From contig JAUXPJ010000013.1 of assembly GCA_030683815.1 (NCBI GenBank), positions 1 through 64,000 of the forward strand: a stretch of 64,000 nucleotides of DNA, in the 5' to 3' direction. The position numbers and the translations under genes were made by a program. Below the pieces are notes generated by a model. The model was not told where the DNA came from. It searched no databases and saw nothing but the letters and a program-made list of their open reading frames with translations. The stretch is from Flavobacteriaceae bacterium. GTDB taxonomy: Bacteria; Bacteroidota; Bacteroidia; Flavobacteriales; Flavobacteriaceae. Below, piece after piece: positions 1 to 64,000 of the stretch (position 1 is the first letter of the stretch; each line of letters begins with the position of its first letter).

Positions 1-117
1 ATTATAAAATTATCTAAAGATTATTCATTTGACTTTTTTTATTGGCTATTTTTCAATGAATTTTCTATCAATAATTTTGATAGACCAAAACCAAACTTAA
101 TAAATTTAAAGTTTTAA
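1..117 (+). CDS. 3' end of an unidentified gene (partial)
   Basis: The frame starting at base 1 is open for 38 codons and stops with TAA at 115-117. The tail is rich in aromatic residues (Phe, Tyr, Trp) and Asn/Lys and ends in Leu-Lys-Phe. It reads like the C-terminus of a real protein whose start lies left of the window, but the piece is too short to assign a family. A chance open frame in AT-rich DNA is possible, so confidence is moderate. Confidence 0.45.
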   Translation: MIKLSKDYSFDFFYWLFFNEFSINNFDRPKPNLINLKF

Positions 118-503
118 AAAATCTTTTTCAGCAAACCCTAAGTAACGATAATGACTGATATTTGTCAATTAACTGACTGAAATTAATAAAATACCGTCAT
201 TGTAAATGATATAAATAAGTTATTTTTCATATCACATTACAGAAAATTAACAAAAAAAGATGCCAAAAAAGTGAAATTTAAACTTTAAAAGTCGCTCAAA
301 TTTTGTTGAAACCGTATTTTAAACAATAATTTTTTCAAAAAAATTTCCTTTAAAATAAACTATCAACAAAGACAATCCCATGGTGAGTTACGGAAAGAGA
401 TAATGAAAGGTGATGGTAAATGCAAATTGCATCCGATGATAAAACAGCGCTTCTTCCATGGTTATGATAACAAGAAGTTAAAAGCCTTATTGGTATAAAT
501 TAT
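118..503. other. Intergenic stretch, no supported gene
   Basis: This is AT-rich DNA between the partial gene and the HMA-protein gene. It holds one 31-codon plus-strand frame (ATG at 403, stop at 498) with a basic, hydrophilic translation. The frame continues open upstream to about 310, so it could be the tail of a decayed gene, but nothing recognisable supports it. I see no RNA gene here. Confidence 0.5.
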
Positions 504-779
504 CTATTCTTCAGAAGTCATTCTACCAGTGGCGCAACTCACAAAAGATTTTGCTTTGTGAATTAAGGTATTGGCATCGCCAACTTCCGGATAACCCATT
601 CCGGCTAATTTTTCTTTGACTTTTGTTACCAACTCTTCAGAAGCAGCTTCAAAAGAAACTTCTCCAATTTCTACATTAACCACAATATTTTTAATTCCAT
701 CAATGGTTAACAATCCTTTTTTTACCGAATTAGCACACCCGCCACATTTTAGGTTTACTATTTGAAGTGTATTTTTCAT
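504..779 (-). CDS. Heavy-metal-associated (HMA) domain protein, CopZ-like
   Basis: A 91-residue cytosolic protein built on one HMA fold. The metal-binding loop is visible at about residues 10-17 as Lys-Cys-Gly-Gly-Cys-Ala, the MxCxxC-type pair that binds Cu(I) or another soft metal, although the usual Met is Leu here. The first 65 residues match the beta-alpha-beta-beta-alpha-beta pattern. The C-terminal 25 residues add one further Cys. Proteins like this shuttle copper to P-type ATPases or repressors, but neither is nearby, so metal and partner are unknown. A box reading TAnnTTTG on the minus strand (800-807) lies about 20 bp upstream of the ATG. Confidence 0.8.
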   Translation of the reverse strand: MKNTLQIVNLKCGGCANSVKKGLLTIDGIKNIVVNVEIGEVSFEAASEELVTKVKEKLAGMGYPEVGDANTLIHKAKSFVSCATGRMTSEE

Positions 780-977
780 TTTATGATTTTTTAATTTAAC
801 AAAGTTACAAATTAATCAGCAAAATTATGGGCAATAATCATCAATTGATATGTTATACCGATAGTTAAATTCTATCAATACGCAAAAATATTTTACCTTT
901 AATACAACCATTTCATCACTTTATGCGTCTATGTAAATAGAAGTCGGATTGAAATTTAAAAAATCGATTAAAAATTC

Positions 978-1538
978 ATGAAAATTATCAACTTGTATCA
1001 AGACGAAAAAGAATTCATCCGATTGGCCGTTGCACAAAACCGACAGGCGCAACAGCAAATTTATCTGAAATATTCGGCTAAAATGTTGAGTGTTTGCAGG
1101 CAATATATCAAAGATATTCATGAAGCAGAAGATGTTTTATTGATGGCATTTCTCAAAGTTTTTACCCATTTAAAATCTTATGAACATGCCGGAAGTTTTG
1201 AAGGTTGGATTCGAAAAATCATTATCAATGAGTGTATTTCATTTATCAGAAGTAAGAAAAAAATAACTTATTTAGACGATGAATTTTATATGGAAGAACC
1301 ACTTATTGCTACTGAAAGTGAACTTAGCACAGATGAAATTCAACTATTAATTGATGGATTGCCAGATGGTTACAGAATGGTTTTTAATCTTTATGTGATG
1401 GATGGATATAAACATCAAGAAATTGCTTCGATGTTGGGTATTGCTGAAGGCACTTCAAAATCGCAATTGTCACACGCCAGAAAATTGTTGCAAGAACGAA
1501 TTATAAACTCAAAAAAATACAGTTATGAACTGGAATAA
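978..1538 (+). CDS. RNA polymerase sigma factor, ECF (sigma-70 family)
   Basis: A 186-residue ECF-type sigma factor. Region 2 (about residues 20-90) carries the core-binding and -10 recognition helices, including an EDVLLMAFLKVF segment. Region 4 (about 125-178) holds the helix-turn-helix, with Tyr-Lys-His-Gln-Glu-Ile-Ala followed by Leu-Gly-Ile and Lys-Ser-Gln-Leu-Ser-His-Ala-Arg. Only regions 2 and 4 are present, as expected for ECF factors. Its last 14 bases overlap the start of the next gene, a single-pass membrane protein, the usual arrangement of sigma factor and cognate anti-sigma factor. It probably redirects RNA polymerase to envelope genes, perhaps those just downstream; the inducing signal cannot be read from sequence. 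Confidence 0.9.
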   Translation: MKIINLYQDEKEFIRLAVAQNRQAQQQIYLKYSAKMLSVCRQYIKDIHEAEDVLLMAFLKVFTHLKSYEHAGSFEGWIRKIIINECISFIRSKKKITYLDDEFYMEEPLIATESELSTDEIQLLIDGLPDGYRMVFNLYVMDGYKHQEIASMLGIAEGTSKSQLSHARKLLQERIINSKKYSYELE

Positions 1539-2223
1539 TTTAGAAAAGAACTTTAAAAACAAAATGCATGAACGAAGCATTTTACCTGCTGATGATAGCT
1601 GGAATAAACTGGATAAAATGCTTACATCCGCAGAAAAAAGCAAGCCGAAACGGCTGTTTTTCTGGTGGTCAGTTGCGGCCTCTATGACCGGAATTGCATT
1701 CATCGGAATTTATATGATGACTCAAAATTCATCCCAAGAAAATAACAAATCTTTGTTGGTAGTGCAAGAAAAAGCAGTGCAAAAAGACAGCGCAAAAACT
1801 GTTGATAAATCAGAAAAAGAAATGATTATCAATCCGATAAACAACTTGCAACCACCCACAAAATTGGCTGAAATCAATCAAAAAAAACCACCAAAAAACA
1901 ATCGAGGAACAACAGTTCAAATTGATAATCAACAAAAAAATAATTTACAAAACGAAACTTTATTAACTGAGAATAATGCCCCTGAAAATTCATCAAAGCC
2001 ATATGAAAAATTAACAATTAATACGCAAGAATTGCTTACTTCTGTTGAAAATAAGGAAGATATTATCCTCAAAAACGATCCAATAAAAGTGAACGCAACT
2101 AGTTTGCTTTCGCAAGTAGATGGCGAATTATCACAAACTTTTACAGAAAAAGCGCTGCAATCACTCCATAAAAATTATAAAAATATCAAAGAAGTTATTG
2201 TTTCTAGGAACATTAAAGAATAA
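1525..2223 (+). CDS. Single-pass membrane protein, putative anti-sigma factor
   Basis: A 232-residue protein whose ATG lies inside the sigma-factor gene (14-base overlap), implying translational coupling. The first 43 residues are cytosolic, charged and helical. A single membrane segment follows at about 44-65, and the rest is a long periplasmic part rich in Asn, Gln, Lys and Glu. It lacks the HxxxCxxC zinc motif of ZAS anti-sigma factors. The topology (short cytosolic N-terminus, one helix, periplasmic sensor) and the coupling suggest it sequesters the upstream ECF factor; I see no direct family motif, so the role is inferred. A GC-rich hairpin follows the stop codon. Confidence 0.6.
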   Translation: MNWNNLEKNFKNKMHERSILPADDSWNKLDKMLTSAEKSKPKRLFFWWSVAASMTGIAFIGIYMMTQNSSQENNKSLLVVQEKAVQKDSAKTVDKSEKEMIINPINNLQPPTKLAEINQKKPPKNNRGTTVQIDNQQKNNLQNETLLTENNAPENSSKPYEKLTINTQELLTSVENKEDIILKNDPIKVNATSLLSQVDGELSQTFTEKALQSLHKNYKNIKEVIVSRNIKE

Positions 2224-2235
2224 TGACCAGACTTA

Positions 2236-2255
2236 CCCCTCGACTCCGCTCGGGG
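2236..2255. repeat. GC-rich palindromic hairpin, REP-like
   Basis: A 20-base element with CCCC and GGGG arms around a TCGACTCCGCTC core stands out in AT-rich intergenic DNA 13 bp after the anti-sigma stop. The TCGAC-TnCGCTCG core resembles the repeat pair at 7991-8048, so it may belong to one dispersed family. It could end transcription of the sigma/anti-sigma unit, although no T-run follows directly. Confidence 0.5.
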
Positions 2256-2376
2256 TTCCAATATAGATAAAAGACTGTTATGTTAGAAATCAATAATTTA
2301 TCACATTTTCTTTTCTCTATATATAAAGGTCGAATTAATAAATTAAAACAAAACAATCAATTCAAAATCAAGTACT

Positions 2377-3495
2377 ATGAGAAATCTATTTTTAAACCTA
2401 CTGCTTTTTATATTGCTATTTTCAACGCAATTAACAGCCCAAGAAACCTTTGAAACCAAAGCAAAAGCTATTGCCGATAAAATTGAAAAAATAACCAGAG
2501 AAGAAAAAAATACCTTAAAAAAAGAGATTGAAGAAGTCAATATTCAACTTGAAAACAAGCAGCTTACCAAAGAACAAGCCGATGCAAAAAAACAAGAATT
2601 GGCGCAATCACGAGCAATGATTATTGAAACCAAAATTGCTGAAGTACAAAAAGAACTCAAACAACTTGTGCAAGAAAAAGTGGATGGGAAAATTTCAGAA
2701 AATTCAAGTAAAATAGAATTTTATGAAATAGACTTAGGTAAAAAACTCGTTTTAAAAATGGAAGAAAGTGATAATAACCAACATAAATCAGCTAAAAACA
2801 AGTTGACTTTAAGTGTAAAAAATGATAGTATCAAGAAAAAAAGAAAAACATATCAAGAAAAAAGAACCACTACACAATTTGTGTTTGCTGTAGGACTAAA
2901 CGACCTTATAACCGATGGTAATATTGAAGATTCAGATTTTGAACGAATTGGCTCTCGCTTTTACGAATGGGGCGCTACCTACAAAACCCGGTTGTTTAAA
3001 AATGACAATTTACTGCATTTAAAATACGGATTTTCAGTGATGTACAACAATCTTCGTCCAAAAGACAATGACTATTTTGTAAAAAATGGTGAGCAAACTA
3101 ATTTAGCAGTTCATCCCAACCAATTAAAAGATGTGCGTTTTAAAAATGTGTATTTGGCAGCGCCTTTGCACTTAGAATTTGATTTTTCGGGCAATCAGTC
3201 GAGATATGGAAATAAGAAGTTCAGAACACAAGAAAGCGTCCGTTTGGGTGTTGGTGGCTATGCGGGTGTTCATCTAAAAACAAAACAAATGCTTCGTTAT
3301 GAGGTTGATAATCTTGAAATTCGTCAAAAAATAAAAGGCGATTATAATGCCAATGATTTTATTTACGGTTTAAGCTCTTATATCGGCTATAAAGACACCA
3401 GTTTATACTTGAAATATGATTTGAATCCGATGTTTGACAACAATTCCATCAAGCAACAAAATGTTTCATTGGGGATTAGATTTGATTGGAATTAA
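2377..3495 (+). CDS. Secreted coiled-coil / beta-barrel outer-membrane protein
   Basis: A 372-residue exported protein. Residues 1-21 are a signal peptide ending Leu-Thr-Ala-Gln. Residues about 22-110 form a highly charged Lys/Glu/Gln helical stretch with heptad character, a likely coiled coil. From about residue 160 the sequence alternates aromatic and polar strands (for example FVFAVGLNDL) and ends Leu-Gly-Ile-Arg-Phe-Asp-Trp-Asn, typical of an outer-membrane beta-barrel. A periplasmic helical arm fused to a barrel could touch peptidoglycan or the periplasmic sensor encoded upstream. It lies 153 bp downstream of the putative anti-sigma gene and may be a target or part of that regulon. I do not recognise a named family. 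Confidence 0.6.
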   Translation: MRNLFLNLLLFILLFSTQLTAQETFETKAKAIADKIEKITREEKNTLKKEIEEVNIQLENKQLTKEQADAKKQELAQSRAMIIETKIAEVQKELKQLVQEKVDGKISENSSKIEFYEIDLGKKLVLKMEESDNNQHKSAKNKLTLSVKNDSIKKKRKTYQEKRTTTQFVFAVGLNDLITDGNIEDSDFERIGSRFYEWGATYKTRLFKNDNLLHLKYGFSVMYNNLRPKDNDYFVKNGEQTNLAVHPNQLKDVRFKNVYLAAPLHLEFDFSGNQSRYGNKKFRTQESVRLGVGGYAGVHLKTKQMLRYEVDNLEIRQKIKGDYNANDFIYGLSSYIGYKDTSLYLKYDLNPMFDNNSIKQQNVSLGIRFDWN

Positions 3496-3512
3496 TTATT
3501 ATTAGTACTTAG

Positions 3513-3540
3513 TATTGAGTATTGAGTATTGAGTATTGAG
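3513..3540 (+). repeat. Four tandem copies of a 7-bp unit (TATTGAG)
   Basis: Four perfect head-to-tail copies of TATTGAG lie between the barrel-protein stop and its terminator. The unit is too short and too perfect for a CRISPR and looks like replication-slippage DNA. Confidence 0.9.
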
Positions 3541-3603
3541 AAGTTAGAGAAAAAGACTAAAGATTAAAAGATAAAAAAAGTATCTCAAAATCTGTGTAAA
3601 TTT

Positions 3604-3635
3604 AAAAAGATGTTTTAGCGATGGAACATCTTTTT
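3604..3635 (+). terminator. Rho-independent terminator
   Basis: An 11-bp stem (AAAAAGATGTT pairing with AACATCTTTTT) with a 10-nt loop runs into six Ts. It lies 108 bp after the barrel-protein gene and before the DUF5686 gene. Confidence 0.75.
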
Positions 3636-3742
3636 TATCGTTTACAAATCAGCAAAATTTAACACTATTTTTGTTTTATTTATAAAAACTTTAGTAAAAT
3701 ATCAAATTCGAATTTCTAAATTAGAATCCTCAAATAGCCGCT

Positions 3743-6205
3743 ATGTACAAAATCTTTACGCTCTTATTTTTATATCTCTTTTCATCTCAAATCAACGCAC
3801 AAATTATAGGAACTGTTACCAATACACAAAATATTCCGTTGCCGTATGTGAGTGTTTATTTTGAAAACACCTCTATCGGAACTTCAACCAACCAAGAAGG
3901 TATTTACGAATTTTCGGTGCATAAAAAAGGAAGACATATGCTCGTTTTTCAATATTTGGGTTTTAAAACCATCAAAAAAGAAATTGAAATCAGCACTTTT
4001 CCGTATGTGTTAAATGTGAGTTTAAGCGAAGAAAACATCCAATTAAATGAAGTTACCATCAATTCAAAAGAAAATCCGGCGCATCGCATCATCCGAAAAA
4101 CCATCGAAAACAGAAAAAATCATCTGTCAAAAATTAAAGCATACACCAGCGATTTTTATTCTAAAGGAATTTTCAGAATTAAAAACGCACCGGAAAAAAT
4201 ATTGGGACGAAAATTGGGCGATTTTGGCGGCGGATTAGACTCAACTCGAAGTGGTGTTATTTATCTTTCAGAAACCGTTTCCAACATCAGTTTTCAGCAA
4301 CCCAATTTGTTTAAAGAACACATCATCGCTTCAAAAGTGAGTGGCAGAGACAACGGTTTCAGTTTTAATCAGGCATCCGAAGTTAATTTTAATTTTTATG
4401 AAAATACGATTGAATTTGGCAACAAAGTAATTTCGCCCATTGCAACTTATGCCTTCAATTACTACAACTATAAATTAGAAGGAACTTTTTATGAGGGAAA
4501 TCATCTGATCAATAAAATTTTAGTCAGTCCGAAGTTAAAAACAGACAACGCTTTTACCGGAACACTGTATATTGTAGAGGATGATTGGGCTATTTACGGA
4601 CTCAATTTGAATGTTTCCGGTCCTCAGATGGGATTGCCCATGGTCGATAATCTCAACTTAAAACAAACTTATGCTTATCATGAAAGTAAGGATTATTGGG
4701 CTGTTATTTCGCAATTAATCGACTTTAAATTTGGAATGTTTGGCATCAATGTCGATGGTCAGTTTACGGCGACGTACAATAATTACAACTTTAATCCGGC
4801 ATTTAAACCCAAAGAATTTACCAAAGAAGTACTTTCATTTGCCGATAATTCCAATAAAAAAGATTCCGTTTTTTGGAGTACTTCAAGACCTGTTATTCTC
4901 ACCTCCGAAGAAATAACGGATTACAAAAAAAAGGACAGCATCCAAATTATTAAAAAATCTAAAACTTATTTAGATTCCATTGATGATAAAAACAATAAAT
5001 TTAAATTTTCAAATCTTGTTTTTGGATATACTTATAGAAATTCTTTCAAAGATTATACACTAAGATTTACGTCGGCAATTGCAAAAACAGGGTTTAATAC
5101 CGTGCAAGGATTTAATCCTTCTATGGATATTTCTTTTTCTAAAAATGATGAAGAAAAAGCCAGTCGTTTTTACGCAATTACAAAATTTAATTATGGATTT
5201 TCAGATGAAAAGTTTCGGATGAACGGAACAGTCAATTATTTATTTAACAGTATTTCAAAACCGTATTTGGAGATTTCCGGCGGACAAAAAATTACGCAGT
5301 TTAATGAAAATGAACCCATTTCACCCTTACAAAACACTTTTAACACCTTAGCTTTTGAAAATAATTTTGCCAAATTTTACGACAAAACTTTTGCCAGTAT
5401 TCATTTTTCTGAGGAAATATGGAATGGTTTCAGAATGGGAGGAACTTTTGGTTTTGAAGAACGTCTGCCTCTTTTAAATACCACTAATTATGTGATGTTT
5501 AACAACAAAAATAAAATTTATACTTCTAATGATCCGCAAAACCCGAGCAATTATCTGACGCATTCATTTGATAAACATCAGGTTTTTACCTTCGTTGCCA
5601 ATGCCCGAATCCGATTTGGACAAAGATACATCTCACATCCCAACCGAAAATTTGATATCACAACTACTGATTATCCGACTATTTCATTGCATTTTAGTCA
5701 AAATTTTGCAGCGAGTCAAAACAAATATAACTTTTCAGAAATTTCAACCCGCATACAGCAGAAGATTGACTTTGGCAATAAAGGTAATTTTAGTTTTAAT
5801 GCCATCGCCGGTACATTTTTTAACGGCTCTGAAATTTCTTTTGTTGATTTTAAACATTTTAATGGAAATCGAACTTTATTTGTTGCACCAAATATCGCAT
5901 CCAATTCCTTTAAGCTAATGCCTTATTACAGTTTTAGCACCAATAAATCGTATGCTGAATTTCATGCAGAACATCAATTTAACAACTATATTTTAGGTAA
6001 AATTCCGTTGATCAACCAATTGGGGCTTGAATTAATTATGGGTTCCAATGTGCTAATTACCAAAGAAAATAAGCCCTATTCTGAGGTTTCTATCGGATTG
6101 GATAAAATTGGATTTGGAAAATACCGACTGTTAAGAATCGATTATGTTAAATCGTTTCACAATGGAAATATTAAAAATGGCGTTGTTTTGGGGATTAAAT
6201 TTTAA
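3743..6205 (+). CDS. DUF5686 outer-membrane protein with carboxypeptidase-like regulatory domain
   Basis: An 820-residue exported protein. Residues 1-19 are a signal peptide (ends Ile-Asn-Ala-Gln). Residues about 21-107 form a CarboxypepD_reg-like beta-sandwich, as in the N-termini of SusC/TonB-dependent proteins. From about 110 onward the sequence fits DUF5686: a soluble part with RIIRKTIENR and LGRKLGDFGGG, then a long series of beta-strands ending in a C-terminal Phe, typical of a barrel. No TonB-plug domain is visible, so it is not a standard TonB-dependent transporter. The function of DUF5686 is unknown; a structural or assembly role at the outer membrane is inferred. It is a single-gene unit convergent with the rhodanese gene. 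Confidence 0.85.
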   Translation: MYKIFTLLFLYLFSSQINAQIIGTVTNTQNIPLPYVSVYFENTSIGTSTNQEGIYEFSVHKKGRHMLVFQYLGFKTIKKEIEISTFPYVLNVSLSEENIQLNEVTINSKENPAHRIIRKTIENRKNHLSKIKAYTSDFYSKGIFRIKNAPEKILGRKLGDFGGGLDSTRSGVIYLSETVSNISFQQPNLFKEHIIASKVSGRDNGFSFNQASEVNFNFYENTIEFGNKVISPIATYAFNYYNYKLEGTFYEGNHLINKILVSPKLKTDNAFTGTLYIVEDDWAIYGLNLNVSGPQMGLPMVDNLNLKQTYAYHESKDYWAVISQLIDFKFGMFGINVDGQFTATYNNYNFNPAFKPKEFTKEVLSFADNSNKKDSVFWSTSRPVILTSEEITDYKKKDSIQIIKKSKTYLDSIDDKNNKFKFSNLVFGYTYRNSFKDYTLRFTSAIAKTGFNTVQGFNPSMDISFSKNDEEKASRFYAITKFNYGFSDEKFRMNGTVNYLFNSISKPYLEISGGQKITQFNENEPISPLQNTFNTLAFENNFAKFYDKTFASIHFSEEIWNGFRMGGTFGFEERLPLLNTTNYVMFNNKNKIYTSNDPQNPSNYLTHSFDKHQVFTFVANARIRFGQRYISHPNRKFDITTTDYPTISLHFSQNFAASQNKYNFSEISTRIQQKIDFGNKGNFSFNAIAGTFFNGSEISFVDFKHFNGNRTLFVAPNIASNSFKLMPYYSFSTNKSYAEFHAEHQFNNYILGKIPLINQLGLELIMGSNVLITKENKPYSEVSIGLDKIGFGKYRLLRIDYVKSFHNGNIKNGVVLGIKF

Positions 6206-6226
6206 GTTGCTGCGAATGAAAAAAAA

Positions 6227-6859
6227 TTAGGTAAAATTTTTGAGTCCACCATAAATATCAATCGTTTGGTGAATTCCGTTTCTTTTTAAAATGGATGCGG
6301 CAATAATAGAGCGATATCCACCCTGGCAAATGATATAATAGGGATTATCAGAATTAAATTCAGCAAGATTATTTAATATAGAATCTAGAGGAATATTTTT
6401 TGACCCTTTTATATGTTGATTTTGAAACTCTTTTTCGGTTCTAACATCAATCACATTTTGAAGATTGATATGTTCAATTTCTTGAATAAAATTGGTTGGA
6501 TGTATTAAGCGATAGGGTTCAATAGGAAAATTTTCTTGAATCCAACTATTGATTCCGCCGTTTAAACAACCTTTAATATGGGTAAAACCGGCTCTTTGGA
6601 ATCTTAGGTACAATTCATTTATATCCGTATTTTCTTCGGTAATCAAATATATTTCAGAAGATTTATCGTTGATTAATTCATAAGACCATCGTTCTAAATT
6701 GCCTTGCATTCCTATAAAAATAGCAGTCGGAATAGAACCCATATTAAAAATGGAAGCAATAAAACGAGTATCAATTATGAGCGCATTTTGTTCCAACTTT
6801 GCTTTTAAAGCTGTTGCGGTAATCGGTAAAATGGAGGATAAAAATTGATTTGCAAACAT
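6227..6859 (-). CDS. Tandem rhodanese-domain protein
   Basis: A 210-residue protein with two rhodanese modules. Module 1 (about residues 12-110) has the LIIDTR strand and a GCLNGGINSW end but no catalytic Cys in its active loop. Module 2 (about 125-208) keeps the Cys in CQGGYRS, so it could transfer sulfane sulfur. The whole matches the C-terminal half of the Bacteroidetes metallo-beta-lactamase/rhodanese fusions (persulfide dioxygenase-like, about 450 residues), but the N-terminal metallo-hydrolase half is absent. Its ATG is only 11 bp downstream of ruvB, so it is probably cotranscribed. It is either an independent sulfur-transfer protein or a truncated fusion. Confidence 0.8.
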   Translation of the reverse strand: MFANQFLSSILPITATALKAKLEQNALIIDTRFIASIFNMGSIPTAIFIGMQGNLERWSYELINDKSSEIYLITEENTDINELYLRFQRAGFTHIKGCLNGGINSWIQENFPIEPYRLIHPTNFIQEIEHINLQNVIDVRTEKEFQNQHIKGSKNIPLDSILNNLAEFNSDNPYYIICQGGYRSIIAASILKRNGIHQTIDIYGGLKNFT

Positions 6860-6870
6860 TAATAAAGTTC

Positions 6871-7893
6871 TTAAAAAAGTTTTCCGTCAGAATTCTTATT
6901 GATTCTGCCTAAATGTTTGTACGCCAATTCGGTTACTTCTCTTCCGCGTGGTGTGCGATAGATAAATCCTTGTTGAATCAAAAATGGCTCATACACTTCT
7001 TCAATAGTTTCGGCACTTTCGCCAACCGCAGTAGAAAGTGTACTGATTCCGACCGGTCCGCCTTTAAACTTATCAATAATCGTAGTCAGTATTTTATTGT
7101 CCATTTCATCCAATCCGTGCGCATCAACATTCAATGCTTTTAAAGCGTATTTGGCAATTTCTATGGTGATGGTTCCATCGCCTTTTATTTGCGCAAAATC
7201 ACGAACTCTGCGCAATAATGCATTGGCAATTCGCGGAGTTCCTCTGCTTCTACCGGCAATTTCTATGGCAGATTCCATCGTAATGGGCATTTTTAAAATC
7301 TTTGAACTTCGCTGTACTATGGTAGTTAGCAATTCTGTATTGTAATATTCTAATCTACTGCTGATTCCGAAACGGGCACGCATCGGTGCGGTTAATAACC
7401 CGGAACGTGTTGTAGCGCCTATTAGTGTAAATGGCTCTAAATTAAGTTGAATACTTCTTGCATTTGGACCACTTTCAATCATGATATCGATTCTAAAATC
7501 TTCCATAGCCGAATACAAATATTCTTCTACTACCGGACTTAACCGATGGATTTCATCAATAAACAACACATCTCTTGCTTCTAAATTGGTGAGCAATCCG
7601 GCTAAATCACCAGGTTTATCTAATACCGGACCTGATGTTATTTTGATGCCAACATTGAGTTCGTTGGCTAAAATATTTGCCAATGTTGTTTTCCCTAAAC
7701 CAGGAGGTCCGTGAAACAAGGTATGATCGAGTGCTTCGCCTCTTTGATTAGCGGCTTCAACAAATATTTTGAGATTTTCGAGTACATTTTCTTGACCGGC
7801 AAAATCGTTAAAACTCAAAGGTCTCAGACGCTTTTCAACTTCAATTTCTTCATTATTGAAGGGATCTTTTTCTGGATTTAAATGCTCGTTCAT
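6871..7893 (-). CDS. ruvB: Holliday junction branch-migration ATPase RuvB
   Basis: The ATPase of the RuvABC complex, driving branch migration of Holliday junctions. Visible motifs are Walker A (GPPGLGKTT), Walker B with sensor (LFIDEIH), sensor 1 (LIGATTRSG), and the C-terminal winged helix ending near [13 protein letters not shown] chose the ATG at 7893 (340 residues, starting Met-Asn-Glu-His-Leu), which fits the family length; an upstream in-frame ATG would add nine hydrophobic residues not expected in RuvB. ruvA and ruvC are not in the window. The tandem rhodanese gene follows after 11 bp. Confidence 0.95.
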
Positions 7894-7990
7894 ACTCGCA
7901 AATATACTAATTATAAACAACTGACATCCGACAAATTAAAAAGGGCTTTAAATCAAAAGGGCTAACTAAAAAGTCGTTAAATTTGTCTTT

Positions 7991-8048
7991 TCGAGCGCAG
8001 TCGAGAAACTTAATGTGCTGATTCACTATACATCTCGACTGCGCTCGA
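7991..8048. repeat. Perfect 16-bp inverted repeat, REP-like pair
   Basis: TCGAGCGCAGTCGAGA at 7991-8006 is exactly complementary to 8033-8048, separated by 26 bases. Each arm is also partly self-complementary (TCGA...TCGA), so each can fold alone or both can form one long stem. The pair lies in the 203-bp gap between actF and ruvB, both on the minus strand, where it could end act transcription. It resembles the elements at 2236-2255 and 34335-34372. Confidence 0.8.
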
Positions 8049-8096
8049 TGTGACATATGTAGTTAAATATGGATTTTTAAATAGCTCCTTGATTTT

Positions 8097-9410
8097 TTAA
8101 TCGATGTTATAATAGTGAAAGTTTTTACTCTCTTTTACAAACGGACTTCCTTTGGCTAACAAAGGCGCTTTGGTCAGCGCGTTGAAAACTATGTATATAA
8201 AACATCCTAATAACAATAAAACTGATGAAATTTCTGGAATACCAATTGACCATTGATCTCCAACAGTTGCCGGCATTACCATCACAAAAATATCGATATA
8301 ATGACCAATTAAAATTACGATTCCGGTTACGATTACAATTCCGTAAACTTTTTTGTAATCACTATTCATTAAAATCAGCAATGGAAAAAATAGATTTAAA
8401 GCTACCATTCCGAGGAAAGGAATTTTATAATCATTCATTCTGGCAATGAAATAAGTAACTTCTTCCGGAATATTGGCATACCAAATCAACATGAATTGTG
8501 AGAACCACAAATACGCCCAAAACACGCTGAATCCAAACATAAACTTGGCTAAATCATGAATGTGGCTATTATTTACATATTCTAAATATCCTTTAGTTTT
8601 TAAATAGATGGTAACAAGTGCTAAAGTGGTGATGGCTGAAACTATCAAACTTGCAAAAATGTACCAACCAAATAAAGTACTGAACCAATGTGGGTCTAAA
8701 GACATAATCCAATCCCATGACATCATTGATTCTGTTACGATAAAGAATACTAAAAACGCGGCAGACAGTTTAAATAATTTTGAATAATTGACATTATCGG
8801 TTGCTTGGTCTTGTGCTAAGGTATATTTACGGGATAAATAACGATAAGCATTCCATCCAATTATATAAATTGCTGCTCTAATCAAGAAAAACGGAACGTT
8901 TAAATATCCGCTTTTGTTGGCTATTAATTCGTCGTATTTGGCACTTTCCTGATTTAATAATTCTGGATCCATCCACACGAAAAGATGATTAAAATGCAAT
9001 CCTGAGAAAACTAAAAATACAAATAGCAACAATGTTCCGAAAGGCAAATAGGCGGTAATGGCTTCCATCACCCTAAACAATACCACCGACCATCCTGCTT
9101 GTGCGGCATGCTGAATAGCATAAAATGCCAAAACTCCTAATGAAATCATCATAAAAAAGAAAATAGCAACATATAAAGCTGCCCAAGGTCTATTTTGAAG
9201 TTGATGTAATAAATGAAATATATGTTCGTCATTTGCAACCGTTCCCATATTATCTGCGCTGTGATGCATTACTTCTGAAGCTGCCAAATGAGCTGATTTT
9301 ACCTCTTCAAAAGTAGGTACGGATAAAAATCCGTAAATAACTCCAATCGCTCCGATAAATATGAGCGCAAATGCAAAATTTCTTAATGTATTCGGTAATT
9401 GGTACATCAT
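8097..9410 (-). CDS. actF: Alternative Complex III subunit ActF (quinol:cytochrome c oxidoreductase, NrfD-like)
   Basis: A 437-residue integral membrane protein with about ten hydrophobic segments, belonging to the NrfD/PsrC-like fold shared with ActC. In Alternative Complex III it is the second quinol-binding-type membrane subunit. Recognisable features are the long periplasmic loop at about residues 35-75, the WDWIMSLDPHWFST loop near the middle, and the VMPATVGDQWSIGIPE loop near the C-terminus. It is the last gene of the act operon, 22 bp after actE. Genes for a terminal oxidase, which often follow, are absent; the next gene is ruvB behind an inverted repeat. Confidence 0.93.
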   Translation of the reverse strand: MMYQLPNTLRNFAFALIFIGAIGVIYGFLSVPTFEEVKSAHLAASEVMHHSADNMGTVANDEHIFHLLHQLQNRPWAALYVAIFFFMMISLGVLAFYAIQHAAQAGWSVVLFRVMEAITAYLPFGTLLLFVFLVFSGLHFNHLFVWMDPELLNQESAKYDELIANKSGYLNVPFFLIRAAIYIIGWNAYRYLSRKYTLAQDQATDNVNYSKLFKLSAAFLVFFIVTESMMSWDWIMSLDPHWFSTLFGWYIFASLIVSAITTLALVTIYLKTKGYLEYVNNSHIHDLAKFMFGFSVFWAYLWFSQFMLIWYANIPEEVTYFIARMNDYKIPFLGMVALNLFFPLLILMNSDYKKVYGIVIVTGIVILIGHYIDIFVMVMPATVGDQWSIGIPEISSVLLLLGCFIYIVFNALTKAPLLAKGSPFVKESKNFHYYNID

Positions 9411-9432
9411 AATCGTCTTATTAATAGTGCTA

Positions 9433-9990
9433 TTATTGTAATTCTGATTTTAATTTTTCTACGTATTGAACTATTTGCCAGCGTTCATTTTCACGAAGTT
9501 GTGAAGCGTGCGAACCCATGAGGTTTCTGCCGTACATAATGACATGATAAATACTTCCTTCAGTGATTTGTCTATCCTTATAATTAGGTATTCCCAAGAA
9601 TTTTTCGCGTTGTGAAAGTACGCCTTGACCGTCTCCTTTGATTCCGTGACAAGTAGCGCAATAAATATCATACAAGTATTTTCCTTGTGCTAAATTTTCT
9701 TCATTTTTTTCCAAAGGCGATATCAGGTTCTTTTTTGCGAATTCATATCCCTCTACAGAATCGGGATAATCATAGGGAATTTTACCTCTTGCGATGGATC
9801 CATTTGCAGGTTTTTGAGCTGAAATACTATCTTTAAAAACAGGATTTTTGCTATATGTTTCATAGCCCAAAGAACTATACATATCTTTATTAGCCATGTA
9901 TTGGTAATTGGGGTTTCGTTTGTCTTTACATGAGAATAATAATCCTGTAAAAAGTATTAGTATGATAAAAGTTTTAAATATACTTCTCAT
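9433..9990 (-). CDS. actE: Alternative Complex III subunit ActE (mono-haem cytochrome c, lipoprotein)
   Basis: A 185-residue exported cytochrome c. Residues 1-20 form a lipoprotein signal peptide with a LLFSC lipobox, so it should be lipid-anchored on the periplasmic side. One haem-attachment site is visible (CATCHG, about residue 113), with a downstream Met (GRNLMGSHA) suited as the distal ligand. It passes electrons from the complex to an oxidase or soluble carrier. It sits 5 bp after actD and 22 bp before actF. Confidence 0.93.
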   Translation of the reverse strand: MRSIFKTFIILILFTGLLFSCKDKRNPNYQYMANKDMYSSLGYETYSKNPVFKDSISAQKPANGSIARGKIPYDYPDSVEGYEFAKKNLISPLEKNEENLAQGKYLYDIYCATCHGIKGDGQGVLSQREKFLGIPNYKDRQITEGSIYHVIMYGRNLMGSHASQLRENERWQIVQYVEKLKSELQ

Positions 9991-9995
9991 AACAG

Positions 9996-10523
9996 TTAGT
10001 TTTCAATTAGTTTAATTTCTACAGCACCGGTTTTCTTTAACAAAACTTCTAGTTCGTCAGCTTTTCCTTTTACTGATATTTCTACTAAAAACATATCATC
10101 AGTAGTTCTTGGATCTGGATTTTCTGCTTCTTTAAATGGCCAAAGCCGGCTTCTGAAATAGAAAGTAATAACCATTAAATGTGCTGCAAAAAATACTGTC
10201 ATTTCAAACATAATTGGCACAAAAGCCGGCATATTTTGATAATATGAAAAATTAGGTTTTCCTCCAATGTTTTGAGGCCAATCTACAATCATCATATAAT
10301 CCATCATCCAAATGGCAAATATTAATCCGATAACTCCATAAATAAATGCGGCATAAGCAATACGCGTATGCGGAACTCCCAATGCTTTTTCCAATCCGTG
10401 AACCGGAAATGGTGTAAAAACCTCATCAATGGTATATTTTTTTTCACGGATTTCTTTGATGGCGTGTAATAAAACATCATCATCATTATAAAGTGCGTGT
10501 ATCTTTTTAGTGGTCGTTTCCAT
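9996..10523 (-). CDS. actD: Alternative Complex III subunit ActD (DUF3341)
   Basis: A 175-residue protein of the DUF3341 family. The soluble N-terminal part (about 1-50) includes the conserved FTPFPVHGLEKALG segment. Two transmembrane helices lie at about 57-75 and 98-122, followed by a C-terminal soluble tail. It is a structural membrane subunit without cofactors in solved Alternative Complex III. Its start overlaps the end of actC by 17 bases, indicating coupled translation. Confidence 0.92.
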   Translation of the reverse strand: METTTKKIHALYNDDDVLLHAIKEIREKKYTIDEVFTPFPVHGLEKALGVPHTRIAYAAFIYGVIGLIFAIWMMDYMMIVDWPQNIGGKPNFSYYQNMPAFVPIMFEMTVFFAAHLMVITFYFRSRLWPFKEAENPDPRTTDDMFLVEISVKGKADELEVLLKKTGAVEIKLIEN

Positions 10524-11898
10524 CTCTCAATTTTTTATAATTTTCTCCGGATGATTTTAAGATTGTTTTTACCTCAGCTTGTGCAATTACCGGAAATGTT
10601 CGAGCATATAACAGGAATAAAAGGAAGAAAAATCCGATGGTTCCTATAAAGATTCCAATATCTACAAAAGTTGGCGAGAACATGGTCCAAGATGAGGGTA
10701 AATAATCGCGGTGTAAAGAGCTTACAATAATTACAAAACGCTCAAACCACATGCCGACATTTACAACGATTGATATGATAAATGAAAATATAATACTGGT
10801 TCTCAATCTTTTTGACCACATCAACTGCGGTGAAAACACATTGCAAGTCATCATCAATAAATAAGCCCACCAATAAGGTCCGGTAGCTCTGTTTAAGAAA
10901 GCGTATTGTTCGTATTCTACACCAGAATACCAAGCAATAAACAACTCAGTAATATAGGCAACACCCACGATAGAGCCGGTAATCATGATTACAATGTTCA
11001 TCAATTCAATATGCTGAACGGTGATATAATCTTCTAAATTAGAAACTTTTCTCATGATGATCAGCAAGGTATTTACCATGGCAAATCCAGAGAAAATAGC
11101 ACCCGCAACAAAATAGGGCGGAAAAATAGTGGTATGCCAACCCGGAATTACCGAAGTTGCAAAGTCAAAAGATACAATAGTATGAACCGATAAAACCAGC
11201 GGTGTTGCTAAACCGGCTAATACCAACGAAACTTCTTCAAATCGATTCCAGTCTTTTACGCGTCCGCTCCATCCAAAACTTAATAAACCGTATATTTTCT
11301 TTTGAAATGGTTTGATGGCTCTATCGCGCAACATGGCAAAATCGGGCAATAAACCGGTCCACCAAAATACCAATGAAACTGATAAGTAGGTTGAAATAGC
11401 GAAAACGTCCCAAAGTAAGGGTGAATTAAAATTGACCCAAAGAGATCCAAATTGATTCGGAATTGGTAGTACCCAGTTGGCATTCCAAACCCTACCCATG
11501 TGAATCATTGGAAATAATCCCGCCTGTATTACAGAAAAAATAGTCATGGCTTCTGCTGAACGGTTGATTCCCATTCTCCATTTTTGACGGAATAACAATA
11601 GAACTGCTGAAATTAGTGTACCGGCATGACCGATACCTACCCACCATACAAAGTTGGTAATATCCCAAGCCCATCCAACAGTTTTATTTAAACCCCAAAC
11701 TCCGATACCGGTTCCTATGGTATAGATTATACAACCTACTCCCCAAAGAAACGCGGTAAGTGAAATGGAAAAAGCAATCCACCAAAGATTGTTGGCTTTT
11801 CCTTCAACAGGAGCAGCCACATCCACTGAAATATCGTGGTAGGTTTTTTCTCCAATAATTAGAGGTTTTCTTATAGGTGCTTCATAATGAGACGCCAT
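10507..11898 (-). CDS. actC: Alternative Complex III subunit ActC (NrfD/PsrC-like quinol-binding membrane subunit)
   Basis: A 463-residue integral membrane protein with about ten transmembrane helices, of the NrfD/PsrC family. The WWVGIGHAGTLISA and MTIFSVIQAGLFPMIHMGR segments are typical of ActC. It sits below the iron-sulfur part of ActB and is expected to form the quinol oxidation site. The gene follows actB by 21 bp and overlaps actD by 17 bases, so it lies inside one transcript. Confidence 0.94.
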   Translation of the reverse strand: MASHYEAPIRKPLIIGEKTYHDISVDVAAPVEGKANNLWWIAFSISLTAFLWGVGCIIYTIGTGIGVWGLNKTVGWAWDITNFVWWVGIGHAGTLISAVLLLFRQKWRMGINRSAEAMTIFSVIQAGLFPMIHMGRVWNANWVLPIPNQFGSLWVNFNSPLLWDVFAISTYLSVSLVFWWTGLLPDFAMLRDRAIKPFQKKIYGLLSFGWSGRVKDWNRFEEVSLVLAGLATPLVLSVHTIVSFDFATSVIPGWHTTIFPPYFVAGAIFSGFAMVNTLLIIMRKVSNLEDYITVQHIELMNIVIMITGSIVGVAYITELFIAWYSGVEYEQYAFLNRATGPYWWAYLLMMTCNVFSPQLMWSKRLRTSIIFSFIISIVVNVGMWFERFVIIVSSLHRDYLPSSWTMFSPTFVDIGIFIGTIGFFFLLFLLYARTFPVIAQAEVKTILKSSGENYKKLRDGNDH

Positions 11899-11919
11899 AT
11901 TTCTTTATTTTTTTGATTA

Positions 11920-14900
11920 TTATGATTCGTTTGTATTTCTAACTTTAACTTGATAAACCACATTCGGTTTTGTCCCAATAGCGTCTAACAAATGGTATGC
12001 GCGTTGATCTTGTACCAATTGAGCCACTTGACTTGTTTTATCATTTATATCCCCAAAAACTATGGCATTGCTGCTACAAGCACTGGAACAAGCCGTTTGA
12101 AATTCTCCATCAGCAACCACTCTACCTTCATTCTTCGCTTGTAAAATTGCCAATTGTGTTTTTTGGATACACATAGAACATTTTTCCATCACCCCGCGTG
12201 AACGGACAACTACATCTGGGTTTAATACCATTCTTCCCAAATCGTCATTCATATGAAAATCAAATTCATCGTTTTCTTTGTATTTAAACCAGTTGAATCG
12301 ACGTACTTTATACGGACAGTTATTGGCGCAGTAACGAGTTCCTACACAACGATTATAAGCCATTTGGTTTTGACCTTGATGACCGTGCGTTGTTGCCGCA
12401 ACCGGACAAACAGTTTCGCAAGGTGCATTGTTACAATGTTGACACATTACTGGTTGGAAAGCTACTTCAGGATTATTGGAAGGAATTTCCATCTGATTAA
12501 ATTTATCCAAAACACCGATTTCCATTTCATCGGCTAAGTCGGCATTCATATCAGATGAATAATAACGATCAATACGCAACCAATGCATATCACGACTGTT
12601 TCTTACTTCTGCTTTCCCAACAACCGGAACATTATTTTCGGCATGACAAGCAATAACGCAAGCCCCGCAACCGGTACATGAATTTAAATCAATCGATAAA
12701 TTAAAATGATGACCAATGGTGGTGTCATGGCTATTCCAAAGGGTAACTGAACTTGCCGCAACAGGTTTATGATCCATAGAAACTTTGGTGGTTTTATTCC
12801 AAGTATCTGATGGATTTAAGGAAGTATCATTAAAAGTAGCTAAAGTTGTTTCTTTGATAATGTCTCTGCCCATCATCGTATGATGCAACTGCACACAGGC
12901 AAACTCATGAATACCATCTACTTTTTCGATGGTAACTTCTTGATAATTTTTGAAATTGTTGTATAACGGATAAGCATTTACACCTACCATCATCTCTTCT
13001 TTCATCCCTTTAGATCTGCCGTAACCCAAGGCCAAACCGATAGTTCCAACTGCTTGTCCGGGTTGTATATAAACCGGCACTTCTTTTAAAACCGATTTAT
13101 TTACGGTCAGATTTACTTTGCTTCCGTTGAGCGCTCCGTTAGAAACATTGAAGTTTTGTAAGCCCAATTTTTTGGCATCTACCTCGCCTATGGTTACATA
13201 ATTATCCCAAGAAGTACGGGTAATTGGATCTGGAAATTCTTGTAACCATGGATTGTTAGCCATTTGACCATCGCCCATTCCGGTTTTGGTGTAAAAGCAA
13301 AGTTCGTAACCTTTACTGATGAATGTTTTATTGATTTCTTGAGCAGATGAATTTAAATCGATCGATTTTAAAGAAGTTGCTGGTTTTACTGATTGATTAA
13401 AAAATCCATCATGTAAAGTTTGAGACCAAGCAGTTCCTGCTAAAATGTTGCTTTCCCAAGATTTTTTAAGATAATCGTAATAAGTTTCATCACTTCCAAT
13501 CCATCGCAATAAACAATCTTGAAATTGATTGGTATTGAATAACGGACTGATAGTGGGTTGCATCAAATAATAAGTTCCTTTTTTGATACTGATATCACCC
13601 CAAGATTCTAAATAATGTGGCGTTGCCAAAGCAAAATGACTTACTGACGCCGTTTCATGGTCATTCATAGCAAATGAAACTGACAAAGGAACTTTTTTCA
13701 ACGCTTCCACAAAATCAGCACTTTGAGGCATGGTATAAACCGGATTGGTTTGATACATGAATAATGCACCCACTTTTCCTGCATTCATATCGGCTAATAA
13801 GCCGGCAACTTCTGTATCTTTTCCTTGACGAATATTTCGGGTAGCCACTAAATCAACCACCTCACTTTTAAGGAAATTATTGATTGCTAGGGTAATTAAC
13901 TGTAGATTTTTATCATTGATACCGCAAACAACTACTGCTTTGTTTCCACTCGATTTTAATTGTTTTGCGGCTTTTTCAACATCGGCATCAACCGATGTTT
14001 TTTTAGACGGAAGTGAACTTCCTGTTAATTTATTATATAGATTGATGAGTGCAAAAGCTTGCTCTGATGGTTTGGCTAAAATTCTTTTGTCTGCATTAGC
14101 TCCCGTTAATGTTAAATTTGCTTCAAACTGGATATGTCTAGACATTTTACCGTCTTTAGGAACACGAGTTCTAGCAAAATCAGCTTCAAAACCGCCTCCT
14201 TGCCAATCACCTAAAAAGTCAGCTCCAAATGAAATTACTGTTTCAACTTTTGAAAAATGGTAGTTTGGCAATGCTCTAACTCCATACATGGTTTCAAAGG
14301 CCTCAACTGCTCCAGATTCGGAAACTGCATCATAACTAACATGACGAACATTGCCGAATTTTTCTTTAAATTTGGAAATCAATTGTTGTGTAGATGGACT
14401 TGCCAATGTTCCTGTTAAAAAGATAATTTCTTTTCCCTGAGATTTTATTTCATCAAGTTTGGCTAAAATTTGAGTGTCTGCTTCCTGCCATTCAATTGCT
14501 TTATCATAAGATTTCGGTCCTTTTAAACGATTGTTATCATACAGCGATAAAACGGAAGCCTGAACTCTGGCGTTAGCGGTTCCGCCCGCTAATTTGTTGG
14601 GCTCAATTTTGATGGGTCTTCCTTCACGGACTTTAACTAAAATAGAGGCAAAATCATATCCATCAGCCATTGTAGTTGCATAAAAATCAGCAACACCCGG
14701 AACAATTTGTTCTGGTTTTACAACATAAGGAATTGATTTAATTACCGGACCTTCGCAAGCTGCAACTGAAGCTGCCACCGTTGTAAATCCAACATATTTA
14801 AGAAAATCTCTACGGGTAGTTGATGAATTGTCTAAACTCTCTTTGTTTCCTAAAAACTCATCAATAGGGATTTCTTCAACAAATTCATCGTTTCTTAATT

Positions 14901-14967
14901 TCTCAATTAAAGGACTGTGTACTTTAAGTTCTTCAACACTTTTCCAATATTTTTTATCTGAAGCCAT
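11920..14967 (-). CDS. actB: Alternative Complex III subunit ActB (molybdopterin-like domain fused to iron-sulfur domain)
   Basis: A 1015-residue peripheral subunit exported by Tat: a TTRRDFLK twin-arginine motif lies at about residue 50, followed by a hydrophobic stretch with a possible lipobox Cys (VAACEG). Residues about 90-720 form a molybdopterin-oxidoreductase-like domain that in this family carries no cofactor. The C-terminal part (about 750-1000) resembles NrfC/PsrB, with four cysteine clusters: CTGCGACVIAC, CQHCNNAPCETVCP, CVGTRYCANNCPY and CSMCIQKT with a later CSSACSS. These bind the iron-sulfur clusters linking quinol oxidation in ActC to the haems of ActA and ActE. It lies 24 bp after actA. 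Confidence 0.95.
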   Translation of the reverse strand: MASDKKYWKSVEELKVHSPLIEKLRNDEFVEEIPIDEFLGNKESLDNSSTTRRDFLKYVGFTTVAASVAACEGPVIKSIPYVVKPEQIVPGVADFYATTMADGYDFASILVKVREGRPIKIEPNKLAGGTANARVQASVLSLYDNNRLKGPKSYDKAIEWQEADTQILAKLDEIKSQGKEIIFLTGTLASPSTQQLISKFKEKFGNVRHVSYDAVSESGAVEAFETMYGVRALPNYHFSKVETVISFGADFLGDWQGGGFEADFARTRVPKDGKMSRHIQFEANLTLTGANADKRILAKPSEQAFALINLYNKLTGSSLPSKKTSVDADVEKAAKQLKSSGNKAVVVCGINDKNLQLITLAINNFLKSEVVDLVATRNIRQGKDTEVAGLLADMNAGKVGALFMYQTNPVYTMPQSADFVEALKKVPLSVSFAMNDHETASVSHFALATPHYLESWGDISIKKGTYYLMQPTISPLFNTNQFQDCLLRWIGSDETYYDYLKKSWESNILAGTAWSQTLHDGFFNQSVKPATSLKSIDLNSSAQEINKTFISKGYELCFYTKTGMGDGQMANNPWLQEFPDPITRTSWDNYVTIGEVDAKKLGLQNFNVSNGALNGSKVNLTVNKSVLKEVPVYIQPGQAVGTIGLALGYGRSKGMKEEMMVGVNAYPLYNNFKNYQEVTIEKVDGIHEFACVQLHHTMMGRDIIKETTLATFNDTSLNPSDTWNKTTKVSMDHKPVAASSVTLWNSHDTTIGHHFNLSIDLNSCTGCGACVIACHAENNVPVVGKAEVRNSRDMHWLRIDRYYSSDMNADLADEMEIGVLDKFNQMEIPSNNPEVAFQPVMCQHCNNAPCETVCPVAATTHGHQGQNQMAYNRCVGTRYCANNCPYKVRRFNWFKYKENDEFDFHMNDDLGRMVLNPDVVVRSRGVMEKCSMCIQKTQLAILQAKNEGRVVADGEFQTACSSACSSNAIVFGDINDKTSQVAQLVQDQRAYHLLDAIGTKPNVVYQVKVRNTNES

Positions 14968-14991
14968 TATTCGTAGTTTTTTCTATTAATA

Positions 14992-16482
14992 TTAGTAGTG
15001 ACATTTTCCACATTCCAATCCACCCATTTGGGCAACTGTTATTTTTTCGACACCTAATTTCTTCGCCAATGCTTTGTGAATTTCCTGATAATATTTATTC
15101 GATGCCATAGGAACTTCAGTAGTACGATGACAATCAACGCACCATCCCATTGTTAAAGGAGCAAATTGTGAAACCTCTTGCATTTCTTCAACCGGTCCGT
15201 GACAAGTTTTACATTCTACTTTTCCGGCAGTTACGTGCTGTGCGTGGTTGAAATAGGCAAAATCAGCCAAATTGTGAACTCTAATCCATTGAATCGGTTT
15301 TTGAACAAAGTTCTCTTTGTATTTTGAATTTATTTTATCCCATCCAACGGCATCGTATACTTTTTGAATTTCGCCATCATAAAAAGCTTTGTCGTAACCA
15401 TCATAAAGAATTCCTTTATATTCTGATATACTTTTATGGCAATTCATACAAACATTTACCGATGGAATTTCGGAAGTTTTACTGTGTTTAGCTGATGAAT
15501 GGCAATATTGACAGTTGATTTTATTATCGCCTGAATGGATTTTATGAGAGAATGCAATTGGTTGTATTGGCTGGTATCCATCATCTACACCTATTTGAAA
15601 TAACCAGCTAAATGCATAATAAGTAAACCCTAACACCAACATTGCTATTGCTGAAAATTTCAACAATAAATTTCGGGTACTAAAAATAATGATGATTAAA
15701 ATTAACGAAATCAACGCAATTACAAATCGGATAATCCAGATGCGATAAATTTGTAAATCTTCGTTATCCATTGCAGCACTTAACTGAACAGATTCTTCAT
15801 TATCACCTAAAGTGGTATAGTGAATTACATCTTCAATTTCCTTATCGGTTAACTGTGGGAAAGGTAACATCAATACTTTTTGATATTCTTCGTAAATAGC
15901 AACAGCATCTTTATCGCCCGCTTTTATCATTGCTTGGCTATCTTTGATAAACGATTTTAACCAAGGCATTTGACGTTTATCGGAAATGTTTCCAAGAGGA
16001 GGACCGATTAATTTTCTTTCTAATTTATGACAAGCTGCACAATTAACTTGAAATATTTTTTTACCATTTAAATATGCTTCATCAATAGGTTTTCCGTCTG
16101 CTCCAACAGCCTGATTCCCATCTGTATATGACAACATATCAATTATGTCTTGATCTGATAAATTAGGGAAAGCCAACATCGGAATTTTGTTATATTCCTC
16201 AAAAATAGCTATCGCATCTTTGTCTCCACTATTGATTAGTGATTGACTGTCTTTTATCCATTTAATTAACCATTTTTGATCTCTTTTCTCACCAATTTTT
16301 TGCAAAGGCGGCCCCACTAATCTTTTATCAAGTTGGTGACAAGCAGCACAATTGGCATTAAACAATTCTTTACCTTTTAAAGGATTGCCATCTTGAGCGT
16401 TAATGGTAAGGGTAGAAATTAAAAAGAATAAAAGACCTGTAATTAGTCTTTTAGGTTGATTGTGCTTCAGGACACTTCTCAT
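14992..16482 (-). CDS. actA: Alternative Complex III subunit ActA (multihaem cytochrome c) with two extra cytochrome c domains
   Basis: A membrane-anchored multihaem cytochrome, 496 residues from the ATG at 16482; a GTG at 16506 would add eight residues before the signal peptide (ends Thr-Ile-Asn-Ala-Gln). The N-terminal half holds two similar mono-haem domains, each with NCAACH (about residues 45 and 150). One transmembrane segment follows near 250-300. The C-terminal part is the conserved pentahaem ActA domain, with CQYCH, CMNCH, CKTCH, CVDCH and a final CGKCHY at the very end. That makes seven CxxCH sites, against five in the core ActA domain. First gene of the act operon. Confidence 0.93.
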   Translation of the reverse strand: MRSVLKHNQPKRLITGLLFFLISTLTINAQDGNPLKGKELFNANCAACHQLDKRLVGPPLQKIGEKRDQKWLIKWIKDSQSLINSGDKDAIAIFEEYNKIPMLAFPNLSDQDIIDMLSYTDGNQAVGADGKPIDEAYLNGKKIFQVNCAACHKLERKLIGPPLGNISDKRQMPWLKSFIKDSQAMIKAGDKDAVAIYEEYQKVLMLPFPQLTDKEIEDVIHYTTLGDNEESVQLSAAMDNEDLQIYRIWIIRFVIALISLILIIIIFSTRNLLLKFSAIAMLVLGFTYYAFSWLFQIGVDDGYQPIQPIAFSHKIHSGDNKINCQYCHSSAKHSKTSEIPSVNVCMNCHKSISEYKGILYDGYDKAFYDGEIQKVYDAVGWDKINSKYKENFVQKPIQWIRVHNLADFAYFNHAQHVTAGKVECKTCHGPVEEMQEVSQFAPLTMGWCVDCHRTTEVPMASNKYYQEIHKALAKKLGVEKITVAQMGGLECGKCHY

Positions 16483-16677
16483 ATTTATTAAATTATTTTT
16501 TGGCACGATATTTTCTGGCGAAATTTAACACTTTTTTTTTTTATCTTTTGATAAAACGGAGCAAAAATAATATTTAATTTGTGAAAAGAAATGTTATATT
16601 ACTTATTTACTATCAATAATAAATATATGCTTATCAATTTTATTTATTTTCTTAAATTTAAAACGAAGTATTTTAAA

Positions 16678-17064
16678 ATGTATAAAATGACCTTTATTAA
16701 AAAATCACTCTTATCTTTTTTTCTGTTTCAATCATTGTTTTTAATATCTGTAAATTCTCAAGTTTTACAAGATAAAAAGATTGAGACTGTAATGGAGTTA
16801 AAAAGAGAACACCAAAAGTTAAATCCAAAAATTGACGGTTACAGGATTCAACTATACAATGGATTAGAAACTGAATCCAATCAAGTTAAAACAAAATTTT
16901 TAACTTTATTTCCAGATATGAAAGCTGAAATAATTTATAAAGCACCGGAATGGAAAGTGCAGGTTGGTAATTTTAGAACTCGGCTGGAAGCCGATAAATC
17001 TTTGCTAAAAATTAAAGAACAATTTCCTGGTTCATTGGTAGTTAGGGCAAAAATTAACCCTTAA
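16678..17064 (+). CDS. Secreted SPOR-domain protein
   Basis: A 128-residue exported protein. The signal peptide ends Val-Asn-Ser-Gln, and a SPOR-type fold covers about residues 45-125: GYRIQLYNG, then EWKVQVGNFRTRLEAD and FPGSLVVR, the two-strand/helix repeat that binds denuded peptidoglycan at division or remodelling sites. I chose the ATG at 16678 (an ATG at 16687 is equally possible); an in-frame start at 16591 would put 29 extra residues before the signal peptide. Transcribed divergently from the act operon, ending at the bidirectional terminator before infB. Confidence 0.75.
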   Translation: MYKMTFIKKSLLSFFLFQSLFLISVNSQVLQDKKIETVMELKREHQKLNPKIDGYRIQLYNGLETESNQVKTKFLTLFPDMKAEIIYKAPEWKVQVGNFRTRLEADKSLLKIKEQFPGSLVVRAKINP

Positions 17065-17075
17065 AATAAAGCAAC

Positions 17076-17105
17076 AAAAAAGGGAATCAAATGACTCCCT
17101 TTTTT
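17076..17105. terminator. Bidirectional rho-independent terminator
   Basis: A 10-bp stem (AAAAAAGGGA with TCCCTTTTTT) with a 10-nt loop and T-runs on both strands lies between the convergent SPOR gene and infB, 7 bp from the infB stop. Confidence 0.9.
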
Positions 17106-17112
17106 TATATAA

Positions 17113-19962
17113 TTATTTTTTAAGTTTTTTCTTAACGGCTACTTCATGGTAAGCTTCAATAACGTCACCTACTTCAATTTCGTTATAATTTTTAATTTGA
17201 ATACCGCAATCAAATCCTTTTGTAACCTCTCTTGCGTCATCTTTAAATCTTTTTAAGGTTGATAATTCACCTGAATGTAATACAACTCCATCTCTAATAA
17301 TTCTAATTTTAGAGCTTCTCATAATTTTTCCTTTCATCACCATACATCCCGCAATATTTCCAACTTTAGAGATTTTGTAAACCTCACGGATTTCAACATT
17401 TCCTACAATTTCCTCTACAATTTCAGGAGATAACATTCCTTCCATGGCATCGCGCAAATCATTGATAGCGTTATAGATGATAGAATAATTTCTGATATCA
17501 ATTTCTTCTTTATCGGCTAATGCCCTTGCATTTGCAGATGGACGCACATTGAATCCGATAATGATGGCTTCTGAGGCAGATGCCAATAAAACATCAGATT
17601 CTGTGATTGCTCCTACTCCTTTATGGATAATATTTACTTGAATTTCAGGTGTTGATAATTTTTGGAATGAATCGGTTAAGGCCTCTACAGAACCATCCAC
17701 ATCTCCTTTAACTATAATATTGAGTTCTTTGAAATCACCTAACGCAATACGTCTTCCTATTTCATCTAAAGTAATATGTTTCTGAGTTCTTAATGATTGT
17801 TCACGAATCAATTGCGTACGTTTTGTTGCAATTTGTTTTGCTTCACGCTCATCATCAAACATATAGAATTTATCTCCTGCTTGTGGAGCACCATCCAATC
17901 CTAGAATTGAAACTGGTGTAGAAGGTCCGGCAGATGAAACATTTTCTCCTTTTTCATCGTACATGGCTTTTACTTTACCACTTTGTTTACCCGCTAAAAT
18001 ATAATCGCCTACTTTTAAAGTACCAGATTGTACTAAAACAGTTGTCACATATCCTCTTCCTTTATCTAATTGAGCTTCAACAACAGTTCCTGTAGCGTTT
18101 TTCTTTGGATTTGCTTTAAGGTCTAGTATCTCAGCTTCTAACAATACTTTCTCTAATAAATCTGTAATTCCTTGTCCGGTTTTAGCAGAAATATCTTGTG
18201 ATTGAATTTTACCTCCCCAATCTTCTACCAATAAATTCATTTGCGCTAATCCTTCTTTAATTTTCTCTGGATTTGCGGTAGGTCTATCAATTTTATTAAT
18301 TGCAAATACAATTGGAACTCCCGCTGCTTGTGCGTGACTGATAGCTTCTTTAGTTTGAGGCATGATGGCATCATCTGCAGCAACAACGATAATTACGATA
18401 TCTGTTAATTGAGCACCACGGGCACGCATGGCGGTAAATGCTTCGTGACCAGGTGTATCTAAAAACGCAATTCTTTGTCCGTTAGAAAGTTTAACACTGT
18501 AGGAGCCTATATGTTGTGTAATCCCACCTGATTCTCCGGTAATTACATTTGCTTTTCTGATAAAATCTAACAAAGATGTTTTACCGTGGTCAACGTGTCC
18601 CATTACGGTAACAATTGGCGCACGAGCCACTAAATCTTCTATATTATCTTCAGTATCTAGGATTATGTCATCAACATTTTCAGTTACAAACTGAACTTGG
18701 AAACCAAATTCATCAGCAACAATAGTTAATGTTTCAGCATCTAAACGCTGATTCATCGTAACCATTAATCCTAATGACATACATGCTGAAATAATTTGTG
18801 TTACAGGGATGTTCATTAACGAAGCTATTTCATTAACTGTTACAAACTCGGTAATTTTTAAAATTTTACTATCAACTTCTTGTTGTTCAACATCTTTATC
18901 AAATTGTTGACGATGTTGATCTCTTTTATCTCGTCTGTATTTTGATCCTTTAGATTTACCAGATTTTCCTTGAAGTTTTTCCAGTGTTTCTCTAATTTGT
19001 TTTTGAACATCAACTTCTGAAGGTTCTGTTTTTAAAATTGGGCGTTTAATTGGTCTTCCCGGTTTAGAAGTAATTTGTTTCCCAATAGATTTAACATCAA
19101 CCGAAACAGTTTTTTTGATTCTTTTACGTTTCTTTTGACTGTCAATTGAGCTATCGTCTTTAATAATAGCTTTAATGGTATCTTTTGTGGTTTTTTTCTC
19201 CGGCTGTAAGGTTTTTTTCTTTTTAGGCTTTTCAAATTGTTTAAGATCAATGGTTTTACCAGTGCTCTTAACACCTTGTAATTTTTTATAATTGGTAGTA
19301 ACAACTACATCTTCCAGTTCTTCTACAACTTGATCAACTACTTTAATTACTTCTTTTTTCTTAGGAAAATCGGACTTGTATGGTTCTTTGCTTATTTCCT
19401 TTTTTACTAGGTCTTTCTTCTTTATTACAAGAGGTTTAGTTCTTGGTTCAATACTTTCAACTGGTTTCTTTTCAAGAATAGGTTTCTTTGGCTCTCCTGA
19501 TTTTGAAGTAATTATTTCTTCAACTTTAGGTTGAACGACTGTTTTTTCTTCAGGAGTTTGAATTATTTCTTGAACTACTTTAGGTTCTTCTTTTTCAGGA
19601 GATTTTTGTGGCTCTAACTCAATTTTTCCCACTGATTTTATTTCAAGTTTATCGGCTTTGGCTTTAACAACTTCATGTTCATGTTTTGCTTCTTCTTCAC
19701 GTTCATGTTCTCTCTTTTTTTCGAGAGCTTCGCGCATTTCTTCTTTTTCTTTTCTTTTTTCCTCGCTAATTTCTTCAGAAGCTTTTTTATTTTTTCGATC
19801 TGCTTTGAATCCGTCTAATAAAACATCATAAACATCACCGGAAATTTTAGTTGTAGGACGTGCCTCTACTTCTATCCCTTTAGATGATAAAAATTCTACT
19901 GCTCTTTCTAACGAAATATTCAGCTCTCTAATTACTTGATTTAATCTAATGTTTTCAGCCAT
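17113..19962 (-). CDS. infB: Translation initiation factor IF-2
   Basis: A 949-residue GTPase that delivers initiator tRNA to the 30S subunit. The N-terminus has an IF2_N-like helical domain (residues about 1-55). A long Lys/Glu-rich linker follows (about 56-370), then a second IF2_N module and the G domain from about 450. G motifs are all present: GHVDHGKTS, the GITQHIG switch, [12 protein letters not shown] and SAKTGQG. Domains II, III and the C-terminal fMet-tRNA-binding domain complete it. It follows nusA by 34 bp in the rimP-nusA-infB operon. Confidence 0.97.
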
Positions 19963-19996
19963 ATATTATCAATTTAGCCAATGAATTTGAAATTAA

Positions 19997-21256
19997 CTAT
20001 TTTTCAAACTCAGCTTTTAATATTCTTTGAACTTCAATAATTGTTTCTTCTTCTAAATCGGTACGCTTCACTAAGTCTTCAACTTTTTGTTCAATTACGC
20101 TTAAAGCAGTGTCTAAACCTATTTTTACAAATTCTTGGATAATCCAATCTTCAATTTCATCAGAGAATTCTGCTAATTCAACATCATCAACTTCTACATT
20201 TTCACGTTTTACTTCTATTTCGTATCCGGTAAGTTGTGACGCTAATCTTATATTAACTCCACCTTTTCCAATTGCTTTTGAAACTTCTTCCGGTTTAAGA
20301 AAAACTTCTACTTTACCTTTCATACCATCTGGTTTTTCAAAGGCAAATAGCGTTATTTTCATTGATTCCAAACGAGCGGGACTTAAAGCACGAGCAATAA
20401 ACATTTGATCATTTTTAGTAAAGTTTACTACATCTATGTTTTCATTTCCTAACTCACGCACAATTCCGTGAATTCTGGAACCTTTCATACCAACACATGC
20501 TCCAACCGGGTCAATTCTATCATCATAAGAATCTACCGCAATTTTAGCTTTTTCACCTGGAATACGAGCTACTCTTTCAATGGTGATTAATCCATCAGCA
20601 ATTTCAGGAATTTCCTGCTCAAATAATTGACGTAAGAAATCATCTGCTGTTCTTGATAAAATAATCATCGGTTTATTTCCTTTCAATTCTACCGATTTGA
20701 TAATTCCTTTTACGGTATCTCCTTTTCTGAAATAATCAGTACGAATTTGTTCGCTTTTTGGAAGGATGATTTCATTGGCATCATCATCTACTAGGATAAC
20801 AGCATTATGACGTACATGATGTACCTCAGCAGAATATAATTCGCCTTCTAAATCTTTAAACTTTTTATAGGTGTTTGAGCTATCGTGTTCATGGATTTTT
20901 GAGATTAAATTTTGACGAAGTGCCAAAATAGAGCGTCTTCCCAAATCAATCAATTTAAATTCTTCTGAAACTTCTTCTCCAACTTCAAAATCCGGTTCAA
21001 TTTTACGAGCTTCGGTAAGCTCAATTTCTGCATTTGGATCTTCTACTTCTCCATCAGCAACCACAATTCGGTTTCTCCATATTTCCAAATCTCCTTTATC
21101 CGGATTGATAATAATGTCAAAATTATCATCACTGCCAAATTTTCTTTTTAGAGCAGCGCCAAATACTTCTTGAAGAATTGCCATTAAGGTAACTCTGTCA
21201 ATACTTTTATCATCTTTAAACTCAGAAAACGATTCAATTAATTCTATATTTTCCAT
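19997..21256 (-). CDS. nusA: Transcription termination/antitermination factor NusA
   Basis: A 419-residue NusA. The N-terminal RNA-polymerase-binding domain (about 1-130) is followed by an S1 domain (about 135-205) and two KH domains (about 235-380), with GMKGSRIHGIVREL and GKGGVNIRLASQLTG as KH signature loops. The protein ends soon after KH2 and lacks the C-terminal acidic repeats of E. coli NusA, as is normal in Bacteroidetes. It lies 12 bp after rimP and 34 bp before infB. Confidence 0.96.
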   Translation of the reverse strand: MENIELIESFSEFKDDKSIDRVTLMAILQEVFGAALKRKFGSDDNFDIIINPDKGDLEIWRNRIVVADGEVEDPNAEIELTEARKIEPDFEVGEEVSEEFKLIDLGRRSILALRQNLISKIHEHDSSNTYKKFKDLEGELYSAEVHHVRHNAVILVDDDANEIILPKSEQIRTDYFRKGDTVKGIIKSVELKGNKPMIILSRTADDFLRQLFEQEIPEIADGLITIERVARIPGEKAKIAVDSYDDRIDPVGACVGMKGSRIHGIVRELGNENIDVVNFTKNDQMFIARALSPARLESMKITLFAFEKPDGMKGKVEVFLKPEEVSKAIGKGGVNIRLASQLTGYEIEVKRENVEVDDVELAEFSDEIEDWIIQEFVKIGLDTALSVIEQKVEDLVKRTDLEEETIIEVQRILKAEFEK

Positions 21257-21268
21257 ATAGTTTTCTTA

Positions 21269-21733
21269 TTAGAACATTATTTTAACAATTGCATTTTCAA
21301 TATTTTCGAATGCTACTTCGATATTTTTTATTACGGTTATTTTACCTTTTCCTATAGGTTTTGGCTCTCTGACTTTACTTTCTAACACAATAGTCTGTTC
21401 AGTAATTTGAGTTAAAATGCCTTCAACTTTATTTTTATCCTTTAAAGTAACTACAAGTGTTCTTTGAAGATTTTTATGATACTGTCTGATGTCTTTAAGA
21501 GGTTCTGCAATATCTGGAGTAGTAACTTCAAGTGCGTAATCTTCCACTTCTTTATCTAGTCTTTGCTCAATATACCGACTAATTCGTATGCACTCTTGTA
21601 AAGGAACGCCTAGTTTTCCATCTATCTGAACAACTATTTTATTGTCTTGGTGTAGCGATAAATCTATCAAAAATAAGGAATTATTTTCACTTAACGCTTC
21701 ACTGACTAATTGATTTACAACTTGTTTATTCAT
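21269..21733 (-). CDS. rimP: Ribosome maturation factor RimP
   Basis: A 154-residue RimP needed for 30S subunit maturation. The N-terminal domain contains the QECIRISRYIEQRLDKE helix and a YALEVTTPDI segment (the family's conserved EVSSPGxxRPL region, here diverged to TTPDIAEPL). The C-terminal SH3-like barrel runs from about residue 85. I chose the ATG at 21733 (Met-Asn-Lys-Gln-Val-Val); an in-frame upstream start at 21790 would add 19 polar residues unlike the family. First gene of the rimP-nusA-infB operon, divergent from the stress-protein gene. Confidence 0.93.
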   Translation of the reverse strand: MNKQVVNQLVSEALSENNSLFLIDLSLHQDNKIVVQIDGKLGVPLQECIRISRYIEQRLDKEVEDYALEVTTPDIAEPLKDIRQYHKNLQRTLVVTLKDKNKVEGILTQITEQTIVLESKVREPKPIGKGKITVIKNIEVAFENIENAIVKIMF

Positions 21734-21890
21734 AGTATAAGAAGAGGGGACTCTTGTCCCCTCCAGATTTTCAGTTTCCCCAAATTCCACGGCAAATATA
21801 CCAATAATTTCATAAAATCAAAAATGAACTTCCTTATATTACAAATATTTATTACTTTTATATTTCGTAACGGATCCAAATCAATACTTT

Positions 21891-22727
21891 ATGAAACGAA
21901 TTTTAGTCCCAGTAGACTTTTCAAAACAAGCTAAAGTTGCCGCTAAGGTTGCTGCCAGAATAGCTAAACTTACCAATAGTGACATTTATTTGTTGCATAT
22001 GCTGGAATTACCATCAGGTATAATTGATTCTGGAAATTTTGGAACCAAGTCAAACGCTCCTACTTCATTATTATTTGTGAAAAGAGCTCATGAAAAATTT
22101 GTTCGTTTTAAAAAACAACATTTTTTAGCGGGAATTAATGTTATTGAAATTGTACAATTCAACAAAGCTTTTGAAGGTATTTTAGAGGAATCGGAAAAAC
22201 AAAATATCGATTTAATTGTGATGGGGTCAAAAGGTATTTCAGGCATTGAAGAAATTTTAATAGGATCAAATACTGAAAAAGTGGTGCGTCGTTCCGATGT
22301 TCCTGTTTTAGTGGTGAAAGAAGCTCCGGATGATTTTAAAATTGATGATATCGTTTTTGCGAGTAATTTCAAAATTGAAAATCGAAATACATTTCAAAAA
22401 ATTATTGATTTTGCTGCTTTTTTTGATGCGAACTTACATCTGTTGAAAGTTAATACCATTCATAATTTCGAAACTACCAAAAAGTCAAGTGAGTTAATTA
22501 GAGCATTTGTAAATGAATTTGATATTGGAAATCACACCTTAAATATTTATAATGATATCACTGTTGAGAAAGGAATATTAAATTTTGCTAATGATATTGG
22601 GGCTGATTTAATTGCACTAAATACCCATGGAAGAAGAGGTTTGGCTCATCTTTTTAACGGAAGTATCGGTGAAGATATTGCTAACAAAGCGCTAAAACCG
22701 GTTATTACCTTCAAATTGGTTAAATAA
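21891..22727 (+). CDS. Universal stress protein, two UspA domains
   Basis: A 278-residue cytosolic protein of two tandem UspA-like Rossmann domains. Domain 1 (about 1-142) opens MKRILVPVDFSKQA and closes with the nucleotide-loop pattern MGSKGISGIEEILIGSNTEK followed by VPVLVVK. Domain 2 (about 150-278) is more diverged but keeps LNTHGRRGLAHLFNGSIGED. The G-2x-G-9x-G-S/T pattern seen in both implies ATP binding. Single-gene unit ended by a strong terminator. Confidence 0.9.
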   Translation: MKRILVPVDFSKQAKVAAKVAARIAKLTNSDIYLLHMLELPSGIIDSGNFGTKSNAPTSLLFVKRAHEKFVRFKKQHFLAGINVIEIVQFNKAFEGILEESEKQNIDLIVMGSKGISGIEEILIGSNTEKVVRRSDVPVLVVKEAPDDFKIDDIVFASNFKIENRNTFQKIIDFAAFFDANLHLLKVNTIHNFETTKKSSELIRAFVNEFDIGNHTLNIYNDITVEKGILNFANDIGADLIALNTHGRRGLAHLFNGSIGEDIANKALKPVITFKLVK

Positions 22728-22753
22728 AAAAGCCCGCTAAAGCGGGCTTTTTT
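22726..22753. terminator. Rho-independent terminator after the universal stress gene
   Basis: A 13-bp stem (AAAAAAGCCCGCT with its complement), a 2-nt loop and a T-run start at the usp stop codon. It also faces the tRNA-Gln gene on the other strand and may serve both. Confidence 0.93.
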
Positions 22754-22760
22754 TGATTTG

Positions 22761-22831
22761 TTGACCTACAAGGATTCGAACCTTGACTGGCGGTACCAAA
22801 AACCGAAGTGCTACCGTTACACCATAGGTCA
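22761..22831 (-). tRNA. tRNA-Gln (anticodon TTG)
   Basis: On the minus strand a 71-nt cloverleaf is visible. The acceptor pairs TGACCTA with TAGGTCA and is followed by A as discriminator. The D arm contains GTAACGGTAGCAC, the anticodon loop TTTTGGT gives anticodon TTG, and the T loop is GTTCGAATC. The outermost anticodon-stem pair is a T-C mismatch. The 3' CCA is not encoded, so it must be added by a nucleotidyltransferase. Confidence 0.95.
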
Positions 22832-22983
22832 AAATCGATTGCAAATCTAAATCAAAGTTTTTGTATCGACAAATATATTTTAAAAATTTTCTGTAGTTTT
22901 TTAGAACTCTCTGCTAATGAATCACTTTAATTTATTCGGCTATATTTACTAAATTCGCACTCAGAATATAACATCATTAAATT

Positions 22984-25900
22984 ATGACTTCATTAAATTA
23001 CAATAAATGGAATATCATTTTAGGCTGGGTGGCTTTTGCTATTGCACTCATTACCTACACCTTAACTTTAGAACCAACGGTTAGTTTTTGGGACTGTGGT
23101 GAATATATTTCTACCTCTGTAAAACTTGAAGTCGGGCATCCTCCGGGGGCCCCTCTCTACCAGATGTTAGGGGCATTTTTTGGATTATTCACCTCTGATG
23201 TAACGCAACTTGCATTGGTCATGAATTTCATGTCAGCATTGGCGAGTGCTTTTACAATACTTTTTCTATTTTGGACGATTACTTATTTTGCAAAAAAACT
23301 CATTTCATCATCTGAAATAACCAAAGAAAATGGAATTATTATTTTAGGAAGCGGTTTAGTGGGTGCATTGGCTTACACTTTTTCTGACAGTTTTTGGTTT
23401 AGTGCCGTAGAAGCTGAAGTTTACGCGATGTCTTCTTTTTTAATGGCTTTATTATTTTGGCTTGGATTGCGTTGGGTTGATGAAATCGATTCTCCTAGAG
23501 GCAATAAATGGTTATTATTAATCAGTTTTGTGGTTGGATTATCATTCGGAGTTCATATTTTATCACTATTAGTAATACCGGCTATTGTGTATTTATTTTT
23601 ATTGAAAAAATATATTATTGATTCTTATTTAAAATTTATCATTGCCAATACTATTGCTGTAGTGGTTTTAATCTTCATTTTTAAATTCTTATTTCCTTAC
23701 ACCTTAAAATTCTTTAGCGCATCTGAATTGTTCTTCATCAACTCAGTCGGTTTACCTTTTAACTCAGGAAGTATTATTGCTGCTATCATCTTAATTGCGG
23801 CGTTCTATTTCGGATTAAGTTATACCAGAAAAAATGGTAAAGTATTGGATAACACCATTATTTTATCGATACTTTTTGTGATGATTGGTTTTTCATCTTG
23901 GTTAATGTTACCAATTAGAGCAAATGCCAATACCACCATCAATGAAAATAATCCGTCTAGTGCCCGAGAACTTTTGGCCTACTATAACAGAGAACAATAC
24001 GGTGATGCCAATGTTTTTTACGGAACTTATTACTCGGTTGTTTTTGACAGAGAATTGGATGAAAACGAACCTTATGTTGATGAAAAACCTAAATATGAGA
24101 AAGATTTTAAAACAGGAAAATACATCATCGTAAATAACTACGAAAAAGCGGCACCAAATTACAGCAATAAGCATAAAGGATTTATCCCCAGAATGGTGAA
24201 TCCGGCGGCCACCAGAAATTATAAAGCAATTGCAGGAATTGGATCAAAAACCGAACGAAAACCAACTTTTGGTGAAAATATCTATTTTATGATCAATTAC
24301 CAATTTGGTTATATGTATGGCAGATATTTTATGTGGAATTTCGTAGGGAAACAAAATGATGAACAAGGATATTTAGATATTAATAACGGAAATTGGCTTA
24401 GCGGCATCAATTTTATTGATGAATTTAGACTGGGACCACAATCTGATTTGCCAAGTGATATTGCCAACAACAAAGGGAGAAACACTTATTATTTCTTGCC
24501 GTTTTTATTGGGATTGTTAGGCGTTTTTTATCAATTAAAACGCGATAAAAATAATTTTTATCCCTTGTTATTATTTTTTGCATTTACGGGTTTAGCAATT
24601 ATTTTTTACACCAATCCGAAACCATTTGAACCACGCGAAAGGGATTATGCCGTAGTTGGATCATTCTATATTTTTGCTATTTGGATCGGAATTGGCGTTT
24701 TAGCGCTGTTCGATTATATCAGAAAATACACTTCTCATAAAGCACTTGCAATAAGTGTTGTTATCTTATCATTATTGGCTGTTCCCGCAATTATGGCCAA
24801 TGAAAATTGGGATGATCACGATCGTTCTGGCAGATTTACCACCAATTTTGTGGCTAAATCTTACCTCAATTCTTGTGATGAAAATGCCATCATGTTTACA
24901 ATTGGCGATAATGATACGTTTCCACTATGGTATTTACAAGAAATAGAAAATTACAGAACAGATCTAAAACTGATTAATACCAGTTTATTTAATACTGATT
25001 GGTATATCGACCAAATGAAACGAAAAACCTATAAAGCAGATCCTATTCCTGGAATTTTAACTCATGAAATGTACAAACAAGGTTCTTTAGAAGTTGCCTA
25101 TCATGTTCCGAGAACTGAAAACAGAATCGATATCAAAGATTTTATGAAGTGGATTGCTTCCAGCGACGAAATAACTTATGTCGAAACCCAAAACGGACAT
25201 AAAGAAAAAACCTATCCAACCAATAAAATCAGATTATATATTGATAAAGAAGCTGTTTTGAAAAACAAGATTGTTCCTTTAAAATATGCTGATTCTATTG
25301 TTTCTTATATCGATATTGATATTGACAAACAGGGAATTTCAAAAAGCAGAATTCTGATGTTGGATATTTTAGCTGATAACAATTGGAAACATTCTATCTA
25401 TTTTACCGGCGGAAGTCACGATGATGAAGAATATATTTGGCTAAAAGATTATTTACAATTGGACGGCACAGCGTATAAATTTGTTCCGATGAAAACCAGC
25501 AATAAAGGTAAAACAGCTTTTGATATGGGACATATTGATAGCGAATCTATGTATCAAAAAATGATGAAATGGGATTGGGATTTGATGGCAAATCCTACCA
25601 TTTATTTAGATATTGAAACGCGCAAAAACTCGGTTACATTGCGCAATAATTTAATTCGTTTAGCTGATGTTTTAATTCAAGAAAATAAATTTGTTAAAGC
25701 AGAACAAATCTTAGATTTATCAATTGAAAAAATGCCAGTTGAACGTTACGGACATTATGGTATGGTTTTAGGATATGTAGAATCGTATTATCTTGTTGGA
25801 AAACCAGAAAAAGCAAGAAAATTAGCTAATTTATTGGTGGGTAAATTCCAAGAAAACTTGCTTTATTACAGCCGATTTGATGAAAATTTAATCGATAAAA

Positions 25901-26043
25901 TATTTGATGAAATTGAAACCAATGTATTGATGTACAAAAATATGGTAGATGTAACTTCTAAATATGACCAAGCAAAAGCTGTAAAAATGAAAGAAGATTT
26001 TAGTTCTCATATTCAATTGTTTAAAGAAATTCTTGAGCAATAA
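22984..26043 (+). CDS. DUF2723 membrane glycosyltransferase-like protein with TPR tail
   Basis: A 1019-residue polytopic protein. The N-terminal half has about ten membrane helices in a GT-C-like arrangement. The first periplasmic loop carries the DUF2723 signature with the acidic pair FWDCGEYI and HPPGAPLYQMLG. A large extracytoplasmic domain follows (about 620-860), then a C-terminal helical part (about 870-1000) resembling TPR repeats. The family is classed with protein O-mannosyltransferase-like enzymes that use lipid-linked sugars; substrate and acceptor here are unknown. A NodB deacetylase gene follows 9 bp later, suggesting a common transcript. Confidence 0.88.
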   Translation: MTSLNYNKWNIILGWVAFAIALITYTLTLEPTVSFWDCGEYISTSVKLEVGHPPGAPLYQMLGAFFGLFTSDVTQLALVMNFMSALASAFTILFLFWTITYFAKKLISSSEITKENGIIILGSGLVGALAYTFSDSFWFSAVEAEVYAMSSFLMALLFWLGLRWVDEIDSPRGNKWLLLISFVVGLSFGVHILSLLVIPAIVYLFLLKKYIIDSYLKFIIANTIAVVVLIFIFKFLFPYTLKFFSASELFFINSVGLPFNSGSIIAAIILIAAFYFGLSYTRKNGKVLDNTIILSILFVMIGFSSWLMLPIRANANTTINENNPSSARELLAYYNREQYGDANVFYGTYYSVVFDRELDENEPYVDEKPKYEKDFKTGKYIIVNNYEKAAPNYSNKHKGFIPRMVNPAATRNYKAIAGIGSKTERKPTFGENIYFMINYQFGYMYGRYFMWNFVGKQNDEQGYLDINNGNWLSGINFIDEFRLGPQSDLPSDIANNKGRNTYYFLPFLLGLLGVFYQLKRDKNNFYPLLLFFAFTGLAIIFYTNPKPFEPRERDYAVVGSFYIFAIWIGIGVLALFDYIRKYTSHKALAISVVILSLLAVPAIMANENWDDHDRSGRFTTNFVAKSYLNSCDENAIMFTIGDNDTFPLWYLQEIENYRTDLKLINTSLFNTDWYIDQMKRKTYKADPIPGILTHEMYKQGSLEVAYHVPRTENRIDIKDFMKWIASSDEITYVETQNGHKEKTYPTNKIRLYIDKEAVLKNKIVPLKYADSIVSYIDIDIDKQGISKSRILMLDILADNNWKHSIYFTGGSHDDEEYIWLKDYLQLDGTAYKFVPMKTSNKGKTAFDMGHIDSESMYQKMMKWDWDLMANPTIYLDIETRKNSVTLRNNLIRLADVLIQENKFVKAEQILDLSIEKMPVERYGHYGMVLGYVESYYLVGKPEKARKLANLLVGKFQENLLYYSRFDENLIDKIFDEIETNVLMYKNMVDVTSKYDQAKAVKMKEDFSSHIQLFKEILEQ

Positions 26044-26052
26044 GTCTTGTAA

Positions 26053-26691
26053 ATGTCATTGTATTTAGTTAAAACTCCAAACTTTATAAAATCTCTTTTT
26101 AAGGATTTAGTTTGGAGTTTTACTATTTCTGAAAAAAAATTGTACCTCACTTTTGATGACGGACCCACTCCTGAGATTACTCCATTTATTCTGCAACAAT
26201 TAAAACAATTCAATGCAAAAGCCACTTTTTTTTGTGTCGGCGAAAACGTTGAAAAATATCCTGAGATTTTCCAACAAATAATCTCAGAAGGTCATTCTGT
26301 TGGAAATCATACAAACAATCATTTAAATGGATGGAAAACTAATACAATTGACTACCTCAATAATATTGAAATAGCACAAATTGAAATTCAGAAACACCTA
26401 GTATCAGAAACAAAATTATTTAGACCGCCATATGGTAAAATTAAATTATCTCAAATAAAGAAATTACAAAAAAAGGGATTTGAAATTGTGATGTGGAATG
26501 TACTCAGCGGCGATTTTGACTCTTCTATTTCTAAAGAAAAAGTATATCAAAACATTATAAAAAATACAGAAAATGGAAGTATAATAGTATTGCACGATCA
26601 TCAAAAAGCAATTAAAAATGTTAAGTTTGCGCTTCCTCTACTCATAAAATACTATCAATCGTTGGGATTCACTTTCAAACCAATTGGATAA
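26053..26691 (+). CDS. Polysaccharide deacetylase (NodB homology domain)
   Basis: A 212-residue carbohydrate esterase family 4 protein covering almost exactly one NodB domain. The catalytic motifs are visible: TFDDGPTPE (general-base Asp and metal Asp), HSVGNHTNNH (metal His pair), FRPPYGK, MWNVLSGDFD, and IIVLHDH near the end. It should remove N- or O-acetyl groups from a glycan such as peptidoglycan or a surface polysaccharide. No signal peptide is evident. It is 9 bp downstream of the DUF2723 gene and overlaps the convergent thioredoxin-like gene by 17 bases. Confidence 0.9.
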   Translation: MSLYLVKTPNFIKSLFKDLVWSFTISEKKLYLTFDDGPTPEITPFILQQLKQFNAKATFFCVGENVEKYPEIFQQIISEGHSVGNHTNNHLNGWKTNTIDYLNNIEIAQIEIQKHLVSETKLFRPPYGKIKLSQIKKLQKKGFEIVMWNVLSGDFDSSISKEKVYQNIIKNTENGSIIVLHDHQKAIKNVKFALPLLIKYYQSLGFTFKPIG

Positions 26692-26977
26692 ATTCTTGTA
26701 AAACATCCACTAACACCTCCGCGTTTAGTTCTCCATTCTGACGCCATTTCATCTCGCCTCCTTTATAAATAACATAGGTAATTGTACCCTTTATTTTTAA
26801 GGCCTCAGCTAATGTTTCGTTTTTAGCAACATCAATTTTAATGATTTTAGCCTTAGCTCCCACTGTAGCAGAAATGTCTTTTAAGGTTTTAAGAACGGTA
26901 TCCGTATTTTTATCTTGCTGATAAAAATTTATCAACACAGGAATATCAACGTCTATCAATTCACCAAATTTGGTCAT
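26675..26977 (-). CDS. Thioredoxin-fold protein without catalytic cysteines
   Basis: A 100-residue protein with the thioredoxin-fold strand order: PVLINFYQQ as central strand, AKIIKIDVAKN, GTITYVIYKGG, and a C-terminal helix ending EFIQLV. The redox CxxC that should follow the first strand is replaced by Asp-Lys-Asn-Thr, and the protein has no cysteine at all. It cannot act as a disulfide reductase and may be a binding or scaffold protein. Its 3' end overlaps the polysaccharide deacetylase gene by 17 bases. Confidence 0.75.
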   Translation of the reverse strand: MTKFGELIDVDIPVLINFYQQDKNTDTVLKTLKDISATVGAKAKIIKIDVAKNETLAEALKIKGTITYVIYKGGEMKWRQNGELNAEVLVDVLQEFIQLV

Positions 26978-27055
26978 AGATGTAATTAAAAAAGTATGAC
27001 CAAATATACAATTTTATTGAATTAAAAAACTCAAAATTAATTACGACTACTTGAT

Positions 27056-27323
27056 TTAAAGATTCATAGCTTCAATAGAACGACTTGCTGTAGTTATTTG
27101 GCCTTTTATCTATAAATCGATAGTAACCGATTCATCTATTCCGAGATTAACCTAAAGTATATAGAAGTTCAAAGAAAGTTCTTCGGCAAACTTTTCTATT
27201 AAAGCGTTAGCACTATCTTTTAACATGCTTATTGAAATCTTGTCAGTACTTTATTTCATAACTGATTGAAGTAACATTCATGCGAATCTCATTTATTTGA
27301 ATTTCAATTTGTATTTTTGGATT
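27056..27323 (-). pseudogene. Decayed small gene upstream of polA
   Basis: The 364-bp gap between the thioredoxin-like gene and polA holds a protein-like minus-strand sequence broken several times. One frame reads an amphipathic start (ATG at 27281, then MNVTSISYEIKY) and hits TGA. A shifted frame resumes with MLKDSANALIEKFAEELSL and runs through two internal TAG stops, with the blocks GIDESVTIDL and ITTASRSIEAMNL between them, to a final TAA at 27056. The residue composition looks coding, unlike the surrounding DNA, but I do not recognise the family. Confidence 0.4.
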
Positions 27324-27341
27324 TCTATTTAATCTACCACA

Positions 27342-30185
27342 ATGCAAAAGAAAAAATTATTCCTGCTCGATGCTTATGCTTTAATTTTTAGAGGGTATTA
27401 CGCTTTTATTAAAAATCCGAGAATCAATTCTAAAGGATTAGACACTTCTGCCATTTTGGGCTTTATGAATTCTTTAGTCGATGTTATAAAACGTGAAAAT
27501 CCCAATCATTTAGCTGTTGCTTTTGATAAGGGCGGTTCTGATATGCGCAATGAAATTTTTCCTGCCTATAAAGCACACCGCGATGAAACTCCCGAAGCCA
27601 TCAAAATTGCGATTCCTTATATTCATCAACTATTGGAAGCGATGCACATTCCGATTATTGAAAAAAGCGGTTTTGAAGCCGATGATTTAATAGGAACACT
27701 TGCTAAACAAGCAGAAAAAGCCGGCTATCAGGTTTTTATGGTTACGCCCGATAAAGATTTCGCGCAATTAGTATCTGAAAATATTTTTATGTACAAACCA
27801 TCTCGTATGGGAAATGGCATTGAGATTTGGGGAGTTGAAGAAGTAAAACAAAAATTTGAAGTTAATCATCCTTTACAGGTTATTGATTATCTCGGTATGA
27901 TGGGCGATGCTGTTGATAATTTCCCCGGACTTCCGGGAGTCGGTGAAAAAACTGCTAAAAAATTCATCAAAGAATATGGAAGTTTAGAAAATTTATTGGC
28001 AAATACGCATCAACTAACGGGAAAACTAAAAGAAAATATCGAAGCCAACAAAGAATTAGGAATCCTTTCCAAAAAATTAGCCACCATCATAACCGATTGT
28101 CCTATTGAATTTGATGAAACCGATTTTGAACTTTCGCAACCCGATTTTGACAAAACTTCTGCGCTATTTCAAGAACTGGAATTTAGACAAATGGCTGAAA
28201 GTTTTATGCGATTTTTTAAAGAACGGGGTATTCAACTTCAAAATAATATTTCAACCGAAAATCAAGTTTCAACTGTAAATCAAGTTCAAAAACCAACAAC
28301 CGCAACGCATCAATTAGATTTATTTTCAATCCAACAAGAAGAAAACACACCAGAAACCAACAATTCCGGCTATAAAAACATTACAAATACCACACATTTT
28401 TATCAACTTGCCAATACGCCCGTTGCTCGTAAATTGCTCATCAATTACCTATTACAGCAAAAATCGGTTTGTTTTGATACCGAAACCACGAGTTTAGACA
28501 CTTTTGAAGCAACTTTGGTTGGAATTTCTTTTTCCTGTGAAAAAGGAAAAGGCTATTATGTTCCCTTTCCGGAAAATCAAGCAGAAACTCGAGATATTTT
28601 AGATGAATTTCGGGTGTTTTTTGAAAGTGAATCTATCGAAAAAGTGGCTCAAAATTTGAAATTTGATATGAAAATTTTGATGAATTACGGAATCGAACTC
28701 CAAGATCCTCTTTTTGATACCATGATTGCGCATTATCTGCTCAATCCGGATATGCGTCATAATATGGATTTATTGGCAGAAACGTATTTGAATTATCAGC
28801 CCATTCCAATTGAAGATTTAATCGGTAAAAAAGGAAAAAATCAACAAACGATGCGCACTGTTGACATCAATAAAATAACTGAATATGCCGTTGAAGATGC
28901 AGATATTACTTTTCAGCTAAAACAATTTTTTGAAAAAGAGTTAGCCAAAAATAACCTGACTAAACTCTTTAATGAAATTGAAATTCCGCTGATAAAAGTG
29001 CTGGCTTCTATGGAATTTGAAGGGATTAGAATTGATACTGACTTTTTAAAAGAACTTTCAAAACAGCTTACCACCGACATTCAAAACTTAGAAAAATCAA
29101 TTTATGAACAGGCAGGAGAAACTTTTAATTTAGCATCGCCAAAACAATTAGGAGTTGTATTGTTCGATAATTTAAAATTGATTGATAAACCTAAAAAAAC
29201 AAAAACAGGTCAATACGCCACAGGTGAAGAAATTTTAGTTTATTTGGTTGATAAACATCCAATTATTGGAAATATCTTAGAATGGCGTTCTTTAATCAAA
29301 CTTCAAAATACCTATGTTGATGCCTTACCCAATGAAGTACATCCAAAAACAGGTAGAATTCATACAACTTTCAGTCAGACAGTAGCTGCTACGGGGCGTT
29401 TGAGTTCTAACAATCCGAATTTACAAAATATCCCGATTAGAACGGAACGTGGAAGAGAAATTCGCAAAGCATTTATCCCAAGAGATGAAAATTACATCTT
29501 GGCATCTGCCGATTATTCTCAAATTGAACTTCGGTTAATTGCAGATATGAGTGGCGATCCAACAATGGTTCAAGCCTTTAAAAATGGAGAGGACATTCAT
29601 AAATCAACTGCCTCAAAAGTATTTAATGTTCCGCTGGATGAAGTAACCAAGGAACAAAGAAGTCACGCAAAAACCGTGAACTTCGGAATTATTTACGGTG
29701 TTTCATCCTTCGGATTAAGTCAACAAACTGATTTAACCCGTACCGAATCTAAAGAATTAATCGATACTTATTTTAAAACCTATCCAACATTAAAATCTTT
29801 TATTGATCAACAAATAGAATTTGCAAGAGAAAAGGGATATGTAGAAACGCTTTTAGGCCGAAGACGTTATTTGCACAATATCAACTCACAAAATAGCGTG
29901 GTTAGAGCAGGCGATGAACGCAACTCAATTAATGCGCCCATTCAGGGAAGTGCTGCCGATATTATTAAAATTGCGATGATTAACATTTATAATTATTTGA
30001 AAGAACATCAATGTAAATCAAAAATGTTATTGCAAGTGCATGATGAGTTGGTATTTGACATTCATAAAGATGAACAAGAAACCTTATTGCCAATTATTAA
30101 ACAGTTGATGGAAAATGCCTATCAGTTGAGTTTCCCATTGATTGTTGATGTTGGCACTGGAAATGATTGGTTAGAAGCGCATTAA
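27342..30185 (+). CDS. polA: DNA polymerase I
   Basis: A 947-residue family A DNA polymerase with all three activities. The 5'-3' exonuclease domain (about 1-290) has LLDAYALIFRGYYAF, ADDLIGTLA and a helix-hairpin-helix LPGVGEKTAKKF. The 3'-5' proofreading domain (about 340-530) keeps its acidic residues in CFDTETTSLD, LKFDMKIL and YAVEDADITF. The polymerase domain shows motif A (DYSQIELRLIA), motif B (RSHAKTVNFGIIYGV) and motif C (QVHDELVFD). It has a monocistronic layout; a possible -7 box (TATTTTTG) lies at 27312-27319. Confidence 0.97.
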   Translation: MQKKKLFLLDAYALIFRGYYAFIKNPRINSKGLDTSAILGFMNSLVDVIKRENPNHLAVAFDKGGSDMRNEIFPAYKAHRDETPEAIKIAIPYIHQLLEAMHIPIIEKSGFEADDLIGTLAKQAEKAGYQVFMVTPDKDFAQLVSENIFMYKPSRMGNGIEIWGVEEVKQKFEVNHPLQVIDYLGMMGDAVDNFPGLPGVGEKTAKKFIKEYGSLENLLANTHQLTGKLKENIEANKELGILSKKLATIITDCPIEFDETDFELSQPDFDKTSALFQELEFRQMAESFMRFFKERGIQLQNNISTENQVSTVNQVQKPTTATHQLDLFSIQQEENTPETNNSGYKNITNTTHFYQLANTPVARKLLINYLLQQKSVCFDTETTSLDTFEATLVGISFSCEKGKGYYVPFPENQAETRDILDEFRVFFESESIEKVAQNLKFDMKILMNYGIELQDPLFDTMIAHYLLNPDMRHNMDLLAETYLNYQPIPIEDLIGKKGKNQQTMRTVDINKITEYAVEDADITFQLKQFFEKELAKNNLTKLFNEIEIPLIKVLASMEFEGIRIDTDFLKELSKQLTTDIQNLEKSIYEQAGETFNLASPKQLGVVLFDNLKLIDKPKKTKTGQYATGEEILVYLVDKHPIIGNILEWRSLIKLQNTYVDALPNEVHPKTGRIHTTFSQTVAATGRLSSNNPNLQNIPIRTERGREIRKAFIPRDENYILASADYSQIELRLIADMSGDPTMVQAFKNGEDIHKSTASKVFNVPLDEVTKEQRSHAKTVNFGIIYGVSSFGLSQQTDLTRTESKELIDTYFKTYPTLKSFIDQQIEFAREKGYVETLLGRRRYLHNINSQNSVVRAGDERNSINAPIQGSAADIIKIAMINIYNYLKEHQCKSKMLLQVHDELVFDIHKDEQETLLPIIKQLMENAYQLSFPLIVDVGTGNDWLEAH

Positions 30186-30314
30186 TTGATTTTTAATTTC
30201 TATTTTAAAATATAATAAATACTACGTTTATAATGCCACTTATAGGAATATAAAACTGAGTTTATTAAGTATAATAACAATTGCCAACAATGTTTTACTT
30301 ATAAAAATATATTT

Positions 30315-30599
30315 ATGAAAAACAAAAGACTGAATATCATTTTAATAGCAGTTATAATTCTTTTGCTCATTCCATTCATAGCAATGCAGTTCACAGATGA
30401 AATTGCTTGGACAAGTACCGATTTTATTGTAATGGGCATTCTTTTACTAAATACAGGCCTCTTGATTGATCTTGTATTAAGGAAAATAACTAAAACCAAG
30501 TACAGAATTGCCCTATGTATAGCTATTGTAGTTGCATTTCTAATCGTTTGGGCAGAACTTGCAGTCGGCATCTTCGGGACACCTTTTGGCGGACAGTAA
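30315..30599 (+). CDS. Small three-helix membrane protein of unknown function
   Basis: A 94-residue, very hydrophobic protein. Three membrane helices are evident at about residues 7-26, 36-54 and 66-85, with a basic N-terminus (MKNKR) and a basic loop (RKITKTKYR) that predict the topology. It ends with a short Gly-rich tail. I recognise no functional motif. It stands 130 bp after polA and 84 bp before the SRPBCC gene. Confidence 0.6.
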   Translation: MKNKRLNIILIAVIILLLIPFIAMQFTDEIAWTSTDFIVMGILLLNTGLLIDLVLRKITKTKYRIALCIAIVVAFLIVWAELAVGIFGTPFGGQ

Positions 30600-30682
30600 A
30601 CAATAAATTGAAAAACAGTTCTTTAGAAATAAAGTCTCTAAACATAAACTTCAAAGTTAAATTGTTGTAAAAAACCTTTTTT

Positions 30683-31117
30683 ATGAAAACGAATAAACGG
30701 CCCATCATCGTTGAACAAATTTTCAATCAAAAAATAGAAACCGTTTGGAATGCTATAACGCAATTAGACCAAATGAAACAATGGTTTTTTGAGAATATTC
30801 CATCGTTCAAACCAGCAGTCGGATTTGAAACACAATTTAATGTACAAGCACCCAGCAACGTTTTTCTTCATTGTTGGAAAATCGTCGAAGTAATACTCAA
30901 CAAAAAAATTGTGTACAATTGGAAATATGAAAATATTTCTGGAGAAGGAACCGTCACTTTTGAATTGTTTGAAGAAAACAATCAAACAAAATTAGAGCTC
31001 ACCAATGAAGGATTGGAAACCTTTCCTAAAGATATTCCGGAATTTACCAGAGAAAGCTGTATGACCGGATGGGATTATTTCATCAAGAAAAGACTTAAAG
31101 AATATCTTAACAATTGA
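30683..31117 (+). CDS. SRPBCC (AHSA1-like) domain protein
   Basis: A 144-residue single-domain protein of the START/Bet v 1-like superfamily, AHSA1 branch. Typical elements are the opening strand followed by VWNAITQLDQMKQWF, a central VYNWKYEN strand, the GTVTFELFEENNQTKLELTNEG hairpin spread over residues about 93-115, and a long C-terminal helix (SCMTGWDYFIKKRLKEYL). Such proteins bind small hydrophobic ligands or chaperones; no specific role can be read. A 13-bp repeat overlaps its stop codon. Confidence 0.8.
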   Translation: MKTNKRPIIVEQIFNQKIETVWNAITQLDQMKQWFFENIPSFKPAVGFETQFNVQAPSNVFLHCWKIVEVILNKKIVYNWKYENISGEGTVTFELFEENNQTKLELTNEGLETFPKDIPEFTRESCMTGWDYFIKKRLKEYLNN

Positions 31118-31145
31118 CAATTAACAATGGATAATTGACAATTAA
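31112..31145. repeat. Two direct copies of a 13-bp repeat
   Basis: AATTGACAATTAA occurs at 31112-31124 and 31133-31145, with TTAACAATGGATAATTG between and partly within them, so the segment is also partly palindromic. The first copy includes the SRPBCC stop codon. Confidence 0.75.
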
Positions 31146-31218
31146 AAAAATTGATAAACAGTATTCATTAAAGTCCAATTACTAAAATTGAATGACTCAG
31201 ACTGTTTGAATTTTCTGT

Positions 31219-31331
31219 TACCAGATACCAGATACTTGATACCAGATACTTGATACAATAATCTTAATTCATCTTGCTAATATTCAATCTTTTAACAAAG
31301 ATGCCAATTACCAAATACCGGATACTTGATA
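31219..31331. repeat. Direct repeats of a 14-bp TACCAGATACTTGA-type unit
   Basis: Two adjacent perfect copies at 31226-31239 and 31240-31253 follow a partial copy (TACCAGA) at 31219. A diverged copy (TACCGGATACTTGA) lies at 31316-31329. This fills most of the 349-bp gap before rplM, in which I see no gene. Too few copies and no spacer structure for a CRISPR. Confidence 0.75.
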
Positions 31332-31380
31332 TCAAAATATTAAATGTGCTAAATTTTAACGAATTACACTTAAAAACCAG

Positions 31381-31411
31381 TTTGTTAAATCGATAATTAA
31401 TTTTACCTTTG
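31381..31411 (+). promoter_or_regulatory. Bacteroidetes-type promoter for rplM-rpsI
   Basis: TTTG at 31381-31384 and TACCTTTG at 31404-31411 are separated by 19 bp, matching the Bacteroidetes primary-sigma consensus (TTTG at -33, TAnnTTTG at -7). Transcription would begin near 31418, leaving a leader of about 50 nt before the rplM GTG. Confidence 0.8.
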
Positions 31412-31466
31412 CAAACCTTATTGAAGGGAAAAAATTATTGTTTAACAAAAGACAAAAACTAATAGT

Positions 31467-31922
31467 GTGAACACATTAAGTTACAAAACAGTATCAGCAA
31501 ACAAAAATACCGTTAATAAAGAATGGTTAGTTGTTGATGCGGACGGACATTCATTGGGTCGTTTAGCTTCTAAAGTAGCAATGCTTATAAGAGGTAAGTA
31601 CAAGACCAACTACACTCCTCACGTAGATTGCGGTGACAACGTTATCGTAATAAACGCTGAAAAAATCAACCTTACCGGGAAAAAATGGGACGACAAAATT
31701 TATGTTCGTCACACTGGATATCCAGGTGGACAAAGAACCTTAACAGCCACTGAAGTACATCAAAAAGATGCTACTCGCCTCGTTGAAAAAGCGGTTAAAG
31801 GGATGTTGCCTAAAAACAAATTAGGTAGTGCTTTGTTCAGAAATTTGTATGTATATGAAGGTGCTGAGCATAAACAAACTGCTCAAAATCCTCAATTAAT
31901 TAACTTAAACGACTTAAGATAA
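31467..31922 (+). CDS. rplM: 50S ribosomal protein L13
   Basis: A 151-residue L13 (uL13), an early 23S rRNA-binding protein. Hallmarks are WLVVDADGHSLGRLAS, the KYKTNYTPHVDCGD segment and the central VRHTGYPGGQR. It starts with GTG; no nearby ATG gives the family N-terminus. The stop and the rpsI start overlap in TAATG, coupling the two as in most bacteria. Confidence 0.97.
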   Translation: MNTLSYKTVSANKNTVNKEWLVVDADGHSLGRLASKVAMLIRGKYKTNYTPHVDCGDNVIVINAEKINLTGKKWDDKIYVRHTGYPGGQRTLTATEVHQKDATRLVEKAVKGMLPKNKLGSALFRNLYVYEGAEHKQTAQNPQLINLNDLR

Positions 31923-32308
31923 TGGAAGTAGTACATAAAATAGGTAGAAGAAAAACAGCTGTTGCGCGTGTATATGTTTCAAAAGGAAACGGAAGTGTTG
32001 TTATCAATAAAAGAGAATTAAACAACTACTTAACTACAGCTTCTTTACAATATAAAGTAATGCAGCCTTTAGTGTTAACCAACACTCAAAATGATTACAA
32101 CATTAAAGTAAACGTTTATGGAGGTGGTGTTACCGGACAAGCAGAAGCCATTCGTTTAGGTGTTTCTAGAGCATTAATTGCCATTAACCCTGATTTTAGA
32201 GCTATTCTAAAACCAGAAGGATTACTTACAAGAGATCCGAGAATGGTTGAACGTAAAAAATTCGGTCAGAAAAAAGCACGTAAGAGATTCCAATTCTCTA
32301 AACGTTAA
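31922..32308 (+). CDS. rpsI: 30S ribosomal protein S9
   Basis: A 128-residue S9 (uS9) of the ribosome head, whose C-terminal tail contacts the P-site tRNA. Conserved features are KIGRRKTAVARVYV near the start, GGGVTGQAEAIRLGVSRAL in the middle, and the basic tail FGQKKARKRFQFSKR, which ends in the usual Lys-Arg. Translation is coupled to rplM by a one-base overlap. Confidence 0.97.
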   Translation: MEVVHKIGRRKTAVARVYVSKGNGSVVINKRELNNYLTTASLQYKVMQPLVLTNTQNDYNIKVNVYGGGVTGQAEAIRLGVSRALIAINPDFRAILKPEGLLTRDPRMVERKKFGQKKARKRFQFSKR

Positions 32309-32415
32309 TACGGAAATGTTGTTGCAAAACAGCTTATTTTCATTAAACAGATCATTGAATATCATATTAATAAATTGTCGTTATTCTATAACAAGAATGA
32401 AAGTTTAGCATCCAA

Positions 32416-32451
32416 ATAGGTAAGACTGATTGAATCACTACTTACCTATTG
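32416..32451 (+). promoter_or_regulatory. Leader hairpin upstream of rpsB
   Basis: A perfect 10-bp stem (AATAGGTAAG at 32416-32425 with CTTACCTATT at 32442-32451) and 16-nt loop lie 32 bp before the rpsB start, in the 175-bp rpsI-rpsB gap. No T-run follows, so it is not a standard terminator. It could be a feedback site for S2 or an attenuator element; this is an inference. Confidence 0.5.
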
Positions 32452-32483
32452 CTAACTCGACGGAACGTAAACTAAACAACAAA

Positions 32484-33341
32484 ATGACAAAAATCGAAAT
32501 TAAAGAATTACTGGATGCAGGTGTGCACTTTGGCCACCTTACCAGAAAATGGAACCCAAATATGGCTCCATACATTTATACTGAACGCAATGATGTTCAC
32601 ATCATTGACCTTTACAAAACTGCTGCTAAAATTGAAGAAGCTGCTGAAGCTTTGAAAAAAATAGCATCATCTGGAAGAAAAATTCTTTTCGTAGCCACAA
32701 AAAAACAAGCGAAAGACATTGTTGCTGAAAAAGCAGCGAGCGTAAATATGCCTTACATTACTGAAAGATGGCCGGGCGGAATGTTAACCAATTTCGTTAC
32801 TATTCGTAAAGCGGTTAAAAAAATGTCTTCAATTGACCGTATGAAACAAGATGGTTCTTTTGAGCAACTTTCAAAAAGAGAAAAATTACAGATTGATCGT
32901 TTAAGAGCCAAGTTAGAGAAAAACTTAGGTTCAATTGTAGATATGACTCGTTTACCGGGTGCCATATTTGTTGTTGATACTAAAAATGAGCACATTGCCG
33001 TTGCTGAAGCTTTGAATTTAAGTATTCCAATCTTTGCTATGGTTGATACCAACTCTGACCCACGTCCGATTGACTATGTAATTCCGGCTAATGATGATGC
33101 TTCAAAATCTATTGACAAAGTATTAAGTTATATTATGGAAGCTATTGCTGATGGATTATCCGACAGAAAAGAAGAACCAAAAGAAGTTAAAGAAGGAAAA
33201 ACTGAAAGACCTGAGAAAAGAGCTGCTAAAAAAGTGGAAATAGCTGAAGAAGTAGTTGAAGAAGTAGCTGAAATTGAAGTAGAAGATGTGGAAGTAGAAG
33301 ATGTGGAAGTAGAAGATACTGACAACGATAACAAAGAATAA
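32484..33341 (+). CDS. rpsB: 30S ribosomal protein S2, acidic C-terminal tail
   Basis: A 285-residue S2 (uS2) that completes 30S assembly. The core (about 1-230) shows [29 protein letters not shown], the [10 protein letters not shown] strand and [17 protein letters not shown] chose the ATG at 32484; an in-frame upstream start at 32430 would add 18 residues not found in S2. The last 55 residues are an extra acidic tail with Glu-Val-Glu-Asp-Val repeats, encoded by a 15-bp tandem repeat. The gene is followed after 25 bp by tsf, the universal rpsB-tsf pair. Confidence 0.96.
33276..33320 (+). repeat. 15-bp tandem repeat inside rpsB
   Basis: Three units of GAAGTAGAAGATGTG (33276-33290, 33291-33305, 33306-33320; the last ends ACT) encode Glu-Val-Glu-Asp-Val blocks of the S2 tail. 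The length is a multiple of three, so copy-number change would not shift the frame. Confidence 0.9.
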
Positions 33342-33366
33342 TTCAAAAATATTTAAAATTAAAAAG

Positions 33367-34188
33367 ATGGCAAATATCACAGCCGCAGAGGTAAATAAAT
33401 TAAGACAGACTACAGGTGCCGGAATGATGGATTGTAAAAAAGCGCTGGTAGAATCAGAAGGTGACTTTGAATTAGCAATTGAAATCCTACGTAAAAAGGG
33501 ACAAAAAGTGGCTGCTAACAGAGCCGACAGAGAATCAACTGAAGGTGCCGTTATTGCTAAAGTAAATGAGGCAAAAACAACAGGAGTTATTGTCTCTTTA
33601 AATTGTGAAACTGACTTCGTTGCTAAAAATGATAATTTCGTTGCATTGGCAAATCAGTTTGCTGAAATCGCTTTAAACTTTGACACCAAAGAAGATTTTT
33701 TAAATGCTAAATTTGACAGCATTACTGTTGCTGAAAAATTAATTGAGCAAACCGGTGTTATCGGTGAGAAAATTGAGATTGGTGCTTTTGAAAAAGTATC
33801 AGCTCCATTTGTAGGTTTCTATATTCACGCAGGCAATAAAATTTCGACTTTAGTTGGACTTTCCGCCAATGTTTCAGGTGCTGATGTAGTTGCAAAAGAT
33901 GTTGCAATGCAAGCTGCCGCAATGTCTCCTATTGCACTTGATGAAGCATCGGTTGACCAAACAGTAATTGATAAAGAAATCGAAATTGCAAAAGATGTAT
34001 TACGCCAAGAAGGAAAACCGGAAGCTATGTTAGACAATATCGCTAAAGGCAAATTACAACGTTTCTTTAAAGACAATACTTTAGTTAACCAAGATTTTAT
34101 CAAAGACAGCAAACTAAGTGTTGCTCAATATGTTAAAACAATTGGCAACGTAACTATTGTTAATTTTAAACGAGTAGCTTTAGGTTAA
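33367..34188 (+). CDS. tsf: Elongation factor Ts
   Basis: A 273-residue EF-Ts, the guanine-nucleotide exchange factor of EF-Tu. The N-terminal UBA-like module has the signature VNKLRQTTGAGMMDCKKAL, and the core contains the SLNCETDFVAKN segment that contacts EF-Tu. The C-terminal part includes the KGKLQRFFKDNTLVNQ module. It follows rpsB by 25 bp and is ended by a strong hairpin. Confidence 0.97.
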   Translation: MANITAAEVNKLRQTTGAGMMDCKKALVESEGDFELAIEILRKKGQKVAANRADRESTEGAVIAKVNEAKTTGVIVSLNCETDFVAKNDNFVALANQFAEIALNFDTKEDFLNAKFDSITVAEKLIEQTGVIGEKIEIGAFEKVSAPFVGFYIHAGNKISTLVGLSANVSGADVVAKDVAMQAAAMSPIALDEASVDQTVIDKEIEIAKDVLRQEGKPEAMLDNIAKGKLQRFFKDNTLVNQDFIKDSKLSVAQYVKTIGNVTIVNFKRVALG

Positions 34189-34209
34189 GCTATTTTGTAT
34201 ACCATTCAG

Positions 34210-34237
34210 AACCACGTTAATCAACGTGGTTTTTTTA
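34210..34237 (+). terminator. Rho-independent terminator after tsf
   Basis: A 9-bp stem (AACCACGTT with AACGTGGTT), 4-nt loop and seven Ts lie 21 bp after the tsf stop. Confidence 0.93.
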
Positions 34238-34334
34238 TTTTAATACATTCGCTTGAATTAGTATATTTGTTAAACTTTCCTTTAAATTATGAAAGCAATT
34301 TCTATTAATACCATACAAATCTCCAATTCCGTTA

Positions 34335-34372
34335 CTTCGAGTTGTTTTTCTTTGAAAAACAGTATCGAGAAG
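34335..34372. repeat. REP-like hairpin in the pyrH leader
   Basis: A perfect 7-bp stem (GTTTTTC, TTT loop, GAAAAAC at 34344-34360) is flanked by CTTCGAG on the left and ATCGAGAAG on the right. The TTCGAG...TCGAGAA frame recalls the element at 7991-8048. It ends 22 bp before the pyrH start and could sit in its mRNA leader. Confidence 0.55.
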
Positions 34373-34394
34373 CTATAATTATAAATTTTTACTG

Positions 34395-35102
34395 ATGAAA
34401 TATAAAAGAATTTTACTCAAACTAAGCGGCGAATCATTGATGGGCGATCGTCAATATGGAATCGACCCAAAAAGATTATCAGAATACGCTGTTGAAATAA
34501 AAGAACTCATTGAAAAAGGTATAGAAATTGCCATCGTTATTGGCGGTGGGAATATTTTTAGAGGCGTTGCCGGAGCTGGAAATGGCATTGATCGCGTACA
34601 GGCCGATTATATGGGAATGTTGGCAACCATCGTCAATGGATTAGCGCTTCAAAGTGCCATTGAAGATAAAGGCATCAAAACCCGTTTACAAACTGCCATT
34701 AAAATGGAGCAAATTGCAGAACCTTTTATCAAAAGACGTGCTGTCCGCCATTTGGAAAAAGGCAGAGTTGTTATTTTTGGCGGTGGCACAGGAAATCCGT
34801 ATTTCACCACTGACACTGCTGCAGTTCTTAGAGCTATAGAGATAAATGCTGATGCCATTTTAAAAGGAACCCGTGTTGACGGAATTTATTCTACTGATCC
34901 TGAAATAGACTCAAATGCCACTAAATATGATACTTTATCATTTAAAGATGCTATCTCTAAAAATTTAAAAATTATGGATACAACGGCATTTACACTCAGT
35001 CAGGAGAATAAACTGCCAATTATTGTATTTGATATGAATAAAAAAGGAAACTTACTAAAAGTAGTCTCAGGAGAAAATATTGGCACCACTGTTCAAGGAT
35101 AA
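34395..35102 (+). CDS. pyrH: UMP kinase (uridylate kinase)
   Basis: A 235-residue hexameric UMP kinase of the amino-acid-kinase fold, converting UMP to UDP. Family motifs are [11 protein letters not shown] at the start, [10 protein letters not shown], the [13 protein letters not shown] substrate region, and [16 protein letters not shown] for phosphate binding, followed by the ATP-site segment [12 protein letters not shown]. It lies between tsf and frr, the usual bacterial order, but terminators and promoters here suggest separate transcripts. Confidence 0.97.
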
Positions 35103-35103
35103 A

Positions 35104-35133
35104 TTTGAAATTTATTTCTTTTTATTAAATTTG
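35104..35133 (+). promoter_or_regulatory. Bacteroidetes-type promoter for frr
   Basis: TTTG at 35104-35107 and TAAATTTG at 35126-35133 are separated by 18 bp in the 48-bp pyrH-frr gap, giving a transcript that starts only about 10 nt before the frr ATG. Confidence 0.6.
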
Positions 35134-35150
35134 AACTTTAAAATACATTT

Positions 35151-35702
35151 ATGGACGAACTGGATTTCATTATAGATAGTACAGAAGAGTTAATGAGTAA
35201 AGCTATTTCTCATTTGGAATTTGAATTCAAAAATATTAGAGCAGGCAAAGCAGCACCGGCAATGTTAATGGGTGTAAAAGTAGATTATTACGGAACCTTG
35301 ACTCCACTTAGCCAAGTTGCAAATATCAATACCCCGGATGCAAGAACTTTACTGGTTCAACCATGGGAAAAGAAATTGATTCCTGAAATTGAAAAGGCAA
35401 TTTTAATAGCCAATTTAGGTTTTAACCCTATGAATAATGGCGAAAATATTATTATTAATGTTCCGGTTTTAACTGAAGAACGCCGAAAAGAATTGGCAAA
35501 ACAAGCTAAATCTGCAGCTGAAGATACTAAAGTTGGTATCAGAAATGACCGGAAAAATGCGATGAACGATATCAAAAAATTAGAAGCATCAGAAGATATG
35601 AAAAAAAATGCTGAAGTTGATATTCAAGCATTAACAGATAAGTATATTAAAATTGTTGATGAACATTATACTGTCAAAGAAAAAGAAATAATGACGGTTT
35701 AA
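35151..35702 (+). CDS. frr: Ribosome recycling factor
   Basis: A 183-residue RRF that, with EF-G, splits post-termination ribosomes. It has the two-domain layout: a long three-helix bundle containing FKNIRAGKAAPAMLMG near the start and RKNAMNDIKKLEASED near the end, and the small beta domain with TPLSQVANINTPDARTL. Length fits the family (about 185). A strong terminator follows. Confidence 0.97.
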   Translation: MDELDFIIDSTEELMSKAISHLEFEFKNIRAGKAAPAMLMGVKVDYYGTLTPLSQVANINTPDARTLLVQPWEKKLIPEIEKAILIANLGFNPMNNGENIIINVPVLTEERRKELAKQAKSAAEDTKVGIRNDRKNAMNDIKKLEASEDMKKNAEVDIQALTDKYIKIVDEHYTVKEKEIMTV

Positions 35703-35708
35703 AACAAC

Positions 35709-35736
35709 AAAAAAGCACTTTTCAGAGTGCTTTTTT
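35709..35736 (+). terminator. Rho-independent terminator after frr
   Basis: An 11-bp stem (AAAAAAGCACT with AGTGCTTTTTT) and 6-nt loop continue in a T-run, seven bases after the frr stop. Confidence 0.93.
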
Positions 35737-35810
35737 TGTTTAAAGCTTTTAATTTGAAAATGAGATAATTTGAAAATGAATCTATTGTTAAAAGTTCCTC
35801 AACTTTAAGA

Positions 35811-35852
35811 ACATTATGAACTTTACAAACATTACAAACATTATGAACTTTC
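35811..35852. repeat. Short direct repeats between frr and the RND gene
   Basis: ACATTATGAACTTT occurs twice (starting at 35811 and at about 35838), with ACAAACATTACAAAC between. It is low-complexity DNA without coding potential. The following TACATTTG at 35899-35906 resembles a -7 promoter box, but I find no matching -33 element. Confidence 0.55.
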
Positions 35853-35921
35853 AATCTTTTAATATCCTAATCACCAATAGCACTTAAGCCAAATTTTGTA
35901 CATTTGCAAAAAAATAACAGC

Positions 35922-38312
35922 ATGGGTTTTTGGAACAGAATTGCACGATTTATACTCACAAGAAGATACTTTATTTTAACCATCATATTTGCTTTAACGT
36001 TATTTCTGGCATCGCAGATGAAATATATGCAATTTACGCATACCGAAGCCAACTTGCTTCCTGTAGATCATGAAGTTAACATTACGTATAATAAATTTTT
36101 AAAGGTTTTTGGCGAAGAAGGAAATATTGTCATTCTAGCGGTACAAGATCCGCATCTTTTTACACCAGAAAAATTCAATCATTGGACACAACTTTCAAAG
36201 AAACTTAAAACATTTAAAGAAGTTGAATTAACCGTTTCCTTGTCTGATATTAAAACATTGGTAAAAGATGAAGCGCAAGAAAAATTTATTCCACAAGCTT
36301 TAGTAAAAGGCGATTTACACACTATTGAAGAAATACAAGCGCTTAAAAAAGAAGTATTTAACAACCTTCCTTTTTACGATAATTTTTTATACAATAGAGA
36401 AACCGGAACAATCAGAACCATGATGTATCTTAAAAAAGACATCATTAACACTAAAATTAGAGAACGATTTATCATCGATACTTTTATTCCGTTAATTCAA
36501 AAATTTGAAAAAGAATCCGGATTAAAAGTGCATGTTTCGGGGATGCCTTATATCAGAACGCTCAATTCTCAAAATATTATTGATGAAATGGGTATGTTTG
36601 TCGGACTCGCTTTATTGGTAACTTCGTTTATTTTCTTCTTCTTTTTCCGTTCATTCAGAGCCACTTTAATCACCTTTTTAGTAGTGAGTATTGGCGTAAT
36701 TTGGGCTTTTGGATTTATCGGATTGTTGCGTTATGAAATAACGGTTTTAACAGCGCTCATTCCACCATTAATCATCGTAATTGGAGTTCCCAATGCCATT
36801 TTCCTCATCAATAAATATCAGCAAGAAATAAAAACACACGGCAATCAGGCGAAATCTTTGCAACGTGTCATTTCAAAAATTGGGAATGCAGCTTTTTTAA
36901 CCAATGTAACAACCGCATCCGGTTTTGCAACTTTCATGTTCACCAACAGTCAATTGTTAAGAGAGTTTGGGGTAATTGCATCCATCAATATTATGGCTAT
37001 CTTTTTATTGTCCATTTTATTGATTCCTATTATTTACAGTTTTATGAATATTCCAAAACGCAAACATTTAAAGCATTTGGAGCGTAAATGGATTGAAGGA
37101 ATTGTTTCATGGATGGAAAAAATGGTAAAAAACCATCGTTTTGCTATTTATGCAACCACTACTACGCTCATCATCACTAGTATGATTGGAATTTATATGA
37201 TTCGTATTTCTGGAAGTATCATTGAAGATATGCCGAAAGGAAAACCGTTTTTTAAAGATATTCTTTTCTTTGAAAAAGAATTTGGAGGAATCATGCCACT
37301 CGAAATTTTGATTGATACCAAAGAAAAAAATGGCGTTATGAAACTTTCTACTTTAAAAAAAGTGGAAAGATTACAAGATGAAATTGATGAAATTCCAGAA
37401 TTATCAAAACCAATTTCTATTGTAAATGCGGTTAAATATTCTAAACAGGCATATTATAATGGAAATCCAAAATATTATCAGCTTCCTACATCCATAGAAA
37501 AGAACTTTATTTTGACTTATATTAAAAATTCGTCAAATGACATGAACGGGCTCGATAATTTTGTCGATTCAACCGGAAGATATATCAGAGTTACCACTTT
37601 TATGAAAGACATTGGTACCGATAAAATGGAAAAAATTGAAGAACGGCTTTGGGGTATTATCAACAAAGAATTTCCACAAGAGCGTTATGGCGTTTTGATG
37701 ACCGGAAAAGCACTCGTCTTTTTAAAAGGAACCAATTACTTGGTCAATAATTTAGCTATTTCACTTTCATTAGCCATCTTTTTAATTTCATTATTTATGG
37801 CGTTTTTGTTCCGCTCATTCCGAATGATTATCATTTCTATCATCCCCAATATTTTTCCGCTATTATTTACAGCCGGACTGATGGGTTATATCGGCATACC
37901 CATAAAACCATCTACTATATTGGTTTTCAGCATTGCATTTGGTATTTCTGTTGATAATACAATTCACTTTCTAGCCAAATACAGACAAGAATTAATTGCC
38001 AATAATTGGAAGATTAATAAATCGGTTTATGCAGCTCTGCGAAGCGCAGGAATCAGTATGTTTTATACCTCAGTGGTATTATTCTTCGGATTTTTAGTTT
38101 TTACCGTTTCTAGTTTTGGCGGAACCATTGCTTTAGGTGGATTGGTTTCCATAACTTTATTGGTAGCCATGATTTCAAACTTATTGTTATTACCATCCTT
38201 ATTACTTTCATTAGAATCATTTATAGCCAATAAAAAAACATTAAAAGAACCTGCTTTAAAACTTAATTTAAATGATTCAGATTTAGATGAAGATGAAAAA
38301 AATAGAACTTAA
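35922..38312 (+). CDS. RND-superfamily (MMPL-type) membrane transporter
   Basis: A 796-residue protein with the RND layout: two similar halves, each a membrane helix, a large periplasmic domain, then five to six helices. Helix 1 is at about 17-35; the first bundle is at about 225-385, including a ITVLTALIPPLIIVIGVPNA segment, and the second at about 610-775 with FSIAFGISVDNTIHFLAKYR. The SVDNTIHF and FASFM-type motifs are those of MMPL/Patched-like lipid or hopanoid exporters rather than multidrug AcrB pumps. I chose the ATG at 35922 because the upstream in-frame TTG (35904) falls inside a promoter-like TACATTTG. Confidence 0.88.
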   Translation: MGFWNRIARFILTRRYFILTIIFALTLFLASQMKYMQFTHTEANLLPVDHEVNITYNKFLKVFGEEGNIVILAVQDPHLFTPEKFNHWTQLSKKLKTFKEVELTVSLSDIKTLVKDEAQEKFIPQALVKGDLHTIEEIQALKKEVFNNLPFYDNFLYNRETGTIRTMMYLKKDIINTKIRERFIIDTFIPLIQKFEKESGLKVHVSGMPYIRTLNSQNIIDEMGMFVGLALLVTSFIFFFFFRSFRATLITFLVVSIGVIWAFGFIGLLRYEITVLTALIPPLIIVIGVPNAIFLINKYQQEIKTHGNQAKSLQRVISKIGNAAFLTNVTTASGFATFMFTNSQLLREFGVIASINIMAIFLLSILLIPIIYSFMNIPKRKHLKHLERKWIEGIVSWMEKMVKNHRFAIYATTTTLIITSMIGIYMIRISGSIIEDMPKGKPFFKDILFFEKEFGGIMPLEILIDTKEKNGVMKLSTLKKVERLQDEIDEIPELSKPISIVNAVKYSKQAYYNGNPKYYQLPTSIEKNFILTYIKNSSNDMNGLDNFVDSTGRYIRVTTFMKDIGTDKMEKIEERLWGIINKEFPQERYGVLMTGKALVFLKGTNYLVNNLAISLSLAIFLISLFMAFLFRSFRMIIISIIPNIFPLLFTAGLMGYIGIPIKPSTILVFSIAFGISVDNTIHFLAKYRQELIANNWKINKSVYAALRSAGISMFYTSVVLFFGFLVFTVSSFGGTIALGGLVSITLLVAMISNLLLLPSLLLSLESFIANKKTLKEPALKLNLNDSDLDEDEKNRT

Positions 38313-38371
38313 ATAATCCATTTTGATTAAATAACTCAAAAAGATAACTTTACAAAATAATAATATAAAAA

Positions 38372-39805
38372 ATGAAGAGAAGTAGCGTTGCTGAATTAAT
38401 AAAATCGGCTCAATTTCTAAGTGAAGTAAAAGTAAAAGGATGGGTGAGAACTTTTAGAAGCAATCGGTTTATTGCTTTAAATGATGGTTCAACCCTTAAC
38501 AATATTCAGTGTGTAGTTGATTTTGAAAACTTTGATGAAGCGCTTTTGAAAAGAATTACTACAGGAGCTGCAATTTCGGTAAAAGGAACTTTGATTGAAA
38601 GTCAAGGTAAAGGTCAAACCGTAGAAATACAAGTTACACACATCAAAATATTAGGTGATTCTGACTCTGAAATTTATCCCATTCAACCCAAACAACACAG
38701 TTTTGAATTTTTGCGTGAAAACGCCCATTTAAGAATCAGAACCAATACGTTTGCTGCAGTGATGAGAGTGCGTTCAACCTTGTCATTTGCCATCCACAAA
38801 TATTTTACTGATAACGGATTTTACAATGTTCACACGCCCATTATTACCGGCTCTGATGCCGAAGGTGCTGGAGAAATGTTTACCGTAACCACTTTAGATT
38901 TACAAAACCTTAAAAAAGATGAGAGTGGAAAAATTGATTTTTCTGATGATTTCTTTGGAAAAAATACCAATTTAACGGTTTCGGGGCAGTTAGAAGCCGA
39001 AACTTTTGCGATGGCTTTAAGTAAAGTCTATACTTTCGGACCTACTTTCAGAGCTGAAAATTCTAATACCTCGCGCCATTTAGCTGAATTTTGGATGGTT
39101 GAACCAGAAGTTGCTTTCAATGATTTAATGGATAATATGGATTTGGCAGAAGATTTTATTAAATACGTTATCAAATACGCTTTAACCAATTGTGTCGATG
39201 ATTTATCCTTTTTAGAGCAACGATTGATTCAGGAAGACAAATCAAAACCGCAAAATCAACGTGCTGAAATGTCTTTATTAGAAAGATTAAATTTTGTGCT
39301 AATCAATAATTTTAAACGTGTAAGTTATACCGAAGCCATTGAAATTTTGATAAATTCTACTCCCAACAAAAAGAAAAAATTTCAATATATCATCAAAGAA
39401 TGGGGCGCAGATTTACAAAGTGAACACGAACGCTTTTTAGTAGAACAACACTTTAAATGTCCTGTTATTCTTTTCGATTATCCGGAAAAAATTAAGGCCT
39501 TTTATATGCGATTAAATGAAGATGGGAAAACCGTTAGAGCCATGGATGTACTTTTTCCTGGAATTGGCGAAATCGTGGGCGGCTCACAACGCGAAGAGCG
39601 TTATGAGGTGTTAAAAGCAAAAATGGAAGCCAATCAAATTGATGAAAAAGAATTGTGGTGGTATTTAGATACCCGCAAATTTGGAACGGCGGTTCATAGC
39701 GGATTTGGTTTGGGCTTTGAACGATTAGTTCAGTTTGTGACCGGTATGGGAAATATAAGAGATGTAATTCCTTTCCCAAGAACACCTCAAAATGCTGAAT
39801 TTTAA
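38372..39805 (+). CDS. asnS: Asparaginyl-tRNA synthetase
   Basis: A 477-residue class IIb synthetase that charges tRNA-Asn. The N-terminal OB-fold anticodon-binding domain (about 15-105) has [18 protein letters not shown]. The catalytic domain shows motif 1 near [17 protein letters not shown], motif 2 as [21 protein letters not shown], and motif 3 as [12 protein letters not shown]. It is intact and of standard length. The next gene, rpoN, begins 95 bp later after a hairpin. Confidence 0.97.
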
Positions 39806-39831
39806 CATCAAAATAAAATAGAAAAGAAGAT

Positions 39832-39861
39832 AGAGAAAGCAACGTTTTTCTCTTTTTTTTT
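39832..39861 (+). terminator. Probable terminator after asnS
   Basis: A 7-bp stem (AGAGAAA with TTTCTCT) with an 8-nt loop leads into eight or more Ts, 26 bp after the asnS stop. A TATCTTTG box at 39887-39894 just before rpoN could be a -7 element, though it leaves almost no leader. Confidence 0.6.
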
Positions 39862-39900
39862 AACTCTAATCGTCCACATCTTTTATTATCTTTGTGAGAT

Positions 39901-41358
39901 ATGTTAAAGCAAGGATTACATCAAAAATTACTTCAAAAACTTTCACCTCAGCAAATTCAGCTGATGAAGTTGATTCAATTGCCAACTATGGCATTTGAAC
40001 AACGCATCAAACAAGAAATGGAGGAAAATCCTGCCTTAGAAAGTGAAATAATTGAAGATGAAGACCAATTTGAAAGTCAATCTCAATTAGAGTATGAAGA
40101 TGAAGATCATGAGGTCATCAACACTGAAAATATCAACATTGATGAATATTTGAGTGATGACGAAATCCCTGATTATAAATTATACACCAATAATTATTCA
40201 GCCGATGATGAAGAAAGACAAACTCCATATGCTGCCGGAACTACCTTTAGTCAATATTTAAAAACCCAACTTCATTCATTCCGATTCACTGAAAATGAAG
40301 AGCAAATCATCGATTTTATTATCGGAAGTTTAGATGATACCGGATATTTAAGAAGAGATTTAGCTGATGTTGTTGATGATTTGGCTTTTACCCTCAATAT
40401 TTATTCTGATGAAGATGAAGTAGAAAGATTGCTTAAAATAATTCAGTCTTTAGATCCCGTTGGAGTTGGAGCTCGTGATTTACAAGAGTGTTTAATCATC
40501 CAACTTCAACATAGAAATAAATCAAAAATTCGTGATTTATCGATAGATGTATTAGAAAATTCTTTTGACCATTTTGCCAAAAAACATTACAATAAATTGC
40601 TTGTAAAGCATCATATGGAAGAAGATGATTTACGCGATATTATTGCAGAAATCTCAAAATTAAATCCAAAACCGGGAGGTTCATATGTGGGTACCGTTAA
40701 AATGGCAGAGCAAATTATTCCTGATTTCACCATTCGTTTGGTTGAAAATGAAATTGAACTTTTCTTAAATTCCAGAAATGCACCAGAACTTCATGTATCT
40801 CACGAATACAGCAATATGCTTCGCTCTTACAAAGAAAGCAGCGAAAAATCAAAATCTCAAAAAGAAGCTGTTTTATTTATCAAACAAAAATTAGATTCAG
40901 CCAAATGGTTTATTGATGCCATTAAACAACGTCAACAAACCCTTTTGGTTACTATGAATGCTATTGTTCAGTACCAAAAAGAGTATTTTTTAACAGGTGA
41001 TGAGCGCCTGTTAAGACCCATGATTTTAAAGGATATTGCAGATCTAATTGAGATGGATGTTTCTACGGTTTCAAGAGTTGCTAACAGCAAATATGTTGCA
41101 ACACCTTATGGTACAAAATTGATTAAAGAATACTTTTCAGAATCGATGAAAAATTCAGAAGGAGACGATGTTTCTACCATAGAAATTAAAAATATACTGG
41201 AGACTGTTGTTCAGAATGAAGATAAAAGAATTCCGCTCACTGATGATAAATTAGCCAAAATATTAAAGGAAAAAGGATTTCCAATAGCCCGCAGAACTGT
41301 AGCAAAATATCGAGAATTATTAGATATACCTGTTGCTCGATTACGAAAAGAAATATAA
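39901..41358 (+). CDS. rpoN: RNA polymerase sigma-54 factor
   Basis: A 485-residue sigma-54. Region I at the N-terminus is Gln/Leu-rich (LSPQQIQLMKLIQLPTMAFEQRI). An acidic region II follows (about 45-110), then the core-binding domain. The HTH (ADLIEMDVSTVSRVANSKYV) and the C-terminal RpoN box (IARRTVAKYREL), which reads the -24 element, are intact. It needs an AAA+ activator; none is encoded nearby. The next gene starts 3 bp after the stop and is probably cotranscribed. Confidence 0.97.
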   Translation: MLKQGLHQKLLQKLSPQQIQLMKLIQLPTMAFEQRIKQEMEENPALESEIIEDEDQFESQSQLEYEDEDHEVINTENINIDEYLSDDEIPDYKLYTNNYSADDEERQTPYAAGTTFSQYLKTQLHSFRFTENEEQIIDFIIGSLDDTGYLRRDLADVVDDLAFTLNIYSDEDEVERLLKIIQSLDPVGVGARDLQECLIIQLQHRNKSKIRDLSIDVLENSFDHFAKKHYNKLLVKHHMEEDDLRDIIAEISKLNPKPGGSYVGTVKMAEQIIPDFTIRLVENEIELFLNSRNAPELHVSHEYSNMLRSYKESSEKSKSQKEAVLFIKQKLDSAKWFIDAIKQRQQTLLVTMNAIVQYQKEYFLTGDERLLRPMILKDIADLIEMDVSTVSRVANSKYVATPYGTKLIKEYFSESMKNSEGDDVSTIEIKNILETVVQNEDKRIPLTDDKLAKILKEKGFPIARRTVAKYRELLDIPVARLRKEI

Positions 41359-41361
41359 ATT

Positions 41362-41967
41362 ATGTGGTTTTATAAATTTATTTCCTATTTATTTCATCCG
41401 GTTTTTATACCGTTTTATGGTTCTTGTCTTTATTTTAATATTTTTCCGCATAGCAAAAATTCTTATCAAGTTCAGTTAATTTTAATTTATCTGTTTTTAG
41501 GAACTGTTTTAATTCCAATGCTATTTTTATGGATATTGAAATATTTTAAACTCATTCAAAATTTCCAAATACCAAGTGTAAGTGAACGCAGATTACCTTT
41601 ATTATTCTTTTTATTTGTATCCTTTTCAGCTAGTAAATTTTTAAGCACTTATCGCATTCTACCCGATTTAACTATCATGTTTATCGGTATTACTTTTATA
41701 GCACTTATTGCTTATTTATTAATTTCATTTCGTTTCAAAATCAGTCTTCATGCCATTAGTATCGGTGGCGTAATGGGCGTTATTTTGGCGTTGAGCAAAT
41801 TATATAGCATGAATCTGATTATGCTAATTTCGATACTATTTATTATTGCAGGAATTATTTTAACATCACGCTTAAAATTAAAAGCGCATAGCAATTTGGA
41901 AGTATATCTTGGCTTTTTAACCGGAATTATTTTACAATACGGTATTTTCTACTATTATAGTATATAA
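41362..41967 (+). CDS. Polytopic membrane protein, PAP2-like but lacking full catalytic motifs
   Basis: A 201-residue protein with about six membrane helices. Its C-terminal third has SLHAISIGGVMG followed by RLKLKAHSNLEVYLGFLTG, the spacing and flavour of PAP2 phosphatase motifs 2 (PSGH) and 3 (SRxxxxxHxxxD), but with Glu for Asp and no motif 1 (KxxxxxxRP). It may be a diverged lipid phosphatase-like or purely structural protein. It follows rpoN by 3 bp and its last 13 bases overlap the convergent barrel-protein gene. Confidence 0.6.
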   Translation: MWFYKFISYLFHPVFIPFYGSCLYFNIFPHSKNSYQVQLILIYLFLGTVLIPMLFLWILKYFKLIQNFQIPSVSERRLPLLFFLFVSFSASKFLSTYRILPDLTIMFIGITFIALIAYLLISFRFKISLHAISIGGVMGVILALSKLYSMNLIMLISILFIIAGIILTSRLKLKAHSNLEVYLGFLTGIILQYGIFYYYSI

Positions 41968-42626
41968 AATATCAAACCTAACTTTATTTCTTTAATCGAT
42001 GATTTTTCATTGCTGCCGGTAACATCTTTATATAAGGGTTTTACGCCAAAATAAGTGTATAAATTAAAGGCACTATAACCCGCGTTTAAAGTAAATCCGT
42101 ACTGGAATTTATTGAATATTTCAGGATTTTTAATATTGTAATTAATGGATGAATCTATATAAGAATACTCCGTTTTATACAGATAAGAAAATTTCATTCC
42201 GGGATAAATTCTCCAAAATTTAAATTTATCCTGTGTAGATGTTCTCCATCTGAATTCAATCGGAAATTCTACAGCTTTGGCTGTTATTTTGTTGGTATCA
42301 TAACTTTCGTTTAGAATTGACAAATCAATCAACCCATTATTTTCGGTTAGTTTAAGATTATTTTTAAGGGTATTAAAAGCGAATCCTAAACCTATACCTA
42401 ATCCGACATTTCGTTGTTCATTTAAAGGAATATCTTTTATAAAACCTAGTGAAATTCCGTTGGAAAATCCATAACTTTTAAATTCATTGGGCGTATTCAG
42501 CAAATTGTTATTATAAATGGAAACATAAAGTTGATCTTCCAAATAATTAGAAAGTGAATCGGTTTGATTTTGGGCAATCCCATTTATATAAATCGAAAAA
42601 GCAAGAATTAGAAATCGGAATTTCAT
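41955..42626 (-). CDS. Outer-membrane beta-barrel protein (porin-like)
   Basis: A 223-residue exported protein. Residues 1-18 form a signal peptide (ends Gly-Ile-Ala-Gln). The rest alternates polar and hydrophobic residues in strands such as GLGIGLGFAFNTL, KFSYLYKTEYSY and FTLNAGYSAFNLYTYFG, and ends LGLIFYIL, consistent with an 8-strand barrel. It resembles the broad porin/PorT-like group, but I do not see the signature of the type 9 secretion protein PorT. It overlaps the PAP2-like gene by 13 bases and lies downstream of the ExbD terminator. Confidence 0.7.
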   Translation of the reverse strand: MKFRFLILAFSIYINGIAQNQTDSLSNYLEDQLYVSIYNNNLLNTPNEFKSYGFSNGISLGFIKDIPLNEQRNVGLGIGLGFAFNTLKNNLKLTENNGLIDLSILNESYDTNKITAKAVEFPIEFRWRTSTQDKFKFWRIYPGMKFSYLYKTEYSYIDSSINYNIKNPEIFNKFQYGFTLNAGYSAFNLYTYFGVKPLYKDVTGSNEKSSIKEIKLGLIFYIL

Positions 42627-42688
42627 CTTTTATATTATTTTGTATTTAAGAAAATTAATATATTATTTTTCTCATACTAAATTAATAA

Positions 42689-42716
42689 AAAAAGGCAACC
42701 TAATGATTGCCTTTTT
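42689..42716 (-). terminator. Terminator of the ExbB-ExbD operon
   Basis: A 10-bp stem (AAAAAGGCAA with TTGCCTTTTT on the plus strand) with 8-nt loop lies 27 bp beyond the last exbD stop; on the minus strand it is followed by a T-run. Confidence 0.88.
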
Positions 42717-42743
42717 AAACTATATACAATTAAAGTTTTTACA

Positions 42744-43214
42744 CTAAAAATTGTCTTTTATGTTACCTCTTTTACTAGAGTAGCTAATTTTAAGCGCATT
42801 GATTTCTCTTAATTCAGCCTTAATATCAGTAACAGTACCCACGTATGAATTAACATCTGCTTTGATTGATACAGTCATATAAGGAACTTCATCTTCATTG
42901 TGTTTGGCTCTTTCAGAATAAATAAAAGCTCTTACATCTTTTACGGTTGAAAGTTTATCATTTAACTGAATTTTATCGCCGGCACCATATTTACTATCTT
43001 TTGCTTTTCCAACATAAATAGTACTTACCAAACTTTTCTGTTCTAATTTTTTAACTTCATTAGCACTTGGTAACAACGGTTTTTTGATTAACAAATCCGT
43101 TTCCCTCATCGTTGTTGATACCATGAAGAAGAAAAGTAACATAAATACAATATCCGGCAACGAAGCAGTAGATATTGCAGGTAAACCTTTTTTATTCTTT
43201 CTAAATTTAGACAT
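42744..43214 (-). CDS. ExbD/TolR-family biopolymer transport protein (second copy)
   Basis: A 156-residue ExbD-type protein. A short basic cytosolic N-terminus precedes one membrane helix with the essential Asp (SLPDIVFMLLFFFMV, about residues 19-33). The rest is a periplasmic domain ending with alpha/beta elements. With ExbB it converts proton flow into force for TonB-dependent uptake or a related envelope process. It is the last gene of the operon, 14 bp after the longer ExbD, and is followed by a terminator. Confidence 0.88.
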   Translation of the reverse strand: MSKFRKNKKGLPAISTASLPDIVFMLLFFFMVSTTMRETDLLIKKPLLPSANEVKKLEQKSLVSTIYVGKAKDSKYGAGDKIQLNDKLSTVKDVRAFIYSERAKHNEDEVPYMTVSIKADVNSYVGTVTDIKAELREINALKISYSSKRGNIKDNF

Positions 43215-43228
43215 ATTACTATCTTTTT

Positions 43229-43834
43229 TTATTGAGTTGGTTCAGCTTCAGAAATAATTTGAGGATATTTATTTTTGATATTCTCAATTTTTTCTTTTAA
43301 CTCCTCATTTTTCTTATCGTTTTGCAAATCTTTCACCAATGCTGTAAAGGTTTTACCGTAAAGTTTTAACCCTAATTCATTTCTTAACTCGGTGTATGCC
43401 GCTTCTAACTCATTTTGAACGGCAATAAATGGGCCGTAATTAGTAGCTCTGTCACTTTGTATTGAAATAATTGCTTTAGAAGGATGATCTGAAGATCTTG
43501 GGTCTCTTTCACCGGTACACCAAGTACATTCTTCACCATCTTCGTTTGTTCCTCCACCATTATTGATAAACTTCTTAGCCGCTTCTTTAATTTGGTCAAT
43601 ATTCATATATTCACCTTCAACTAAGAATTGGTTATTTCTATTGATGTTTACCTCAAATACGTTTTTTTCTTTTAATATAGGAGGCACATACCCTGGTGGC
43701 GGTTTCTCAGGTAATTTTCTTGCAATACCTGAATCAACATCCATTGTTGTTGTTACTAAGAAAAATATCAATAGTAAGAACGCAATGTCGGCCATTGAAC
43801 CGGCGTTAATTTCAGGTGTTTCTCTTCTTGCCAT
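43229..43834 (-). CDS. ExbD/TolR-family biopolymer transport protein, long form
   Basis: A 201-residue ExbD-type protein with the proton-carrying Asp in its membrane helix (SMADIAFLLLIFFLV, about 13-27). The periplasmic domain is longer than usual. It contains a Gly/Glu-rich insertion with a CTWC cysteine pair (about residues 103-106) and a charged C-terminal helix of about 45 residues. The cysteine pair could form a disulfide or bind metal. It sits between the 4-TM protein (6 bp) and the second ExbD (14 bp); two ExbDs in one operon are common in Bacteroidetes TonB systems. Confidence 0.88.
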   Translation of the reverse strand: MARRETPEINAGSMADIAFLLLIFFLVTTTMDVDSGIARKLPEKPPPGYVPPILKEKNVFEVNINRNNQFLVEGEYMNIDQIKEAAKKFINNGGGTNEDGEECTWCTGERDPRSSDHPSKAIISIQSDRATNYGPFIAVQNELEAAYTELRNELGLKLYGKTFTALVKDLQNDKKNEELKEKIENIKNKYPQIISEAEPTQ

Positions 43835-43840
43835 ATTAAA

Positions 43841-44296
43841 TTATTTAACCATTGATTTCACAAAATCCCATAAAAAGAAACCTAAACCTATAGTCCCTAA
43901 AACGAAGCTATAGCTAATTGCGGCACTAATTACTTGAGATGTATTTGATTCTTCCATTAAAACTTTACCTGTAACATCAACTACTTGAGAGTTTGGAGAT
44001 ACAAAGTAAGTAATAAGTAATAAAGCTCCTAACACGCCAACTCCCATTAAGGACTTTTTAAGTTGTTCTGGTTGTTGAACAAGAGTATATCCTGAGAAAA
44101 CAACAGTTACAACAGCGGTTAGTACTAATATGATTATTGAAAATATAATGAAAGGAGACACGATGCTGCTTTGAAGATCTGCAGAAGCTTTAATTGGATC
44201 ATCACCTGAAATTACTATTCTCGCAAGGAAGAAGATGGCAATAACCCCAATAGCACCGGATACTAACATTAATATTTTAGACATTTTTTCGCTCAT
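43841..44296 (-). CDS. Four-helix membrane protein in the ExbB-ExbD operon, unknown function
   Basis: A 151-residue integral membrane protein with four clear hydrophobic helices at about 8-28, 46-70, 83-100 and 125-147, no signal peptide and no recognised domain. It lies between exbB (9 bp) and the first exbD (6 bp), so it is certainly cotranscribed and is likely a partner of the motor. Position rather than sequence supports the role. A second in-frame ATG four codons in (44284) is possible. Confidence 0.65.
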   Translation of the reverse strand: MSEKMSKILMLVSGAIGVIAIFFLARIVISGDDPIKASADLQSSIVSPFIIFSIIILVLTAVVTVVFSGYTLVQQPEQLKKSLMGVGVLGALLLITYFVSPNSQVVDVTGKVLMEESNTSQVISAAISYSFVLGTIGLGFFLWDFVKSMVK

Positions 44297-44305
44297 AATA
44301 ATCTC

Positions 44306-45058
44306 TTATTTTTTGTGTCTTATTAAAAGATCTACTAATAAAATAGAAGCATCTTCCATAGAGTTTACAATACTGTCAACTTTAGAAATGATGTAATTAT
44401 AGAAAATTTGAAGAATAATAGCAACAACAAGACCAAATACGGTTGTTAATAATGCTACTTTAATACCTCCTGCTACTACTGTAGGAGAAATATCACCAGC
44501 TGCTTGAATAGAGTCAAACGCGCTAATCATACCAATTACAGTTCCCATGAATCCTAACATCGGTGCTAATGCAATAAATAAAGACAACCAAGAAATGTTT
44601 TTCTCCAATAACCCCATTTGAACTCCACCGTATCCAACAACTGCTTTTTCAGCTGCTTCTACACCTTCATCCATTCTGTCCAATCCTTGATAAAAAATAG
44701 ACGCAACAGGACCTCTTGTGTTTCTACAAACATCTTTTGCAGCTTCAACTCCACCAGATGTTAATGCCTGTTCTACTTCATCAACTAATTTTTTAGTGTT
44801 TGTAGTGGACATGTTTAAGTAAATAATTCTTTCTATAGCAATTGCTAATCCTAACACTAAAGCTAGTAATACAATTCCCATAAAGAATGGTCCACCTTCA
44901 ATAAAACGTTGTTTTAAAGCCTGGTGAAATGTTGGTGCTTCATCAGTTGCAGCTGCAACTTGCTCTGTAGTTTGCGCATCTTCTTGGGCAAACGTGTTTT
45001 GAGTTGTTCCTAAAAACAATAATCCTGTGATTGCTAGGATAGTAAATACTCTTTTCAT
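44306..45058 (-). CDS. MotA/TolQ/ExbB proton-channel family protein
   Basis: A 250-residue ExbB/TolQ homologue. An unusual N-terminal extension looks like a signal peptide (ends Asn-Thr-Phe-Ala-Gln), so the true N-terminus should be periplasmic. Three membrane helices follow. The channel-forming helices show LAPMLGFMGTVIGMISAF and VALLTTVFGLVVAIILQ, with the conserved Thr residues of the ExbB proton path. First gene of the four-gene energising operon; no tonB is in the window. Confidence 0.92.
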   Translation of the reverse strand: MKRVFTILAITGLLFLGTTQNTFAQEDAQTTEQVAAATDEAPTFHQALKQRFIEGGPFFMGIVLLALVLGLAIAIERIIYLNMSTTNTKKLVDEVEQALTSGGVEAAKDVCRNTRGPVASIFYQGLDRMDEGVEAAEKAVVGYGGVQMGLLEKNISWLSLFIALAPMLGFMGTVIGMISAFDSIQAAGDISPTVVAGGIKVALLTTVFGLVVAIILQIFYNYIISKVDSIVNSMEDASILLVDLLIRHKK

Positions 45059-45128
45059 TGTGTAATAATTAATTATTAATAGTTTACGGGTTAAATATAA
45101 TATATTTTTTGCAATTACGACGCTTCTG

Positions 45129-45215
45129 CGGAGAGAAAGGGATTCGAACCCTTGTTACAATTTCTTGTAAACACGCTTTCCAAGCGTGCGCCTTCAGCCA
45201 CTCGGCCACCTCTCC
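45129..45215 (-). tRNA. tRNA-Ser (anticodon GGA)
   Basis: An 87-nt class II tRNA on the minus strand. The acceptor is GGAGAGG pairing with TCTCTCC (one G-T pair), discriminator G. The D arm is TGGCCGAGTGGCTGAAGGC, and the anticodon stem CACGC/GCGTG encloses TTGGAAA, giving GGA. A long variable arm (TTTACAAGAAATTGTAAC) and the GTTCGAATC T loop complete it. No CCA is encoded. Confidence 0.97.
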
Positions 45216-45388
45216 AAGCAACCATTTTTGCGAGTGGCAAGTAACAAAAAATTGTTGAGTTGAGAAAATTTATTTTTATTTTATTAATAATTCAATATGA
45301 GACAGTTATCATCTATTTATTTTCATTAATTGTGCAATAACATCCCTTATTTAGTAAAATATTCGGAATATTTTCAATCAAATATATA

Positions 45389-46417
45389 TTAATTCAGTTC
45401 ACCTCTTAATGATGTCATAAATAATTCTCTAAATTGTTGGTCTGAAAGTTCTAATCCTAATAAATACATCATCTTAGCAACTGCCGATTCTGTAGTAATA
45501 TCGAATCCGCTGATAAGACCAAGTTCTTGAAGTTGGATACTCGTTTCATATTGACCTAAAATTACGCTTCCTCCGACACATTGTGTCACATCAACTATAT
45601 GAATTCCTTTTAAAAGCGCATTTTGCAACAATTTTAAAAACCATTCAGAAGTTGGAGCATTTCCCGAACCATACGTTTCTAAAATGATACCTTTTAAATC
45701 TTTTGCGTTTAAAAAACTCTCAACTACATTTTGGGTAATGCCTGGAAATATTTTTAAAATAGCAATATTGTTATTTAATTCTTTTCGTACAATCAATTTA
45801 TCTTGATTAACAGATTTTAGCAATAAATCATGGTTAAATTTTAAATGTACGCCACTTTCTGCCAAAGCAGGATAATTAGGAGAAGTAAAAGCTTCAAAAT
45901 GCTCAGCGTTAATTTTAGTTGTTCTGTTTGCTCTATATAATTTATACTCAAAATACAAACAAACTTCAGAAATTATTGGTTTGCCATCAATTTGTGATGA
46001 TGCTATTTGGATTGAAGTTATTAGATTTTCTTTAGCATCTGTTCGTAAATCACCAATAGGCAATTGCGAACCTGTAAATATGATTGGTTTACTTAGATTT
46101 TCAAACATAAAGCTAATGGCAGAAGCGGTATAAGACATGGTGTCAGAACCGTGCAATACTACAAATCCGTCAAAATTATCGTAATTGACTTCAATAATAG
46201 CAGCAATTTTTACCCAATCATTTGGATGAATATTGGAAGAATCTAATGGTTCATCAAATGAAATCGTATCAATTTTACAATTGATCAGGTTTAACTCAGG
46301 TATATTTTTCTTTAAATTATCGAAATCAAAAGCTTTTAGCACATTTAATTTATAATCTTTAACCATCCCAATAGTTCCGCCAGTATAGATAATTAGAATA
46401 TGTGCCTTTTTTGACAT
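45389..46417 (-). CDS. ansA: L-asparaginase, type I
   Basis: A 342-residue cytosolic asparaginase hydrolysing asparagine to aspartate and ammonia. The first catalytic Thr lies in YTGGTIGM (about residue 12), and the second triad region in VLHGSDTMSYTASAISF with a nearby Lys in DLRTDAKENL. It has no signal peptide, and the length fits type I enzymes. The 172 bp between it and tRNA-Ser contain no gene. Confidence 0.93.
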   Translation of the reverse strand: MSKKAHILIIYTGGTIGMVKDYKLNVLKAFDFDNLKKNIPELNLINCKIDTISFDEPLDSSNIHPNDWVKIAAIIEVNYDNFDGFVVLHGSDTMSYTASAISFMFENLSKPIIFTGSQLPIGDLRTDAKENLITSIQIASSQIDGKPIISEVCLYFEYKLYRANRTTKINAEHFEAFTSPNYPALAESGVHLKFNHDLLLKSVNQDKLIVRKELNNNIAILKIFPGITQNVVESFLNAKDLKGIILETYGSGNAPTSEWFLKLLQNALLKGIHIVDVTQCVGGSVILGQYETSIQLQELGLISGFDITTESAVAKMMYLLGLELSDQQFRELFMTSLRGELN

Positions 46418-46514
46418 AATGTCTTATTTTAAAGTTGGAATAATTTATGATGTAAATGTATAAATAATTTTAAATCGATTTTTATTTATATTTGCTCAAC
46501 TAAAACCTTTAATT

Positions 46515-47192
46515 ATGATTTTTGGATATGTTATTTTAGGACTAATTGCACTCGTTGGGGGATTAGTTCAATGGAGATTAAAAAGTAAATTTGCTAAATA
46601 TTCTAAGTTATCGCTTAGAAATGGACTTAGCGGAAAAGAAATTGCTGAAAAAATGTTACATGACAATGGAATATTTGATGTAAAAGTAATTTCTGTCCCC
46701 GGTCGGTTAACAGATCATTACAACCCATTAAATAAAACTGTTAATTTAAGCGAAGCTGTTTATTTAGAACGCAATGCAGCAGCGGCAGCAGTTGCTGCTC
46801 ACGAATGTGGACACGCTGTTCAACATGCCATTGGATATGAATGGTTACAGTTTCGATCAAAAATGGTTCCGATGGTTCAAGTTTCCGGTCGACTGGCACA
46901 ATGGGTTATTATAGCTGGAATTTTATTGATTAATTCTTTCCCAATATTATTACCAATTGGAATTGCATTATTTGCCGCTACTGTTATCTTCAGTTTTGTA
47001 ACTTTACCTGTTGAATATGATGCCAGCAATAGAGCTTTAGCTTGGTTGCACAATAAAAATATGTTAACACAAGAAGAACAGGCTGGCGCAAAAGACGCTT
47101 TGAGTTGGGCAGCAAGAACATATGTTGTTGCAGCTATTGGAGCTTTAGTTACACTTTTATATTATATCATGATTTATATGAACAGAAGATAA
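46515..47192 (+). CDS. Membrane-bound zinc metallopeptidase (Zn_peptidase_2, YugP-like)
   Basis: A 225-residue protein. An N-terminal membrane helix (about 2-20) is followed by the catalytic helix AAHECGHAVQHA (about residue 95), giving HExxH-like zinc ligands in the form HECGH. Two further hydrophobic segments (about 120-160) and a C-terminal helix (about 200-220) anchor it. PF04298-type proteins of this size are common but uncharacterised. TATATTTG at 46487-46494 is a possible -7 box. The gene ends at a strong bidirectional terminator shared with lrp. Confidence 0.88.
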   Translation: MIFGYVILGLIALVGGLVQWRLKSKFAKYSKLSLRNGLSGKEIAEKMLHDNGIFDVKVISVPGRLTDHYNPLNKTVNLSEAVYLERNAAAAAVAAHECGHAVQHAIGYEWLQFRSKMVPMVQVSGRLAQWVIIAGILLINSFPILLPIGIALFAATVIFSFVTLPVEYDASNRALAWLHNKNMLTQEEQAGAKDALSWAARTYVVAAIGALVTLLYYIMIYMNRR

Positions 47193-47211
47193 TCTATCAA
47201 TTAAAAAACAT

Positions 47212-47239
47212 AAAAAATCCCGCAGAAGCGGGATTTTTT
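47212..47239. terminator. Bidirectional rho-independent terminator
   Basis: A 12-bp stem (AAAAAATCCCGC with GCGGGATTTTTT) and 4-nt loop lie between the convergent peptidase and Lrp-family genes, two bases from the lrp stop. Confidence 0.95.
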
Positions 47240-47240
47240 A

Positions 47241-47702
47241 TTATATCTGTATTTGTCGATTAATTTCTTGATCAAGTGAAATAAACGTTTCTGTTCTGGA
47301 AACACCTTCAATTGCCTGTATTTTTTTGCTGAGCAGTTCCATTAAATGTTCGTTGTTTTTACTCAATACTTTTATAAAAATTCCGTAATTGCCTGTTGTA
47401 TAATGACTTTCAATTACTTCAGGGATTTCTTTTAATTTTCTAATTACTGATTTATATTGATCCGAAGAATTCAAATAAATACCAACAAATGCCAAAGTAT
47501 TATAACCTAAAGTTTTAGAATTGATGATAAATTTAGAACCGTTAAAAAGTCCTCCTTCTTCTAATTTATTAAGTCTTTGATGAATTGCAGCACCCGAAAT
47601 TCCTATTTCACGCGAAATTTTTAGGATGGGAGTACGCGCATCTTCGGTTAAATGCCTTAAAATAATTTTATCGATTCCATCAATATGTAACTCTTTACTC
47701 AT
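47241..47702 (-). CDS. Lrp/AsnC-family transcriptional regulator
   Basis: A 153-residue regulator. The N-terminal winged HTH (about 1-65) has DKIILRHLTEDARTPILKIS and GISGAAIHQRLNKLEEGG; the C-terminal RAM effector-binding domain (about 75-150) has GIYLNSSDQYKSVIRKL and the SHYTTGNYGIFIKV strand. These proteins form octamers and sense amino acids or their derivatives. The ligand cannot be deduced. It is transcribed separately from accC, behind a 16-bp hairpin. Confidence 0.92.
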   Translation of the reverse strand: MSKELHIDGIDKIILRHLTEDARTPILKISREIGISGAAIHQRLNKLEEGGLFNGSKFIINSKTLGYNTLAFVGIYLNSSDQYKSVIRKLKEIPEVIESHYTTGNYGIFIKVLSKNNEHLMELLSKKIQAIEGVSRTETFISLDQEINRQIQI

Positions 47703-47731
47703 TAAATCTGTGAAATTATAAGTAAATATAA

Positions 47732-47769
47732 AAAAATAAAGGATATATCAAGCTATATCCTTTATTTTT
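47732..47769 (-). terminator. Strong hairpin / terminator downstream of accC
   Basis: A perfect 16-bp AT-rich stem at 47732-47747 and 47754-47769 with loop TCAAGC. On the minus strand it is followed by a run of seven Ts. It lies between the end of the fabH-accB-accC operon and the start of lrp. Confidence 0.8.
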
Positions 47770-47885
47770 ATTTAAATATGAAATAGTCATGTTTAAAAAA
47801 ACACAATTGCGAAGCACTCACTGAACACTAAAACAAATAAAATTCAGTGAAGTAAACTTTGATGAAAAAATATTAATCAAACCGG

Positions 47886-47905
47886 CGTCCGTCAGCTGAC
47901 GGACG
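47886..47905. repeat. Perfect 20-bp palindrome
   Basis: The 20 bases CGTCCGTCAGCTGACGGACG are identical on both strands and GC-rich in an AT-rich gap, 42 bp beyond the accC stop. It could be an operator, a REP-like element, or part of the operon's 3' end; there is no T-run beside it. Confidence 0.75.
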
Positions 47906-47947
47906 ACAAATTGAAAACAATAAATATCTGCATATGAAATCAAATTA

Positions 47948-49285
47948 TTATTCCATCTTAAATGACTCCATGAATTTGGTGGTATAATTTCCAGCTAAAT
48001 AGTCCGGATGATCCATTAATTGACGGTGAAAAGGTATCGTAGTTTTAATTCCTTCAATTACAAATTCATCGAGAGCTCTGCGCATTTTATTGATGGCTTC
48101 TTCTCTTGTTTGCGCAGTTGTAATCAACTTAGCAATCATTGAATCGTAATTTGGCGGAATCGTATAATTTGAATAAACATGGGTATCAATACGAATTCCG
48201 TGACCTCCAGGTGCATGAAGCGTTGTTATTCTCCCTGGTGATGGTCTAAAATCATTATACGGATCTTCAGCGTTAATCCTACATTCTATGGAATGTAAAT
48301 TTGGAAAATAATTTTTTCCGGAAATTGGAATACCGGCTGCAACTTTGATTTGCTCACGTATCAAATCATAATCTATTACTTGTTCTGTAATTGGATGTTC
48401 TACTTGAATACGGGTATTCATTTCCATAAAGTAGAAATTTTTGTGCTTATCAACCAAAAATTCTATGGTTCCAACACCTTCATAACGAATATTTTCAACA
48501 GCTTTTACCGCTGCTTCTCCCATTTTTTTTCTCAACTGAGGAGTCATAAATGGAGATGGAGTTTCTTCGGTTAATTTTTGATGTCGACGTTGTATAGAAC
48601 AATCTCTTTCTGATAAATGACAAGCCGTTCCGTATTGATCTCCTACAACTTGAATTTCTATATGTCGCGGTTCTTCAATCAGTTTTTCTAAATACATGCC
48701 ATCATTACCAAATGAAGCTTTGGCTTCTAATTTAGCGCTTTCAAAAGCATCTTTTAGATTTTCTTTTTTCCAAACAGCACGCATCCCTTTTCCTCCACCG
48801 CCTGCTGTTGCTTTTAACATAACAGGGTAGCCAATTTCTTCCGCTAAAATTTCAGTTTGTTCATATGATTCTAACAATCCTTCTGAACCTGGGATTACAG
48901 GAACACCTGCTGCTATCATAGTTGCTTTAGCTGTAGCTTTATCTCCCATTTTGGCAATCATTTCTGGAGAAGCACCTATAAACTTGATTTTATAATCTTC
49001 ACAAAGTTTAGAGAATTTTGCATTTTCAGATAGAAACCCATAACCCGGATGAATTGCGTCAGCGTTGGTAATTTCAGCAGCAGCTAAGATATTAGACATC
49101 TTCAAATATGATTCAGAACTTGGAGGAGGTCCAATACAAACAGCTTCATCGGCAAACTTTACATGCAAACTTTCTGCATCGGCAGTAGAATAAACGGCAA
49201 CTGTTTTGATGCCCATTTCTTTACAGGTACGGATAATTCGCAAGGCAATTTCGCCTCTGTTGGCAATCAATATTTTTTTAAACAT
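47948..49285 (-). CDS. accC: Acetyl-CoA carboxylase, biotin carboxylase subunit
   Basis: A 445-residue ATP-grasp enzyme that carboxylates biotin on AccB, the first half-reaction of malonyl-CoA synthesis. Landmarks are [16 protein letters not shown], the [12 protein letters not shown] segment, the glycine-rich ATP loop ([14 protein letters not shown]), [13 protein letters not shown], and the catalytic [19 protein letters not shown] stretch, here with [10 protein letters not shown]. It follows accB by 27 bp. Confidence 0.96.
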
Positions 49286-49312
49286 AATTGTTTTTTTTAT
49301 ATTTAAATGATA

Positions 49313-49798
49313 TTAAACTGACTCCACTAAAAATAATGGTTGACCGAATTCTACAGGAGTTATGTCATCAACTAAAATCTTAACAATTTTACCCGAAACT
49401 TCAGATTCGATTTCATTGAATAATTTCATCGCCTCAATAATACAAACTACTTTTCCCTTTTGCACCATATCTCCAACTTCAATAAAATTTGGTTTATCAG
49501 GAGCCGGTTTTCTGTATAAAGTCCCGATAATTGGAGAAGTTATGGTAATTAAATTTGAATCATCTAATGGAGTTTCTGCTGGTTTCATTCCATGAGTTTC
49601 AACATTTGGCATCATTTGATGAGAAAAAGACGTTTGAACTGGAGCTTGTGGATAATGACCTGTTTGCATCATAGATGCATCAGCATATCCTGGGCCAGTT
49701 TTAATAGTAATCTTAATATCCTCCATCTCAAGTTTTACTTCGCTTGCTCCAGATTTAGCAACGAACTTAATTAAATTTTGAATTTCTTTTAAATCCAT
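49313..49798 (-). CDS. accB: Biotin carboxyl carrier protein of acetyl-CoA carboxylase
   Basis: A 161-residue BCCP. The N-terminal helix ([17 protein letters not shown]) is followed by a flexible Gln/Pro/Met-rich linker (about 45-80) and a C-terminal biotinyl domain (about 82-161) with the biotin-accepting Lys in [11 protein letters not shown] chose the ATG at 49798; an in-frame TTG three codons earlier is unlikely. It lies 24 bp after fabH and 27 bp before accC. Confidence 0.95.
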
Positions 49799-49822
49799 TT
49801 TTCTCAAGTTTAAATTAGTTAT

Positions 49823-50821
49823 TTAGTTAGTATTATACGCCCATGTTAAGTAGATTGCTCCCCAAGAGAATCCTCCACCAAAAGCGGCAAAAATTAATTT
49901 ATCTCCTTTTTTTAATTGACTTTCATAATCATTTAACAACAAAGGTAATGTAGCAGAAGTTGTATTTCCATATTTTTGGATGTTCATCATCACTTTTGAT
50001 GTATCTAAATCAAATCTTGATGCTGTTGCGTCAATTATTCTTTTATTAGCCTGATGTGCCACCAGCCAATCAATTTCATCTTTTTCAAGTTGATTGCGTT
50101 CTAACAATTTTTTTGCTGATTCTGCCATATTAGAAACTGCATATTTAAATACTGTTTTTCCTTCTTGATGTACAAAATGTTTCTTTTGATCAATTGTTTC
50201 ATGAGTTGGAGGATAAAGAGAACCGCCCGCTTCTACTTTTAAGAAATCTCTACCACTTCCATCGGTTCTTAAATACTCATCTATTAAACCAAATCCTTCA
50301 TTATTGGGTTCAAAAAGCACGGCTCCTGCGGCATCTCCAAAAATGATACATGTTTTTCTGTCGGTATAATCAATAAATGATGAATTCATATCCGAACCTA
50401 TTAGTAGGATTTTCTTATATTTTCCTGATTCAATATAGGTTGATGCCACTGACATTCCATATAAAAAACTGGAACAGGCAGATTCTAAATCGAACGAAAA
50501 AGCATTGGTCGCACCAATTTCTGTTGCAACAAAAGCGGCTGTTGATGCAGCTTTCATATCGGGTGTTGCGGTTGCAATGATGACTAAATCTATTTCTTCT
50601 GGCTTTACTTTTGTTTTGCTAAATAAGTCATTTGCTGCGTGAATTGCCATAAAAGAGGATCCTTTTCCTACTCCTTTTAATATTCTTCTTTCTTCAATTC
50701 CGGTTCTTGTCAAAATCCAATCGCTTGTAGTGTCAACCATTTTTTCGAGAATTTCATTTGTCAAAACATACTCAGGCAAATATTTCCCAACAGCAGTAAT
50801 TGCGGCAGTAACCTTCTTCAT
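49823..50821 (-). CDS. fabH: 3-oxoacyl-[acyl-carrier-protein] synthase III
   Basis: A 332-residue condensing enzyme that starts fatty-acid chains from acyl-CoA and malonyl-ACP. The Cys-His-Asn triad is visible in DLESACSSFLYG, WLVAHQANKRI and QKYGNTTSATLP; substrate segments include DWILTRTGIEERR and the C-terminal FAAFGGGFSWGA. First gene of the fabH-accB-accC group, separated from rpmF by a terminator-like hairpin. Confidence 0.96.
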   Translation of the reverse strand: MKKVTAAITAVGKYLPEYVLTNEILEKMVDTTSDWILTRTGIEERRILKGVGKGSSFMAIHAANDLFSKTKVKPEEIDLVIIATATPDMKAASTAAFVATEIGATNAFSFDLESACSSFLYGMSVASTYIESGKYKKILLIGSDMNSSFIDYTDRKTCIIFGDAAGAVLFEPNNEGFGLIDEYLRTDGSGRDFLKVEAGGSLYPPTHETIDQKKHFVHQEGKTVFKYAVSNMAESAKKLLERNQLEKDEIDWLVAHQANKRIIDATASRFDLDTSKVMMNIQKYGNTTSATLPLLLNDYESQLKKGDKLIFAAFGGGFSWGAIYLTWAYNTN

Positions 50822-50946
50822 TAATTGTTTTTTATTATTAAATTATGTCTAACTTCTCAATTTTAGAGGGGTCAAATTTCAGCATTTTTTTTCAAAAAAT
50901 AACTACTTTTTGTCGTTTTTTACCATTTTTTAATCATTTTAAACGA

Positions 50947-50972
50947 AAAAACCTCCAAAAATGGAGGTTTTT
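50947..50972 (-). terminator. Terminator-like hairpin between rpmF and fabH
   Basis: An 11-bp stem (AAAAACCTCCA with TGGAGGTTTTT) with AAAA loop lies 23 bp after the rpmF stop; on the minus strand a run of Ts follows. It would separate DUF177-rpmF from fabH-accBC or act as an attenuator. Confidence 0.88.
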
Positions 50973-50994
50973 AAAGTTTTAAAAAACAAACTTT

Positions 50995-51189
50995 TTAAGC
51001 AGATTTTTGTTCAGAATCAATTAATATCTGACCTCTGTAATATAGTCTTCCTTCATGCCAATGTGCTCTATGGTATAAATGAGCTTCACCGGTTGTAGGG
51101 TCGGTTGCAATTTGTGGAATTGTTGCTTTATAATGAGTTCTTCTTTTATCTCTTCTCGTTTTGGAGGTTTTTCTCTTAGGATGTGCCAT
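50995..51189 (-). CDS. rpmF: 50S ribosomal protein L32
   Basis: A 64-residue bL32. The basic N-terminus [20 protein letters not shown] is diagnostic. The four zinc-binding cysteines found in some L32 proteins are missing, so this is the zinc-independent form, with His-rich [11 protein letters not shown] in the middle. It lies 9 bp after the DUF177 gene, a widely conserved pair. Confidence 0.97.
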
Positions 51190-51198
51190 TGTAGTATT

Positions 51199-51726
51199 TT
51201 ATTTAGTGTTTTTAAAATCTTTTAATTTATCCCATCTGGGATCAATATTTTCTACTTTTATTTCTTTTACTTCTAACTCTTTTAACTTTTCAATTACTTC
51301 AGATTTTAACGATCCATCTATAACTTTTGGATGAATTCTTTTTAATGGAACAGCTAAAATAATAGACTCGTATATATATTGAGTAATGTTTAACTGGAAT
51401 TCTGTATGAGGAATTACTAAAATCTCATCGTGATCATCATTATAAATTTCACCAAATTTTACAATAAGTTTAAATTCATTATTGATTGGTTGATTAAATA
51501 ATTCATTGGAAATATCACAGGCAACTGTTACACTTCCGCTGAATTGAAAATCCAACTCTAAAATTGTTGCTTTTTTCACAAAGGATAAATCAACTTTTAC
51601 ATCAACATCATCAAACTCATCGTACTGAAAAGTTTCAAAGAACTTTTTGTCAATTTGATATTCAAACTGATGTTTTCCTTCCTTTAAACCAATGAAAGGA
51701 ATAATAAACGTGTTCATCTCTTTCAT
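51199..51726 (-). CDS. DUF177 (YceD-family) protein
   Basis: A 175-residue protein of the DUF177/YceD family, encoded next to rpmF in most bacteria and linked to 23S rRNA accumulation in some. Typical segments are FIIPFIGLKEGKHQFEYQID, the SGSVTVACDISNELF stretch and the C-terminal DPRWDKLKDFK, which ends in the characteristic Asp-Pro-Arg-Trp. I chose the ATG at 51726; the frame runs upstream to a TTG at 51750, but family proteins begin shortly before the FxIPF motif. Confidence 0.9.
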   Translation of the reverse strand: MKEMNTFIIPFIGLKEGKHQFEYQIDKKFFETFQYDEFDDVDVKVDLSFVKKATILELDFQFSGSVTVACDISNELFNQPINNEFKLIVKFGEIYNDDHDEILVIPHTEFQLNITQYIYESIILAVPLKRIHPKVIDGSLKSEVIEKLKELEVKEIKVENIDPRWDKLKDFKNTK

Positions 51727-51805
51727 CATGCTATCAAATTGAGCGTGCAAAGATATAAATATTTACTCTAATTGAAAAATATCTATTTCTAAAATTTAAA
51801 GAAAT

Positions 51806-52837
51806 TTATTCTAAACGATTATCAACCAGTGCTAAATAATCTGTTCTAGTTTTATAAATTTGTATAGCGGCAAATAAAGCTTCCTTAAATGAGGTTTCTT
51901 CTGCCAATCCTTTTCCTGCAATTTCATAGGCAGTTCCATGATCTGGCGATGTTCTGATTCTTTTAATTCCCGCACTAAAATTGACACCTCTACCAAATGA
52001 CAATGCTTTAAAAGGAGCCAAACCTTGATCATGATACATAGCTAAAACTCCATCAAATTTAGAAAACAACTTAGTTCCGAAGAAACTATCAGCTGAATAG
52101 GGTCCTTGAACAAATTTTCCTTCTTGTTGAATTTCTGCGATTGTAGGTCTAACAATATCATCGTCTTCATTTCCAATAACTCCTTTATCTCCACAATGTG
52201 GATTTAATCCTAAAATGGCAATTTTTGGTTTTGTAACACCAAAATCTTGAATTAGTGAATTGTGAAAAATGGATACTTTTCTTTTGATAAGTTCTGGAGT
52301 GATACTTTCTGAAATCTTTGAAATTGGAATATGAGCTGTTATTAATCCTAACTTAATTTCATCAGTCATTAACACCATTAACGGCTCATCATCACCAAAT
52401 TTCTTAGCTAAATATTCCGTTTGACCAGGGAAAATAAAATTGGCAGATTGGGCATTGTCCTTATTAATTGGAGCAGTAACCAATACGTCAATTTCATTGT
52501 TAATCAATGCATTTGTTGCAGCTTCCAAAGAAAGTATTGCATATTTTCCTGCCATTTTAGATGCTTTGCCAAAAACAACATTAACATCTTCTTTCCAAAC
52601 ATTGACTAAGTTTAATTTTCCTTGTATTGCTTGGTTAACATACGAAATTCCATGAATTGGAGTATCCATATCTAATTCTTTCTTATGGATAGAAACTACT
52701 TTATTGGATGCAAAGATTATAGGAGTACAAAACTCTAACATCCGTTTGTCTGCAAATGATTTTAATATGATTTCAATTCCAATTCCGTTAATATCTCCAA
52801 CAGAAATTCCAACTTTAATATTTTCGTTTTTACTCAT
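51806..52837 (-). CDS. pdxA: 4-hydroxythreonine-4-phosphate dehydrogenase
   Basis: A 343-residue PdxA of the DXP-dependent pyridoxal phosphate pathway, which oxidises 4-phosphohydroxy-L-threonine with NAD. Conserved elements are KVGISVGDINGIGIE, APINKDNAQ, the metal-binding His in TAHIPIS and LNPHCGDKG, and MYHDQGLAPFKAL with RTSPDHGTAYEIAGK near the end. I chose the ATG at 52837 over an upstream GTG (52843). It is divergent from ribE across a 58-bp gap. Confidence 0.95.
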   Translation of the reverse strand: MSKNENIKVGISVGDINGIGIEIILKSFADKRMLEFCTPIIFASNKVVSIHKKELDMDTPIHGISYVNQAIQGKLNLVNVWKEDVNVVFGKASKMAGKYAILSLEAATNALINNEIDVLVTAPINKDNAQSANFIFPGQTEYLAKKFGDDEPLMVLMTDEIKLGLITAHIPISKISESITPELIKRKVSIFHNSLIQDFGVTKPKIAILGLNPHCGDKGVIGNEDDDIVRPTIAEIQQEGKFVQGPYSADSFFGTKLFSKFDGVLAMYHDQGLAPFKALSFGRGVNFSAGIKRIRTSPDHGTAYEIAGKGLAEETSFKEALFAAIQIYKTRTDYLALVDNRLE

Positions 52838-52895
52838 AATCACTCATTTATTATTCCTACTTTTGAATAGCCAAAAATAGCCAAAATTTAATTAA

Positions 52896-53483
52896 ATGTT
52901 TACAGGAATTATAGAAAGTATTGGTATTGTTAAAAACCTAGTAAATGAAGGTGATAACTTACACATTTCCGTTGAAAGTCGATTAACTCCGGAATTAAAA
53001 ATAGACCAAAGCATGTCCCATAATGGCACTTGCTTAACCATTGTTAATATTGATGGTGATATTTATACTGTTACTGCCATTAAAGAAACTTTAGAAAAAA
53101 CCAATCTAGGAAAATTAAAAATTGGTTCTAAAATTAATTTAGAGCGCGCCATGATTCTAGGTGCTAGATTAGATGGACATATTGTTCAGGGTCATGTTGA
53201 CCAAATTGCTACTTGTTCACACATTTTAGAAGAAGATGGAAGTTGGGTTTTTACTTTTCAACATAACTCCGTTCATAAAGATAATATCACTATTGAAAAG
53301 GGTTCAATCACTATTAATGGTGTCAGCTTAACCGTTATCAATTCAAAAGAAAATGAATTTAGTGTTGCTATTATACCTTATACATTTGAAAACACTAATT
53401 TTCATCAAATAAAAGTTGGAACAACAGTAAATTTAGAATTTGATGTAATTGGGAAATATGTTGCAAGATTGCTGAAAAAATAA
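52896..53483 (+). CDS. ribE: Riboflavin synthase, alpha subunit
   Basis: A 195-residue trimeric enzyme joining two lumazine molecules into riboflavin. It opens with the invariant MFTGIIESIGIV and consists of two similar lumazine-binding barrels (about 1-97 and 98-190). NGTCLTIV in the first matches NGVSLTVI in the second, and GHIVQGHVDQ lies at the junction. No FMN riboswitch is visible in the short 58-bp upstream gap. It is convergent with the priming-transferase gene. Confidence 0.95.
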   Translation: MFTGIIESIGIVKNLVNEGDNLHISVESRLTPELKIDQSMSHNGTCLTIVNIDGDIYTVTAIKETLEKTNLGKLKIGSKINLERAMILGARLDGHIVQGHVDQIATCSHILEEDGSWVFTFQHNSVHKDNITIEKGSITINGVSLTVINSKENEFSVAIIPYTFENTNFHQIKVGTTVNLEFDVIGKYVARLLKK

Positions 53484-53496
53484 TTTTTTGTTTTTT

Positions 53497-54591
53497 TTAA
53501 ATATTATTTTTAATTTTTAACTTTTTGTTCAAAAAATAAAAGAAGCCATATAAAAAAAAGTACAGAAATGCTAAAAGACTTAACACCCAATAACTATTAA
53601 ATAATATTGAAATTTGATAAATAATTGAAGCAATAAACAGAGATAAAATTGAGATTAAAATACTGGTTTGAATATGTGAGTAACCAATATTAATTAGTAT
53701 ATGATGTATGTGATTTTTATCCGGTTGAAGTATCGGTTTATTCGTAAAGTATCTGAATAACATGATGCGTGTAGTGTCAAAGATTGGAATAAACAATATA
53801 CTTACTATTAAAATTGGAATATTTTCTGCTTTTATTGAAGTATAATTTAAAAATTGCGCTTCATTAATCGTAATTAACTTTAGGGTTAAAACAACAATAA
53901 TAAATCCAATAAAAAGAGAACCGGTATCTCCCATAAAAAGTTTACGATTTAATTTACTTGAAAGATTAAACCTTAAAAAAGCAAAAAACATCCCTAACAT
54001 TATTATTGTTATTAAAAAGTAAAAAGGTTCATCCAATTTATAAAATAAGAATCCAAAAAATGACATAATTATTATACCAACTGAGGTTGCTAAACCATCA
54101 ACTCCATCAATCAAATTAAATGCATTGATTATGCCTAACATAAAAACTATTAATAAGGGCATAATTACCCAGGGAGAAATATAATAGATTCCTAAAAAAC
54201 CATTAAGATTACTTACTATAAATTCCTTAGATAACAATATTAAGGAAATAGAAATTAATTGAGCAGCAATTTTCGCTCTGGGAGTTGTCGAAACTAAATC
54301 ATCTTTAAGACCAGCCACAAATAATACAGCAATAGCAGACACTAGATAATTACTGCTGAATATTAAGTACTCATTTTTTAAAAAGGAATACATAATTATA
54401 AAACTTATAAAAAAAGCCACTCCACCAAAAGCAGGTGTAATTATATTGTGAGAACTTCTTCCATTGGGCTTAACCAATAATCGCCTTTGTTGAGCAACCC
54501 ATATTATTTTAGGTATTAAAAGATATGTTATAAAAAAAGCTCCAGAAAAGAAAAACAATATCTTAAAAATCATCGGGTAATTGTCAAACAT
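53497..54591 (-). CDS. Undecaprenyl-phosphate sugar-1-phosphate transferase (WecA/MraY family)
   Basis: A 364-residue polytopic enzyme with about eleven membrane helices. Signature loops are FGGVAFFISF near the start, AGLKDDLVSTTPRAK with the catalytic Asp pair, NAFNLIDGVDGLATSVG, and FMGDTGSLFIGFI, followed by the cytosolic NKPILQPDKNHIHHILI loop. This is the WecA-like branch that links a HexNAc-1-phosphate to undecaprenyl phosphate, the first step of a lipid-linked glycan. I chose the ATG at 54591 over an upstream TTG. A minus-strand TATATTTG box (54625-54632) lies 34 bp upstream. It probably primes the repeat unit built by the cluster to its right. Confidence 0.9.
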   Translation of the reverse strand: MFDNYPMIFKILFFFSGAFFITYLLIPKIIWVAQQRRLLVKPNGRSSHNIITPAFGGVAFFISFIIMYSFLKNEYLIFSSNYLVSAIAVLFVAGLKDDLVSTTPRAKIAAQLISISLILLSKEFIVSNLNGFLGIYYISPWVIMPLLIVFMLGIINAFNLIDGVDGLATSVGIIIMSFFGFLFYKLDEPFYFLITIIMLGMFFAFLRFNLSSKLNRKLFMGDTGSLFIGFIIVVLTLKLITINEAQFLNYTSIKAENIPILIVSILFIPIFDTTRIMLFRYFTNKPILQPDKNHIHHILINIGYSHIQTSILISILSLFIASIIYQISILFNSYWVLSLLAFLYFFLYGFFYFLNKKLKIKNNI

Positions 54592-54834
54592 AGCAATCAA
54601 ATATTATTTCATTTTAAAACTTTGCAAATATATCCATTATTAAATAATTATAAAGTATATTTTTTATTTAAAAAATCAGTTATTGATAACTTGAAAACGG
54701 TATTTACCAGATAAAATTGTGTTTTAAATTATAAAACTTTCTCAAATTCAAATATCTAAACTTGAATATATTATTTTTCTGCGAAAAATAATTAAAAAAA
54801 GGTAGAAATACTAAAATAATCGAAATATTTCTCC
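54592..54834. other. AT-rich gap upstream of the priming transferase
   Basis: Apart from the TATATTTG box near 54625 there is no coding frame, RNA or clear repeat here. It ends at the edge of the IS21-like remnant. Confidence 0.5.
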
Positions 54835-55114
54835 TGTTTAGTCTGGAATAGGATGTACGATTTCACCGGAATAAGCATCAATAGCGGCAAGGTTTTTTAA
54901 TATCGTTGTCTTTGATATACCAAGCTTTTTTTGATAGTTGACTATTAGAAAATCCATTATCTCTCATTCTGATGATTTCCCTTATCATAACTGATCCTAT
55001 TGTTTTATTGGTCATATCAGGTGATTTTCAACACATAATATAACTTAAAATCATCATCAAAAAACTGTTCACTTTAAACCGGAATAAGTGGTTCAGTTTG
55101 AATCGGAATATCCA
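54835..55114 (-). mobile_element. Internally deleted IS21-like element
   Basis: A 280-bp segment starting TG and ending CA. Both edges carry repeated A-rich motifs containing CCGGAATA (TCTGGAATAGG and TTTCACCGGAATAAG on the left; AAACCGGAATAAG and GAATCGGAATA on the right), like the multiple terminal repeats of IS21-family elements. Between them is only a minus-strand HTH fragment resembling the N-terminus of IstA. The rest of istA and all of istB are missing. The exact ends are inferred. Confidence 0.55.
54880..55015 (-). pseudogene. N-terminal fragment of an IS21-type transposase (IstA-like), frameshifted
   Basis: From ATG at 55015 the frame reads MTNKTIGSVMIREIIRMRDN then GFSNSQLSKK. At a run of seven As one base too many breaks the frame; removing it restores LGISKTTILKNLAAI, the second helix of a helix-turn-helix. 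Beyond that point the DNA is the repeat-bearing element end rather than protein. Confidence 0.6.
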
Positions 55115-55358
55115 ATTGCAGATGAATATCGTGATTTTTTCTTTGCTAATCCATACACACAGGAACGTGGTTCTAATAAAAATCTCAATGGGCTTGTGTG
55201 TCAGTATATTCCTAAGAGTTTCTGTTTTTTAACACTTAGTGATGAAAGAATTAGAAATAAAATTAAACAACAGATCAAGAAAGCGTTTTGACCTTGAATC
55301 TCCTATATTTGTAATGGAAAAAATATTGTTTAACCCAGAAATCGCATTTGTGGACTGA
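55115..55358 (+). pseudogene. C-terminal remnant of an IS30-family transposase
   Basis: The first part reads FFFANPYTQERGSNKNLNGL then VCQYIPK, matching the IS30 signature around its last catalytic Glu (FYFAxPYxxWERGxNENxNGLIRQYFPK); the Trp and the Glu of NEN are lost. Near 55262 the frame shifts by one and continues as NNRSRKRFDLESPIF and ends FNPEIAFVD with TGA at 55358, the typical IS30 tail. The N-terminal two thirds are absent, apparently cut by the IS21-like element. Confidence 0.75.
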
Positions 55359-55389
55359 ATTCAGCTTTTAATAACAACTCAATTTTTAT

Positions 55390-56622
55390 TTAATTAAAAA
55401 CTAATTCCGAGAATTTTGATATGATTTCATCTTTATTATACTGATTTCTATATAACTCCAAAGAGTTCTTCCCTTTTTTATTAATTAATTTAGGATTTGA
55501 ATTAGAAATCAAATCAAAAATTGATGCAATTTCGTTTAAATTATCAGGAGATGCTACCCAGCCAATATCATTATTTAAAATTAATTTAGCTACTTCGCCT
55601 TTTATTACTCCAAAAATTGGTTTGTCGGCATTTAAATAAGATTGAAATTTTGCGGGTATAGTTAAATTAAAAATTGGTTTATTTTTAAGTGAAATAATTA
55701 AAACATCACATTTTTTATAAAAAGAAGGCATTTCATCAGCTTTAACTCTACCCCAAAATTTTATATTTGGAATCTCATTCATCTCTGAAAGTAATTTAAG
55801 ATTCAATAATTCAGAACCATCACCAATTATATTTAACCATATCTCTTTTTCAGAATTCCTTTTTACGAAAAGTTCAAAACCTAATATTACATTATTTAAA
55901 TTTTGAGCTATTCCAATATTACCGGCAAAAACAAAATTGAATTTTCCGGGAAAACTAATTTCCCCTTTATTTATTTCTAAATCAGAAATCTTTGAAGTTA
56001 AGGACCATTGTGGTATATATTCAACCGATTTATTTAAACAATACTTATTAATAATTGGAATAAAACCAGGACTTGACACAGTTATATTATCGCAATTAGA
56101 ATAAATAAATTTTACAAATTTCTCCAAAATTAATCTCCCAATTCCTTTATTTGCAATTCCATAAGCGTAAACTGTTTCTGGCCAAACATCTTGAATCCAA
56201 ATTGTTACTTTTTTATTATATATTTTTTTAATAATTATACCTATGGCCGAAAATGTTAAGGGTCCTGTTTGATAAATAAAAACAGAATCATATTTGCTTC
56301 CGTTTTTAAGAGCCCATAACATCCCTAAAAGCATATTCCATAAATAATTAAATATTTTAATCCATTTGTATTTATTGTACATTGGAATAAATTGCACTCG
56401 AAAAATTGGAACATCATTAATCTTTTCCTGTTGGAAGAAATAATTTTTATATCCCTTTAATATTTTTCCGGTGGGATATGATGGGTTTCTAGTTAAAACT
56501 GAAACATTTTTACCTTGATCTTTCCAAGTAAAAACTAAATCATTTATCAAAAATTCCTCTGGTGCAAAAACTTCAGAAATTACAAGAATCCTTTTATTAT
56601 TTTGAATATTTATTTTCTCCAA
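55390..56622 (-). CDS. Glycosyltransferase family 4, WbuB-like (probable L-FucNAc transferase)
   Basis: A 410-residue GT-B glycosyltransferase. The N-terminal Rossmann half has ILVISEVFAPEEFLINDL and VTIWIQDVWPETVYAYG; the C-terminal half has FNFVFAGNIGIAQNLNNVI and the donor-site region near AKFQSYLNADKPIFG. This is the WbuB pattern of enzymes encoded right after fnlA-fnlB-fnlC in O-antigen loci. The only usable start is TTG at 56622: an in-frame stop lies nine bases upstream and no ATG occurs before the conserved core. The start overlaps the fnlC end by 13 bases. Last gene of the cluster before the IS remnants. Confidence 0.85.
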   Translation of the reverse strand: MEKINIQNNKRILVISEVFAPEEFLINDLVFTWKDQGKNVSVLTRNPSYPTGKILKGYKNYFFQQEKINDVPIFRVQFIPMYNKYKWIKIFNYLWNMLLGMLWALKNGSKYDSVFIYQTGPLTFSAIGIIIKKIYNKKVTIWIQDVWPETVYAYGIANKGIGRLILEKFVKFIYSNCDNITVSSPGFIPIINKYCLNKSVEYIPQWSLTSKISDLEINKGEISFPGKFNFVFAGNIGIAQNLNNVILGFELFVKRNSEKEIWLNIIGDGSELLNLKLLSEMNEIPNIKFWGRVKADEMPSFYKKCDVLIISLKNKPIFNLTIPAKFQSYLNADKPIFGVIKGEVAKLILNNDIGWVASPDNLNEIASIFDLISNSNPKLINKKGKNSLELYRNQYNKDEIISKFSELVFN

Positions 56623-57743
56623 ACTATTCTATTTACATAATCAGTATAACTCAAAATAATTCTGACTATTTTTTCGGAAACATTGGGTATTGAATAATCA
56701 GACACAATTTTAAAATTTCGCTCAGTTCCAATCTGTTGATCTTGTAATTGCACTAATCCTTGTAAAATTCGTTCCGGACTTAAGCCAACCATCATTACTG
56801 AAGCTTCTTCCATGGCTTCTGGTCGCTCATGTGCCTCACGGATATTCAACGCTCTAAAGTTTAAAATAGAGGATTCTTCTGAGATGGTTCCACTATCCGA
56901 TAACACAGCGTATGATCTCATTTGCAAAGCATTATAGTCATTAAAACCTAAAGGTTTTAAAAATTGTATTTCCGGACGCATTTGAATATTTTTCTTTTCA
57001 ATCATATTCCTAGTTCTTGGGTGAGTACTAACAATAATTGGATAACCATACTTTTCTGCAATCAAATTCAAACTATCCATTAATCCGTTGAAATTTCTCT
57101 CGCTGTTAATATTTTCTTCACGATGGGCAGATACAACAAAAAACTTGCCTTCTTCTAACTGTAACCGTTCCAAGATATCAGATAACACAATAGATGTCTT
57201 GTAATGATTTAATACTTCATACATGGGAGATCCGGTTTTGATAATTCTATCAGCCGGCAATCCTTCCCTTAATAGGTATTCCCGGGCAATATCACTATAG
57301 GTTAAATTGATGTCAGAAATATGATCAACAATTTTACGATTGGTTTCTTCAGGAACACGTTGATCAAAACATCGATTACCTGCTTCCATATGAAAAATCG
57401 GAATGTGACGTTTTTTAGCAGGTATGGCACATAAACAACTGTTGGTATCCCCTAAAACCAAAAAGGCATCAGGCTTTTCTGTCTCCAATAATGGATCAAT
57501 CTTTATCAAAATCTGACCTATAGTTTCGGAAGCATTAGCACCGGAAACACTTAAGAAAAAATCTGGTTGACGAATTCCTAAATCATTAAAAAATATTTGG
57601 CTGAGTTCATAATCATAGTTCTGTCCCGTATGAACGAAAATGTGTTCGATTGATTCTGAGTGATCTAACGCTGTCATTACTCTAGATAATCGAATAATTT
57701 CGGGTCTAGTACCCACAACTGTCATCACTTTTAATTTTTTCAT
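56610..57743 (-). CDS. fnlC: UDP-N-acetyl-L-pneumosamine 2-epimerase (FnlC/CapG, WecB-like)
   Basis: A 377-residue non-hydrolysing 2-epimerase giving UDP-N-acetyl-L-fucosamine in the last step of the pathway. WecB-family marks are VVGTRPEIIRLSRV, HTGQNYDYELSQIFF, LGDTNSCL, HMEAGNRCFD with the catalytic Asp and Glu (RVPEETNRKIVD), VVSAHREENI, and SDSGTISEESSIL. I chose ATG at 57743 over an upstream TTG (57758). It follows fnlB by 17 bp. Confidence 0.92.
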   Translation of the reverse strand: MKKLKVMTVVGTRPEIIRLSRVMTALDHSESIEHIFVHTGQNYDYELSQIFFNDLGIRQPDFFLSVSGANASETIGQILIKIDPLLETEKPDAFLVLGDTNSCLCAIPAKKRHIPIFHMEAGNRCFDQRVPEETNRKIVDHISDINLTYSDIAREYLLREGLPADRIIKTGSPMYEVLNHYKTSIVLSDILERLQLEEGKFFVVSAHREENINSERNFNGLMDSLNLIAEKYGYPIIVSTHPRTRNMIEKKNIQMRPEIQFLKPLGFNDYNALQMRSYAVLSDSGTISEESSILNFRALNIREAHERPEAMEEASVMMVGLSPERILQGLVQLQDQQIGTERNFKIVSDYSIPNVSEKIVRIILSYTDYVNRIVWRK

Positions 57744-57760
57744 CCTTTTAATCTTCAATG

Positions 57761-58879
57761 TTAAACATTTTCAAAATAGGTATCTGAGTCATTCTCATTA
57801 TACGGTTCATTAATCCAAAAATTGGTATACAATACATCATCTCCTGTATTTTTAATATTATGCGTATACCAAATAGGCATATCCACATATGCAGGTTCAT
57901 TTCCATCTAACTGAAAATTAATAACCTCATTGGAGCCTATCCGACGCAACTGAATTAACGCTTTTCCTTTAATTACGGTAAATCGCTCAATTTTTCTGGT
58001 ATGAAAATGATTTCCTCTGGTAACGTTTGGTAATGTAGTAGAAAAGGAAACTTGACCTCCAATTCCTAAACGTACGACCTCCACAAAAGAACCCCTTGCA
58101 TCAGTGTATCGGGGTGATTTTACCGGAAAATAGTTGTTAATATCCATATAACAACGAAAGGTATTAAATAAATTTAATTCAAAGTTACTGTTTAAAGAGG
58201 GAATTTCTCCTCGATCTTGATATTGTTCTTTATATCCCTTTAAAAGAGTTAGTAATTCTGATACTTTAGCTATTTTAGTATGTGGTATTATATATTTTGT
58301 GTCATGAACTTTTTTTATTATTAAATCAAGTAATACCTTAACCAATTCTCCGACATAAATTAATTCTAACTCCCCATCAACTTGAATTTGCGGTGATTCT
58401 CCATTAGCTAACTGATGTGAAAAAGTAGCGATGACCGAATTATAATAAGGGTGCCCAAATGGACCAAAAACATTGGGAATAACTAAACCGGTAAATTTTG
58501 CTCCTACCGCTTCTGCCCATTTAGCGATATTTTCTCTTCCTTGTTTTTTAGATTTTCCGTACAGGTTATCTCTTTCTTCTTGTGATGAAGACGACATCAG
58601 TATATGAGGTTTACTTTCAGTTCTCTTTAAAGAGTTTATTAATTTCTGAACTAAACTAACATTGGTTTCATAAATAACTTCTTGGTCATCATGCCTGTTC
58701 ATGGCTGCTAAATGGATAATTACATCACATTGGTGCACAAAATTATCCAAATCTTTTTCATTTTCAAAAAAGCAATCATCAAATGGTAATCGTTCAAATT
58801 CATTTGGAAACAATCCTAGTGTATTATATAGATGGGTTCCTATAAAACCATTTTGCCCTGTAATACCTACTTTTAACAT
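57761..58879 (-). CDS. fnlB: Bifunctional reductase/epimerase of UDP-L-FucNAc synthesis (FnlB/CapF)
   Basis: A 372-residue two-domain protein. The N-terminal SDR domain (about 1-240) has the NAD loop GITGQNGFIGTHL and LMSSSSQEERDNLYGKSK, whose Tyr and Lys fit the active site. The C-terminal cupin (about 250-372) shows RGNHFHTRKIERF with metal-binding His and Glu, and MPIWYTHNI. The cupin epimerises at C3 and the SDR reduces C4, giving UDP-N-acetyl-L-talosamine/pneumosamine. It stands between fnlA and fnlC. Confidence 0.93.
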   Translation of the reverse strand: MLKVGITGQNGFIGTHLYNTLGLFPNEFERLPFDDCFFENEKDLDNFVHQCDVIIHLAAMNRHDDQEVIYETNVSLVQKLINSLKRTESKPHILMSSSSQEERDNLYGKSKKQGRENIAKWAEAVGAKFTGLVIPNVFGPFGHPYYNSVIATFSHQLANGESPQIQVDGELELIYVGELVKVLLDLIIKKVHDTKYIIPHTKIAKVSELLTLLKGYKEQYQDRGEIPSLNSNFELNLFNTFRCYMDINNYFPVKSPRYTDARGSFVEVVRLGIGGQVSFSTTLPNVTRGNHFHTRKIERFTVIKGKALIQLRRIGSNEVINFQLDGNEPAYVDMPIWYTHNIKNTGDDVLYTNFWINEPYNENDSDTYFENV

Positions 58880-58907
58880 TTATAATTAAATTGTATTTAA
58901 ATTAATT

Positions 58908-59948
58908 CTAAATTATGAATTTATTTAAAAGGGGATTATCTTCTCCAAAAACCTCTTTTCTAATTAAAGGTAACTTATATAACAATTTTTTAATTCCTTC
59001 GACATCTAATCTCGTTGTGTTATGAGAATTATAGTCATCTATTTCAGAAACATTAACTTCTCCTTCTGAAAAAAACAGCGCATAATTTAAATCACGATTA
59101 TCTGCCGGAATTCTATAAAAGTTACCGAAGTTTTCTGCTTTTACCATCTCTTCACGGGTACACAAAGTTTCGTATAGTTTTTCACCATGACGTGTGCCAA
59201 TAGTTTTAATATCAATATTTGAATTACATATTTCCTTTAACGCCTGAGCTAAATCACCAATTGTTGCCGCCGGAGCTTTATTTACAAACAAATCACCAGA
59301 ATTTCCATTTTCAAAAGCAAATAAAACTAACTCAACCGCATCTTCTAATGACATTAAGAAACGAGTCATTTTATGGTCTGTAATTGTTAAAGGTTCGTTG
59401 TTTTTTATTTGATTTAAAAATAAAGGGATAACTGATCCTCTAGAGGCCATAACATTGCCATATCTGGTAAGGCAGACTGTTGTATCCCCAGAATTTCGTG
59501 AAGCTGCAATTGCAACTTTTTCCATTAAAGCCTTGGTAATACCCATCGCATTGATGGGATAAGCTGCTTTATCTGTGCTTAAACAAATTACTTTTTTTAC
59601 ATTATTGGAAACGGCAGCATCAATTACATTTTGAGTACCAAATACGTTAGTTTTAGTAGCTTCTAGAGGAAAAAATTCACAAGAAGGCACTTGTTTTAAT
59701 GCGGCTGCATGAAATACATAATCAACTCCACGCATTGCTTTTTCAACACTATTAAAATCTCTGATATCACCAATATAGAATTTCAACTTGTCGTTCATAA
59801 GCTGATTCCTCATGTCGTCCTGTTTTTTTTCATCTCGAGAAAAAATACGAATTTCCTTAAAATGGTCAGTATGTAAAAAACGATGAAGAACGGCGTTCCC
59901 AAAGGAACCTGTTCCACCTGTTATTAGAAGTATATTATTTTTAAACAT
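58908..59948 (-). CDS. fnlA: UDP-GlcNAc 4,6-dehydratase/5-epimerase (FnlA/CapE)
   Basis: A 346-residue SDR enzyme taking UDP-GlcNAc into UDP-L-FucNAc synthesis. Markers are ILLITGGTGSFGNAVL, FSRDEKKQDDMR, HAAALKQVPSCEFFP, the CLSTDKAAYPINAMG active site (CapE/FlaA1 group, with Met replacing the usual Tyr) and RHGEKLYETL. I chose ATG at 59948; one at 59957 adds three residues. It overlaps the preceding glycosyltransferase gene by 8 bases and precedes fnlB by 28 bp. Confidence 0.93.
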   Translation of the reverse strand: MFKNNILLITGGTGSFGNAVLHRFLHTDHFKEIRIFSRDEKKQDDMRNQLMNDKLKFYIGDIRDFNSVEKAMRGVDYVFHAAALKQVPSCEFFPLEATKTNVFGTQNVIDAAVSNNVKKVICLSTDKAAYPINAMGITKALMEKVAIAASRNSGDTTVCLTRYGNVMASRGSVIPLFLNQIKNNEPLTITDHKMTRFLMSLEDAVELVLFAFENGNSGDLFVNKAPAATIGDLAQALKEICNSNIDIKTIGTRHGEKLYETLCTREEMVKAENFGNFYRIPADNRDLNYALFFSEGEVNVSEIDDYNSHNTTRLDVEGIKKLLYKLPLIRKEVFGEDNPLLNKFII

Positions 59949-61161
59949 TTTGTTCATTAATTAATCTTTTATACAAATCTATGTAATCTGAATATCTATT
60001 TTCTTTATTATAATAATCAACAGCTCTTTTTCTGCATGCATCAAAATAGATTTCTTTACCATTATTTTTAATAATTCTGATTTTTTTTACAACATCTTCT
60101 AAATTTCCTTGCTCGCAAACAAACCCGGTTTCTTTCGAAACAGCTTCTGGGCTACCTCCTGTATAATAAGTTATTACAGGCGTTCCGCACGCTAACGACT
60201 CTATATTTGTGGTAGGAAAGTTGTCCTCCCAAGTTGGATTGAAAAACACATCAGCTAAGCTGTAAAATTCTGCTAATTCCGTTGTGCTTTCAGTTCTTTC
60301 AACACCCAGAATATTGCTTGGCAAATTTTTAATTTGTTTTTTATTCAATCCTACCAGCACTATAACTTCATCTTTTTCCAGAAATTTTGTCAACAAAATA
60401 AAATCATCAAATCCTTTTCTTTTATCCCAAATATTAGCAACCCCTAAAATAATAAATTTATCTTGTAAACTGCTTTTTTTTATTAAGCTACCATGGTTTT
60501 CAGCACTAAATATTTCCAAATCTACCCCATTATTAATGACTTTTATTTTATGCGGAGCTAAAAAAGATTCCCTTGCCTGACTTGCCAGCCAACCAGATAC
60601 TGGAATTATTGTTAAATTAGACATTTGCTTAAAAAGATGTCTTTTTTTATTAAAATTTTTTCTGGAATTATCCAATCCTATACTTGAAGGATAAGCACTT
60701 TTTTGAGGACATTTGAAACATTCCGTTTTCCATTTATCACATTTAATAAAACTATAATAGGCACAGTGACCCGTAAAGATCCAACAGTCATGTAGAGTTA
60801 GAACTATCGGTATTGATTTGGTTTTTAAATATTCTAGTAAAATTTCATAATTAATATAATAGCCATGCAAATTATGAATATGTACAATATCTGGGTTTAT
60901 TTTTTCGATTTCTTTAAGAAAAACACGTGTTGCTTTATTAGAAGCCAGACCATGTAGATCAAAAATTCTTGTTAAAATTACATGACACAAAACGTTAAAT
61001 ATGGATCCTATTTTTATTACTTTTGATTCACTTTTATTACCATATCGACCATAAGCAATATAGCTTTCCCAACTATTTAATTTGGCCAGTTTACCTATAT
61101 CTTCGGCAATCCTACCTGTAGATCCTGTGTTTATTACTGAATTTATTTGGAGTAACTTCAT
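59941..61161 (-). CDS. Glycosyltransferase family 4 (WcaC-like)
   Basis: A 406-residue GT-B retaining glycosyltransferase. N-terminal features are LLQINSVINTGSTGRIAED, DIVHIHNLHGYYINYE, TLHDCWIFTGHC and a Cys-rich CDKWKTECFKCPQKSAYP segment typical of the colanic-acid-type group. The C-terminal donor domain has LGVANIWDKRKGFDDF and the EDNFPTTNIESLACGTPVI acidic motif. The acceptor and donor are unknown; one of the sugars of the repeat unit is expected. It overlaps fnlA by 8 bases. Confidence 0.9.
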   Translation of the reverse strand: MKLLQINSVINTGSTGRIAEDIGKLAKLNSWESYIAYGRYGNKSESKVIKIGSIFNVLCHVILTRIFDLHGLASNKATRVFLKEIEKINPDIVHIHNLHGYYINYEILLEYLKTKSIPIVLTLHDCWIFTGHCAYYSFIKCDKWKTECFKCPQKSAYPSSIGLDNSRKNFNKKRHLFKQMSNLTIIPVSGWLASQARESFLAPHKIKVINNGVDLEIFSAENHGSLIKKSSLQDKFIILGVANIWDKRKGFDDFILLTKFLEKDEVIVLVGLNKKQIKNLPSNILGVERTESTTELAEFYSLADVFFNPTWEDNFPTTNIESLACGTPVITYYTGGSPEAVSKETGFVCEQGNLEDVVKKIRIIKNNGKEIYFDACRKRAVDYYNKENRYSDYIDLYKRLINEQNV

Positions 61162-61204
61162 TATTCAAATATTTTCATTAGGGCTCTATGATATTTCATC
61201 AATC

Positions 61205-62557
61205 TCATTTACTTTTCATAAATTTTAGGTTAAATAATTTAAAGGTTAAAATTGATGTGAAAATTAATCCAAAAGTGTATGCATAGCTGCTTAATAAATC
61301 TCCCCTCAAAATAAAAAGGAACATACCTATCGAGAGAATATATATAATATTGATAAATGATTTATTTTCTTTTAATCTCCAATAAGCCTTATCAAAGATA
61401 GCAGTAAAATATGCAATAAAAAGAACAAATAAAAAAACTCCTACAAGTCCAAAATTTATATAACCCTCCGCAAAATATGTACATGAAATATTATCCCAAG
61501 TCATGCCAATTTGATGCGCTTGTAATGCTCCACTTCCAATTGGCTTTGTGGGCCAAATTGATCTGGGGACAAAAAACAATAAAACACCCAACAACTGATT
61601 TCCATAGGTAATAGTTTCATAATTAATCGCTCTAACAAAACTTGAATAGGCATCAAAATGCAAATCGGTAAAAATATGAAAATCAAAACTAAATTCTAAT
61701 TCGGAAAAGTCATTGAATCTGCGAAAATTATCCAAAAAAGGGAAAATAACTAATAAACCAAAAATCAGGCTACTGACAAAAAAATGTTTTCGTTTAAAAA
61801 TTGGCACGAAAATCAAAACTAATGGCAAGTAGAATCCTGCAGCAGCATTTCTGGCCATCCCGAGTGGGAATGCAGTAATTACAAACAAAATAAAAAGTAC
61901 AGAATTAATAAACCATGACTTTCTATTGTAATAAAATGAAATAATAAATAAACTTAAAGATAAGGGCCGAAAAAATTTATCAATTAACAGTAAAGAAGAT
62001 GTTTCAATTTCAATAACTTCAGCAAATATCCCTCCTCTAAATAACATGCTCAAGATATTAAAGTTATTAACTTTAAAAATCATAAAAAAACTTAAGATTG
62101 ATAATCCGATTAGAGCTGTTTTTGAAAACAAAGTGAAATTATAAAATGAATTATCCGGAATATAATCATTAAATATTTTTGTTAATTTCCGAATTGAAAA
62201 TTTTGAGTATGTAAAAAAATAGATTGTATTATAAAAAACTATAGCTGTAATGACATAAATTGTAGTTAATAATTTGATTGAATCGGAAATTACAGGCTCA
62301 TCAGCAAAACTAATATTATAATGATATTGTAATATCGGGGCAATACCCATAAAAAATAAACAAAAAATGTGAAAAACTTTATAAAAAGAGTATGGATTAT
62401 TGCTATAACTAAATAAAGAAAATGAGCTTATTGCAATAATAATTATATGAAGGAAAATATAAAAATCGAAATCTTTAAAATTGAATGTTACAGCTATTAA
62501 TGATATAACAAAAGTGAGTACAGCAAGAAGGCTGCCGGAAATATCAAAATTTTTCAT
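61205..62557 (-). CDS. Oligosaccharide repeat-unit polymerase (Wzy-like)
   Basis: A 450-residue, very hydrophobic protein with about eleven to twelve membrane helices and one large periplasmic loop (about residues 285-350) containing FFVPRSIWPTKPIGSGAL. This PRxxWPxKPxG signature marks polymerases and ligases of the O-antigen/Wzy group. Wzy proteins are poorly conserved, so the call rests on topology, this motif and position next to the flippase. Its start overlaps the flippase end by 14 bases. Confidence 0.82.
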   Translation of the reverse strand: MKNFDISGSLLAVLTFVISLIAVTFNFKDFDFYIFLHIIIIAISSFSLFSYSNNPYSFYKVFHIFCLFFMGIAPILQYHYNISFADEPVISDSIKLLTTIYVITAIVFYNTIYFFTYSKFSIRKLTKIFNDYIPDNSFYNFTLFSKTALIGLSILSFFMIFKVNNFNILSMLFRGGIFAEVIEIETSSLLLIDKFFRPLSLSLFIISFYYNRKSWFINSVLFILFVITAFPLGMARNAAAGFYLPLVLIFVPIFKRKHFFVSSLIFGLLVIFPFLDNFRRFNDFSELEFSFDFHIFTDLHFDAYSSFVRAINYETITYGNQLLGVLLFFVPRSIWPTKPIGSGALQAHQIGMTWDNISCTYFAEGYINFGLVGVFLFVLFIAYFTAIFDKAYWRLKENKSFINIIYILSIGMFLFILRGDLLSSYAYTFGLIFTSILTFKLFNLKFMKSK

Positions 62558-63791
62558 TAATTATACTTTTATTAATGAACTTTTTATAGCAATAATTAAA
62601 AACAAAAAAAGTAATTATCATTCTCATAAATTGTGTTAAAATGATAGTAACAATACCGCCCAATATCCCAAATTTTGGAATTAATATCCACGAAAATAAA
62701 ATAGATATCCCTATTATTAATGGATAATATTTTAAATGGATTGAAAAATATTTTAAAGAATTAATTGAATATACAAAAATACTTGACAAAAATAATGGGA
62801 TTATACCAATCATTGATAAAGTTAAGTAATTACTTAAATATTCATTTTCTACACCCCAAAATAACCTCATAATATATTGACCAAATAGAATAAAAAATAG
62901 AATTGCTAAAATAGAAAGAAATAAAAAAATATAAATTGTTTTTATAATCTCTTTTTTAAAGCCCTGAAAATCATTATTATCAATATGTATTTTTAATTTG
63001 ACTAAAAATGGGTGACCAACTGATACAACAAATATTGTTGAAGCAATAAAAAACTGCAAAACCATGGTAAACTTACCAAGTTCGATATCGTTATAGTATC
63101 CATTTATAAAATAGCGGGGAATAGCTGCAGTAAAAGAATCAAAACTACTGATAATTGAAAGTGAAGCCCCACTGATAATTAAAGGAGTTGATTCGCTAAA
63201 ATCTTTAAAAAGTGATTTGTCAAAATTGTTTCCTTTGCTTATTTCAGGAAAATCGAAATATATTAATAACAATACCCAAATTGCGCTAATAATAATAAAT
63301 CCTAAAGAAATTGAATGTTTATTAACAAACAATATCCATAATAATAACAATAATGTAAAACCTTTTATAAATGTTGTTATAAAGGATTTGAAAAAATCAT
63401 TTTTTGACTGATAATATCCTTGAACTAAGAAATGAAAAGATTCGAAAACTTTAAAAACTGCAAAAGAATAAAATAATATAGGTTGATTAAATAATATTCC
63501 AATTACTAAAATAATAATTATAAAGATAAACTTAGAAAACAATAAGAGATTTATATATTTTGAAATTTTTAAATCAATGTTGATCTCTAATGTTGCTAAT
63601 ACTTTTAACTGAAGATGAAAAAATAATGCCAGAGGAGAAATTATAGCTTGAACAAGCGAATATTCTCCGAGTGATTTAGCTCCGTAATAATGATTAATTA
63701 AGACAGCTATAAACCAAATAACGAAGGTATAGGATAAGTTACTTAGAAAAGAATAAAAAGTTTGCCTAGACCCAACAAGAAATTTTATCAT
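62544..63791 (-). CDS. Polysaccharide repeat-unit flippase (Wzx-like)
   Basis: A 415-residue membrane protein with about twelve helices, of the MATE/MOP superfamily. The N-terminus (SRQTFYSFLSNLSYTFVIWF, then YYGAKSLGEYSLVQAI) is typical of Wzx flippases, which move undecaprenyl-linked repeat units to the periplasm. It is coupled to the wzy-like gene by a 14-base overlap. Upstream (to the right) a 65-bp gap separates it from another minus-strand gene. Confidence 0.85.
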   Translation of the reverse strand: MIKFLVGSRQTFYSFLSNLSYTFVIWFIAVLINHYYGAKSLGEYSLVQAIISPLALFFHLQLKVLATLEINIDLKISKYINLLLFSKFIFIIIILVIGILFNQPILFYSFAVFKVFESFHFLVQGYYQSKNDFFKSFITTFIKGFTLLLLLWILFVNKHSISLGFIIISAIWVLLLIYFDFPEISKGNNFDKSLFKDFSESTPLIISGASLSIISSFDSFTAAIPRYFINGYYNDIELGKFTMVLQFFIASTIFVVSVGHPFLVKLKIHIDNNDFQGFKKEIIKTIYIFLFLSILAILFFILFGQYIMRLFWGVENEYLSNYLTLSMIGIIPLFLSSIFVYSINSLKYFSIHLKYYPLIIGISILFSWILIPKFGILGGIVTIILTQFMRMIITFFVFNYCYKKFINKSIINEKF

Positions 63792-63856
63792 GATTTAATC
63801 AAAGAAAAATATTGTTCTGTTTTTTTTACAATTTAATATATCTAATTGATGTTTCA

Positions 63857-64000
63857 TCATTTTTCAAACTTAAAATTCTTAAATACAATATCAGAAACTC
63901 TTTTAGAAGAGTTAAAATCTTTATATTTATGAAAAAAAGACTCAAGATCTCTCCTTTTATCAGGCAATAAATCATTCTCTGTAAATAACTTATCTAAGAT
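63857..64000 (-). CDS. 3' end of another cluster gene (partial)
   Basis: On the minus strand a frame enters from the right edge and is open for 47 codons to TGA at 63857-63859, reading LDKLFTENDLLPDKRRDLES then FFHKYKDFNSSKRVSDIVFK. The charged, helix-prone tail looks like the C-terminus of a soluble enzyme, plausibly a glycan-modifying protein given its place, but the family cannot be named. Its start is outside the window. Confidence 0.6.
   Translation of the reverse strand: MLDKLFTENDLLPDKRRDLESFFHKYKDFNSSKRVSDIVFKNFKFEK

Follow-up and report, generated by a model that had tools for sequence, protein, structure and literature searches.

Three adjacent genes near the start of the 64,000-nucleotide stretch of Flavobacteriaceae DNA analysed here (the window) encode an ECF sigma factor, a candidate membrane anti-sigma protein and an outer-membrane protein (OMP), and are best read, from sequence comparison, as a split, two-protein counterpart of the dual membrane-spanning anti-sigma (Dma) factors. 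That the operon acts as a self-contained trans-envelope switch, in which a docked hairpin of the OMP would hold the anti-sigma in a sigma-binding state, is a reading to which we give about even chances.

The three-gene cassette and its promoter

The operon and its immediate surroundings comprise the following features.

903..942, + strand: ECF-type autoregulatory promoter, TACAACC, with AACC at 906-909 (-35), CGTC at 926-929 (-10) and a 16-nt spacer, then TATGTAAATAGAA
978..1538, + strand: ECF sigma factor gene, 186 aa, regions 2 and 4 (PF04542 and PF08281)
1525..2223, + strand: membrane anti-sigma candidate gene, 232 aa, with predicted helices 4-16, 25-38, 46-69 and 191-230 and a predicted disordered middle
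2377..3495, + strand: OMP gene, 372 aa, without Pfam family match
3743..6205, + strand: possible associated gene, DUF5686/CarboxypepD_reg outer-membrane protein, 820 aa (PF18939)

All three cassette genes lie on one strand, and the first-pass annotation of a sigma gene overlapping that of a single-pass protein holds as to coordinates and overlap (14 nt). The 186-aa protein has the ECF composition, regions 2 and 4 without region 3: in Pfam, PF04542 (44.7 bits) and PF08281 (58 bits) are both over cut-off and the region 3 family is absent. In NCBIfam the general ECF superfamily is above cut-off, and TIGR02985 (Bacteroidota) and NF058625 are below theirs. The PDB sequence match of the sigma factor is SigW chain 5wuq (E 1.2e-14).

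Relatives of the OMP are present in 298 of 395 Flavobacteriaceae genomes. Sigma, anti-sigma and OMP genes are consecutive at 34 of the 38 loci of a first sample (33 genomes, window included); beside the OMP relative at the remaining four (G002, G025, G048, G052) neither sigma nor anti-sigma is recognised. The order recurs at 77 of 80 loci in a second sample, where the three exceptions are fetched stretches that start too late. In a third, a single-pass anti-sigma gene lies directly upstream of the OMP in all 116 fetched cases, with a sigma factor recognised in 110. The linkage, whose absence from other genomes had been set beforehand as one of the refuting results, is thus kept in each sample, and it exceeds chance. 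The commonest arrangement of the first two genes is the exact 14-nt overlap (20/34, 65/77 and 92/110 loci, respectively). Between the anti-sigma and OMP genes lies a GC-rich repeat (2238-2254) that the window contains once; folding of the region around it is not superior to that of shuffled sequences.

The operon is preceded by a conserved promoter, AACC-N16-CGTC, at 906-929. A loose form of the motif is present in 28 of 34 sigma upstreams in the first sample, against a shuffle mean of 1.21 and maximum of 6 (200 rounds), with a spacer of 16 nt in 24 copies and 15 nt in four. It is likewise present in 74 of 76 upstreams of the second sample and 96 of 109 of the third, where the spacer is 16 nt in all 96. 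The exact 28-base pattern matches once in its own genome, at this operon, so the conserved output appears to be the operon itself. Over 60 genomes, the window's own included, it matches 46 times, 23 of these at cassettes; the reversed-pattern control columns total 40, and a wrong spacer of 17 gives 13 matches in one search and five in another. The motif is not in excess outside cassettes. By comparison, the SM6 ECF-type motif of Flavobacterium psychrophilum precedes many genes, type IX secretion genes included (PMC9723704), whereas the cassette motif is found almost exclusively at the operon it serves.

Good copies of the promoter beyond the operon are few and lineage-specific. They precede DUF5686 OMPs (G032, G008), an S41 peptidase (G018), a protease-like protein (G021), a CarboxypepD_reg-like protein (G029) and an RND-type efflux operon (G012); the S41 assignment and that of DUF5686 (tested in G032) are from Pfam, G008 is assigned via similarity and the others by eye. 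The 820-aa DUF5686 gene of the window is outside the conserved cassette: at E 1e-8 it has no match in the 40 other neighbourhoods searched. Its orthologues in G008 and G032 bear a cassette-type promoter. A site is present in just two of the 15 DUF5686 matches examined, a total that counts the window's own gene, thus DUF5686 is not a conserved target.

The two envelope proteins and their fused relatives

Within the anti-sigma candidate and the OMP the following segments can be distinguished, the arm and barrel being predicted from structure models.

1525..1659, + strand: N-terminal cytoplasmic domain of the anti-sigma candidate, residues 1-45 (PxxxxW...L), common to fused Dma-like proteins (antiN profile)
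1660..1725, + strand: single transmembrane helix, residues 46-67 (hydropathy, structure prediction)
2092..2211, + strand: conserved periplasmic C-terminal helix (tail), residues 190-229 (conservation, predicted helix 191-230, covariation with the OMP arm)
2449..2682, + strand: predicted periplasmic antiparallel helical hairpin (arm), OMP residues 25-102 (predicted helices 25-59 and 65-102, covarying pairs)
2857..3492, + strand: predicted 8-stranded OmpA/NspA-like barrel, OMP residues 161-372 (pLDDT blocks of 89-98 from OMP 167 on)

The 232-aa protein has one transmembrane segment (hydropathy peak 44-62, predicted helix 46-69), separated from its tail by a tether, some 100 residues long and disordered (pLDDT <50 over most of 78-162). 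Zinc-binding anti-sigma (ZAS) proteins carry the motif HxxxCxxC. The 232-aa sequence contains no cysteine and therefore lacks the motif, as had been noted at first reading, and a zinc anti-sigma identity is ruled out. Its anti-sigma role, earlier proposed from the layout, is upheld by comparison: at all 20 paralogous loci the antiN profile (residues 1-65, transmembrane helix included) matches the protein encoded downstream of the ECF sigma gene, with 16.8-35 bits, which points to an anti-sigma. The protein could instead be an inner-membrane helper for OMP assembly, since it matches no Pfam family and no characterised family in Pfam or NCBIfam; the placement of its N-terminal domain after an ECF sigma gene at all 20 paralogous loci and the prevalent 14-nt overlap with sigma make this very improbable.

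The 372-aa OMP was predicted at first reading to be secreted and to combine a helical arm with a C-terminal barrel, and all three elements are found. It begins with a signal-peptide-like start, judged by eye (MRNLFLNLLLFILLFSTQLTAQ). The arm, previously put at roughly 90 residues, is indeed predicted to be helical; the model shows a hairpin whose two helices span about 78 residues, with pLDDT of 87-96 in ten-residue blocks over OMP 27-106 and covarying pairs 33-98, 50-79, 25-102 and 58-68 within the hairpin. No relative of the OMP came up when the PDB was searched by sequence. Comparison of structures by VIA-align, well tested for the barrel (model residues 444-656; model numbering minus 284 gives OMP numbering), aligns 149 residues of model 445-656 with NspA 1p4t (Z 14.2, rmsd 3.0), and OmpA entries score Z 8.7-13.6. 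The barrel is thus predicted to have the 8-stranded OmpA/NspA-type fold, a likeness of fold only, at 10-13% identity. OmpA-type proteins carry a C-terminal peptidoglycan-binding domain, in place of which the OMP has its N-terminal helical hairpin. The OMP is 528-536 aa long at 12 of 77 loci of the second sample, and each of five such long forms read has an extra N-terminal domain.

The recently described Dma factors, exemplified by Bacteroides thetaiotaomicron, are single chains (PMC13088901). They share with the cassette an anti-sigma domain, one transmembrane helix, a long disordered tether, an outer-membrane barrel and an adjacent ECF sigma factor, all in Bacteroidota; for the N-terminal domain, this rests on the relatives' fused proteins (20/20) rather than on Bacteroides Dma sequences. 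A further mark of Dma is a cognate sigma factor of group ECF21; for the cassette sigma, NCBIfam supports the general ECF superfamily. A Dma chain itself ends in the barrel, whereas in the cassette the barrel is a separate gene product with its own signal peptide and hairpin, and the anti-sigma, unlike Dma, terminates in a conserved helix. The 232-aa protein therefore falls outside Dma, although it may operate in a similar way. The first-pass statement that no named system has this layout stands in part: the one-polypeptide version is named (PMC13088901) and the logic is that of cell-surface signalling, and no description of the split form was found in the open-licence papers searched.

Fused and split forms can be compared directly. 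At 17 of the 20 paralogous sigma loci the antiN domain heads a single chain of 401-611 aa with a transmembrane helix and barrel-like C-terminus. None of the 20 proteins exceeds 1.4 bits with the tail profile or 2.3 bits with the arm profile; tail and arm thus occur only where the joint would be non-covalent. The fused paralogues fetched also fail to match the cassette barrel profile. This tells against simple fission of a Dma protein and makes exchange or recruitment of the barrel the more probable origin; a remote relation is possible.

In the available part of the report on a related pair in Phocaeicola vulgatus (M0N98_03761/03760), the anti-sigma is predicted to reach across the periplasm as far as a barrel in the outer membrane. 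Its proposed signal is envelope stress, and the sigma gene itself is strongly induced, 33-fold (PMC9308784); in these respects it resembles the proposed cassette. It differs in being a single chain, no separate OMP being described in that part; activation leads to longer O-antigen, and NigD orthologues go up under toxin treatment (PMC9308784).

Neither the 232-aa nor the 372-aa protein matches a FecR-type anti-sigma or a TonB-dependent receptor with plug in Pfam or NCBIfam. In FecA-FecR-FecI signalling, the N-terminal periplasmic domain of an outer-membrane barrel acts on the C-terminal periplasmic part of the anti-sigma, which controls the ECF sigma factor. The cassette shares this outer-membrane-protein-to-anti-sigma logic; it differs in lacking the FecR domain and the TonB-dependent receptor or plug, in its 8-stranded barrel and in an output that is essentially the operon alone. 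A FecR-type identity is ruled out on Pfam and sequence grounds. A looser version, in which an external ligand, once bound by the OMP, makes the hairpin either activate the anti-sigma or set off its cleavage and so release sigma, would retain the three-part logic of FecI/FecR/FecA and could make a sensor of the extra domain of the long OMPs. We consider it quite improbable: FecR, TonB-plug and STN families are missing from the Pfam results, eight strands make a small barrel for a receptor, and the conserved output includes no uptake or degradation gene.

Possible contact between arm and tail

Docking of the OMP hairpin on the anti-sigma tail, a narrower form of the contact between arm and anti-sigma proposed at first reading, is only suggested. 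Whole-length covariation on 128 sets is too noisy. Between anti-sigma and OMP the tail covaries best with the arm; the top pair, an199-om54, reaches z 7.96 against a maximum of 7.25 among 181 tree-simulated sets, and the remaining tail-arm pairs all fall inside the tree null. In simulations of raw values the top value is reached in 1 of 60 and the fourth in 25 of 60. The top pair rests on three joint changes among five at an199, which are found in the window's genus and in a set of 80 mostly Flavobacterium loci. The pair leaves the top tail-arm pairs both without these 80 loci, when an198-om51, made up of residues neighbouring those of the top pair, leads, and with them alone, when an172-om31 leads and even hairpin pairs are not recovered. 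As a control, sigma-arm raw covariation reaches 6.2 sd; the sigma-anti-sigma pair sg29-an25 has a raw value of 10.6 sd, and sg29 scores with the arm too.

Other lines are similarly mixed. In an AlphaFold read-through construct tail confidence rises at 181-200 (57, 65 to 65, 82) and falls at 201-230 (69, 82, 75 to 54, 64, 54). Arm and tail scores move together (row L484 left out), with arm at least 43.9 and tail at least 25.5 bits in 25 loci, and arm at most 33.3 and tail at most 6.4 bits in nine; this is confounded with divergence, the partial rank correlation being 0.46 vs 0.57 for tail-barrel and 0.53 for anti-N-arm.

The weak covariation and the lack of clear docking in the AlphaFold models are also what would be expected if the OMP were mere output, a co-transcribed cargo never touching an anti-sigma that senses the periplasm alone, e.g. 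by regulated proteolysis of the tether; the promoter, which heads the operon and makes the OMP the conserved target, favours this reading too. Yet a cargo barrel would have no need of a conserved periplasmic hairpin, the anti-sigma has a conserved end helix far from the membrane, and its N-terminal domain is linked in the fused paralogues to a C-terminus that resembles a barrel. We regard this explanation as rather unlikely.

Proposed mechanism and its meaning

In the switch that we favour, the N-terminal domain of the anti-sigma would keep the ECF sigma factor at the inner membrane, as its shared occurrence beside sigma genes suggests, and its transmembrane helix would lead through the disordered periplasmic tether to the conserved terminal helix. 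The OMP would sit in the outer membrane with its predicted hairpin projecting into the periplasm and docking on that helix, a non-covalent inner-to-outer-membrane bridge like the one that Dma forms within a single polypeptide. As long as a properly assembled OMP is in its docked position, the anti-sigma would remain in its sigma-holding state; failure of docking, through OMP misassembly or outer-membrane damage, would free sigma to transcribe its own operon and restore both OMP and anti-sigma. Protection by an outer-membrane partner has a precedent (PMC11637429). As the contact would involve two short predicted segments and the promoter is sharply defined and essentially single-copy, the mechanism, including the signal perceived and whether docking switches sigma on or off, is directly testable.

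More broadly, and more tentatively, most Flavobacteriaceae may possess a two-protein membrane bridge, held by a helical bundle of the last anti-sigma helix and the OMP hairpin, that serves as a self-resetting gauge of OMP assembly or inter-membrane distance, with the operon as only conserved target and with fused and split sensors coexisting in single genomes. If so, the split form, which occurs in roughly three of every four genomes sampled from the family, would make trans-envelope sigma control general in Bacteroidota, and its outer-membrane half would be modular and swappable.

Conservation of the sigma, anti-sigma and OMP cassette

The window represents the first 64 kb of a 76.9 kb contig in a 2.5 Mb genome. 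The three genes grouped by the first-pass annotation are consecutive in it, and their order is kept across relatives.

978-1538, + strand: ECF sigma factor gene, first of three consecutive genes
1525-2223, + strand: gene for a 232-aa single-pass protein (candidate anti-sigma), overlapping the sigma gene by 14 nt
2377-3495, + strand: gene for a 372-aa secreted protein (outer-membrane protein, OMP), third of three consecutive genes

Among the three proteins only the sigma factor gives Pfam/NCBIfam matches above cut-off, and the 232-aa sequence contains no cysteine. The anti-sigma tether ends in a conserved helix (the tail, residues 190-229) and the N-terminal part of the OMP is a conserved hairpin (the arm). 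The OMP was modelled within a read-through construct (OMP residue = model residue minus 284; whole model mean pLDDT 69.9, pTM 0.45), where helices 25-59 and 65-102 form the hairpin, followed by a poorly ordered linker and a predicted barrel at approximately 161-372. The best structural alignments of the modelled barrel are to 8-stranded OmpA/NspA-type barrels (NspA: Z 14.2, rmsd 3.0, 149 residues). A GC-rich short inverted repeat, one copy in the window, lies between the anti-sigma and OMP genes at 2238-2254; its region folds no better than shuffles.

Across 60 genomes, the window's own included, matches to the three cassette proteins adjoin each other. Within fetched neighbourhoods an OMP relative occurs at 38 loci; 34 of these (33 genomes) keep the order sigma, anti-sigma, OMP, and at the other four no sigma or anti-sigma is recognised. 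OMP relatives with no adjacent recognised sigma occur at L111, L128, L129, L130, and L133, including a tandem 243-aa pair in genome G025, and genome G026 carries a second OMP copy beside the cassette. Named genomes yielded at least 482 relatives, of which 80, mostly Flavobacterium, were kept; 77 of these loci hold the complete cassette and three are cut short. In the family-wide sample (genomes at least 90% complete, family taken as Flavobacteriaceae), 298 of 395 genomes carry the OMP, covering 166 of 203 genera. At 116 loci from the top of that list, the anti-sigma is directly upstream of the OMP in all 116 and a sigma is recognised in 110. All these samples share taxa, so none is independent of the others.

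Phylum-wide, matches were found in 44 of 247 genomes, every one in the same class, and those outside the order are mostly to the barrel part. At L488 and L489, which belong to a different family of that class, the three genes are again consecutive, with a differing OMP N-terminus. A record titled Sphingobacterium thalpophilum (L275) holds a Flavobacterium-type cassette, its OMP 53% identical in the best segment; this MAG may be mislabelled. The OMP is 528-536 aa long in 12 of the 77 loci (L267, L274, L281, L282, L288, L305, L307, L309, L310, L311, L314, and L315). In L267, L274, L281, L282, and L311 an extra N-terminal domain of ~170 residues, with WAGLWMRxDYY inside, stands ahead of the helical arm; the one such OMP tested gave no Pfam match above cut-off.

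The cassette promoter and its output

Three features flank the cassette in the window.

504-779, - strand: CopZ-like gene with a heavy-metal-associated domain, oriented divergently to the cassette; unmatched in the 40 other neighbourhoods searched
903-942: cassette promoter, upstream of the sigma gene
3743-6205, + strand: DUF5686 outer-membrane gene, 3' of the cassette

The site upstream of the sigma gene reads AGGCAACCwTT-N-GCGTCTwTa..ATAGAAG. Its loose form is present in 28 of 34 upstream regions, versus 1.21 expected from shuffles, with an AACC-CGTC spacing of 16 nt in 24 of the 28 and 15 nt in the other 4. It recurs in 74 of 76 regions of the named-genome set and 96 of 109 of the family-wide fetched set, with a spacer of 16 in 96/96. 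In the window's genome, the exact 28-base pattern occurs once, at the cassette promoter. Over 60 genomes it has 46 matches, 23 of them at cassettes, while the reversed-pattern control columns sum to 40 by our count. As the non-cassette matches do not exceed this control, the motif is not in excess outside the operon.

Searching with an extended pattern, allowing up to 3 mismatches, gave a handful of further plausible, lineage-specific targets. Two of these are orthologues of the window's DUF5686 gene in two other genera (genomes G008 and G032; upstream regions L216 and L217), situated elsewhere than beside the cassette; the site is absent at the other DUF5686 matches examined. The DUF5686 outer-membrane protein is a possible functional partner of the cassette. 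Promoter copies (L228, L231, and L232) also lie upstream of an S41 peptidase by Pfam assignment (G018) and, with identities read by eye, a possible other protease (G021) and an RND-type efflux operon (G012).

A possible joint between anti-sigma tail and OMP arm

Mean-field coupling analysis of 247 anti-sigma/OMP pairs recovers the OMP hairpin itself (33-98, 50-79, 25-102) in agreement with the structure model, a positive control. The top inter-protein pair, anti-sigma residue 199 with OMP residue 54, ranks first among all pairs of the run at 7.7 sd, versus a maximum of 3.4 in 20 pairing shuffles; controls with the anti-sigma N-terminal part and the sigma reach 4.3 and 6.2 sd. When coupling-free alignments are simulated along the inferred tree (238 sets), its raw value is reached in 1 of 60 simulations and its pair-wise normalised z of 7.96 exceeds 7.25, the largest of 181. 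All remaining inter-protein pairs fall inside this tree null.

The covariation comes from an E/I to D/V exchange: anti-sigma residue 199 changes 5 times, 3 of them jointly with its partner. Of the 44 D/V cases, 41 belong to the 80 named loci and the others are the window and two congeners. Excluding the named loci gives 198-51 as the top inter-protein pair, adjacent to 199-54, an encouraging if post hoc result; in the named loci alone other pairs lead and the hairpin is not recovered. Prediction confidence in the read-through construct, relative to the anti-sigma alone, rises at residues 181-200 and falls at 201-230. Loci with a strong tail score also have a strong arm score, and weak scores likewise coincide, a pattern confounded by overall divergence. 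On these results, docking of the hairpin on the tail is no more than plausible.

The simplest account would be a negative-feedback gauge; signalling of the opposite sign, and an OMP that is output only, are kept as rivals. In the gauge, sigma would stay sequestered by the anti-sigma as long as the OMP is docked; once docking is lost, sigma would be freed and would rebuild the operon. For TonB-dependent transducers, PMC11637429 reports outer-membrane partner binding that can shield an anti-sigma from proteolysis.

Fused and separate layouts

Dual membrane-spanning anti-sigma factors (Dma) are described in PMC13088901 as one chain of N-terminal anti-sigma domain, TM helix, disordered tether, and C-terminal barrel, with an adjacent ECF sigma. 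Twenty paralogous sigma loci, one per genome, were fetched from next-best matches. The cassette's N-terminal domain, whose profile takes in the TM segment, is found in the protein after sigma at 20/20 (16.8-35 bits). In 17 of these the protein is one chain of 401-611 aa that has a hydrophobic segment near residue 42-69 and ends like an OMP; a signature at the C-terminus, together with a single sub-threshold Pfam match, makes this end a putative barrel. The other three (206, 346, and 369 aa) have different ends. Cassette tail, arm, and barrel profiles score at most 2.7 bits in all 20. The fused-type protein was matched in 30 of 60 genomes; the window's genome gave no match, nor did its three congeners.

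Judging from architecture, the cassette and fused proteins may be homologous to Bacteroides Dma. In Dma the barrel is within the anti-sigma chain, whereas the cassette reaches the outer membrane through a second protein. The cluster seen by the first-pass annotation is confirmed, and its reading as an envelope-sensing unit in which the OMP arm talks to the periplasmic part of the anti-sigma is partly supported. The strongest results are how well the cassette is conserved, its near-private promoter, and the comparison of fused with split layouts; physical contact is the weakest link. The sigma-side domain is common to fused and separate layouts, and the outer membrane is therefore wired via one chain or a second protein. 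The cassette is best read as a widespread two-protein variant of the one-chain layout.
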